Shown: one piece after another, positions 1-35,402 of the stretch
Layout: every line of letters starts with the position of its first letter
Position numbering within the stretch: position 1 is the stretch's first letter
Assembly: GCA_027297205.1 (NCBI GenBank)
Contig: JAPUIH010000281.1
Coordinates: 1 to 35,402, forward strand
Direction of reading: 5' to 3'
DNA: 35,402 nt
From: SAR324 cluster bacterium
GTDB taxonomy: Bacteria; SAR324; JACQKK01
Position numbers and translations under genes: made by a program
Notes under the pieces: model-generated
Databases searched by the model: none
What the model was told of the DNA's origin: nothing
What the model saw: only the letters and a program-made list of their open reading frames with translations

Positions 1-139
1 CGTGGGAGACGTGATGATGTGGGACAACAGCCGGCTCCAGCACCGGCGCGATCCCTACGACGCCGCCCTGCCCCGGTTCGCCAAGCGCACCACGATTTTT
101 CTACCCCCAAGCGAGTTTCCCGTGCCCTATCAGTCCTGA
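1..139 (+). CDS. TauD/TfdA-family Fe(II)/2-oxoglutarate dioxygenase, C-terminal fragment
   Basis: Only the last 45 codons lie in the window (reading frame from base 2, stop TGA at 137-139). The visible peptide carries the signature end of the TauD/TfdA family: GDVMMWDNSRLQHRRDPYD followed by a basic KRTTIF strand. In this family the WDN...H stretch carries the distal iron-ligand histidine, and the following Arg residues bind the 2-oxoglutarate carboxylate. Such enzymes hydroxylate small acids or sulfonates, but the substrate cannot be read from this fragment. The next gene on the same strand starts about 106 bp downstream, so co-transcription with the CoA-transferase is possible. The gene is cut by the window edge, not visibly broken. 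Confidence 0.8.
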   Translation, partial: VGDVMMWDNSRLQHRRDPYDAALPRFAKRTTIFLPPSEFPVPYQS

Positions 140-245
140 TCAATGAGGGAGGTTCCAGTAAGGCGGGGAGAATATGTCGAATCGATGGGAGGCATTGGGC
201 CCCATTTATGGATTTTGTGAATTGATGAGTGGGAGGCGGGAGCAG

Positions 246-2684
246 ATGGGCCAGGGGCTGCAAGGAGTGAAAGTGCTGGAACTGGCCGCCGGGGTGGCGG
301 CCGCTCTGGCCGGAAAACTGATGGCGGACCTGGGCGCGGAAGTCGTGAAGATCGAACCGCCGGGGGGAGATCCCGCCCGTCAGCGTGGGCCCTTCCGTGG
401 CGGCGCGCCCGATCCCGAAGCCAGCGGCCTTTACCTTGCCCTCAACGCCAACAAACGCAGCCTGGAACTTGACCTGTGCGGTGAAGCGGGACAATCCGCC
501 CTGGAAGAACTGGCCGGCAGAACCCAGCTCCTCATTCACGACCACCCGCCCGCGCGCATGCAGGGTCTGGGGCTGGACTACGCACGCTTTGCCGCCCTCA
601 ATCCGGGCCTGGTAATGCTATCCATTACGCCCTTCGGCCTGGATGGCCCCTACAGCGCCTACCAGGCAGCGGAACTGAACCTGATACACGCCAGCGGCTG
701 GGGCTATAACTGCCCCGGCCCGGGCATGGACCCGGCCCTGCCGCCCATCAAACCCTTCGGGCAGCACGCTTGTATCCAGGCCGGGCTGCACGGCGCCACG
801 GCGGCCATGGCCACCCTGTACGGCGTGCTGCAGGGTGGCCCCGGCGAGCATATTGACCTCTCGGTGCAAGAGGCGGCCCTGACCTGCCTGGGACGGCACA
901 TGGTCAACTACACCTACGCGGGCGCGATCGACTCCCGGTTGCGGGAGCGCGCATATGCTCCCAACGGCTTCTACCCCTGCAAGGACGGCATTATTTATCT
1001 GGTCACCATTGAGGAAGACCAGTGGCAACGGTTGCTGGGCCTGATGGGCGATCCCGCATGGGCCCAGGCCGAGCGCTTCCAAACAAAGTTCAAGCGGGCA
1101 CAGGTGGAAGAGGAGCTCAACCCGCACCTTGAGGCTTTCTTCGCCCAATGGTGTGTGGACGACCTGTACCGGGCCTGCCAGGAGCGGCGGGTCTGCGTGG
1201 CGCCCGTGTATGGCTACGATCAGCTGCTGGCCGACCCACACCTGCAGGCGCGGGGCTTCCTACAGGCCCAGACCCATCCTGTGGCCGGCGCCCTGCCCAT
1301 GCCCGGCGCACCTTATCTGCTCAAGGTTCCCTGGTGGTCTCTGCGCAGTCCGGCGCCGAGGCTGGGCGAGGCCAACAACTGTATTGACGAGCTGCTGCAA
1401 GGAAACGGCGGAACGGCCGCCACCGGCGGTGCCCCGTGCATCGATCCATCAGCGAGGGCGGGAGCGCAGGCCCCGCTGCCGTTACAGGGGGTGCGGGTGC
1501 TCGATTTCACCTGGGTGTGGGCCGGGCCCCACGGGGCGATGATGCTGGCCAATCTCGGCGCGGAAGTATTGAAGGTGGAATCTCCCGATCGGCCGGACCT
1601 GCTGCGCCGTTCGGCCATCATTCCCACGGGCATGCAGCCTGGCATCAACCGTGCCGGAACCTTCAATCAAATGGGCCAGGGCAAGAAATCCGTGGGTGTC
1701 GATCTTTCCCATCCCGGGGGACTGGCACTGGTGAAGCGCCTGGCCGCGGAATGCGACGTAGTGATCAGCAATTTCTCCACCGGAGTGATGGATCGCTTCG
1801 GGCTGGGCGCCACGGACCTGCACCGCATCAATCCGGAACTGATCGTCGCAGCCATCTCCGGCTTTGGACAGACCGGTCCCTGCAAGGACTTTATCGGATA
1901 TGGTCAGGCCATTGTGCCCCTGTCGGGCATTTCGGCCCAAACCGGCTATGAGGGCCAGGGCCCCAGCGAGGTGGCCACCGCCTACGGCGATCCCAATGCG
2001 GGCATTACCATGGCCTATGGCGTCGTGGCGGCGCTTGCCGCGCGGGCCATGCACGGCGGGGGTCAGTACCTGGACATTTCCCTGTGGGAAGCCATGGCCG
2101 CCTCGGGTTTCGAAGGCTGGATGAACCATGCCCTGGGCAACCCGCCCCACTTGCCGATGGGAAACCGGGACCCTGTCTGGGCCCCCCATAACTGCTACCG
2201 CTGCGCGGGAGAGGACAACTGGATATCCATTGCCGTCACGGAGGAAGCCCACTGGCAGGCCCTGTGCCGGGAAATGGACAACGATATTCTGCCGGAAAAC
2301 GATCGCTTCCGTACCGCGCAGGCGCGCAAGGCCAACGAGGGGGTATTGGACGAGATCATATCCGCCTGGTGCGCCCCGCGGGAACGCTGGGAACTGACCC
2401 GGCGGCTGCAGGACGCGGGTGTGCCCGCCTTTCCTTCCCTGAGCACCAAGGACCTGGCGGAAGACCCACACTTGCATGCACGGTCTTACTTTGGACATGC
2501 CCCACACCCGGAGGTAGGAGAATTGCTGCACACGGGGCTGCCCTGGCGCATGCGCAACCGGCCCTCGGGCGTGATTGGCCCGGCGCCCCTGCTGGGCGAG
2601 CACACGGACGCGGTCTTGAACGACGTGTTGGGGTTGGAAGGAGAAGAGATCGCCCGGTTGCGTGCCGAGGGCGTGCTGGGCTAA
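246..2684 (+). CDS. Tandem-fused CaiB/BaiF (family III) CoA-transferase
   Basis: An 812-residue protein made of two complete family III CoA-transferase domains (about residues 5-380 and 412-812), joined by a Gly/Ala-rich linker near 385-410. Family members move CoA between carboxylic acids through an aspartyl-CoA thioester. Each half opens with the expected G(V/L)xVL(E/D) strand and the LGAEV(V/L)K(I/V)E motif. In the second half the YGDPNAG motif supplies the catalytic Asp (D582), matching the GDSNTG-type motif of formyl-CoA transferase. In the first half the gap-free aligned position is Cys176 (HACIQAG), so that half is probably not catalytic in the usual way. Family III enzymes are normally about 400 residues and work as interlocked dimers; this fusion may form the pair in one chain. 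I chose ATG 246 because homology begins there and GGGAGG lies 9 bases upstream; in-frame ATGs at 174 and 225 are alternatives. Substrate unknown. Confidence 0.88.
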   Translation: MGQGLQGVKVLELAAGVAAALAGKLMADLGAEVVKIEPPGGDPARQRGPFRGGAPDPEASGLYLALNANKRSLELDLCGEAGQSALEELAGRTQLLIHDHPPARMQGLGLDYARFAALNPGLVMLSITPFGLDGPYSAYQAAELNLIHASGWGYNCPGPGMDPALPPIKPFGQHACIQAGLHGATAAMATLYGVLQGGPGEHIDLSVQEAALTCLGRHMVNYTYAGAIDSRLRERAYAPNGFYPCKDGIIYLVTIEEDQWQRLLGLMGDPAWAQAERFQTKFKRAQVEEELNPHLEAFFAQWCVDDLYRACQERRVCVAPVYGYDQLLADPHLQARGFLQAQTHPVAGALPMPGAPYLLKVPWWSLRSPAPRLGEANNCIDELLQGNGGTAATGGAPCIDPSARAGAQAPLPLQGVRVLDFTWVWAGPHGAMMLANLGAEVLKVESPDRPDLLRRSAIIPTGMQPGINRAGTFNQMGQGKKSVGVDLSHPGGLALVKRLAAECDVVISNFSTGVMDRFGLGATDLHRINPELIVAAISGFGQTGPCKDFIGYGQAIVPLSGISAQTGYEGQGPSEVATAYGDPNAGITMAYGVVAALAARAMHGGGQYLDISLWEAMAASGFEGWMNHALGNPPHLPMGNRDPVWAPHNCYRCAGEDNWISIAVTEEAHWQALCREMDNDILPENDRFRTAQARKANEGVLDEIISAWCAPRERWELTRRLQDAGVPAFPSLSTKDLAEDPHLHARSYFGHAPHPEVGELLHTGLPWRMRNRPSGVIGPAPLLGEHTDAVLNDVLGLEGEEIARLRAEGVLG

Positions 2685-2698
2685 GCGGCACCGGTGAC

Positions 2699-2722
2699 CC
2701 GGCGCGCGATTGCACGCGCCGG
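2699..2722. terminator. GC-rich hairpin between convergent genes
   Basis: A perfect 8-bp stem, CCGGCGCG (2699-2706) with CGCGCCGG (2715-2722), closes an 8-base loop. It sits in the 81-bp gap between the convergent stops of the CoA-transferase and the MmgE/PrpD gene. There is no U-tract on either side, so it is only a candidate bidirectional transcription barrier or mRNA 3' end stabiliser. Confidence 0.4.
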
Positions 2723-2765
2723 ACAGATATACGGTTCAGCCACCCCCGAGTACCAAATGAATGGC

Positions 2766-4133
2766 TTAGTCGTCCCCCAGGGCGAGGCTGGGCTGCTCAT
2801 CGGCGGAGGGGTCCCGGAACAAACCGTCCACGAAAGCTTGGAAGCGGCCGTAGTCAAAGTTCCTGCCCGTGTTGCGGGAATAGTAGTCCAGGCAATCGCG
2901 CACCTTGGCTTCCATTTGTTCCGGTGTTGGCGCATCATCCGGCGCCCCCGGGGCGGCCACCCGTTCTATTTGCACGACCGCTTCGCCGTCGCGATTGTAC
3001 ACGGTCAGCTTCACCGGCGCCTTGTCCCTGGTTACCTTGTCCTGACCTTTCGGGCGCTCTGTGAGGGAGATCCGGTCGGACAAGGCCCGCACATCGGCAC
3101 GGCTTACATTATCGTCCTCGAAATGGGCCAGCCCCACCTCGCCGTCAATGAGGGCGCAGGCGGCCACGTAGGCGCCGCAAAACTTGGCCTCGCTGCCCAC
3201 CCGCGGAGGTTCCTTGATCCGCAGGGCCATAAAGGCCCCATAGGGCCCCTCCACTTCCACCTTGCCCACGTCCTCCACGGTGAGGCCCTTTTCCTCCAGG
3301 GCCTTCCGGGCCTCGAAGGCCAGGGCGATGTTGCGGTGGTTGTTGTAGCAGCACGGATAGAGTTTGACGGCAATTCCGCCGCCATAGAGATCGAATTCCA
3401 CTTTGTCCGGATCGGTGCTCAGCTTGTCCCCGCTGTAGAGGTCGAAATAGCCACGCTCGCCGAAGATGTCGTCATCTCCGGTCAGGCCCGCGCGGGCCAA
3501 GCGTGCCGCGCGCAACCCCGCCGCCCCCGCCAGTCCCGCATGGAGAGGTTTGGCCATGGTGCCGAAATTGCGCTGCAACCCGCCGCATTGGGCGGCGGCC
3601 AGCGCCAGCGCATGGGACGCGCCCTTGGCGTCCAGGCCGTAGAGAAAGCTCAGGGCCGCGGCACAGGCCAGGGGCCCGATGGTGCTGGTGGCGTGCCAGC
3701 CCTTCTCATAATGAGCGAACCCCATCACCCGCCCCAATTCCACGTTACAGGCCAGGCCGATGCCAAAGGCGGTGATGGTGCGAGGGGCCAACCGTGGCTC
3801 CTCCTTTACCGCCGTCACCAAGCCCGCCACGATGGGCGCGCTGGGGTGGGTGTTGCTCACCTGATGCACATCGTCGAAGTCCAGCGCATGGGCGGCCGTG
3901 CCATAAATCATGGCCGCAGCCTCCGAGTCCACTCCCGAAGGGTCATCAGGGGTCATCTCTTCGCCCCCGCGATAGTTGGAGGCCACCTTGCGCGTGACGG
4001 GCTCCGCCCAGCCGGCACAGGCCACGGCCAGGGTATCCTCGAAGGCCCTGCGCACATAGGAGAGGGTTTCCGGGTCAAAGGGCTCGCTGGTTGTGATGAG
4101 GTTGCACAGTCGCTGTAAAAATTGACCGGCCAT
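2766..4133 (-). CDS. MmgE/PrpD family protein (2-methylcitrate dehydratase-like)
   Basis: A 455-residue protein of the usual MmgE/PrpD length (about 450). This family contains 2-methylcitrate dehydratase, cis-aconitate decarboxylase and iminodisuccinate epimerase. Visible family features are the all-helical N-terminal domain with HALDFDDVHQVSNTHPSA (about residues 82-99), the FAHYEKGWHATSTIGPLACA block (about 139-158), FGTMAKPLHAGLAG further on, and the C-terminal sheet domain with KLYPCCYNNHRNIA. The His/Asp-rich segments form the active-site pocket. A strong SD, GGAGG, lies 9 bases before the ATG. It is convergent with the CoA-transferase; MmgE/PrpD and CaiB-type genes often neighbour each other in carboxylic-acid catabolic loci, so a shared pathway is plausible but inferred. 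The family is too varied to assign prpD itself. Confidence 0.88.
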   Translation of the reverse strand: MAGQFLQRLCNLITTSEPFDPETLSYVRRAFEDTLAVACAGWAEPVTRKVASNYRGGEEMTPDDPSGVDSEAAAMIYGTAAHALDFDDVHQVSNTHPSAPIVAGLVTAVKEEPRLAPRTITAFGIGLACNVELGRVMGFAHYEKGWHATSTIGPLACAAALSFLYGLDAKGASHALALAAAQCGGLQRNFGTMAKPLHAGLAGAAGLRAARLARAGLTGDDDIFGERGYFDLYSGDKLSTDPDKVEFDLYGGGIAVKLYPCCYNNHRNIALAFEARKALEEKGLTVEDVGKVEVEGPYGAFMALRIKEPPRVGSEAKFCGAYVAACALIDGEVGLAHFEDDNVSRADVRALSDRISLTERPKGQDKVTRDKAPVKLTVYNRDGEAVVQIERVAAPGAPDDAPTPEQMEAKVRDCLDYYSRNTGRNFDYGRFQAFVDGLFRDPSADEQPSLALGDD

Positions 4134-4240
4134 GGCGGTATTCCTCCGATAAGTCGGGGCGCGTTTTCGATGCTACTATTCAATCCGGCGCTAGTGGCGG
4201 GATGCACACGCGCAAGGTCAAGCCTCACGGCGGGCCCCCG

Positions 4241-4259
4241 CGGCCATGCCTGCTGGCCG
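4241..4259. other. Hairpin downstream of fliI
   Basis: CGGCCA (4241-4246) pairs with TGGCCG (4254-4259) across a 7-base loop, in the 200-bp gap between the fliI stop (4334) and the MmgE/PrpD start (4133). It lacks a U-tract. It could act as the 3' end of the flagellar transcript, but that is only a guess. Nothing else recognisable is present in this gap; in particular there is no fliJ. Confidence 0.25.
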
Positions 4260-4333
4260 TGCCGCCGATGCCGCCGGGAAAGTCTTATCTTGCCGCGAAC
4301 GCGGTAAATTTACAAGATGCTGGCCGGTGCTGC

Positions 4334-5686
4334 CTAGCGGGTAAAGTCCGAAAACAGTTGCTGCAGGATCGCCTGGGACTGCATCAGGGACGCCGGCTCT
4401 TCGATGGGCTGGCGCAAGTAATCCACAATGGCGTCGATTTTGGAGAGGGAATAGTCGATGCGGGGGTTGCTGCCGCGAATATAGGCGCCAATATTTATAA
4501 GGTCCTCGGCTTCCTGGTAGGTGGCCAGTGTGCTCACCAGTGCCTGGGCGTCCCGTTTGTGCTGTTCGGACACCACATCGGTCATAACCCGGCTGGTCGA
4601 CGCGAGTACGTCGACGGCGGGAAACTGACCCTTGGAGGCAAACGCCCGGCTCAAAAAAACATGACCGTCCACCACGGAGCGTACCGCATCGGCGATGGGA
4701 TCGTTGGGATCGTCTCCTTCCACCAGCACCGAATAGAAGCCGGTGATTGAGCCTGACGATTCTGACATTCCGGCCCGCTCCAACAGCCTGGGCAGGAGGC
4801 TGAACACGGAAGGGGGATAGCCTTTGGTGGTGGGCGGCTCTCCGGCGGCCAGGCCAATCTCCCGCTGGGCCATGGCGAAGCGGGTGATGGAATCCATCAT
4901 GAACAGCACGTCCTTGCCCTGCTGCCGGAAATACTCGGCGATAGTCGTGGCAAGAAATGCGGCGCGGATACGGATCAATGGTGGCTGATCGGAGGTGGCC
5001 ACCACCATCACTGAGCGCTGCAAACCTTTCTCACCCAGCTCCCGCTGGATGAATTCCACCACTTCCCTGCCCCGCTCTCCGATCATGGCGATCACATTTA
5101 CATCCGCGGTGGTGTGGCGCGCCATCATGCCGATCAGCACGGACTTGCCCACGCCCGAGCCGGACATGATCCCCACCCGCTGCCCTTTCCCGCAAGTGAG
5201 AAGTCCGTTGATGGAGCGCACGCCTACATCGATGGGTTCGGTGATACGGCGGCGATGCAGCGGATTGATGGCATCGGTGTACAAGGGCATTTCGTAGGGG
5301 CAGGAGACCTCCCCCCGGCTGTCGATGGCTTCGCCCAGCCCATTCAGCACCCGTCCCATCAGCCCGTCTCCCACCCGCACGGTAGGCTGGCGGTCTTCAG
5401 GGATGATCCTGCAGCGCGGACTAATGTCCGACATTTGCCCCAGGGCCATCAGCAGCACTTTTTCGCCCCGAAAGGCCACCACCTCGCTCAATACCTGCTT
5501 GCCAGTGTCCGGGTTGTAGATGGTGCAAAGGCTGCCCACCGAGGTGCCGGGATTGTAGGCTTCGATGACCTGACCGACCACCTGCGTGATTTTGCCCTGG
5601 CGCCTGATGAGCCGGGTGCCTGTGATCAGTTCCTTGTACTGGGCCCGGTTGGGAATTTTTGCCTTCAGGGCAGGCTCATTACTCAT
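4334..5686 (-). CDS. fliI: Flagellar type III export ATPase FliI
   Basis: A 450-residue ATPase of the flagellar protein export apparatus, related to F1-ATPase beta. It hydrolyses ATP at the cytoplasmic base of the flagellum and helps unload chaperone-bound substrates. Walker A is GSGVGKS (residues 176-182), followed by the GERGREVVEF segment, the Walker B region DVLFMMDSITRFAMAQREIG, and GEPPTTKGYPPSVF, which is typical of FliI/SctN ATPases. The reading frame is open upstream, but ATG 5686 gives the standard N-terminus and overlaps the fliH stop by 8 bp, indicating translational coupling. It is the last gene of the operon; the usual next gene, fliJ, is not present. Confidence 0.96.
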   Translation of the reverse strand: MSNEPALKAKIPNRAQYKELITGTRLIRRQGKITQVVGQVIEAYNPGTSVGSLCTIYNPDTGKQVLSEVVAFRGEKVLLMALGQMSDISPRCRIIPEDRQPTVRVGDGLMGRVLNGLGEAIDSRGEVSCPYEMPLYTDAINPLHRRRITEPIDVGVRSINGLLTCGKGQRVGIMSGSGVGKSVLIGMMARHTTADVNVIAMIGERGREVVEFIQRELGEKGLQRSVMVVATSDQPPLIRIRAAFLATTIAEYFRQQGKDVLFMMDSITRFAMAQREIGLAAGEPPTTKGYPPSVFSLLPRLLERAGMSESSGSITGFYSVLVEGDDPNDPIADAVRSVVDGHVFLSRAFASKGQFPAVDVLASTSRVMTDVVSEQHKRDAQALVSTLATYQEAEDLINIGAYIRGSNPRIDYSLSKIDAIVDYLRQPIEEPASLMQSQAILQQLFSDFTR

Positions 5687-6863
5687 GGATCTCTTCGGGA
5701 GAAGGGGGAGCCTCCGTTTCCAACTCGCCCGCTTCGGGGATTTCTTGGGCCGATTCCTCGACGATGGCTGCGGCGGCTGCGGCAAGGGACTCGGGCGTGG
5801 AATCCGCAGCTGCAGCGTCCGGCATACCGGCTTCCGCGCTTTGCGGAGGATCAATCTGATCCACCGGGCTCGCGGCGGCGGGCTGAGGCAGCGGCTCCTG
5901 CTCCATGGCCGGAGATACTTCCGGAGGGAGGTTCATCACCTTCGCCTCCCGCTCCGCCAGCGCCTGATCCAGCACGCGATCCAGATGACGGAACTGACTT
6001 AAAAATGTTAAGTCAATCACTTCCCGATCGGTTTCGATCATGGCGTTACCGGGCATCAGATCGCTCCGGGCGCGAAAGATTAGGGTCTGATCCTCATCCA
6101 TGAATTTCTCCAGCGCCGGGCGCGCCGCGGTGGCAAACTCAAAATCGCCGGGGTTGAGCCAGACATGGAAGACGCCTGTACCAGAAAGCTTTTCCAGGCT
6201 TGCCGCAAGAATTTTCCATACAACCTGCTTGTTGATCTTCAGTTCTTGCAGCACAATCCGCTTGGCCATCAGCAACGCCAAGCGCACGCTGTCCTTCTCG
6301 GCGTAATAATTTACCTGCTCGCGGAAGCGTGACAGATCTTCCAGGATTTCTTCGATGTTGGCCAGATGCGGGCCAGCCTCCTCATACCGTTTGTGCAAGC
6401 CTTCAATACGGCCTTGCTCGAAGCCCTCGTTGAAACCCTGTTGCCGCACCTTGTCCACGTTCCGCTCGGCGTCTTCGATAAGCTGCTTGGCCTCCGCCTC
6501 CGCCTGTTCCTTTACCAGACGTGCTTCCTCGTAGCGCTGGTCCGCTTGTTCGTTGAGCGCTTCGATTTCTGATCTCAGTTGCCGCACGTAGAGTTCAGCT
6601 TCCTCGCGGACACTGTCCGAGTAACGCTCGGCATTGGTAAGCAGGGTATTCTCGCGCTGGAACTTGATTGAGGCGAAATCCGTTTGGCCAGAGGCTTCCT
6701 CGACTTCCGGAGCCTCCTGCTCGAAACCCGCGGGTTCCCCTTCCCCACCAGGTGGGTGCCCGGTCTCGAAATCGCCGCCGGCCGGCCGAACCTGAAGCTG
6801 GCCTTCCTCTCCCTCGGTGGAGTCCTTGTCGAAGCTCTGAATGCGATAGCTCTGGTAGTCCAA
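5679..6863 (-). CDS. fliH: Flagellar assembly protein FliH with long C-terminal extension
   Basis: A 394-residue FliH, the stator-like regulator that binds FliI and links it to the export gate. A long coiled coil (about residues 70-140) leads into four glycines spaced as GxxxGxxxGxxxG (G143, G147, G151, G155), a FliH hallmark, and then the FliH/HrpE/YscL domain (about 185-305) ending with a PGNAMIETDREVIDLT strand. Typical FliH proteins are about 230-280 residues and stop near here. This one continues with about 84 residues rich in Ala, Pro and Glu (311-394), and also has an acidic, Gly-rich N-terminal tail (about 15-60). The start is TTG with GAGGG just upstream; no nearby ATG is available. 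It lies 48 bp after fliF, where fliG would normally be. Confidence 0.88.
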   Translation of the reverse strand: MDYQSYRIQSFDKDSTEGEEGQLQVRPAGGDFETGHPPGGEGEPAGFEQEAPEVEEASGQTDFASIKFQRENTLLTNAERYSDSVREEAELYVRQLRSEIEALNEQADQRYEEARLVKEQAEAEAKQLIEDAERNVDKVRQQGFNEGFEQGRIEGLHKRYEEAGPHLANIEEILEDLSRFREQVNYYAEKDSVRLALLMAKRIVLQELKINKQVVWKILAASLEKLSGTGVFHVWLNPGDFEFATAARPALEKFMDEDQTLIFRARSDLMPGNAMIETDREVIDLTFLSQFRHLDRVLDQALAEREAKVMNLPPEVSPAMEQEPLPQPAAASPVDQIDPPQSAEAGMPDAAAADSTPESLAAAAAAIVEESAQEIPEAGELETEAPPSPEEIHE

Positions 6864-6911
6864 TTGGCCCTCGTCTCGATTTATATGGGATTGCGCGCCA
6901 AGTGCCGCGGG

Positions 6912-8537
6912 TTACCGCTTGTCGCGCAGCCAGGCCCGGATCATGGAGGCGGTGGCAAGAGGATCGCTGCGGGCCATGTCCATAATCTTCTCCCTGGGTG
7001 GGATACCCACCTCGTGCTCGGTGGGAATTTCCAGTTCCTCGCCTTCGAGTTCGCCAATGGTTGCCGGCAATCCCATCAGCAGATCGAGGTCCTCAGGTTT
7101 AGCGCTTAGCCGCTGCACCATGGGCCGGATCACAAACATGATCAGGGCCAACAATCCCACACCAAGGAAGGTGAAACGGAGAATATCCAGAAAAAACTGG
7201 CGATTGCGGGCGGTCTTTTCAACCTGGGCGGTCAGGTCCTCTTCCTGGGCCTTGCGGAAACGGAGGTTAATCACTTCCAGCACGTCACCCCGCTTTTCAT
7301 TGAAGCCCACCGCGGCTTTGATGAGACGTTGAATTTCCTGCTTTTCCGCGGTCGACCATTCTTCGTACTGCCGGGTGACAATCTGTCCCGAGTCGTCGGT
7401 GATTGGCTTGTATTTGCCGTCAATGAGCACCGACACACTGAGCCGTTGCACCCGGCCCACGGCGGGTTCACTCACGATACGCTTGACGCTGATTTCAAAG
7501 TTGCGGGTTTCGTTGGTGCGGGCCAGTTGGGAAACATTGGCTATTTGACTCGCGCCGGCCTGGGTTTCGGGCAGGTTGGCTGTGACGCCGGGAATGCCCA
7601 CCGGGATAGAGCGTGTGCCTGTGGTATTCTCCGTCGAAGTCTGCTCGCTACGCACCACGCTGGTGTCCGGATCGAAAATCTCTTCCTTGGTCGTGACCTT
7701 GTCGAAAATCAGCTCGGCGGCGACCCTTGCCCGTACGCGGTCCTGGCCGACCACCGGCTCCAACTGGGTGATGATCTTGTTCTGCAGGGACTCCTCCATC
7801 CTGCGCCGGAACGCGAACTGATCGCTAAAATTGGCGCCGCCCAGCTCATCACCAACCCTGGTCAACACTTTGCCCGAGGTGTCGGCAACCACCACATCCG
7901 ATTTGGCCAGGCCCTCCACGGAATTGGCCACCAAGTGTCCGATAGTGTCCACCTGGGCGCGGGTGATCTTTTCCCCTCCGGCGGCTTCCACCACCACTGA
8001 AGCGGTGGGGACATCCTCGTCCTTCAGGAACACCGATTTTTTCGGCAGGGCCAGACTGACCTTGACGGATTTAACGTTGTCCAGCCTATTGATCAGCCGC
8101 CCCAATTCCCCTTCCAGGGCGATGCGGAATTTTACCTGCTGCTGAAATTCGGTCTCCCCGATTCCAGACTGACCTACGAACAAATCGGCGAAGCCCAGGC
8201 CTCCGCCCAGTACGACGCGCTCTTTGGCCAGCAAGATGCGCGCCTCATCGGCCATGCCGGTGGGCACGAGAATGGAGCGCCCTCCCGGCCCCACCAAAAC
8301 GGGAATCTGGCCCTGGTCCAGCTTTTCCTTGACTTGCGCGGCATCTTCGACGGAAATGCCGCTGAACAGTGGTGTCCAGCTTTCCCGGTTGGCCACGTAG
8401 ATCAACGACATCATGCCGATCAGCACCACGGCCAGCACGGAAAACAGAATCACCCGTTTGGCTATTGTCAGGTTTTCAAAAAAATTCTGAAATTGCGCGA
8501 CGATGTCACGGAAGTTGTTTGCAGTTTCCTCGGCCAT
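6912..8537 (-). CDS. fliF: Flagellar MS-ring protein FliF
   Basis: A 541-residue MS-ring subunit, the inner-membrane platform for the C-ring, rod and export gate. There is an N-terminal membrane segment at about 28-48, ring-building motifs in the periplasmic part (for example GISVEDAAQVKEKLDQGQIP, GLGFADLFVGQSGIGETEFQ and the conserved VKVSLALPKKSVF), a low-complexity central loop, and a second membrane segment (FTFLGVGLLALIMFVI, in the C-terminal fifth). The cytoplasmic tail ends ARSDPLATASMIRAWLRDKR, the type of helix that docks on FliG, although no fliG follows. SD AAAGGAG precedes ATG 8537. A 254-bp gap separates it from fliE, and a sigma70-like promoter lies there. Confidence 0.96.
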   Translation of the reverse strand: MAEETANNFRDIVAQFQNFFENLTIAKRVILFSVLAVVLIGMMSLIYVANRESWTPLFSGISVEDAAQVKEKLDQGQIPVLVGPGGRSILVPTGMADEARILLAKERVVLGGGLGFADLFVGQSGIGETEFQQQVKFRIALEGELGRLINRLDNVKSVKVSLALPKKSVFLKDEDVPTASVVVEAAGGEKITRAQVDTIGHLVANSVEGLAKSDVVVADTSGKVLTRVGDELGGANFSDQFAFRRRMEESLQNKIITQLEPVVGQDRVRARVAAELIFDKVTTKEEIFDPDTSVVRSEQTSTENTTGTRSIPVGIPGVTANLPETQAGASQIANVSQLARTNETRNFEISVKRIVSEPAVGRVQRLSVSVLIDGKYKPITDDSGQIVTRQYEEWSTAEKQEIQRLIKAAVGFNEKRGDVLEVINLRFRKAQEEDLTAQVEKTARNRQFFLDILRFTFLGVGLLALIMFVIRPMVQRLSAKPEDLDLLMGLPATIGELEGEELEIPTEHEVGIPPREKIMDMARSDPLATASMIRAWLRDKR

Positions 8538-8601
8538 GGCTCCTTTGGCTCCCGCAAATGTAGGTCCGGGGCTTTCTGCCGGAAATCCGGCGGTGGAATT
8601 A

Positions 8602-8631
8602 AATATATCCCAACAGACGCCATTTTGTCAG
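8602..8631 (-). promoter_or_regulatory. Candidate sigma70-type promoter for fliF
   Basis: On the minus strand, -35 CTGACA (8626-8631, 5/6 to consensus) and -10 TATATT (8602-8607, 5/6) are separated by 18 bp, about 65 bp before the fliF ATG. No sigma28 or sigma54 box is evident here. It would allow fliF-fliH-fliI to be expressed apart from flgB-flgC-fliE. Confidence 0.5.
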
Positions 8632-8740
8632 CGCGGGCAGCGTGGATAAATCGCATCCGACGCGGGTGGATACCAACCCCCTGTTGGTCACAAGAGTAAA
8701 AGCAATTTGTGTTCCAAGTATTGTGGGGAGAATAAGGGAA

Positions 8741-8765
8741 TTTCCGCTGAAATTTCAGCCGGAAA
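8741..8765. repeat. Inverted repeat between fliE and fliF
   Basis: A near-perfect dyad: a central CTGAAATTTCAG (12 bp, self-complementary) flanked by TTTCCG on the left and CGGAAA on the right, with one unpaired C. It lies 27 bp beyond the fliE stop and about 110 bp upstream of the candidate fliF -35. It could be the fliE transcript end or an operator. No clear U-tract follows on the minus strand. Confidence 0.4.
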
Positions 8766-8791
8766 ACGCTTGCGCGGAGATAACGGCGGAA

Positions 8792-9088
8792 CTAAAGCTG
8801 CGTGCGCATGATTTCCTGGTAGGCAGTGGTCAATTTGGCCCGTACCTGCAACAGCAGCCGCAGGGATACGTCCGCTTTTTGCATGGCGATCATTGTGCCG
8901 TGAAGGTCTTTCTCCTTGGAAGTGGCAAATTCCTCGATCTTCTTATCCGCCGCCACCTGCAACGTGTTGACCTCGTTCAGCATCTTCGAAAACTGATTGG
9001 ACAGATCGTCGATCAGGGTTGCACCCTGGCCCTGGGCGTTCTTATCGCCGATCAGGGGCGTTAGCTGCGGATTGACTTTTATTTCCAT
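8792..9088 (-). CDS. fliE: Flagellar hook-basal body protein FliE
   Basis: A 98-residue protein of normal FliE length. FliE forms the first ring of the rod and joins the MS-ring and export gate to the proximal rod. The C-terminal helix carries the family pattern: LHGTMIAMQKADVSLRLLLQ followed by RAKLTTAYQEIMRTQL, matching the FliE core (...A..al...v.vRnKl..AYqEimrMq.). The ATG lies 2 bp after the stop of the preceding small gene, so translation is coupled. It sits in the standard flgB-flgC-fliE-fliF order. Confidence 0.94.
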   Translation of the reverse strand: MEIKVNPQLTPLIGDKNAQGQGATLIDDLSNQFSKMLNEVNTLQVAADKKIEEFATSKEKDLHGTMIAMQKADVSLRLLLQVRAKLTTAYQEIMRTQL

Positions 9089-9090
9089 TT

Positions 9091-9390
9091 TTAACTGTCT
9101 TCCTTGTTGGTAATGCGCTGGTAGAGCTGAAACAGGTTCTGCTTTTCCGCCATCATCTTGTCGAAGGATTCCTTGGCGCTGCTGATTCCCTCCTTGATGG
9201 AGGCGGAATCCGTGCCGGTCACCGTTGTGCCTTCACCGGCAATCCGGTTGTTCAGATCGTTCAAATTGGCAACGGTGCTGTTGAGCGTTTCGTTAAAGGA
9301 CTGCCCCGCCACCTTGTCCTTACGGCCGCCCTTTTCCACCGTCTTTGGATCGGCGATCGGTTTGACATTTTGGATTTTGATATCCTTCAT
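9091..9390 (-). CDS. Small unrecognised protein inside the flagellar operon
   Basis: A 99-residue, mostly helical, hydrophilic protein that I do not recognise as a named family. It has no signal peptide, membrane segment or cysteine. The middle (FNETLNSTVANLNDLNNRIA, about residues 32-51) and the end (KESFDKMMAEKQNLFQLYQRI, about 73-93) are amphipathic and Asn/Gln/Leu rich, resembling the helical segments of rod and hook proteins. It lies between flgC (107 bp gap) and fliE (2 bp gap), which implies co-expression and probably a basal-body role. Codon use looks like its neighbours and the frame is clean, so I consider it a real gene. It could be a rod-associated or export-chaperone protein; this is inference from position. 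Confidence 0.75.
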   Translation of the reverse strand: MKDIKIQNVKPIADPKTVEKGGRKDKVAGQSFNETLNSTVANLNDLNNRIAGEGTTVTGTDSASIKEGISSAKESFDKMMAEKQNLFQLYQRITNKEDS

Positions 9391-9497
9391 GACACCTCGC
9401 TCTCCTTCTTTCGCGATGCCGCTGGCCGTTGCCCGCCGCGGTACACGTCAATCATATTTTATACCCAATCATTCCGAACCCGCAATCGCCACACCGT

Positions 9498-9941
9498 TTA
9501 CGCTCTGCCGATTTCCAGCGCGTTCAGCGCCATGCTCTTGGTGGCGTTGAACGCGGCGACATTTGCCTGATAGGAGCGTGTGGCCAGCATCAGATTCACC
9601 ATTTCCTCCAAGGTGTCAATATTGGGCATGGCCACATAGCCCTCTTCATTAGCATCGGGATGCGCGGGGTCATACTTTAGCAGCGGCGGCCTTTCGTCTA
9701 TGGAGACGCCCAATACCTTGACGTGCAAGGGATCGTCAGGCTTGAACTGGCTGCGCAATACCTCCTCGAAGGTGCGCGGCGCGGGCAGCGCGCCGAAAAT
9801 CACATCCCGGCGGCGGTAAGGGCCGCCTTCAGGGGTGCGCGTGGTCTGTGCATTGGCCAAATTGGAGGAAATAATGTTAATCCGGTAGCGCTGGGCGGCC
9901 ATTCCGGAAGAACTGACTTCCATTGCGGTGAGAAAATTCAT
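9498..9941 (-). CDS. flgC: Flagellar proximal rod protein FlgC
   Basis: A 147-residue rod subunit exported through the flagellar type III system. The N-terminal rod helix has the family motif SSGMAAQRYRINIISSNLAN (about residues 11-30), and the C-terminus has PNIDTLEEMVNLMLATRSYQ then NVAAFNATKSMALNALEIGR, both diagnostic of FlgC. The middle GYVAMPN is also typical. Its ATG (9939-9941) directly abuts the flgB stop codon with no gap, so translation is coupled. Length is close to the usual 135-150 residues. Confidence 0.96.
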   Translation of the reverse strand: MNFLTAMEVSSSGMAAQRYRINIISSNLANAQTTRTPEGGPYRRRDVIFGALPAPRTFEEVLRSQFKPDDPLHVKVLGVSIDERPPLLKYDPAHPDANEEGYVAMPNIDTLEEMVNLMLATRSYQANVAAFNATKSMALNALEIGRA

Positions 9942-10358
9942 TTACGCGTCTCCTTCCCTGATCGCCAGTTTCAGTTGCTGAAATCTGCTCGAAATCATTC
10001 GGGTCAAGGCCTGGTACATCACTTGGTTTTCCGCCAGCTTGGCCATTTCCGTTTCCAGGTTCACCGTGTTTTGGTCCAACGCCGCGTCGGGAGAGGCGGT
10101 CTCGATCACCTGCGGCTGCACGCGCACCAACGGGATGGGGCGCCGGCCATCCATGTGTTGAGGATGGGTGACTTGCAGGGGCCCGGGCTGGCTGGCTTTA
10201 ATGGCTTCGCCAAGCGCCCGTTCAAATACAAGATCCTTCGATTTGTAGCCGGGGGTTTCCAGATTGGCTATGTTTCCGGCCAGCAGGGCATTGCGCCTGG
10301 TGCGAAAATCCAGGGACTTCCCCAGCAGCGTGAAATTGACGTCGAACAGTTTTGGCAT
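9942..10358 (-). CDS. flgB: Flagellar proximal rod protein FlgB
   Basis: A 138-residue rod subunit and the first gene of the flagellar operon in this window. The N-terminal motif RTRRNALLAGNIANLETPGY (about residues 19-38) is the classic FlgB/FlgC signature, and the C-terminal block EMAKLAENQVMYQALTRMIS then FQQLKLAI is typical of FlgB. The SD before the ATG is weak. The promoter is expected in the 160 bp upstream, but I could not find a convincing sigma28 or sigma54 site there. The end abuts flgC exactly. Confidence 0.95.
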   Translation of the reverse strand: MPKLFDVNFTLLGKSLDFRTRRNALLAGNIANLETPGYKSKDLVFERALGEAIKASQPGPLQVTHPQHMDGRRPIPLVRVQPQVIETASPDAALDQNTVNLETEMAKLAENQVMYQALTRMISSRFQQLKLAIREGDA

Positions 10359-10518
10359 CTTTCAACCTTTGCATCGTCCTGAGCGCACCCGGTCCATACA
10401 CGAATCCATGGGCGGCCCCGCCGTTTCCGGCCGCGATATGCTTTAGACTGGAAGAAATGCAAGAGCCGGGCCTATTTGGACCCTTTACAGTGTTGGCAAT
10501 GGCGCCCCTGCGGTGGCC

Positions 10519-11757
10519 CTAGAAGCTGACGTAAAGCTTCTGGAAGATGGGGATAAACGGGCCATTCACTTCCCACATGCGCATGCCGACCCGCATGGCG
10601 GGATGAATCGTGGCCTTGATGGCCCGCACGGAAAAATCCAGCCGCTTCGATTCCCCGGGCTGCAAGAACACCAGTTTTTCCTCCGGCGGTTTCTCGAATC
10701 TGGCAAACCACACATTGAAGGTCACCCTGAGCATCAGCGGACGGCTGAGCGGATTGCGCAGCCGCACCCGCAGCAGCCCCTCTTGCGCAACCTGCTCCGG
10801 CAATGGCTGCACCGGCTCAAGCAGCTTGGCGCGAAGTGCTGGCCAATCGTTCTTGCCCAATCTGCGCGACATGGCTTCCGCCAGAGCGGCTTCCGATGCA
10901 AAGGTTCGCCCACGCAATGGTAGAAGCCGCCGTATCACCTGCACGGACACGCTTTCCCGGTGGTAATACCGGAACACATAGGAGGAAAGTTGTGTCTTGC
11001 CGGCCCGGTGGCCGTTTAACGCGGCAGGAGGCTTGGTTTGCACAAAGGCAAATTCCTCCACGGCCAGGGAAAGATCCTCACTTCGGTTTGCCGCTGGATA
11101 AAGGGATCGGGCCGCACCCAACAGCGCCTTGCGCTCCAGCGGCGATTCCACCGTCTCCAACTGCTCCAGCAGCAAGGGGATGTCCTCGGCCAACCCGAAC
11201 TCAATCATGTGATGAAAGATGCGCCAGCGGCGAGGCGACTCCAGTTGCAGTTCAATGGCCAACAAGAGCAGCCTGCGGGTGCGTTCGGGCTCCCGGCGCA
11301 GATTATCCAGCGCCTCTAGCCACTTTTCCGGCGTCTCGTCCAACAGCCCGCCAAGAGCAAGCCCGGGGTCCGGCCATTCGTCGGTCGCGTCCCCCTGCAG
11401 GATGAGGTAGAGCGCCCGGTCGTCCGGGGACTGAACAATGTTAATGGAATTGGCATCATCCTGGGATGATGAATCTTTCCAGGTGCGGGAGCCATCCTCG
11501 GACTGGGCAGCGGTACCTCCAGCCATGGAGAGCAGCAATCCAACAATGACCGGAAATACCAGGGCAATCGGCCAGTAAACGGTGCGGCTCCGCCCGGAGG
11601 CGCTGTGTGCAAGATTACCTGGCGCCTGGTGATGCCGAAAATTCGGGCCATGGGGCGGGGCTCCGCTCAATCTCGAAACGCCAGGCCTGGAATTCAATCT
11701 TGACTTACCCCTCAATAAGGGCGAAAAAGATTGTTTAGTGTCAAAAAAATTAATCAT
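10519..11757 (-). CDS. Unrecognised exported or membrane-anchored protein
   Basis: A 412-residue protein that I do not recognise. One hydrophobic stretch (about residues 61-80, YWPIALVFPVIVGLLLSMAG, then GTAAQ) looks like a signal peptide or signal anchor. It lies unusually far from the ATG at 11757, so the true start may be a later TTG (for example 11670). After it come an acidic segment, a helical middle (about 130-260) that could hold HEAT-like helical pairs, and a C-terminal beta-rich domain (about 315-412) with an RVRLRNPLSRPLMLRVTFNV strand pair and LVFLQPGESKRLDFSVRAI, reminiscent of an immunoglobulin-like fold. It is read in the same direction as flgB, 160 bp upstream of it, and diverges from rplM with only 28 bp between assigned starts. 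Function unknown. Confidence 0.7.
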   Translation of the reverse strand: MINFFDTKQSFSPLLRGKSRLNSRPGVSRLSGAPPHGPNFRHHQAPGNLAHSASGRSRTVYWPIALVFPVIVGLLLSMAGGTAAQSEDGSRTWKDSSSQDDANSINIVQSPDDRALYLILQGDATDEWPDPGLALGGLLDETPEKWLEALDNLRREPERTRRLLLLAIELQLESPRRWRIFHHMIEFGLAEDIPLLLEQLETVESPLERKALLGAARSLYPAANRSEDLSLAVEEFAFVQTKPPAALNGHRAGKTQLSSYVFRYYHRESVSVQVIRRLLPLRGRTFASEAALAEAMSRRLGKNDWPALRAKLLEPVQPLPEQVAQEGLLRVRLRNPLSRPLMLRVTFNVWFARFEKPPEEKLVFLQPGESKRLDFSVRAIKATIHPAMRVGMRMWEVNGPFIPIFQKLYVSF

Positions 11758-11785
11758 AGGTCAGCCGCCAGCGAATAACCACTGT

Positions 11786-12238
11786 ATGAAAACGATTACC
11801 ATTAGAAAAGAAGAATTGAGGCCGGGCGGGCAATACCCACCCCAATGGCATCTTGTCGATGCAGCGGACATTCCCCTGGGACGTGTGGCCACCCAGTTGT
11901 CCATTCTGCTGCGGGGCAAGCACAAGCCAATCTACAGTCCCCATCTGGATACGGGGGATTTTGTAGTGGTGGTCAATGCCGACAAAGTGAAACTGACAGG
12001 CAACAAACTGAAGGACAAATACTACTATCACCACACGGGCTACCCCGGCGGATTGAAGGCGGTAAAGGCAGCAAAGCTGCTGGAGAAAAAACCCACCGAA
12101 CTGCTGCGGCTCGCGGTAAAAAGAATGCTTCCCAAAAATGCACTGAACAGGAAAATTCTGCTCAAGCTGAAGCTCTATGCCGGGGAGTCCCATCCCCATC
12201 AGGCACAGAATCCGCAGCCATACCAGCTTTCCCTGTAA
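11786..12238 (+). CDS. rplM: 50S ribosomal protein L13
   Basis: A 150-residue L13, a large-subunit protein acting early in 50S assembly. Diagnostic parts are WHLVDAADIPLGRVATQ (about residues 22-38), SPHLDTGDFVVVVNADKVKL with the TGNKLKDKYYYHHTGYPGG block, and VKRMLPKNALNRKILLKLKL. The frame is open further upstream, but ATG 11786 gives the correct N-terminus for the family. It starts the conserved rplM-rpsI pair (gap 23 bp). The promoter must lie within or next to the start of the divergent gene; I could not locate a convincing one. Confidence 0.97.
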   Translation: MKTITIRKEELRPGGQYPPQWHLVDAADIPLGRVATQLSILLRGKHKPIYSPHLDTGDFVVVVNADKVKLTGNKLKDKYYYHHTGYPGGLKAVKAAKLLEKKPTELLRLAVKRMLPKNALNRKILLKLKLYAGESHPHQAQNPQPYQLSL

Positions 12239-12261
12239 CTTTGACCAAAGGTGAGTAATTC

Positions 12262-12657
12262 ATGACGCCGATGCAATACTATGGCACCGGGAAAAGGAAG
12301 ACCGCGATTGCGCGCGTCTATCTTCGTCCGGGAAACGGCCAGATATTGGTCAACCGCAAACCCCTGGACGAATACTTTGGCGGGGAAGCCGAAAAAGTGT
12401 TCGTGCGGCAACCCCTGCATTTGACCGAGACCGCCGAGCGCTTTGACGTGAAGGTCAATGTGAAAGGTGGGGGCCCTTCCGGGCAGGCCATCGCAATCCG
12501 GCATGGATTGGCCCGGGCCCTGGTGCAGATTCCCGAGGAAGACTACAGGGCGGTGCTCAAGCGCGCCGGCCATCTGACCCGAGACGCCCGTAAAGTGGAA
12601 CGCAAGAAATACGGCCAACCCGGTGCCCGCAAGCGCTTCCAATACTCCAAGCGCTAG
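12262..12657 (+). CDS. rpsI: 30S ribosomal protein S9
   Basis: A 131-residue S9, whose C-terminal tail reaches the P-site tRNA anticodon. It shows the [19 protein letters not shown] start, the [19 protein letters not shown] core, and the invariant tail [20 protein letters not shown] lies 9 bases before ATG 12262; ATG 12271 is a possible alternative. It follows rplM by 23 bp as in most bacteria. Its TAG stop overlaps the TAG stop of the opposite-strand gene in a shared CTAG (12654-12657), so the operon must terminate inside that gene. Confidence 0.97.
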
Positions 12658-14231
12658 GAATCCCCCAGGTTCAGGAAGGCCGCGTTCAGCCCTTCGATCA
12701 GGTCCTGGGCACTGAAATACCGTTCTGAAATTTCCTCCCGGCTGCAGTCGCGTGCCAGACCATGCAGAAATACCCCCAGCAGCGCCGCCTCCAGCGCTGT
12801 GATGCCCTGGGCCAGCAATCCCCCCACAATTCCCGACAGCACATCCCCCGTGCCCGCGGTGGCCAAGCCCGCATCTCCGGTGCTGTTGATGAATATCTCT
12901 CCAGAGGGTGCGGCAATTATTGAGCCCGCACCTTTGAGCACCAGCACCACACCCCATTCCATGGCCAGCCGGCGTGCGTGACCCACCCGGTCACCGGACA
13001 AGTCCTCCTTGCTTAGCCCACTCAGACGGAGGAACTCCCCTGGATGGGGGGTAATTACTGTTGGCCATGCGCGGGAAGTCAGGGCCGTGCCGTCCAGGGC
13101 GTTCAGGCCATCGGCATCGATGAGCAGTGGCATATCCAACCCGGCAGTGAGTTCCTTCACGAGGGCCTGGGTACCGGGCGACTGACCCAGCCCACAGCCC
13201 AGCACCACCGCCGAGCGGCTGCGCGCCGCTTCCAGGAAAAACGGCGCGTGCGCTTGCTCGAATTTGCTCGTGTCTCCGGCCTCCGGCGAAAGTGTCATCA
13301 GTTCCGGAGCCGCCTTCAGGAAGCCGTCCCGCAGCAGCCTCGGCACACCCACGGTGACCAGACCCGTGCCCGTCTTGAGGGCTGCCAGCCCGGCCAGCAG
13401 CGCCGAGCCACCCATGCCCGCCGAGCCACAGATGGCGAGCAAATGGCCGAAGGTGCCCTTGTGACCATCTAGGGGCCGCTCGGGCAGCAGGGACTGGGCA
13501 AAAACCTGGTTTAGCAGGTAGGTGGCTGGGTCCCCACCCTCCCACTCCACTGGAATCGCGATATCTTCCACCAGGACGCGCCCCGTATATCCCATTCCCG
13601 GATATTGATAGCAGCCCAGCTTGGGCGCCTGGAAGCTGACCGTGTGGGTGCAGCGCACGGCATCCTGGGTCACGCCGCCGGTATCCGAGTTCACGCCTGA
13701 GGGCAGGTCCACCGCCAACTTGAGTTGGGAGCTCGCTCTATTGATCAGTTGGATAAATTCCGCCGCCTCCCCCGTGACAGGCCGGTTCAGCCCGGTGCCG
13801 AAAATCGCATCCACCACCGCTCCGGCACCCTCCAGCGCCGCGGCGGCCTGGGAGCGGGAACGCAAAAAATCAATAGTCTCCCCCAGGCCGCTCCAGGCTT
13901 CCGCGTTGGCCCTGGCGTCGGCGCTTGCAGGCTCTCCCACCCGGATCACCGTTACTTCCAGACCGTGGTTGTGTACCAGCCGCGCGACCGCATAGCCGTC
14001 CCCCCCGTTGTTCCCCGCACCGCAACACACCACCACCGGGCCCGGCCCATCCACATCGTGCAGCAGGTCTATCACGTGCTTCTTCACAGCGCTGGCCGCG
14101 TTTTCCATCAGCAACCGGCCGGATTTGCCAAGGGATTCAATGGCCTTGTTTTCCCACCTGCGCATTTCCCGTGAGGTGCACAGGCGCGGCAACAGGTCTA
14201 GAGGTAGCAAGGGGGCGGATGGGGCGGTCAT
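12654..14231 (-). CDS. nnr: Bifunctional NAD(P)H-hydrate epimerase / ADP-dependent dehydratase
   Basis: A 525-residue YjeF-type repair enzyme. The N-terminal epimerase domain (about residues 15-235) equilibrates S- and R-NAD(P)[29 protein letters not shown] and [14 protein letters not shown] are all present. The C-terminal ribokinase-like domain (about 245-520) uses ADP to dehydrate S-NAD(P)[22 protein letters not shown], the [11 protein letters not shown] strand, TPHPGEF, and the phosphate-binding [19 protein letters not shown]. Both domains look complete and the length is standard. It follows the lipoprotein gene on the same strand by 59 bp. There is no strong SD before the ATG. Its stop overlaps that of rpsI by 4 bp. 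Confidence 0.95.
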
Positions 14232-14290
14232 TTCAGTCTGGCTGGTTTAGCCGGGCGGGCCGCGGGAAGCGGGAAGAACTGCGTGTTGGG

Positions 14291-14986
14291 CTAGTCGGTA
14301 GTTTCCCTGGAAATGGGGGAGAAGCCCTTCGGCTCAACCAACAACGCCGTCCGCGGCACGGCAACACCGGCTCTGGGAAAAACCTTGATGTTTCCCAGAT
14401 TGCGGTACTCACCGGAAATAATGGAGAACTTCCGGTCGTAAGTGAAATAATTGGAATCGGTAACGAGCAGACTGTGGCCCCCGGACTGCACGCCAATGAA
14501 TTGGAAGATGCCGTCGTTGTCCGTCTGGGTCAGATCGCCCAGGGGCGCCAAGCGCAGGGAGACTCGCGCCGCGGAACGCCCTGTTTCGGATACCAACCGG
14601 CCCACCACCTTCCCCCTGGCCAGCCGCAGCTTGAATACGCCCGCGGACGTGAACTCCCCGGCTCGTACCAGAACCGTGCCCATAATGGGCTCGTAGCTCT
14701 TCACGAGAATTCGCAGGGGGTATTCGCCAACGGGAATGTCTTCGATGCGAAAGCGTCCATCAGGCTCCGAGACAAACCGCCGCTCCCCAAGTTGAAAACG
14801 CACCGACCGCTGCGCATAGGCCGAGGGGAAGAGGATTCCGCCATAGAGATGGCCATCGTCCGTGCCTTTTAGTTCCAGCAGGCGGCTGTAGTGTTGCGCC
14901 GGCACGTCGTACCCTTGCGGCGCCTGGTTACAGCTCGTGAGCAACCAAGCAACGGCGAGCAACAGGAACGAAATCCTCCTTGTCAT
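14291..14986 (-). CDS. Lipoprotein with carboxypeptidase-regulatory-like domain
   Basis: A 231-residue predicted lipoprotein. MTRRISFLLLAVAWLLTSCN is a lipoprotein signal with lipobox LTSC, so Cys19 would be the lipidated first residue. The mature part has two beta-rich repeats of the carboxypeptidase-regulatory-like (transthyretin-like) type: FVSEPDGRFRIEDIPVGEYP (about 72-91) and a second one around VVGRLVSETGRSAARVSLRL then TDNDGIFQFIGVQSGGHSLL. Such domains bind or scaffold at the cell surface; no enzymatic residues are seen. It lies between a histidine kinase and nnr on the same strand, with its own promoter candidate. Exact role unknown. Confidence 0.82.
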   Translation of the reverse strand: MTRRISFLLLAVAWLLTSCNQAPQGYDVPAQHYSRLLELKGTDDGHLYGGILFPSAYAQRSVRFQLGERRFVSEPDGRFRIEDIPVGEYPLRILVKSYEPIMGTVLVRAGEFTSAGVFKLRLARGKVVGRLVSETGRSAARVSLRLAPLGDLTQTDNDGIFQFIGVQSGGHSLLVTDSNYFTYDRKFSIISGEYRNLGNIKVFPRAGVAVPRTALLVEPKGFSPISRETTD

Positions 14987-15048
14987 TTCCGCTCCGGGAA
15001 ACGTGTGGACGCAAAAATACAGATCACAACTGGCGGGGAGTGATGGGC

Positions 15049-15078
15049 ATTAAAACACAATAATCCATGTGAAGTCAA
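15049..15078 (-). promoter_or_regulatory. Candidate sigma70-type promoter for the lipoprotein gene
   Basis: Minus strand: -35 TTGACT (15073-15078, 5/6) and -10 TTTAAT (15049-15054, 5/6), spacer 18 bp, about 62 bp before the ATG at 14986 and just after the histidine-kinase stop. A 13-bp palindrome, GCATATAATATGC (about 15087-15099), lies immediately upstream of the -35 and could be a binding site. Confidence 0.5.
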
Positions 15079-15111
15079 CGCCTTTGCATATAATATGCGC
15101 ATCCCATCCGG

Positions 15112-16281
15112 TTAATCCTCCGCGCCTGGCGCCCCCTGATCTTCCAGGGGCAGAATTACGCTAAACACCGCCCCCGGCTGTGCGGCGCGGTAGCGGAGCA
15201 ACCCTCCGTGGGCGCGCACGATCTGATAGGAAATGGACAGGCCTAATCCATTGCCGGATTTCTTGTTGCTGTAAAATGGCGTGAACAAGTTGGGCAGTAT
15301 CTCATTGTCCACGCCATCACCCTGGTCCACCACCTCGACCTGATAGTAGGTCCTTGCCGGGTCGGGCAGGGTCTCATCTTCCCGCCAGGGCCCCAGGGCT
15401 CTGGTGCGAAGGGTGACCATTGCACCGGGAGGGCTGGCATCCACGGCGTTCTGGATCAAATTTAAAAATACCTGATGCATCCTGTCCTGATCGGCAAACA
15501 GTTCAGGCAGGGATGGGTCGTAATCCCTTTCGAACCGGATGCTCTCCTGCCCCGCTGAATTGCTCTGAAACCAGATCAGATTGTCTAGCAACTCATGCAC
15601 ATTAAATCGGGTTCTGTTAAGCGGTTGTCCACCCCCCTGCAAAAGCAAATTCTTGACCAACCGTTCCAGGCGTTCCATCTCCCGGAGAATAATTTCGGGA
15701 TATCCCCGCAACTCGGGCATTCCCTCCACCTGCCGCGCCAGCAGTTGGGTGGCGCCTTTTACGCCGCTGAGCGGATTGTGCAGTTCATGGGCCAGTCTCT
15801 TCACCATCAGGCCTATGGAATCCATCAACCGCCGCTCCCGCTCCCGGTCTTCCAGATGCTCGCGATGGGTCTGATCCCAAAAAGTCACCACGGCCAGCTC
15901 CCCTTGATTGCGCGGCACTTGTACGGGATCGATCTGTACCCGCAACAGCAATGGGGGCTGGCCCTCTCCCTGGTCGAAAGTATAGGGATCGATGGTATAG
16001 GAAGTTTCTTCCTCAAGCGCCCGGGCCAGATGGGCACAGAGTTGGCTGTCCCTGCCAAACAGTTGTTGCAGGGTTTGCTGGCCCAGTTTCTCCGGTGTCA
16101 TGTGCCAAAACTGGGCGGCGGCGGGATTGAGGAGTTGAATGCGGCCCGTGCCTTCCACCACCAGCACAGGCATGCTGAGGGAATCCAAAGCGGCTTGCGA
16201 AATCGAAAAATTGCTGCTGGACACGGGGCCGTCTCGGGTTACACTGGAATCCGCACCGCCAGCGGACGGAAGTAAAAACAA
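15112..16281 (-). CDS. PAS-domain sensor histidine kinase (NtrB-like), orphan
   Basis: A soluble kinase of up to 389 residues with an N-terminal PAS domain (about 28-135, LDSLSMPVLVVEGTGRIQLL) and a complete kinase core. The H-box is KRLAHELHNPLSGVKGATQL with His165 as phosphorylation site, the N-box is NLIQNAVDA, G1 is DQGDGV, the F-box is LFTPFYSNK and G2 is GNGLGLSIS. The H-box and the lack of membrane segments resemble NtrB/GlnL and related soluble kinases. No response regulator is next to it, so partner and signal are unknown. The start is uncertain: TTG 16281 is the farthest upstream and lacks an SD; GTG 16221 (369 residues) keeps the whole PAS domain. With TTG 16281 only 32 bp separate it from the divergent trmFO start. 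Confidence 0.88.
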   Translation of the reverse strand: MFLLPSAGGADSSVTRDGPVSSSNFSISQAALDSLSMPVLVVEGTGRIQLLNPAAAQFWHMTPEKLGQQTLQQLFGRDSQLCAHLARALEEETSYTIDPYTFDQGEGQPPLLLRVQIDPVQVPRNQGELAVVTFWDQTHREHLEDRERERRLMDSIGLMVKRLAHELHNPLSGVKGATQLLARQVEGMPELRGYPEIILREMERLERLVKNLLLQGGGQPLNRTRFNVHELLDNLIWFQSNSAGQESIRFERDYDPSLPELFADQDRMHQVFLNLIQNAVDASPPGAMVTLRTRALGPWREDETLPDPARTYYQVEVVDQGDGVDNEILPNLFTPFYSNKKSGNGLGLSISYQIVRAHGGLLRYRAAQPGAVFSVILPLEDQGAPGAED

Positions 16282-16313
16282 GTTATATCAACTTTTTTGG
16301 ATTCGAGAAAATT

Positions 16314-17693
16314 TTGACCAGCACAGCCGCCACCGTTGCGGTCATTGGCGCCGGATTCGCCGGCAGCGAGGCCGCCTGGCAACTGGCCCGGCGTGGCATC
16401 GCCGTGGATGTATACGAGATGCGGCCCCGGCGCATGACCGAAGCCCACCAGAGCGATGGTTGCGCGGAACTGGTATGTTCCAATTCCTTCAAGAGCACCA
16501 ATCCGGAAAACGCCCATGGCCTGCTCAAGCAGGAACTTGCAGCCCAGGGCTCGCTGATCCTGGAAGGCGCCCAAGCCTGCCGCGTCCCCGCCGGGCAGGC
16601 GTTGGCGGTGGATCGCGAGTTGTTCTCGCACTGGATCACCCAACGTCTGGAGCAACATCCGCTGATCCGCCTGCGCCGGGAGGAAGTGCGCGACCCCGCT
16701 CTCTTGTTGTCTGCCTATGACCGGGTAATCCTGGCCAGCGGACCGCTCACTTCCCCGCAACTGGCGGATGGCCTGAGCCGTTATGTGGGCGCGGCCTACC
16801 TGTACTTCTACGATGCCATTGCGCCGGTGGTCGGCACGGATTCGATTAATATGGACGTGGCCTACCGCGCCTCGCGCTACGGCAAGGGGGACGCGGATTA
16901 CCTGAACTGTCCCCTCGCCGAGGCCCAATACCTGGCCTTCGTGGAGGCCTTGCTCGCGGCGGAGAAGATGCCCTTTCACACCTTCGAGTCCCTGCGGCCC
17001 TTCGAGGGCTGCCTGCCCATCGAGGTGCTGGCCGAGCGGGGTCCACTTACCTTGGCCTTCGGTCCCATGAAACCGGTGGGGCTGCGCGACCCACGCACGG
17101 GCAAAAACCCTTTCGCCGTGGTGCAGTTGCGGCAGGAGAACCGCCAGGCCACCATGTACAGCATGGTGGGATTTCAGACCAAGATGACCTGGCCGGAGCA
17201 GCGCCGCATCTTCCGCACCATCCCCGGCCTGGAGCAGGCCGAGTTTGCGCGGCTGGGTTCGATGCATCGCAATACGTTTCTTGATTCGCCCCGGCTGCTG
17301 AACGAGGATTTGGCTCTGAAGAGCGAACCGCGGCTGTACCTGGCCGGTCAAATTACCGGAGTGGAAGGCTATATCGAGTCCACCGCCATGGGGTTGTACG
17401 CGGCCAAGCGGGTGGCTTTGCACTTGCTCGGCTTAGCCCTGCCACGCCCGGGGCCCTGCACCATGACCGGCGGACTGGTGCGCTACGTGACCAGCAACGC
17501 GGCCGGCAATTTTCAGCCCATGAATGCGGCCTTTGGCCTGCTGGACCCACCTGCCCGGCACATGGGCAGGAAGGAAAAGCGGGCCCATCTGGCCCGGCGG
17601 GCCATGGAAGAGATCGCGGCGTTGGAAGCTTTGGAAAACCCGGCTCCGCAGCAACCGTTGACAACGTCCGGAGCCGCGCTACCGGAAGGGTAA
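16314..17693 (+). CDS. trmFO: Folate- and FAD-dependent tRNA (uracil-54-C5)-methyltransferase TrmFO
   Basis: A 459-residue flavoprotein that makes m5U54 in the T-loop of tRNA using methylenetetrahydrofolate. The N-terminal FAD-binding fold reads VAVIGAGFAGSEAAWQLA, followed by the TrmFO-specific blocks MRPRRMTEAHQSDGCAELVC and SNSFKSTNPENAHGLLKQEL. Later come the PMKPVGLRDPRTGKNPFAVV block, YSMVGFQTKMTWPEQ, and LAGQITGVEGYIESTAMG near the C-terminus. Length is normal (about 440-470). The TTG start at 16314 is forced, since the GxGxxG loop begins only 11 codons in and no other start fits; the SD is weak. Confidence 0.96.
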   Translation: MTSTAATVAVIGAGFAGSEAAWQLARRGIAVDVYEMRPRRMTEAHQSDGCAELVCSNSFKSTNPENAHGLLKQELAAQGSLILEGAQACRVPAGQALAVDRELFSHWITQRLEQHPLIRLRREEVRDPALLLSAYDRVILASGPLTSPQLADGLSRYVGAAYLYFYDAIAPVVGTDSINMDVAYRASRYGKGDADYLNCPLAEAQYLAFVEALLAAEKMPFHTFESLRPFEGCLPIEVLAERGPLTLAFGPMKPVGLRDPRTGKNPFAVVQLRQENRQATMYSMVGFQTKMTWPEQRRIFRTIPGLEQAEFARLGSMHRNTFLDSPRLLNEDLALKSEPRLYLAGQITGVEGYIESTAMGLYAAKRVALHLLGLALPRPGPCTMTGGLVRYVTSNAAGNFQPMNAAFGLLDPPARHMGRKEKRAHLARRAMEEIAALEALENPAPQQPLTTSGAALPEG

Positions 17694-17948
17694 GGCAGGG
17701 CAAGCGCGGATCGCAGCCCGTGGCCAGCAGTCCCTGGCGGAAAGGGTGCGAAGGAATTACTTGCATCGCCAGACTGAAATAACTAAGCTTTTCAGACCGC
17801 ATGGATTGGCAGTGACGCAGGTGACTCTGGCCGGCCCAATTTGAGGCGCCAGCGTGGAGGGATCGGCGTGGTAAGTCCACTGCTCCCGCCGTGACCCGGC
17901 CATACCGTTCATGCAACCGAACAACACCTTTCCTACGAATCGAGAGCC

Positions 17949-19031
17949 ATGGCATTTAAGGAACCGGGAAAATCGCCCTGGGAAAAGAATCCGCAACCGA
18001 ACATTGAGGAATTTCTCAATATTCTGCAGAACAAGTTCAAGCAGAAGATGAACGTCTCCTATGCTTGGTTGATTCCCGCCGCGGTAGTACTGGTGTGGGC
18101 CCTGACCGGCATATACTTTGTCGAGGCGGGCGAGCTGGGGGTTGTCAGGCGCTTCGGGGCCATGCAGCCGGTTTTGGCCCAGCCCGGGCCTCACTACCGC
18201 ATTCCCTGGCCGGTGGACGAGGTGGACGTGGTCAAGGTGGAGCAGATCCGCAGCATGGAGCTGGGCTTCCGCACGGGCCAAAGGGGCAGCTCCGTGGGCC
18301 GCATCATTCCGGTGGAATCCCTGATGATCACCGGGGACGAGAACATGGTCAACATCCAGGTGGTGGTGCTATACCAAATCAGCGATCTACCGGCCTATCT
18401 GTTCAAGGTATGGGACCCCCTGGGCACTCCGGAGGGCCGCACATTGAGGGATGCCGCCGAAACGGCCCTGCGGGGTGTGGTGGGCAGCATGATCATTGAC
18501 GAAGTTCTTACCGTGGGCCGGGCACGCGTGCAGCTGGAAACCAAGGAGCACTTGCAGGAGCTGATGGACCGCTACGAAACAGGCCTGTTAATCACCACCG
18601 TGAAGCTGCAGGCGGTGGACCCCCCGCAGGAAGTGGACGCCGCGTTCAAGGATGTGGTGAGCGCAAAGGAAGACCGGGAACGCATTATTAACGAGGCCAA
18701 GTCCTACCAGGAAGACCTGATCCCCAAGGCCAGGGGCGAAGCGGAGCAGATGCTGCGCGCCGCGGAGGCTTATAGGGAAACGCGCATCAGGGAAGCACAG
18801 GGGGAAAGCGCGCGCTTTCTGTCCATGTTGAAGGAATACCGGCAGGCCAAGGCCGTGACGCGGCAGCGGCTGTATCTGGAAACCATGCAGGAGGTACTGA
18901 GCAAGGTGAACAAAACGGTGATTTCCAGCAAGGTTGGTCAGCGGGCGCTTCCACTATTGCCTTTGTCTCAGGCCGGCGCAATCATCCCCAGGGCGGCGGC
19001 GGGGGCATCCACGCAAGGGGGCCAGCAATGA
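17949..19031 (+). CDS. hflK: Membrane protease modulator HflK
   Basis: A 360-residue SPFH/band-7 protein. HflK and HflC form a large inner-membrane assembly around FtsH and modulate its proteolysis. A cytoplasmic Pro/Lys-rich N-terminus is followed by one membrane segment (about residues 38-58), the band-7 domain (about 60-240: ELGVVRRFGAMQPVLAQPGP, HYRIPWPVDEVDVVKVEQIR) and a long Glu/Arg-rich coiled coil (about 230-310). ATG 17949 has a weak GAGAG SD. It overlaps hflC by 4 bp (ATGA). It lies 255 bp after trmFO; the gap shows no recognisable element. ftsH is not in the window. Confidence 0.95.
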   Translation: MAFKEPGKSPWEKNPQPNIEEFLNILQNKFKQKMNVSYAWLIPAAVVLVWALTGIYFVEAGELGVVRRFGAMQPVLAQPGPHYRIPWPVDEVDVVKVEQIRSMELGFRTGQRGSSVGRIIPVESLMITGDENMVNIQVVVLYQISDLPAYLFKVWDPLGTPEGRTLRDAAETALRGVVGSMIIDEVLTVGRARVQLETKEHLQELMDRYETGLLITTVKLQAVDPPQEVDAAFKDVVSAKEDRERIINEAKSYQEDLIPKARGEAEQMLRAAEAYRETRIREAQGESARFLSMLKEYRQAKAVTRQRLYLETMQEVLSKVNKTVISSKVGQRALPLLPLSQAGAIIPRAAAGASTQGGQQ

Positions 19032-19891
19032 AAAAAATAATAATTGCCGCGCCCCTGATTTTTCTGGCGCTCCTGATTTCTCAAGCTGTCTTTATTGTGG
19101 ATGAAACCAAACAGGTCATCCTGCTTCAGTTCGGCGCCTATGTCCGAACCGTGAAAGAGCCCGGACTGAATTGGATGATTCCCTTCGTGCAGGCCGTGAC
19201 AGAGTATGAAAAACGGCTGCTGCGCTACGACGCGGCGCCGGCGGAGTTCCTGACCCGGGACAAGAAGGCGCTGGTGGTCGATTCCTACGCCCGGTACAGA
19301 ATCAGCAATCCCAGGAAGTTTTTCGAAACCGTCCGCGATCTGCCGCGGGCCAACGCCAGGATCGATGCGATCATCGCATCGGTATTGCGGGAAACGGTGG
19401 CTTCCCACGATCAGTCGGATATTATCACGGAAAAGCGTGAGCCGATCATGGAAGAGGTGGGACAGGAAGTGCGGAAAAAATCCAGGGAATTCGGCGTGGA
19501 AGTCATAGACGTGCGCATCAAACGCACCGACTTCCCCAGGGAAATCGCGGAAAGCATACATGCCCGCATGCGCGCCGAGCGGAACCGCATCAGCAAGCGC
19601 TTCCGTTCCGAGGGGGCCGAGGAAGAGCTGAAAATCAAGGGCGAAACCGACAAGCAGCGGGCCATCATCATCGCCGAGGCCAAGAAGCAGAGCGAGATTT
19701 TGCGGGGCGAGGGCGACGCGGTGGCGATCCGCATTTTCGCCGATGCGCTGCGCCAGGACCCCGAGTTCTACGCGTTTCTGCGCAGCCTGCAGACTTACCG
19801 GGAGTCCATGGACGAGAATACGAGCGTGATTCTTACGACGGATTCGCCCCTCTTCCGGTACCTGGAAGGACCGGGCAGGCCCAAGCGCTGA
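19028..19891 (+). CDS. hflC: Membrane protease modulator HflC
   Basis: A 287-residue partner of HflK, close to the usual length. A single N-terminal membrane segment (about residues 4-25) is followed by the band-7 domain with FIVDETKQVILLQFGAYVRT, LNWMIPFVQAV and the typical LTRDKKALVVDSYARYRI. Then comes EVIDVRIKRTDFPREIAESI, characteristic of HflC, and a coiled coil with RAIIIAEAKKQSEILRGEGD. The C-terminal part FYAFLRSLQTYRESMDENTS is also an HflC hallmark. Translational coupling to hflK through an overlapping ATGA suggests equal synthesis. No terminator is evident after its stop. Confidence 0.97.
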   Translation: MKKIIIAAPLIFLALLISQAVFIVDETKQVILLQFGAYVRTVKEPGLNWMIPFVQAVTEYEKRLLRYDAAPAEFLTRDKKALVVDSYARYRISNPRKFFETVRDLPRANARIDAIIASVLRETVASHDQSDIITEKREPIMEEVGQEVRKKSREFGVEVIDVRIKRTDFPREIAESIHARMRAERNRISKRFRSEGAEEELKIKGETDKQRAIIIAEAKKQSEILRGEGDAVAIRIFADALRQDPEFYAFLRSLQTYRESMDENTSVILTTDSPLFRYLEGPGRPKR

Positions 19892-20066
19892 GGACTGAGC
19901 TGCGTACCCATAGACGAATGATCAGGTTCTGCGTATTTATTTATGTGTGGATGGACATTTCAAGTGAGGAATTCTCCGGTTATCCGTACCCGAGCGGGCG
20001 TTGCCGGCCGGGTTCGCGGCGATCAAAAAATTGCGTGATTTCAATATCCTATAACCAGAGTCAGCA

Positions 20067-20408
20067 ATGATTTTTTCTCATCGCACGGAAGATAATATTT
20101 GCATCATTTCGATCGAAGGCAATATAGCCCTTGATGGGGTGGGCGAGGCCAAGGCCTTCCTTAAGCCCCACATTGAAAGCGGGGATATCAAGGGAATCGT
20201 TATGAATTTCGAGAAGGTAAACTTCATTGACTCCTCCGGGATCGGGCTGATCGTATCCGTCTTCAAAACCATGCAGGAGAAGCAGGGTCAATTCGCGATC
20301 ACCAATCTCAGCAAGAAAAACGAGGAGATTTTCACCATTACCCGCTTGAACAAAATCCTCAGCATTCACGACAGCGAAGAGGCGGCACTCGCGCAAATGA
20401 AGGGTTGA
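20067..20408 (+). CDS. STAS-domain anti-sigma factor antagonist
   Basis: A 113-residue single STAS domain of SpoIIAA/RsbV type. The core FEKVNFIDSSGIGLIVSVFK contains the phosphorylatable serine (S57 by alignment with SpoIIAA Ser58). In such systems the unphosphorylated protein binds a serine-kinase anti-sigma factor and frees a partner. No kinase, phosphatase or sigma factor gene is nearby, so this is an orphan antagonist that must act with distant partners. It stands alone: 175 bp after hflC and followed by a long hairpin. A TATAAC (20050-20055) could be a -10, but it sits almost on the ATG and no -35 is clear. Confidence 0.9.
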   Translation: MIFSHRTEDNICIISIEGNIALDGVGEAKAFLKPHIESGDIKGIVMNFEKVNFIDSSGIGLIVSVFKTMQEKQGQFAITNLSKKNEEIFTITRLNKILSIHDSEEAALAQMKG

Positions 20409-20417
20409 GCAGCCTCC

Positions 20418-20459
20418 CCCGCTTCCCCAGGGAAGGGCCCCCTTGCCCCAGGAAGCGGG
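20418..20459 (+). terminator. Long near-perfect hairpin after the STAS gene
   Basis: CCCGCTTCC (20418-20426) pairs with GGAAGCGGG (20451-20459), and the interior refolds as GGGAAGGG with CCCTTGCCC, so about 42 bases form one almost continuous stem starting 10 bp after the stop. No U-run follows, so it may be a processed 3' end rather than a classic intrinsic terminator. Confidence 0.45.
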
Positions 20460-20704
20460 CGCACAAACCCGCCAATGACGGGGCTCTGGCTGCTTTGCGC
20501 TTGCTCGCGCCGGTAGCTGGCAAGAACGGCAGCGGGTCAGGTTGCGCCACCGATAGCGTATGCTCCGAATATCCAGCCTTGGCGCTCTGCACAACCTCTG
20601 TTTTCCCTCTTGCCCCCCGGGGTACCGCGCATATTGCACTCACCGGGACCGCTAAGGCTCGCGGCACAAAAATTTCGCACCTCCGTGGAGGCTCCAATCA
20701 TTTA

Positions 20705-20804
20705 TTGTCATGTTGAGCGTAGCGAAGCATCCGGCGGGGAATCACAACAGACAACAATCCATTGCGTAACAGGGAAGATTCCCCGCTATGCTCGGCATGA
20801 CAAG
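20705..20804. repeat. REP-like intergenic palindromic element
   Basis: The left arm (20705-20743) starts TTGTCATGTTGAGCGTAGCG and ends GGGGAATC. The right arm (20777-20804), read on the opposite strand, starts CTTGTCATGCCGAGCATAGC and ends with the same GGGGAATC, lacking 11 internal bases. The motif (TGTCATnnTGAGCGnAGCGAAGCATC) belongs to a type of extragenic palindrome I know from many bacterial genomes, where it recurs in intergenic DNA. Only one copy is seen in this window. It lies about 55 bp beyond the 3' end of the 6S RNA candidate. Confidence 0.75.
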
Positions 20805-20859
20805 CCAAACCGATTCGTTGACCGAGGATCGCTTGGGCGGCGCAGTCCTGGGGGAATGA

Positions 20860-21010
20860 AGGAAAGATAAGGAAGGACACCCCGCCTGTGCCGTTTTGCC
20901 GGGATTCTTGAACCTGCTTGCGCAGGTGGGAGTTGGTATGAGGACTAAGGCTTCCCAATCAAGTCAGGCTTGCACACTGTCCTCAGGGACTGGCCCCCTC
21001 AAGAAATTAA
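20860..21010 (-). ncRNA. ssrS: 6S RNA (SsrS), boundaries approximate
   Basis: On the minus strand this sequence matches the conserved blocks of 6S RNA in the same order as in E. coli: GGGCCAGTCCC(C)TGAG near the 5' end, GAAGCCTTA in the middle, then CACCT...AGGTTCAAG, and a CGGCA-type 3' segment. TGAGGAC (5' side) pairs with GTCCTCA just after GAAGCCTTA, and CACCTGC-GCAA-GCAGGT makes a tight hairpin. 6S RNA mimics an open promoter and sequesters sigma70 RNA polymerase in stationary phase. It lies directly downstream of zapA on the same strand, and zapA-ssrS linkage is known in many proteobacteria. The 5' and 3' ends are estimates (+/-15 nt). Confidence 0.78.
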
Positions 21011-21029
21011 GGCTCGAAGAATTTTCCGG

Positions 21030-21392
21030 CTAGTCGAACACTGCAGCAGTGTCTTCCCTATTCGGAGGCTCCTGGGCGCCGGGCTCGTCGGGAATGACGG
21101 TTTCCAGCCGCCCCAGGATAGTTCTTAATTGCCGATCTCTTTGGTACGGGGCAAGGCTGATCTCCGCTTCCAAGGAAACGAGTTGATCCGCAAGGTTAAG
21201 CGCGGTCAGGAAGGCCAAATTCATCGAGTTGCTTTTCTCGCTACGGTTTTGCAACTCCGTGATGGTTTCCCCGATCCGGCGCTCCACATCCCTGATGTGG
21301 GCTTCTCCGCGCCGGCTGGCAATATTGAATTGCCGTCCCGCAATTGTAATGTCGTACCAGGAGACCGTTGACTCTTCGGCGTATTCGGTCAC
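21030..21392 (-). CDS. zapA: Cell division protein ZapA
   Basis: A ZapA, which bundles FtsZ filaments and stabilises the Z-ring. The N-terminal head shows WYDITIAGRQFNIASRRGEA, then HIRDVERRIGETITELQN and the helix NSMNLAFLTALNLADQLVSL, the standard ZapA pattern, followed by an acidic tail. I chose GTG 21392 (120 residues) because GGAAAGGG lies 7 bases upstream. ATG 21419 and an upstream start at 21452 are in frame but would add a non-conserved N-terminus. The 6S RNA candidate begins about 20 bp after its stop. It is divergent from the DAHP synthase gene. Confidence 0.88.
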   Translation of the reverse strand: MTEYAEESTVSWYDITIAGRQFNIASRRGEAHIRDVERRIGETITELQNRSEKSNSMNLAFLTALNLADQLVSLEAEISLAPYQRDRQLRTILGRLETVIPDEPGAQEPPNREDTAAVFD

Positions 21393-21501
21393 GGCTGTAC
21401 CCTTTCCTTGGGTTAACATACGCGCCATCCCAGCGCCAAAAAAGGCTAGCACTAAGCTGGATGATTTGCAATTTCAGGCGGTATCCAGGGCAAGCGCACG
21501 G

Positions 21502-21529
21502 TTGTCTTCGCCGTGGATTCGCGCATAAT
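21502..21529 (+). promoter_or_regulatory. Candidate promoter for the DAHP synthase gene
   Basis: TTGTCT (21502-21507, 4/6 to -35) and CATAAT (21524-21529, 5/6 to -10) with a 16-bp spacer, about 54 bp upstream of the GTG start at 21583. No attenuator or obvious operator is seen in the leader. Confidence 0.35.
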
Positions 21530-21582
21530 ATCGAAGTTTATTTTGCAGGGCTCGCACAACATTAAATCAGGAAATACGATCC

Positions 21583-22644
21583 GTGATCATTCAGTACAAC
21601 ACAGGCATATCAGACGAGGAACACCAGAGTGTTTTGGCCAAGCTGAAAGTTTGGGGCTTTCGCGTTCAGCCTAACCCGGGCAGCGAGGGCACCACGCCGG
21701 AAACGCATATCCAGGTGGACAATGTGTTCGGCCCGGTGACTGACCTGCATCGGCGCGAGATCAGCAATTTTGACTGCGTCAGGCAGGTCATCGCCATCGA
21801 GGGCGTTCCGCAAAACCTGGCCCTGCTCCGGCACGGAAAACACCAGGCGGTGACGCTGCCCAATCCCCATGGGGCCAAGCCGGTGCACATTGGAGGGGAT
21901 TACCCCCTGACTGTAATGGCCGGCGTGTGCGCCGTAGACAAGGTGCATACCCTGGCATCCCATCAAATGGCCAAGCGGGCCGGCGCGGACATGAACCGTG
22001 GCGGCGCCTTCAAGCCCCGCACCAGCCCCTACGATTTTCAGGGCATGAAGGAAGAAGGACTGCAGGTGCTGTGCGAGGTACGCGAGGAGGTAGGCCTGCC
22101 CATCGTGAGCGAAATCCTCGATGTGCGCGATATTGACCTGTATATGAAGTACGATGTGGATCTGCTGCAGATCGGTACTAGAAACGCCCAGAATTTTGAG
22201 CTGCTGATCGAGGCGGGCAAAAGCGGCAAGCCCGTTATGTACAAACGTGGCTTTTCCAACTCCATCGATGAATCCCTCAAGGCGGCGAACTACATCATGG
22301 AGCAGGGCAATGAAAATCTCATATTCTGCCTGAGAGGCGTGAAAGGGATTGGTCACAGCTTTCGCAACCAGGGCGATCTGGACGAAATCGTGGCGCTCTC
22401 GCAGGTTATGGCGCGTCCCATCGTCTACGACGTGTCCCATTCCTCGGGCAAGAAATCGGCGGTATCCGGGATCGGCAATATGGCCGCCGCGGGCGGAGTG
22501 GACGGTATTCTGCTGGATGTGCATGTGGCCCCGCAGGAAGCGTTGGTGGATGGCTTCCAGGCCATCGACTCCGAGGAAGAACTGGCGGGAATGATATCCA
22601 CCTGGCGCAAGCTCAGGGATTTGGCCCGCGGCTCGGCGCGGTAG
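21583..22644 (+). CDS. aroF: 3-deoxy-7-phosphoheptulonate synthase (DAHP synthase, AroF/type I-beta), divergent
   Basis: A 353-residue enzyme of the shikimate entry step (PEP + erythrose-4-phosphate), with an N-terminal ferredoxin-like regulatory domain (about 1-72) and the TIM barrel (about 90-345), as in Thermotoga-type enzymes. RGGAFKPRTSPYDFQG (Lys144), QIGTRNAQNF and KRGFSNSIDE are well kept. Metal ligands are Cys116 (AGVCAVD, usually AGPCSVE), His286 (YDVSHSSGKK, usually DPSH) and Asp323. The position normally held by a Glu ligand (VEVHP) is Asp312 (LDVHV), and the usual CERG is CLRG. The enzyme is thus an unusual branch; DAHP synthesis is likely but not certain. GTG start with AGGAAA about 10 bases upstream. 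Confidence 0.85.
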   Translation: MIIQYNTGISDEEHQSVLAKLKVWGFRVQPNPGSEGTTPETHIQVDNVFGPVTDLHRREISNFDCVRQVIAIEGVPQNLALLRHGKHQAVTLPNPHGAKPVHIGGDYPLTVMAGVCAVDKVHTLASHQMAKRAGADMNRGGAFKPRTSPYDFQGMKEEGLQVLCEVREEVGLPIVSEILDVRDIDLYMKYDVDLLQIGTRNAQNFELLIEAGKSGKPVMYKRGFSNSIDESLKAANYIMEQGNENLIFCLRGVKGIGHSFRNQGDLDEIVALSQVMARPIVYDVSHSSGKKSAVSGIGNMAAAGGVDGILLDVHVAPQEALVDGFQAIDSEEELAGMISTWRKLRDLARGSAR

Positions 22645-22709
22645 CCACCTGCCATGGGGCGGCAAACCACAATGGTGCGGAATGGGCTCCGGCCCCTCCG
22701 CCGGGAGCG

Positions 22710-23525
22710 GTGATGAAAGGCTGGATTTACACGCACGACCTGGATCCCATCCTGTTCACCCTGGGACCTCTCTCGGTGGGCTGGTACGGGCTCATGTACG
22801 GTCTCAGCTTCCTGCTCGGCTATTGGATCCTGGTGCGGCAGGCCCGCAAGTACGGTGGGCCCGTATCGGCGGAAGACCACAGCCTGCTCATGACCTACAT
22901 CATCCTTGGTGTGGTGATCGGCGGTCGCCTGGGTTGGGTCATTTTTTATGGCGGTCTGCCTTACCTGTACGAACCCCTGCGTATCTTCCAAGTATGGAAG
23001 GGCGGAATGTCCTTCCACGGCGGTATGTTGGGGGTGGCCACGGCCTGGTGGCTGTTTGCCCGGCGCCACAATATTCACATCGTGACCCTGTCCGATCTGG
23101 TGAGCCCCGTCATTCCCCTGGGATTGATGCTGGGCCGCATCGGCAACTTCATCAATGGGGAGCTTTACGGCAAACCCACGGATGGCAGTTGGGGCGTCAT
23201 TTTTCCGGGCGATGCGGAGGGCCTGCCGCGCCACCCCACGCAGTTGTATGAGGCCTTCGGCGAAGGGCTGCTGCTTTTCGCAGTCTTGCAGATTCTCCGG
23301 CCCTACTTGAAGCGCAAAGGCCTCACCACCGCCTTGTTTCTCGTTGGCTACGGCGTGGCCAGAGCTCTGGTGGAATTTGTGCGCCTGCCCGACCGGGACA
23401 TCGGCTACCTGTGGAAATTCGTCACCATGGGCCAAGCGCTGAGCCTGCCCATGATCCTGATCGGCGGCGCCTGGGCGTTGATCGTACTGATGCGCCCGCA
23501 ACCCCAATCCAGCGATAGCGCCTAG
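22710..23525 (+). CDS. lgt: Prolipoprotein diacylglyceryl transferase Lgt
   Basis: A 271-residue polytopic inner-membrane enzyme that transfers diacylglycerol from phosphatidylglycerol to the lipobox cysteine of prolipoproteins. About seven membrane segments are visible. Key motifs are the N-terminal WYGLMYGLSFLLGYW, GGRLGWVIFYG, the essential SFHGGMLG histidine loop, and the Lgt signature GLMLGRIGNFINGELYGKPT, followed by HPTQLYEAFGEG. The start is GTG 22710 or the adjacent ATG 22713. It lies 65 bp after the DAHP synthase gene on the same strand. Its stop is 9 bp from that of the convergent heptosyltransferase gene. It would process lipoproteins such as the one at 14291-14986. Confidence 0.97.
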   Translation: MMKGWIYTHDLDPILFTLGPLSVGWYGLMYGLSFLLGYWILVRQARKYGGPVSAEDHSLLMTYIILGVVIGGRLGWVIFYGGLPYLYEPLRIFQVWKGGMSFHGGMLGVATAWWLFARRHNIHIVTLSDLVSPVIPLGLMLGRIGNFINGELYGKPTDGSWGVIFPGDAEGLPRHPTQLYEAFGEGLLLFAVLQILRPYLKRKGLTTALFLVGYGVARALVEFVRLPDRDIGYLWKFVTMGQALSLPMILIGGAWALIVLMRPQPQSSDSA

Positions 23526-23534
23526 CGCCCTCCG

Positions 23535-24575
23535 TCAGGCGCCACCGGTGGAGGCGAGCAACCTCTCCGCATGGCTCAGCACTTCCGAAGGGGCGATCTC
23601 CCATAGACAATTGGTATGCCCGAGCGGGCAGACCTGCTTGTAGCAGGGCGAGCAAGACAGGCCGCGGTACAAGACCTCGGCCCGCGTATTGAGGGGCGCG
23701 GTCCAGGCCGGGTTGGAGGAGCCGAACAGGGCAATCTGGGGACGCCGCAACGCGGCGGCGATGTGCATGGCCCCGGAATCGTTGCTCACCAGCAGCGCCG
23801 CGCGCGCAAGCATCGCCACCAGGCCAGGCAGGTCGGTGTCGCCGCAGAGGTTGAGGCCCCGCGGGCTGCCGGAAAGAATCCGGTCGCCTGCTTCGCGGTC
23901 CTTGGCCAGACCGGTCACCACCACCCGCCGGCCTTGATTCTCCAGGGAGGCGGCCAGTTCACGGTAATGATCCAGCGGCCATTGCTTGGCAGGACCAAAC
24001 TCCGCTCCCGGCGCCAACACCACATAATCCTGCAACTCCGCCACGGCCTGCGGCAGATGCGCATCGCACCACTCTTGCTCCGGTTCGAGCAGGGGAAAGT
24101 ATTCCGTATCTCCGTTGTCCCCCCAGATATCGAGCAGACTCAGGTATTCACGTACGAGGTGCACGGAGCGGTGGGCATGGCGGTAGGGCGGTGCCTGGTT
24201 AAGCAGCCAGCCCCGGCCCCCGCCCGCGTAGCCGATCCGCCGCGGCACGCCGCTGCGAAAGGCCATCCATGCCGAGGACAGGCTGGGCGGAAGCACAAAG
24301 AAGTGAGAATATCCCTGGCCGCGCAAATCCCTGCCGAACTTCCCCGGCGGCTGGGTGGGTTTGTGGTAGGGCAGAATGCGCCCCCGGTGGGGCAGGGGCA
24401 GCACCTCAAAACCCTGGCGCACGATCAAATCCACACTGGCATTGGGGAAGCGTGCCATCAGGGCATGCAGAAAGGCGGTGCTCATTAGGAGGTCGCCCAG
24501 CCAGTTCGGCGTGCGGACAAGAATGGAGCTGGGCTCGCCGCCGGCGGGGTGCGCGGTGGCTGGGCGGGCTGTCAT
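23535..24575 (-). CDS. waaF: Glycosyltransferase family 9 protein, probable ADP-heptose:LPS heptosyltransferase II
   Basis: A 346-residue GT-B fold enzyme of family 9. The N-terminal LVRTPNWLGDLLMSTAFLHA is the heptosyltransferase II signature. The nucleotide-sugar site shows VVLAPGAEFGPAKQWPLDHY, and the C-terminal domain shows LVSNDSGAMHIAAALRRPQI followed by ALFGSSNPAWTAP. The ending CSPCYKQVCPLGHTNCL, with its Cys pairs, is typical of WaaF. It would add a heptose to the LPS inner core at the cytoplasmic face of the inner membrane, supporting a diderm host with LPS. It is divergent from the adenosyltransferase gene and not in an LPS cluster here. Acceptor specificity is inferred. Confidence 0.88.
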   Translation of the reverse strand: MTARPATAHPAGGEPSSILVRTPNWLGDLLMSTAFLHALMARFPNASVDLIVRQGFEVLPLPHRGRILPYHKPTQPPGKFGRDLRGQGYSHFFVLPPSLSSAWMAFRSGVPRRIGYAGGGRGWLLNQAPPYRHAHRSVHLVREYLSLLDIWGDNGDTEYFPLLEPEQEWCDAHLPQAVAELQDYVVLAPGAEFGPAKQWPLDHYRELAASLENQGRRVVVTGLAKDREAGDRILSGSPRGLNLCGDTDLPGLVAMLARAALLVSNDSGAMHIAAALRRPQIALFGSSNPAWTAPLNTRAEVLYRGLSCSPCYKQVCPLGHTNCLWEIAPSEVLSHAERLLASTGGA

Positions 24576-24688
24576 TGCGTTTTCACTCCATCCTTCTTAA
24601 CCTGACCGGAACGGTGCGGGGCCAATGCGCTCCGGGTATTTTCCCGGCGCGGGAACACCCGCCCAAGCCCCTGATCCCGGAAGCGGCC

Positions 24689-25294
24689 ATGGTGCGGATA
24701 AACCGAGTGTACACGCGCAAGGGCGACAGCGGCAACACCTCCCTGGTGGGCGGCCGGGCCATCCCCAAAGATCACCTGCGGGTGGAAAGCTACGGCACCG
24801 TGGATGAACTGAACGCATTGCTGGGGATCGTGCGCAGCATCAACAGCGAGAAACCGGTCGACAACCGCAGGGACGGACTGGATAAAATCCTGCAATTGAT
24901 TCAGCAGCGGCTGTTTGACCTGGGGGCGGAATTGGCCACACAGCCCGGTGACGAGTTCAAGGGGCAAGTGCGGGTGGACAAGCAGGACGTGGATTGGCTG
25001 GAGGAAGTGATTGACACCATGAACGAAGAACTGAATCCCCTGGAAAGCTTCGTGCTTCCCGGCGGGGGGCAGCTCAACGCCTTCTTGCACCAAGCCCGAG
25101 TGGTTTGCCGGCGCACGGAGCGCATCGTGGTCACCCTGGGGCGCAAAGAACAGGTGGGCGAGTTCGTGCTGCCCTACTTGAATCGGCTCTCCGATGCCTT
25201 GTTTGTCTTCAGCCGTTGGGTAAGCGCCACCATGGACGAGGCGGAAACACTCTGGCAGCCGGGGTTGGCCTACGACGATTCCTGGCGCTGGTAG
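24689..25294 (+). CDS. PduO-type ATP:cob(I)alamin adenosyltransferase
   Basis: A 201-residue enzyme that makes adenosylcobalamin from cob(I)alamin and ATP. The N-terminal ATP loop YTRKGDSGNTSLVGGR (about residues 8-23) matches the PduO TRxGDxGxT pattern. VESYGTVDELNALLG, FVLPGGGQLNAFLHQARVVC, RRTERIVV and YLNRLSDALFVFSR are all family motifs. The frame is open far upstream, but ATG 24689 gives the correct start. Its presence implies use of B12-dependent enzymes. It is convergent with the PBP1A gene (28 bp between stops). Confident on family; the particular B12 pathway served is unknown. Confidence 0.94.
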   Translation: MVRINRVYTRKGDSGNTSLVGGRAIPKDHLRVESYGTVDELNALLGIVRSINSEKPVDNRRDGLDKILQLIQQRLFDLGAELATQPGDEFKGQVRVDKQDVDWLEEVIDTMNEELNPLESFVLPGGGQLNAFLHQARVVCRRTERIVVTLGRKEQVGEFVLPYLNRLSDALFVFSRWVSATMDEAETLWQPGLAYDDSWRW

Positions 25295-25322
25295 CGCCAA
25301 ATCATCCCAAGAAACAATCCGG

Positions 25323-27749
25323 TTAGAGGCTTTCGTCTTCCTGTGGAAGTTTCACGGAACTTTGCCGATCCCCATTGCGCCGCTTGCGGTAGTTGGGTGC
25401 GACGGTGCGGCCGCAGCCGTTGGAGGAGAGAAACCGTGGGGGAATGGAGGATACCTTGAAGAATTCCAGCCGCGAATCTTCCGCCGTATCGCAGGGCCCC
25501 AGCAATTTCCCGGCCGCACTCACGCGATGGGCCACCACCGTGGGCGGCTGCCGAAAGGTTTCCACGGCCATGGAGCGTTCCACGGCCTGCATGAATTCCA
25601 GCCAAATCGGAGCTGCGGCGCGGCTGCCCGTTTCGGAGGGGCCGAGGGATTTGGACGCGTCGTCGAAGCCCACGTAGACCCCCGCCACAAGCTGGGGGAT
25701 ATAGCCCAGATACCACGCATCGGTGTAATTTTGCGTAGTTCCCGTCTTGCCGGCCGCGGGGCGGTTGAATTCGGAGATCGCCCTGTAGCCGGTTCCCAGG
25801 GGGCGGCGCACCACGTCCTGCAGAATATCTCCCACCAGGTAGGCCGTGGCGTCCGAGATCACTTTTTTCAACTTGAACTCGGCCTTTTCCAGCACCTCCC
25901 CTTGCGCGTTTTCGATGCGCAGGATGTAGATTTGCTCGGCTAGGTTGCCCTTGCCGGCAAACACAGAGTAGGCGCGGGTCAACTCGTCCAGTTTCACCGA
26001 ATGTGTTCCCAGGGCGATGATGCTCTCTTCCGGAATGGCGGTGGACAGGCCGAACTTGCGGGCATACTCGATCACCTTGCGCGCGCCCATCTCCTCCACC
26101 AATTGCACGGTGGGGACGTTACGGCTGCGCATCAACGCCTCGCGCAGGGTGGTGTTGCCCAGGTACTTCTTGTCGTAGTTTCTCGGAATGTGCTTCCTGC
26201 CCGACCGCAACGTGAACACACGCGGGCTGTCCTGAAGAATCGAAGCCGGAGTATAACCCTCGTCAATGGCCGCAGCATAGATGATCGGCTTGAAGGAAGA
26301 GCCGGGCTGCCGCTCGGCCTGGGTGGCGCGGATGAATTCACTGGCGCCGTCCCCGCGCCCAAAGCGGGTTCCACCCACCATGGCCAGTACCTCGCCTGTA
26401 TCCGGATCCATGGCGTACAGGGCGCCGTTGGACTGGGGTTCCTGATACAGGTCCAGGGTGAATTCCCCGCTTTCCGGGTCGCGCCAGGTGGGCTTGACCA
26501 GCACCAGTTCCCCCGGGGCAAGAATGCTGGCAAGATCGTTGATGGGCACCGGCACTTGCTCTTCCTTGGCGTTGAGCTTCAACTGCACCCGCCACTGCTC
26601 GCTCAGCAATTCCCAGGGAATGACACCCTCCAAGGTCAGGCCGAGAGCAATCCGCGCTTCCTCCGCGTTCACGTCCACCACCACGCCCTTCACCACCTGC
26701 CCCAGTTCCACGGCGTGCGGGGCGTTGAGATTTTCCAATACTTCATCGGGCACTTGCTTGAACTGATCCAGTTCAAGTTTCTCTGTGGAGCGGCGATAGC
26801 CGCGGCGCATATCGAGATTACGGACACCGTTGTTGAGCGCCCGGTGCGCGGCCAGCTGATAGTTGAGGTCCATGGCCGTGTAAACACTCAGGCCGCCTTC
26901 ATACAGATTCTTGCTGCCGTATTTTTTCAGCAGGATACGCCGCACATATTCCACGTAGTATGCCACCGCCGCGATGGTGGGATCCTTGCGCTCGGCCAGA
27001 ATGATCGGCTCGGAGGCGGCGGCCATCTGCTGTGTGCGCGTAATAAACCCTTCCTCCGCCATGCGCAACAGCACAATGTCCCGTTGTTGCCGCGCCAAGT
27101 GGGGATTGCGGGTCGGCTTGTAACGGTTTGGGGCCGGAAGCAGCCCCACCAGCACCGCACTCTCCGAAAGACTCAGTTCTTCCACCGGCTTGCTGAAGTA
27201 ATATTCCGCAGCCGCGGCCACCCCCCAGGCATCCCCGAAATTGACCTTGTTAAGGTAGAGGGTAAGAATTTCCTCCTTGGTGAATTCCCGCTCAATCTCC
27301 AAGGCGAGCAGAATTTCCTTCAGCTTCCTCGTCCAGGTCTTTTTCAAGCTGAGAAAGAACTGGCGGGCCGTTTGCTGGGTAAGGGTGCTGGCGCCCTGGG
27401 CGGTCTTCATGGCCAACAGGTTTACCCAGGCCGCCTTGAGCATGCGTAAGGGATCAATTCCCCGATGCTCGAAAAACCGTGCGTCTTCCTTGGCGATCAG
27501 CCCGTTGATGAGATGGTGGGGGAGCTGTTTGTATCCCACCAACTTACGGCGCTTAATGAAGATTTCCTGAACTTTCTTGCCGTTGCGGTCATAGATGGTG
27601 GTGGGCAGGGCGAACTCGGGGTGCTCCAGCCGTTCCACCGGAGGCAGCGTGGAATTAAGGTAGACCAGCACCGAAACCACCAGGGCGAATGCCGCCACCG
27701 CTGCTGTAAGTCCTGTAATTCCGATCCAGCGTGTTACATGCCTGGCCAT
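25323..27749 (-). CDS. mrcA: Penicillin-binding protein 1A (bifunctional class A PBP)
   Basis: An 808-residue peptidoglycan synthase with glycosyltransferase and transpeptidase activities, anchored by a membrane segment at about 11-31. The GT51 domain (about 55-230) has the catalytic Glu88 in IAKEDARFFEHRGID and the GASTLTQQTARQ motif. An OB-like insert (about 330-440) is typical of PBP1A. The transpeptidase domain has SSFK (Ser484 nucleophile), SRN (542-544) and KTG (668-670). Length fits PBP1A (about 800-850). The C-terminus is basic and shows a CxxxE...CG pair of cysteines. It follows the small membrane protein gene by 18 bp, so the two are probably co-transcribed. Confidence 0.96.
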   Translation of the reverse strand: MARHVTRWIGITGLTAAVAAFALVVSVLVYLNSTLPPVERLEHPEFALPTTIYDRNGKKVQEIFIKRRKLVGYKQLPHHLINGLIAKEDARFFEHRGIDPLRMLKAAWVNLLAMKTAQGASTLTQQTARQFFLSLKKTWTRKLKEILLALEIEREFTKEEILTLYLNKVNFGDAWGVAAAAEYYFSKPVEELSLSESAVLVGLLPAPNRYKPTRNPHLARQQRDIVLLRMAEEGFITRTQQMAAASEPIILAERKDPTIAAVAYYVEYVRRILLKKYGSKNLYEGGLSVYTAMDLNYQLAAHRALNNGVRNLDMRRGYRRSTEKLELDQFKQVPDEVLENLNAPHAVELGQVVKGVVVDVNAEEARIALGLTLEGVIPWELLSEQWRVQLKLNAKEEQVPVPINDLASILAPGELVLVKPTWRDPESGEFTLDLYQEPQSNGALYAMDPDTGEVLAMVGGTRFGRGDGASEFIRATQAERQPGSSFKPIIYAAAIDEGYTPASILQDSPRVFTLRSGRKHIPRNYDKKYLGNTTLREALMRSRNVPTVQLVEEMGARKVIEYARKFGLSTAIPEESIIALGTHSVKLDELTRAYSVFAGKGNLAEQIYILRIENAQGEVLEKAEFKLKKVISDATAYLVGDILQDVVRRPLGTGYRAISEFNRPAAGKTGTTQNYTDAWYLGYIPQLVAGVYVGFDDASKSLGPSETGSRAAAPIWLEFMQAVERSMAVETFRQPPTVVAHRVSAAGKLLGPCDTAEDSRLEFFKVSSIPPRFLSSNGCGRTVAPNYRKRRNGDRQSSVKLPQEDESL

Positions 27750-27767
27750 CTGGTTCCGGCCCTCTCC

Positions 27768-28316
27768 TTAGTGCTCCGCAGCCATCTTGGCTTCAAGACG
27801 CGCCTGGCGCTCGGCTGGCTTTTGCTCGGTCAGATACGTGTAGCGGGCTGAAAGAAAAGCATGCATCGCCTCGCCGGATTCTTCCACCTGCACTGCGGCC
27901 AGATAAGCCTCTATGTCCACAGGCAGCTGGACGCTTTCCACTTTCTTCAATTGCGCCACCAGATCGTCCGCGGCCTCTTGCGTGAATCCCAGGACCTCGT
28001 TGTGTACGCCCGCGAAATTGCGCAGTGCCCCATTAAAAACTTCATTGCTGGTATAGGAAAAGGGAAGGCTCGCGCAGCGGCACCGCTCGTCGTGAGGCAA
28101 TTCCGGCCCTTCCTTGCGCCGAAAGCCCTTGCCATACTGAACTCCGTGATCAAACAGGCATGCGCTGGACATCTCCGGCGCCAGGGAAGCCACCACCTGA
28201 AAGCCTTCGATGCGCCGCGCATACACCGGAATCTGGGGCAGCCGGCGCCGCCTCTTTATTCGCAGCACGACTACAAAAGCGACCGCCACCAGCAGCACGG
28301 CCCAAATGGGGTTCAT
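27768..28316 (-). CDS. Membrane-anchored protein with gp7/Mu-F-like Cys/His motif, unrecognised
   Basis: A 182-residue protein with an N-terminal membrane segment (about residues 4-20) followed by a basic KRRRR stop, so most of it is probably cytoplasmic or on the side set by that anchor. The middle carries C53-x2-D56-H57 and H75-x3-C79-x-C81 (SACLFDHGVQYGKGF ... LPHDERCRC). This looks strikingly like the small metal-binding knuckle of SPP1 gp7 / Mu gpF-type phage head proteins (C..C...G..f ... p.H..CRC). The C-terminal 90 residues are helical and charged. A good SD (GAGGGGG) precedes the ATG. It precedes PBP1A by 18 bp. There are no other phage genes, so it is not a prophage remnant by context. 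Function unknown. Confidence 0.78.
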   Translation of the reverse strand: MNPIWAVLLVAVAFVVVLRIKRRRRLPQIPVYARRIEGFQVVASLAPEMSSACLFDHGVQYGKGFRRKEGPELPHDERCRCASLPFSYTSNEVFNGALRNFAGVHNEVLGFTQEAADDLVAQLKKVESVQLPVDIEAYLAAVQVEESGEAMHAFLSARYTYLTEQKPAERQARLEAKMAAEH

Positions 28317-28544
28317 GGCCCCCTCTCAATATGCAAGGTGCTTCCACCTGCCCGCGCAGGCTCCATTTCCTTGGTCAAATCCGGCCTTTCCCGCAGTGCC
28401 ACCACTGCCCGGCGGCGCATTTTTCATCCCAGAAATCTGGTTAATAGTAATGGAATTGCCAACGCCTGACAACATGGCCTCCCCTGCGGCATCGTAAAAT
28501 GCGGCGGCCTCTGTAAGCACCTAAAATGCAGGGCTGATTATGCT

Positions 28545-28556
28545 GTTCCGCGGAAC
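28545..28556. promoter_or_regulatory. Perfect 12-bp palindrome upstream of the rpmH promoter
   Basis: GTTCCGCGGAAC is self-complementary and sits 16 bp before the rpmH -35 box, where an activator or repressor dimer could bind. I do not recognise it as a known operator. The rest of the 331-bp gap (28317-28647) holds the promoter below and nothing else I can identify; there are no convincing DnaA boxes. Confidence 0.3.
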
Positions 28557-28572
28557 CAATCGGATTCGATTC

Positions 28573-28603
28573 TTGACAATACGCCAGTGAAAGCGTAGTT
28601 AAT
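28573..28603 (+). promoter_or_regulatory. Promoter for rpmH-rnpA-yidD-yidC (-35 clear, -10 weak)
   Basis: A perfect -35 TTGACA (28573-28578) is followed 17-19 bp later by TAGTTAAT (28596-28603), a weak -10 region, about 45 bp upstream of the rpmH ATG. Strong promoters before rpmH are usual. Confidence 0.55.
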
Positions 28604-28647
28604 TTTAGTTTAGGCAAAGAAATCACTCGAGACTGGAAACCGAAACG

Positions 28648-28782
28648 ATGAAGCGCACCTTTCAGCCGAACAATCGGAAGCGGAAGAAAACCCACGGATT
28701 TCGCAAGCGAATGTCCACCGCGGCGGGGCGCAGAATCATCAAGCGCAGGCGCCAAAAGGGCCGTGCGCGGCTGTCCGCATAA
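28648..28782 (+). CDS. rpmH: 50S ribosomal protein L34
   Basis: A 44-residue, very basic ribosomal protein. It starts [20 protein letters not shown] and ends GRARLSA, with the family core [20 protein letters not shown] between. The length is the usual 44-46 residues. It is followed 18 bp later by rnpA, the near-universal order. The SD is poor, and the ATG is preceded by a purine-rich GAAACCGAAACG. Confidence 0.96.
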
Positions 28783-28800
28783 CGACCCCGTGGCTGGACT

Positions 28801-29142
28801 ATGGATGGACTTCCAAAGGGGGTCCGCCTCCGCTCCATAAAGGATATCCATCAGGTATTCCGCAAGGGCCGTTACCATGCTCTGGGGATTCTCCACGCAA
28901 AGACGCTTTCCACCGGGCAGGAGCAAACGCGATTCCTGATTTCCGTGAAGAAGGCCATCGGCAGTGCACCCCGGCGCAACCGGATCAAGCGGCTGGTGCG
29001 GGAGGCCATCAGGAAACACCGCAAGGACTTTGCCGCTCCGTACGACATTTGTTTCTTTCTGACCGCGAAACCGCCCAGTCCGTTGCCATACAGCGTCATC
29101 GAAGCCGAGATACAAAAACTGATAAAACGGCTTTCTCAATAA
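28801..29142 (+). CDS. rnpA: Ribonuclease P protein component
   Basis: A 113-residue RnpA, the protein subunit that helps the RNase P RNA bind pre-tRNA. The RNR box [15 protein letters not shown] (about residues 57-71), preceded by SVKKAIGSA, is diagnostic. The [11 protein letters not shown] strand and the helix KLIKRLSQ at the end fit the compact alpha/beta fold. It is of standard length and sits between rpmH and yidD as in most bacteria. Confidence 0.95.
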
Positions 29143-29165
29143 TAATCAGGGCCACAAGATATTCA

Positions 29166-29420
29166 ATGGCAAAAGTACTGATTCTCTCAATCCGGGCCTA
29201 TCAATATCTGATTTCTCCGTTGATTCCTCCATCGTGCCGGTTTTACCCCAGTTGCTCGCACTACGCCGCCCAGGCCATTCGCGATCGTGGTTTGCTGACC
29301 GGCCTATGGTTGACTTTGTTGCGGCTGTTGAAATGCCATCCCTTGCATCCCGGGGGCTTCGATCCCCTGCCTCGTAAGACCCGGGCGCTTGCGCGCCGCC
29401 ACCCAGACGTTACCGCCTAG
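29166..29420 (+). CDS. yidD: Membrane protein insertion efficiency factor YidD
   Basis: An 84-residue protein, normal for YidD, thought to assist YidC-dependent insertion at the inner membrane through an amphipathic helix. It shows the conserved [20 protein letters not shown], then [10 protein letters not shown], and the ending [16 protein letters not shown], with the three family cysteines. The frame is open upstream into rnpA, but ATG 29166 gives the family start. It lies 23 bp after rnpA and 9 bp before yidC. Confidence 0.96.
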
Positions 29421-29429
29421 GGAATCGAT

Positions 29430-31175
29430 ATGGACCAGCGCATGTTTCTGGCCGCCATGCTTTCCATCGCGGTTATATTCGGCTATTACCTGATCTTTCC
29501 GCCCTCTCCCCCCAGGCCGCCGAAACCCCAGCCTCCCGCCTCGCAAAGCGGTGTGGCCATTCAGGACGACCCCGGCGGTCGGCAATCCGCGGGCACGATG
29601 GGCGGAACACCCGCCGCCACCCAGCCCGCCGCGCCGCCGCGGGCAGCCCCGGTCAAGGTGCGTCAGATCAAGGTAGACACGCCTCGCTATACTGCATTGT
29701 TCGACACACGTGGCGCCCGCTTGATCAGCCTCAAGCTGAAGCAATACAAGATGGGCAAAGACTACATCAACTGGGGAGATATCGTGCCTCCCCTCGGCAA
29801 GTACCTGAAAAAACCCCAATTCGACCCCACGGCGACCATGGAAATGGTCAAGGACAAATTGAGCAGGGTCGACCCCCTGGACGTGGTATTCGTGGAGAAT
29901 CAGGCGCTCACGGGGGAGTTCCGCAGAGTCGGGTTTTCCACGGACGTGGAAGAGGTGAAGATATTCAGCGAGGCCGCGCAACCGGGGCGGATTGTCTTTA
30001 CCGGCAGTGCGAAAAACGGGTTGACCCTGCGCAAAATCCTCACGTTTCAGCCTGACTCCTACACCATCAATTATGAAATCCAGGTAATCAACTACGGCAA
30101 GGACACCCCGTTGCTGAGGGTCATGAACCTGTTCGGAGAAGGGCCGGACCCGGGCAGCGACGGAGACAACGTGCGCAGTTACTACGGCCCCATCTTCCGC
30201 GAGGACGGTTCGGTGGACACGGAGAGCGCGGACGGCATTGAGGAAAAGCTGATCGTCCGCGACCCTCAATGGCTGGGTATTACAGCCAATTATTTTCTCA
30301 CCGCCGCCGCCCCGGAATCACGCATCGACCATGGGATGTTTCGCGTGGCGAAGCCCTCGGGCGCCAGGGAAGACGACGAGCCCATCGCCTACTACGGATT
30401 CGAATTACCAGTGGTGAGGCTGAGTCCCGGCAACATGATCTCAGGCGGCGCGCGCCTGTACTTTGGCCCAAAGCAGGTTGACGAACTGACCCGCTTCGGC
30501 AACGGACTGGAAGAATCGATTCAACAGACCTTCGACTGGCTGGGGCCCCTGGCCGATATTCTGCTGGCGATCCTGCACTGGTTTAATGGATACACGGGCA
30601 ACTACGGCCTGGCCATCATCTTGCTCACCGTGGTTGTGAGGGTCGGACTGTTTCCCCTCACTTACAGGGGGATGGTCTCCATGAAGCGCATGTCCAAGCT
30701 GCAACCCAGGGTTAAGGTGCTCCGGGAGAAGTACAAGGACAACAAGGAGCGCATGAACAAGGAAATGATGGACATGTACAAGCGCCACAAGGTGAATCCC
30801 CTCGGGGGCTGCCTGCCGATTTTGGTGCAATTGCCCATCTTTTTTGCACTTTACAGTGCCCTGCTCAGTGCCATTGAGCTGCGGCACGCATCGTTTTTCG
30901 GCTGGATTACGGACCTTTCCGCAATGGACCCGCTATACATTACCCCATTGCTGATGGGCGCCACCATGTTCCTGCAGCAGCGGCTGACCCCGACCACCAT
31001 GGACCCCACCCAGCAACGGATCCTGATGTGGATGCCGGTCATTTTCATGGTTTTCATGTTCAGCTTCCCTGCCGGGCTGGTTCTTTATTGGCTGACGAGC
31101 AACACATTGTCCATATTGCAGCAGCTCATAATCAACCGGGTACATATACCCGAGCCGGTTGAGAAGGAGGGCTGA
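29430..31175 (+). CDS. yidC: Membrane protein insertase YidC
   Basis: A 581-residue insertase of Gram-negative type: N-terminal membrane segment (about residues 5-22), Pro/Ala-rich linker, large periplasmic beta domain (about 70-360), then the conserved five-segment core with NYGLAIILLTVVVRVGLFPL, the cytoplasmic hairpin SMKRMSKLQPRVKVLREKYK, and GGCLPILVQLPIFFALYSAL. The essential hydrophilic-groove Arg is the R of TVVVRVGLFPL. SD AGGGAATCGAT lies before the ATG. It ends the rpmH-rnpA-yidD-yidC operon; the usual jag/mnmE genes do not follow. Confidence 0.97.
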   Translation: MDQRMFLAAMLSIAVIFGYYLIFPPSPPRPPKPQPPASQSGVAIQDDPGGRQSAGTMGGTPAATQPAAPPRAAPVKVRQIKVDTPRYTALFDTRGARLISLKLKQYKMGKDYINWGDIVPPLGKYLKKPQFDPTATMEMVKDKLSRVDPLDVVFVENQALTGEFRRVGFSTDVEEVKIFSEAAQPGRIVFTGSAKNGLTLRKILTFQPDSYTINYEIQVINYGKDTPLLRVMNLFGEGPDPGSDGDNVRSYYGPIFREDGSVDTESADGIEEKLIVRDPQWLGITANYFLTAAAPESRIDHGMFRVAKPSGAREDDEPIAYYGFELPVVRLSPGNMISGGARLYFGPKQVDELTRFGNGLEESIQQTFDWLGPLADILLAILHWFNGYTGNYGLAIILLTVVVRVGLFPLTYRGMVSMKRMSKLQPRVKVLREKYKDNKERMNKEMMDMYKRHKVNPLGGCLPILVQLPIFFALYSALLSAIELRHASFFGWITDLSAMDPLYITPLLMGATMFLQQRLTPTTMDPTQQRILMWMPVIFMVFMFSFPAGLVLYWLTSNTLSILQQLIINRVHIPEPVEKEG

Positions 31176-31182
31176 TGCGCCG

Positions 31183-31204
31183 CGGCGACTAGTCTTCGTC
31201 GCCG
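31183..31204. terminator. Hairpin between yidC and the convergent small gene
   Basis: CGGCGAC (31183-31189) pairs with GTCGCCG (31198-31204), 8-base loop, starting 8 bp after the yidC stop and overlapping the 3' end of the opposite gene. No U-tract follows, so terminator activity is only a possibility. Confidence 0.35.
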
Positions 31205-31449
31205 GACCCTTCGCCGACGAATATCTTGATGCCGTCTTCGAGGATCCCTCTCAAATGCGGATTGTTTTTGCGTTTGGCTTCCATGCACTGCTGGCAGCTA
31301 CACGTGGTAAAATGGGTCTTTTGGAATTTCTTGAATTTTAATTTGGTTAGATCTTTGCCCTCGTCCTGCATATCCTGCAGCAATTTTTCGATCGGTTTTA
31401 GGGCCATCTCCAGGACGGCTTTTTTGCGGGGATCTCTTCGAAACAACAT
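31189..31449 (-). CDS. Small unrecognised protein with His/Cys cluster
   Basis: An 86-residue, highly charged protein that I do not recognise. The N-terminal half is a Lys-rich helix (MLFRRDPRKKAVLEMALKPI, then EKLLQDMQDEGKDL). The middle carries H46-x3-C50-x-C52-x2-C55 (THFTTCSCQQC), a likely zinc or metal site, and the end is acidic. I chose ATG 31449 because GTGGAG lies 6 bases upstream; ATG 31467 (92 residues) is possible, and longer upstream versions would read through non-conserved sequence. It is convergent with yidC and divergent from folD. It may be a regulatory or RNA-binding protein, but nothing supports a particular role. Confidence 0.6.
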   Translation of the reverse strand: MLFRRDPRKKAVLEMALKPIEKLLQDMQDEGKDLTKLKFKKFQKTHFTTCSCQQCMEAKRKNNPHLRGILEDGIKIFVGEGSGDED

Positions 31450-31597
31450 CAGGGTCTCCACTTGCATCGCCCACTGGGTAGGCGCTTGAGGCGGCCAACG
31501 CAATCCGTCAGCCAGGTCCGCGGGGCCGGTACACCCATCCAAGCGGGATGGGCCGGTCAAGAATAGCAAACAACAGAAACGGCAGCCAAGCAGGGAA

Positions 31598-32494
31598 ATG
31601 AAAATTCTGTCCGGGAAGGAACTCTCCGAACTGATCCAGGCCGAACTGGCCGGGGAGGCCGCCGCGCTGAAGAAGCTGGGCTGCACTCCCACGCTGGCGG
31701 TGATCCGGGTGGGAGAAGATGAGGCCACGGGTATCTATGTACGCAACAAGGTGCGCGCCGCCGCAAAAGTGGGCCTGCACAGCGAAGATATTCACTTGCC
31801 CGCGTCCACCTCCCAGTCCGAACTGGAAGCGAAGGTGGAATGCCTTAACAGTGATCCGGCGGTGCACGGATTAATCTGCCAGCTGCCCCTGCCGGGCCAC
31901 CTGAACGAGAAGCGGCTGCCGGAACGGATCGACCCCCTGAAGGATGTGGACTGCTTCCATCCGCTCAATTTTGGCCTGATGGCCATGGGCACCCCGCGCT
32001 TTCTGCCCTGCACCCCTGCGGGCATTATTGAGATTCTGTTGCGCTACGAGGTTCCCGTGGCTGGACAACATGTGGTGGTGCTGGGCCGCAGCAATATCGT
32101 AGGGCGGCCCGTGGCCATGATGCTGGGCCATAAGGGCATCGACGCCACGGTCAGTCTGTGCCACTCGCGCAGCAAGGACGCGGCCCAATTGATGCGCCAG
32201 GCGGACATTCTCGTCGCCGCCATCGGCCAGCCGGAATGGGTCAAGGCGGATATGTTGAAGGAAGGGGCGGTGGTGATCGACGTGGGCGTGCATCAAGTTC
32301 CCGACCCCTCGCGCAAAAGGGGCTACCGGATCTGTGGAGACGTGGACCAGGCCGACGCCGCCAGCCGCGCCGCCGCCATGACCCCTGTTCCCGGAGGCGT
32401 GGGGCCCGTGACCATCACCATGCTGCTAAAAAATACCATCGCCGCCGCGCGCATGCAGATGGGCGGGCCTCAGGGCGGAGACACGCCCGCATAG
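31598..32494 (+). CDS. folD: Bifunctional methylenetetrahydrofolate dehydrogenase / cyclohydrolase FolD
   Basis: A 298-residue enzyme converting 5,10-methylene-THF to 10-formyl-THF with NADP+. Catalytic Lys51 and Tyr47 lie in GIYVRNKVRAAAKVG, Gln95 in ICQLPLPG, and Asp118 in the DVD motif. TPAGIIEIL and the NADP-binding loop GRSNIVGRPVAMML are present, as is the end TPVPGGVGPVTITMLLKNT. One oddity: the usually glycine position after DVD is Cys119 (KDVDCFHPLNFG). Length is standard. It would supply one-carbon units, including the methylene-THF used by TrmFO. Confidence 0.96.
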   Translation: MKILSGKELSELIQAELAGEAAALKKLGCTPTLAVIRVGEDEATGIYVRNKVRAAAKVGLHSEDIHLPASTSQSELEAKVECLNSDPAVHGLICQLPLPGHLNEKRLPERIDPLKDVDCFHPLNFGLMAMGTPRFLPCTPAGIIEILLRYEVPVAGQHVVVLGRSNIVGRPVAMMLGHKGIDATVSLCHSRSKDAAQLMRQADILVAAIGQPEWVKADMLKEGAVVIDVGVHQVPDPSRKRGYRICGDVDQADAASRAAAMTPVPGGVGPVTITMLLKNTIAAARMQMGGPQGGDTPA

Positions 32495-32622
32495 AGGAAT
32501 GCCACCGCACTACGCCTCGGCAGGATTGCAAGCCGCGCTCCGCCTTCCCCACTCCCGCGCCGCCGCGCAAAAAACCGATCCAGGGCACTCGGCGACTTAA
32601 GGCTGTCAAATTTCCTTCCACG

Positions 32623-32645
32623 GCCCTAAAATATAGGGCATTTTC
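32623..32645 (+). terminator. Possible rho-independent terminator after folD
   Basis: GCCCTA (32623-32628) pairs with TAGGGC (32634-32639) around AAATA, followed by ATTTTC. The stem is short and the hairpin lies 130 bp beyond the folD stop, so it is a weak candidate. Confidence 0.35.
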
Positions 32646-32726
32646 TGCTGCTTCGATGTGTGTGGGCAATTCTGGTGCAGGTGATACTCTGCGGGGAGTG
32701 CCTGCACCGGCCCCGGAGACAAGCCT

Positions 32727-33323
32727 ATGAAAGCGTTCGTCGTTGTGGACGTACAGTATGATTTCTGCCCCGGCGGCTCCTTGGCTGTGACGGATGGAGA
32801 TCAGGTGGTGCCTTTCATTAACGCAATCCGCACAAACTATCCCTTGGTGGTTTTTACGCAGGACTGGCATCCCGCGGGTCATGCCAGTTTCGCCTCCAGC
32901 AATCCCGGCACAAAGGCCGGGGATATCATCAAGGTGGGCGGGCAGGATCAAATCATGTGGCCCGACCACTGCGTACAGCACAGCCACGGAGCCGAATTTC
33001 ACAAGGAATTGGACAGGCGGCCGGACGATCCCGTGGTGCGCAAGGGCGAGCTGTCCCAAATCGACAGCTACAGCGGTTTCTTTGACAATGATCACCAGAA
33101 CGAAACCGGACTGCGGGAGCTCCTCCAGAAGTACGGGGTCGACGATATTGACGTGGTGGGTCTGGCCACGGATTACTGCGTTAAATTTACCGTGCTGGAC
33201 GGGCTGAAATCCGGATTCAAGGTCACTGTGCTTAGGGGAGGCTGCCGGGCGGTGAATCTTCAGCCCGGCGATGGTGAGCAGGCCTTGGCGGAGATGGCCG
33301 CGGCCGGAGCGGCGGTGCGCTAA
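32727..33323 (+). CDS. pncA: Nicotinamidase / isochorismatase-family amidohydrolase
   Basis: A 198-residue enzyme converting nicotinamide to nicotinic acid for NAD salvage. The catalytic triad is Asp8 (FVVVDVQYDF), Lys106 (VVRKG) and Cys151 (LATDYCVKFT). The metal-binding set is Asp46, His48 and His52 in QDWHPAGHASF. HCVQHSHGAEFHKEL and DSYSGFFDN are typical of PncA rather than other isochorismatases. Length is near the usual 210. It follows folD by 232 bp and is probably transcribed on its own. Together with the NAD(P)HX repair enzyme it shows full NAD upkeep, although the two are not linked. Confidence 0.93.
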   Translation: MKAFVVVDVQYDFCPGGSLAVTDGDQVVPFINAIRTNYPLVVFTQDWHPAGHASFASSNPGTKAGDIIKVGGQDQIMWPDHCVQHSHGAEFHKELDRRPDDPVVRKGELSQIDSYSGFFDNDHQNETGLRELLQKYGVDDIDVVGLATDYCVKFTVLDGLKSGFKVTVLRGGCRAVNLQPGDGEQALAEMAAAGAAVR

Positions 33324-33336
33324 GGAGGCCCGTGGC

Positions 33337-33356
33337 CGGCTGTGTGCAGGCAGCCG
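33337..33356. terminator. Hairpin between convergent pncA and thiolase genes
   Basis: CGGCTG (33337-33342) pairs with CAGCCG (33351-33356) across an 8-base loop in the 61-bp gap between the two stops. There is no U-tract on either strand; a bidirectional barrier is only possible. Confidence 0.3.
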
Positions 33357-33384
33357 ACCCTCGGGCGGATCCATTTGAGAGAGC

Positions 33385-34581
33385 TTAACCTCGCTCGAAG
33401 ATAGCGGCCAGCCCCTGTCCGCCTCCGATGCACATGGTTTCCAGGCCGTAGCGCCCGTCGCGCCGCTCCAGCTCATTAAGCAGGGTGGCCAGGATGCGCA
33501 CGCCCGTGGCGGCAATGGGATGGCCCAAGGAAATTCCAGATCCGTTCACGTTCAACTTGTCCGGGTCGTTCCAGTCCCACTCCTTCAGTACCGCCAGCAC
33601 TTGCGCGGCAAAGGCCTCGTTCAATTCCACCAAATCCATATCCTTGAAGCTGAGCCCGGTGCGCTCGAACACCCGCTTCACCGCCGGCACGGGCCCCACC
33701 CCCATGGTAGCCGGATGACAGCCCGCATTGGCGAAGCCGGTCATGAATGCCATTGCCTTCAGGCCGAGTTCCTCCAGCTTATCCTCCGCCACCACCAAGC
33801 ACGCGGCCGCGGCGTCGTTTTGCTGGCTGGCGTTTCCTGCGGTGACCGTGCCGTCTTTTTCCACCGGACGCAGCTTGGTTAATTGCTCCATGCCCATGTC
33901 GGGCCGTATCCCCTCGTCGGAGCAAAATTGCACGGGATCGCCCCGGCGCTGAGGGACGCTCACCGGCACCACCTCTTCGCCAAATTTGCCCGCCTCCCAG
34001 GCCGCTTGGGCGCGCTGGTGGCTGCGCAGGGCGTATTCGTCCTGGGCCTCCCGGGAAATGTTGTGCTTCTTGGCCAGGTTTTCCGCGGTCTCGATCATGC
34101 CGGAAATATGCCCGAAGCGCTCTTCAGGCGAGGCCTTCTCGCGCGCCCTGACCAGCCGATCATGGAGGGTCACGGAGCCCATCCGGGCCCCCCAGCGCGC
34201 ATCGTTGGTATAGAATTCGGTATTGCTCATGCTTTCCGCGCCGCCGGCGATTACCACATCCGCATTGCCGGTCTGCACCATCATCGCGGCATTGATCACT
34301 GCCTGCAGGCCGGAACCGCAGCGCCGGTCCAGCTGGTAGCCAGGCACCTCCTGGGGCAAGCCGGCTTTCATGGCGGCGTAGCGGCCAATCGCCGGGCTCT
34401 CCCCGCTGGGATAGCCATGGCCGAATATAACATCGTCGATTCTTGAGGAGTCGAGGCCTGTTTTTTCCACCACGGCACTAATCACCACCGCGGCCAGATC
34501 ATCGACCGTAAGCGGTTGCAGGCTGCCGCCGAATTTTCCAACGCCCGTACGCAGGGGGCTTACGATGGCTGCTCGTCTCAT
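33385..34581 (-). CDS. Thiolase family protein (acetyl-CoA acyltransferase)
   Basis: A 398-residue thiolase of normal length. The acyl-carrying Cys88 is in LDRRCGSGLQAV, His354 in GSGISLGHPIAATG, and the proton-shuttling Cys384 in ETMCIGGGQGLAAIFERG; NEAFAAQ is also present. It either condenses two acetyl-CoA or cleaves 3-ketoacyl-CoA; the sequence does not decide. It follows the TRAP permease on the same strand, 222 bp later, so uptake and CoA-dependent breakdown of a carboxylate may be linked, but the gap is long enough for separate transcription. I give no gene symbol since atoB and fadA types look alike here. Confidence 0.92.
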   Translation of the reverse strand: MRRAAIVSPLRTGVGKFGGSLQPLTVDDLAAVVISAVVEKTGLDSSRIDDVIFGHGYPSGESPAIGRYAAMKAGLPQEVPGYQLDRRCGSGLQAVINAAMMVQTGNADVVIAGGAESMSNTEFYTNDARWGARMGSVTLHDRLVRAREKASPEERFGHISGMIETAENLAKKHNISREAQDEYALRSHQRAQAAWEAGKFGEEVVPVSVPQRRGDPVQFCSDEGIRPDMGMEQLTKLRPVEKDGTVTAGNASQQNDAAAACLVVAEDKLEELGLKAMAFMTGFANAGCHPATMGVGPVPAVKRVFERTGLSFKDMDLVELNEAFAAQVLAVLKEWDWNDPDKLNVNGSGISLGHPIAATGVRILATLLNELERRDGRYGLETMCIGGGQGLAAIFERG

Positions 34582-34803
34582 GACATTCTCTCCAATAATC
34601 GGGTTTGCGGGGGATCACTCCAAATTGCCTGGGGAATGCCCTCATATACCGCCACGCGGCCCATCTGGCAATCGGAGATTGCCCGCGCTATGCGGGAAAC
34701 CGCCACGGCCCACCACGCAAGGCGGCACACAAGTCATCGCGCCCCGCCGATTGCGTCCAACGGCGCAATGCGCTGGATACGCCGGCATCGCATTTGCGGT
34801 GAA

Positions 34804-35402
34804 TTAATCCGAAGGCCGTTCGGTGACCAGGGCGCTTGCCGGGCTTTTACCCCGATTGACGATTTTGCCCAGAACCACCACGGGCACCACCAACGAAAGA
34901 CCCACCCAGTTGGATACAGTCTCAGGAAAGGCCAGCAGCAACCCGGAGGCCACACACAAGGCGCGAGTGAGCAGGGACAGGGGGTCGGCTGCCAGCACTC
35001 CCACTTTCACCAGGTAGCCCTGGAGCCCGGAGGCGATCAGGGTCACGCCAAAGATCGCCGTGGCGAACTCGTACGCCACCTCCCACAGCGGCCCGTGGAA
35101 TACCAGGGCCGGGTTGAGCACGAAGAAGAAAGGCAGAAAATAAATGATGCTGCCCAGCCGCATCGCTTCCAGCCCCGTGCGGATGGGGCTGGCCCCCGCC
35201 AGGCTGGCCGCGGCGAACGCGCCCAGGGCAACCGGGGGCGTGATGAAAGACACCATCCCCCAATACAGAATGAACAAATGCACCGCGAGGGGATCAAGAC
35301 CAAGTTCCACCAGGGCCGGCGCCAGCACGATTGCCAGGAAAATGTAGGCGGCGGTGACGGTCATGCCCACACCGAGGATGAAGCTGGTCAGCGCGCCCAT
35401 CA
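34804..35402 (-). CDS. TRAP transporter large permease, C-terminal part (partial)
   Basis: The last 199 codons of a polytopic permease of the TRAP DctM / fused 4TM-12TM family (stop at 34804, start beyond the right edge). Visible features are several long membrane segments, the motif YWGMVSFITPPVALGAFAAA (permease core), and ASPIRTGLEAMRLGSIIYFL, typical of fused TRAP permeases. After the core come further hydrophobic segments (FATAIFGVTLIASGLQGYLV, LCVASGLLLAFPETVSNWVG), as in the long-tailed TAXI-type TRAP permeases. It would drive Na+-coupled uptake of an organic acid. The periplasmic binding protein is not in the window. Confidence 0.88.
   Translation of the reverse strand, partial: MGALTSFILGVGMTVTAAYIFLAIVLAPALVELGLDPLAVHLFILYWGMVSFITPPVALGAFAAASLAGASPIRTGLEAMRLGSIIYFLPFFFVLNPALVFHGPLWEVAYEFATAIFGVTLIASGLQGYLVKVGVLAADPLSLLTRALCVASGLLLAFPETVSNWVGLSLVVPVVVLGKIVNRGKSPASALVTERPSD

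Follow-up and report, generated by a model that had tools for sequence, protein, structure and literature searches.

Gene organization of the locus

Gene X lies on the minus strand of the window (i.e. the whole stretch of 35,402 nucleotides from a SAR324 cluster bacterium that was analyzed) and is directly followed by a gene for a class A penicillin-binding protein (PBP1A). The following features were assigned:

27768..28316, minus strand: gene X, 182 amino acids, a single-copy membrane protein of the SAR324 phylum with a MuF-like knuckle
28263..28307, minus strand: transmembrane helix, residues 4-18, predicted from the hydrophobic stretch (helix 3-23 in the AlphaFold2 model)
28242..28262, minus strand: basic stretch RIKRRRR, residues 19-25, right behind the helix, predicting N-out/C-in
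28056..28211, minus strand: MuF-like knuckle module, residues 36-87 (hhalign against 36 PF04233 proteins, 50 columns; Foldseek with the domain model)
27771..27980, minus strand: helical C-terminal tail, residues 113-182 (model helices 113-127, 135-141, and 149-181)
27764-27769, minus strand: AAGGAG before PBP1A, overlapping the stop codon of X (read directly)
27750..27767, minus strand: gap of 18 bp between X and PBP1A (read directly from the sequence)
25323..27749, minus strand: PBP1A, class A penicillin-binding protein downstream of X (PF00912, 7e-59; PF00905, 1e-30)

PBP1A, comprising the Transgly and Transpeptidase domains, starts at 27749, and X thus ends 18 bp before it, as the original prediction had stated. 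The motifs on which that prediction was built, C53-L-F-D56-H57 followed by H75-D-E-R-C79-R-C81, were read from the translated open reading frame. Two further minus-strand frames, 24572-25300 and 22425-23507, were considered as genes of a PBP1A operon and rejected; such frames overlap well-matched plus-strand genes or have no match and were therefore read as antisense.

Residues 1-34 of X form an anchor and a linker, as judged from the AlphaFold2 model and from charge and hydrophobicity. The N-terminal hydrophobic helix is present in both sequence and model, in agreement with the membrane anchoring predicted earlier. In 44 of the 45 X homologues the flank after the helix was the more positive one, with at most six residues ahead of the helix; the lone exception, truncated by the end of its contig, lacks the anchor. 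Since the C-terminal side is positive (positive-inside rule), we infer that the knuckle lies in the cytoplasm, opposite the enzyme domains of PBP1A, with the N-terminus outside. The cytoplasm keeps cysteines reduced and able to hold metal.

Besides X, 25 open reading frames of the window were given to Pfam; these are a part of its reading frame list, and some are probably antisense rather than genes. No phage family, and in particular no portal, terminase, or head gene, was found among these 25, which bears out the predicted lack of phage genes around X. The tested neighbors of X in the SAR324 families f2-f4 likewise included no portal, terminase, or head gene.

Distribution and conservation of X in SAR324

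Of the 52 SAR324-phylum genomes given to the profile search, 45 contained X, among them members of all 26 genera and all 15 genomes of good quality (in the search of relatives, 45 of 58 genomes were matched). One copy was present in each, except for a single genome in which a further fragment of 32 residues lay on a different contig. None of 350 genomes from five other groups (251, 4, 17, 77, and 1) matched the profile, the search of the SAR324 phylum with the same profile (45/52) serving as positive control. As far as sampled, X thus belongs to the core proteins of SAR324. Many homologues share no more than 17-25% identity with the window protein. A search of the named genome collection with the window protein gave no match; a tighter alignment retrieved 19 SAR324-type loci from it, the records being SAR324-cluster and 'Deltaproteobacteria/Proteobacteria' MAGs. 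No X was found in viral contigs.

Four positions stood out as putative metal ligands among the 45 homologues:

28158..28160, minus strand: C53, putative metal ligand, C in 42/45 and H in 3
28092..28094, minus strand: H75, putative metal ligand, H in 41/45 and C in 1
28080..28082, minus strand: C79, putative metal ligand, 45/45
28074..28076, minus strand: C81, putative metal ligand, C in 42/45 and F in 3

When relatives were checked for loss of these Cys and His residues, all four were found retained in 41 of 45 homologues. H57, which had been part of the proposed pattern, is not conserved: only six homologues have H at this position, while 29 have D. The conserved set therefore consists of C53, H75, C79, and C81, and for these four residues the claim of a pattern beyond chance held. 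Homologue L016 carries Cys at the position of H75, an exchange typical of a metal ligand, which supports the reading as a metal site. In three homologues of one genus (L042-L044), H, L/M, C, and F occupy the four positions and the set is lost. Other conserved residues are G62, which is invariant, as well as F65 and K68 (each 44/45). From this conservation, C53, H75, C79, and C81 probably coordinate a single structural metal ion, zinc being the likeliest.

For eight close pairs of X genes with the ligands kept, dN/dS ranged from 0.10 to 0.23. The highest values (0.58 and 0.30) were obtained for two pairs of the genus that lost the ligands (L042-L044); an eleventh pair was too divergent to score.

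Comparison of X with phage head proteins of the MuF type

No significant model for X was found in Pfam, PHROG, or NCBIfam. Searching the single protein and the 45 homologues against Pfam, PHROGs, NCBIfam, and PADLOC yielded scattered matches, all with E above 0.005. In PHROGs, these concerned 21 families, among them 'head morphogenesis' (E = 0.053) and 'minor head protein' (E = 0.19), with one member each; in PADLOC, one member matched Cas8a (E = 0.038). The MuF model PF04233 matched neither the window protein nor its 45 homologues at E up to 10, whereas phage proteins of the same phylum do match it.

Six X proteins were also compared with 50,697 phage records by tblastn. L029 (genus g16) retrieved five records, all of them annotated as a head morphogenesis protein (one noted as pfam04233), at E of 4-6 over residues 38-95; the other five queries retrieved 17 records in total, none annotated as head protein. 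L029 contains LDS-x-T-x3-C-x3-DGQK, with spacing identical to that in gp29 of Salmonella phage St161. Taken on its own, the tblastn result hints only weakly at a MuF likeness. Among the matches listed when the X domain profile was run against 201 whole genomes (E up to 10), one is a MuF gene (G219:C53, E = 0.2). Four of the better matches were read and set aside, as they look like chance or non-coding frames.

A clearer likeness became evident at the profile level. For this purpose, 36 Phage_Mu_F proteins were gathered from the SAR324 phylum and other groups and compared with the X profile (45 rows) using hhalign. The first alignment reached a probability of 85.6% (P = 5.6e-6), the second 82.0% (P = 1.1e-5), with scores of 42-44 over 50 columns that span a strand, the Cys turn, and the H-C-x-C hairpin. 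Family f1 alone gave 85% and f2 alone 84%, but f3 and f4 together only 24%. In 100 column shuffles, the maximum score was 16.6 compared to 44.1 observed; for the domain alone, the score was 35.1, with a maximum of 21.1 in 200 full shuffles. The profile check proposed for PF04233-type domains thus succeeded between profiles and not with the family model itself.

X and MuF (PF04233; Mu gpF, SPP1 gp7) share a strand, a short helix, a [C]-x3-[DG] turn, and H-x(2-3)-C-x-C, a likeness of about 50 residues in profile-profile and fold comparison. The C, H, C, and C of the C-terminal MuF knuckle act as metal ligands. C53 aligns with the second Cys in the C-x2-C of MuF; at the position of the first, X mostly has P or S. 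The same C-H-C-C set occurs in 17 of the 36 MuF proteins, 16 of which have the extra first Cys. The two differ in several respects: (i) X covers MuF only in its C-terminal half, the alignment reaching only positions ~128-179 of the 207-position MuF profile, and the N-terminal helical half is absent (residues 1-34 of X being anchor and linker); (ii) the spacing is H-x3-C in X and H-x2-C in MuF; and (iii) X is membrane-anchored, host-encoded, and not located beside portal or terminase genes.

Structure prediction pointed in the same direction. AlphaFold2 reached a pLDDT of 92.2 with full-length X and of 92.1 with residues 33-99 on their own. A Foldseek search of predicted viral structures with the domain-only model gave 159 rows at an E cutoff of 10. 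Of the best 50 of these, 20 were unnamed and 30 named; 29 of the named ones were minor capsid, head morphogenesis, MuF-like or MuF fusion proteins, and one was uncharacterised. The top seven, all unnamed and ranking ahead of the named ones, had probabilities of 0.98-1.00 and TM-scores (query) of 0.56-0.61 at E-values of only 0.07-0.17 (best 0.068), which is weak, the domain being very small. In three of the best rows, the rmsd was 2.2-2.4 A over 49-50 columns. The structure prediction called for by the original prediction hence gave a confident domain model that retrieves phage head proteins among the best 50 of 159 rows. When the full-length model was searched against viral structures, the matches were weak, although head proteins made up many of them. 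Foldseek and VIA-align searches of the PDB produced nothing useful for X; the sequence search of solved structures gave one chance-level row for X and, for MuF, two designed proteins, so that no experimental MuF structure was at hand for comparison.

Altogether, the likeness of X to MuF holds at the level of profile and fold and not at that of the family. The originally claimed resemblance to the knuckle of SPP1 gp7 and Mu gpF stood in profile, fold, and one of six tblastn queries, and did not extend beyond the C-terminal half or to a PF04233 match. With the four ligand columns masked, the domain-only score fell to 14.7; the profile likeness therefore leans on these columns. This, the tendency of small zinc-type folds to converge, and the lack of a matching family model favor the alternative that the knuckle arose independently as a small metal-held beta-hairpin and that X is an ordinary SAR324-specific membrane protein. 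Yet 200 shuffles with the ligand columns held fixed reached at most 24.9 compared to 35.1, showing that, although the ligands count most, the arrangement of the remaining columns contributes genuine signal. Convergence also fits poorly with the named fold-search rows being almost all phage head proteins (best 50 of 159), with the strand ahead of the knuckle that aligns as well, and with the agreeing spacing in L029 and St161 gp29. We consider a relationship of X to MuF likely and an independent origin rather unlikely.

Gene neighborhood of X

PBP1A lay directly downstream of X on the same strand in all 32 loci of f1 (8) and f2 (24) with room for it; in f3 and f4, it was found beside X in none of ten loci (the remaining three of the 45 loci end before the position of PBP1A). 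A possible PBP1A start codon overlaps the stop of X by four bases in nine of the 32 loci, and the largest gap is 166 bases. In L042-L044, X overlaps the start of PBP1A, although three of the four ligands are lost there. The link between X and PBP1A is thus lineage-specific: the check in relatives showed a pairing that is strictly conserved within one order and is no phylum-wide rule.

The other flanks of X differ, with rnpA/yidD/yidC in some f1 loci and a DUF218 gene in most f2 loci. In the window, rnpA-yidD-yidC (28801-31175) is divergent from X, likewise in L002 and L007. In f3 (nine loci), X follows a sigma-54 activator, with recN in between in six loci and an NAD-dependent epimerase gene next in three; in the single f4 locus, neither the sigma-54 activator/recN nor the epimerase arrangement was seen. 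The only tie to cell wall synthesis in the f3 loci (L032-L041) is an M23 peptidase, encoded on the opposite strand in some of them.

The position after recN in six of nine f3 loci raises the question of whether membrane-bound X uses its basic stretch and knuckle to bind nucleic acid (DNA or RNA), with nothing special linking it to PBP1A. Besides RIKRRRR, the window protein has a basic knuckle (GKGFRRK, K68 being conserved in 44/45), and SPP1 gp7 is a DNA-binding protein, going by the title of a study cited in the accessible part of PMC6316719. Topology alone, however, explains basic residues behind an anchor, and the recN adjacency is limited to one family; we regard nucleic acid binding of this kind as improbable.

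A role in wall synthesis, as originally suggested, is backed by the strict pairing with PBP1A in f1 and f2. It is weakened by the lack of pairing in f3 and f4 and by the predicted location of the knuckle in the cytoplasm, while PBP1A works in the periplasm. In most loci only some ten residues precede the membrane helix of PBP1A; almost without a cytoplasmic tail, PBP1A offers little for a cytoplasmic domain of X to grip.

Possible role and origin of X

We propose that X is a metal-stabilized cytoplasmic adaptor at the membrane that is tied to PBP1A in f1 and f2, an explanation that, taken as a whole, seems to us evenly poised between right and wrong. The short N-terminal helix would hold X in the inner membrane, leaving the N-terminus on the outside; the basic stretch and a knuckle of about 50 residues, kin of the C-terminal half of MuF, would lie in the cytoplasm, followed by the helical tail. 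Tethered in this way, X may organize partners through knuckle and tail, a role that we put forward tentatively and with somewhat less than even confidence. In f1 and f2, X would be co-expressed with PBP1A and would probably tune the amount, assembly, or position of the synthase, acting on it via the membrane helix or the short tail. That X is a true PBP1A cofactor is possible but doubtful. Against the adaptor and PBP1A reading stand the three genomes of one genus in which X still precedes PBP1A although its ligand set is lost.

Two known systems resemble the proposed role. MacP is a single-pass membrane cofactor of a pneumococcal class A PBP and was likened to X by description, both being small single-pass membrane proteins paired with such a synthase. 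We know of no metal knuckle in MacP, and X differs in not always being paired with PBP1A. GpsB is likened to X by role and not by sequence: the accessible part of PMC6335420 presents the idea of a cytoplasmic adaptor for class A PBPs, in which GpsB binds cytoplasmic mini-domains of its synthases. In contrast, X has a membrane anchor, and its partner PBP1A is almost without a cytoplasmic tail.

As described in the accessible parts of PMC5512222 and PMC3482391, portal-terminase phages have MuF proteins in their heads, and many effector domains occur fused to these proteins. SPP1 can assemble without gp7, but of the virions formed without it only ~25% are infectious, according to the accessible part of PMC6316719. 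The relation of X to such a portal-bound virion protein (same source) could suggest a host decoy, i.e. a membrane-bound half virion protein that blocks the assembly of phage portals or heads or the entry of the phage genome, which is very improbable for a single-copy core gene of every genus with low dN/dS, with no phage or defense genes found around it and no PADLOC match of note.

For the adaptor, our findings suggest a virus-type module put to household use. In the literature searched, no host membrane protein with a MuF-type module was described, nor was there a paper on domestication of MuF as a phage head domain. X is a membrane-anchored core protein, without a family model today, whose knuckle resembles half of MuF yet occurs outside of phages. 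One conceivable, though unlikely, history is that a MuF half-domain was captured before SAR324 diversified, became membrane-anchored, and was later made a cytoplasmic, metal-held cofactor of PBP1A, co-translated in one order; transfer may have occurred in either direction, from phage to cell or from cell to phage. If our reading is true, a virion-type domain persists as a phylum-wide household membrane protein in an abundant uncultured ocean lineage, and X would serve both as a SAR324 marker gene and as a testable candidate for a class A PBP partner of a new kind.

Two further observations were made. Between its two catalytic domains, the PBP1A of the window (25323-27749) gave a weak S1-like/PCB_OB match. 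The window's own genome also contains a single true match to Phage_Mu_F, in an open frame of 90 aa that lies at the end of a contig (L046, G000:C185:7908-8129).
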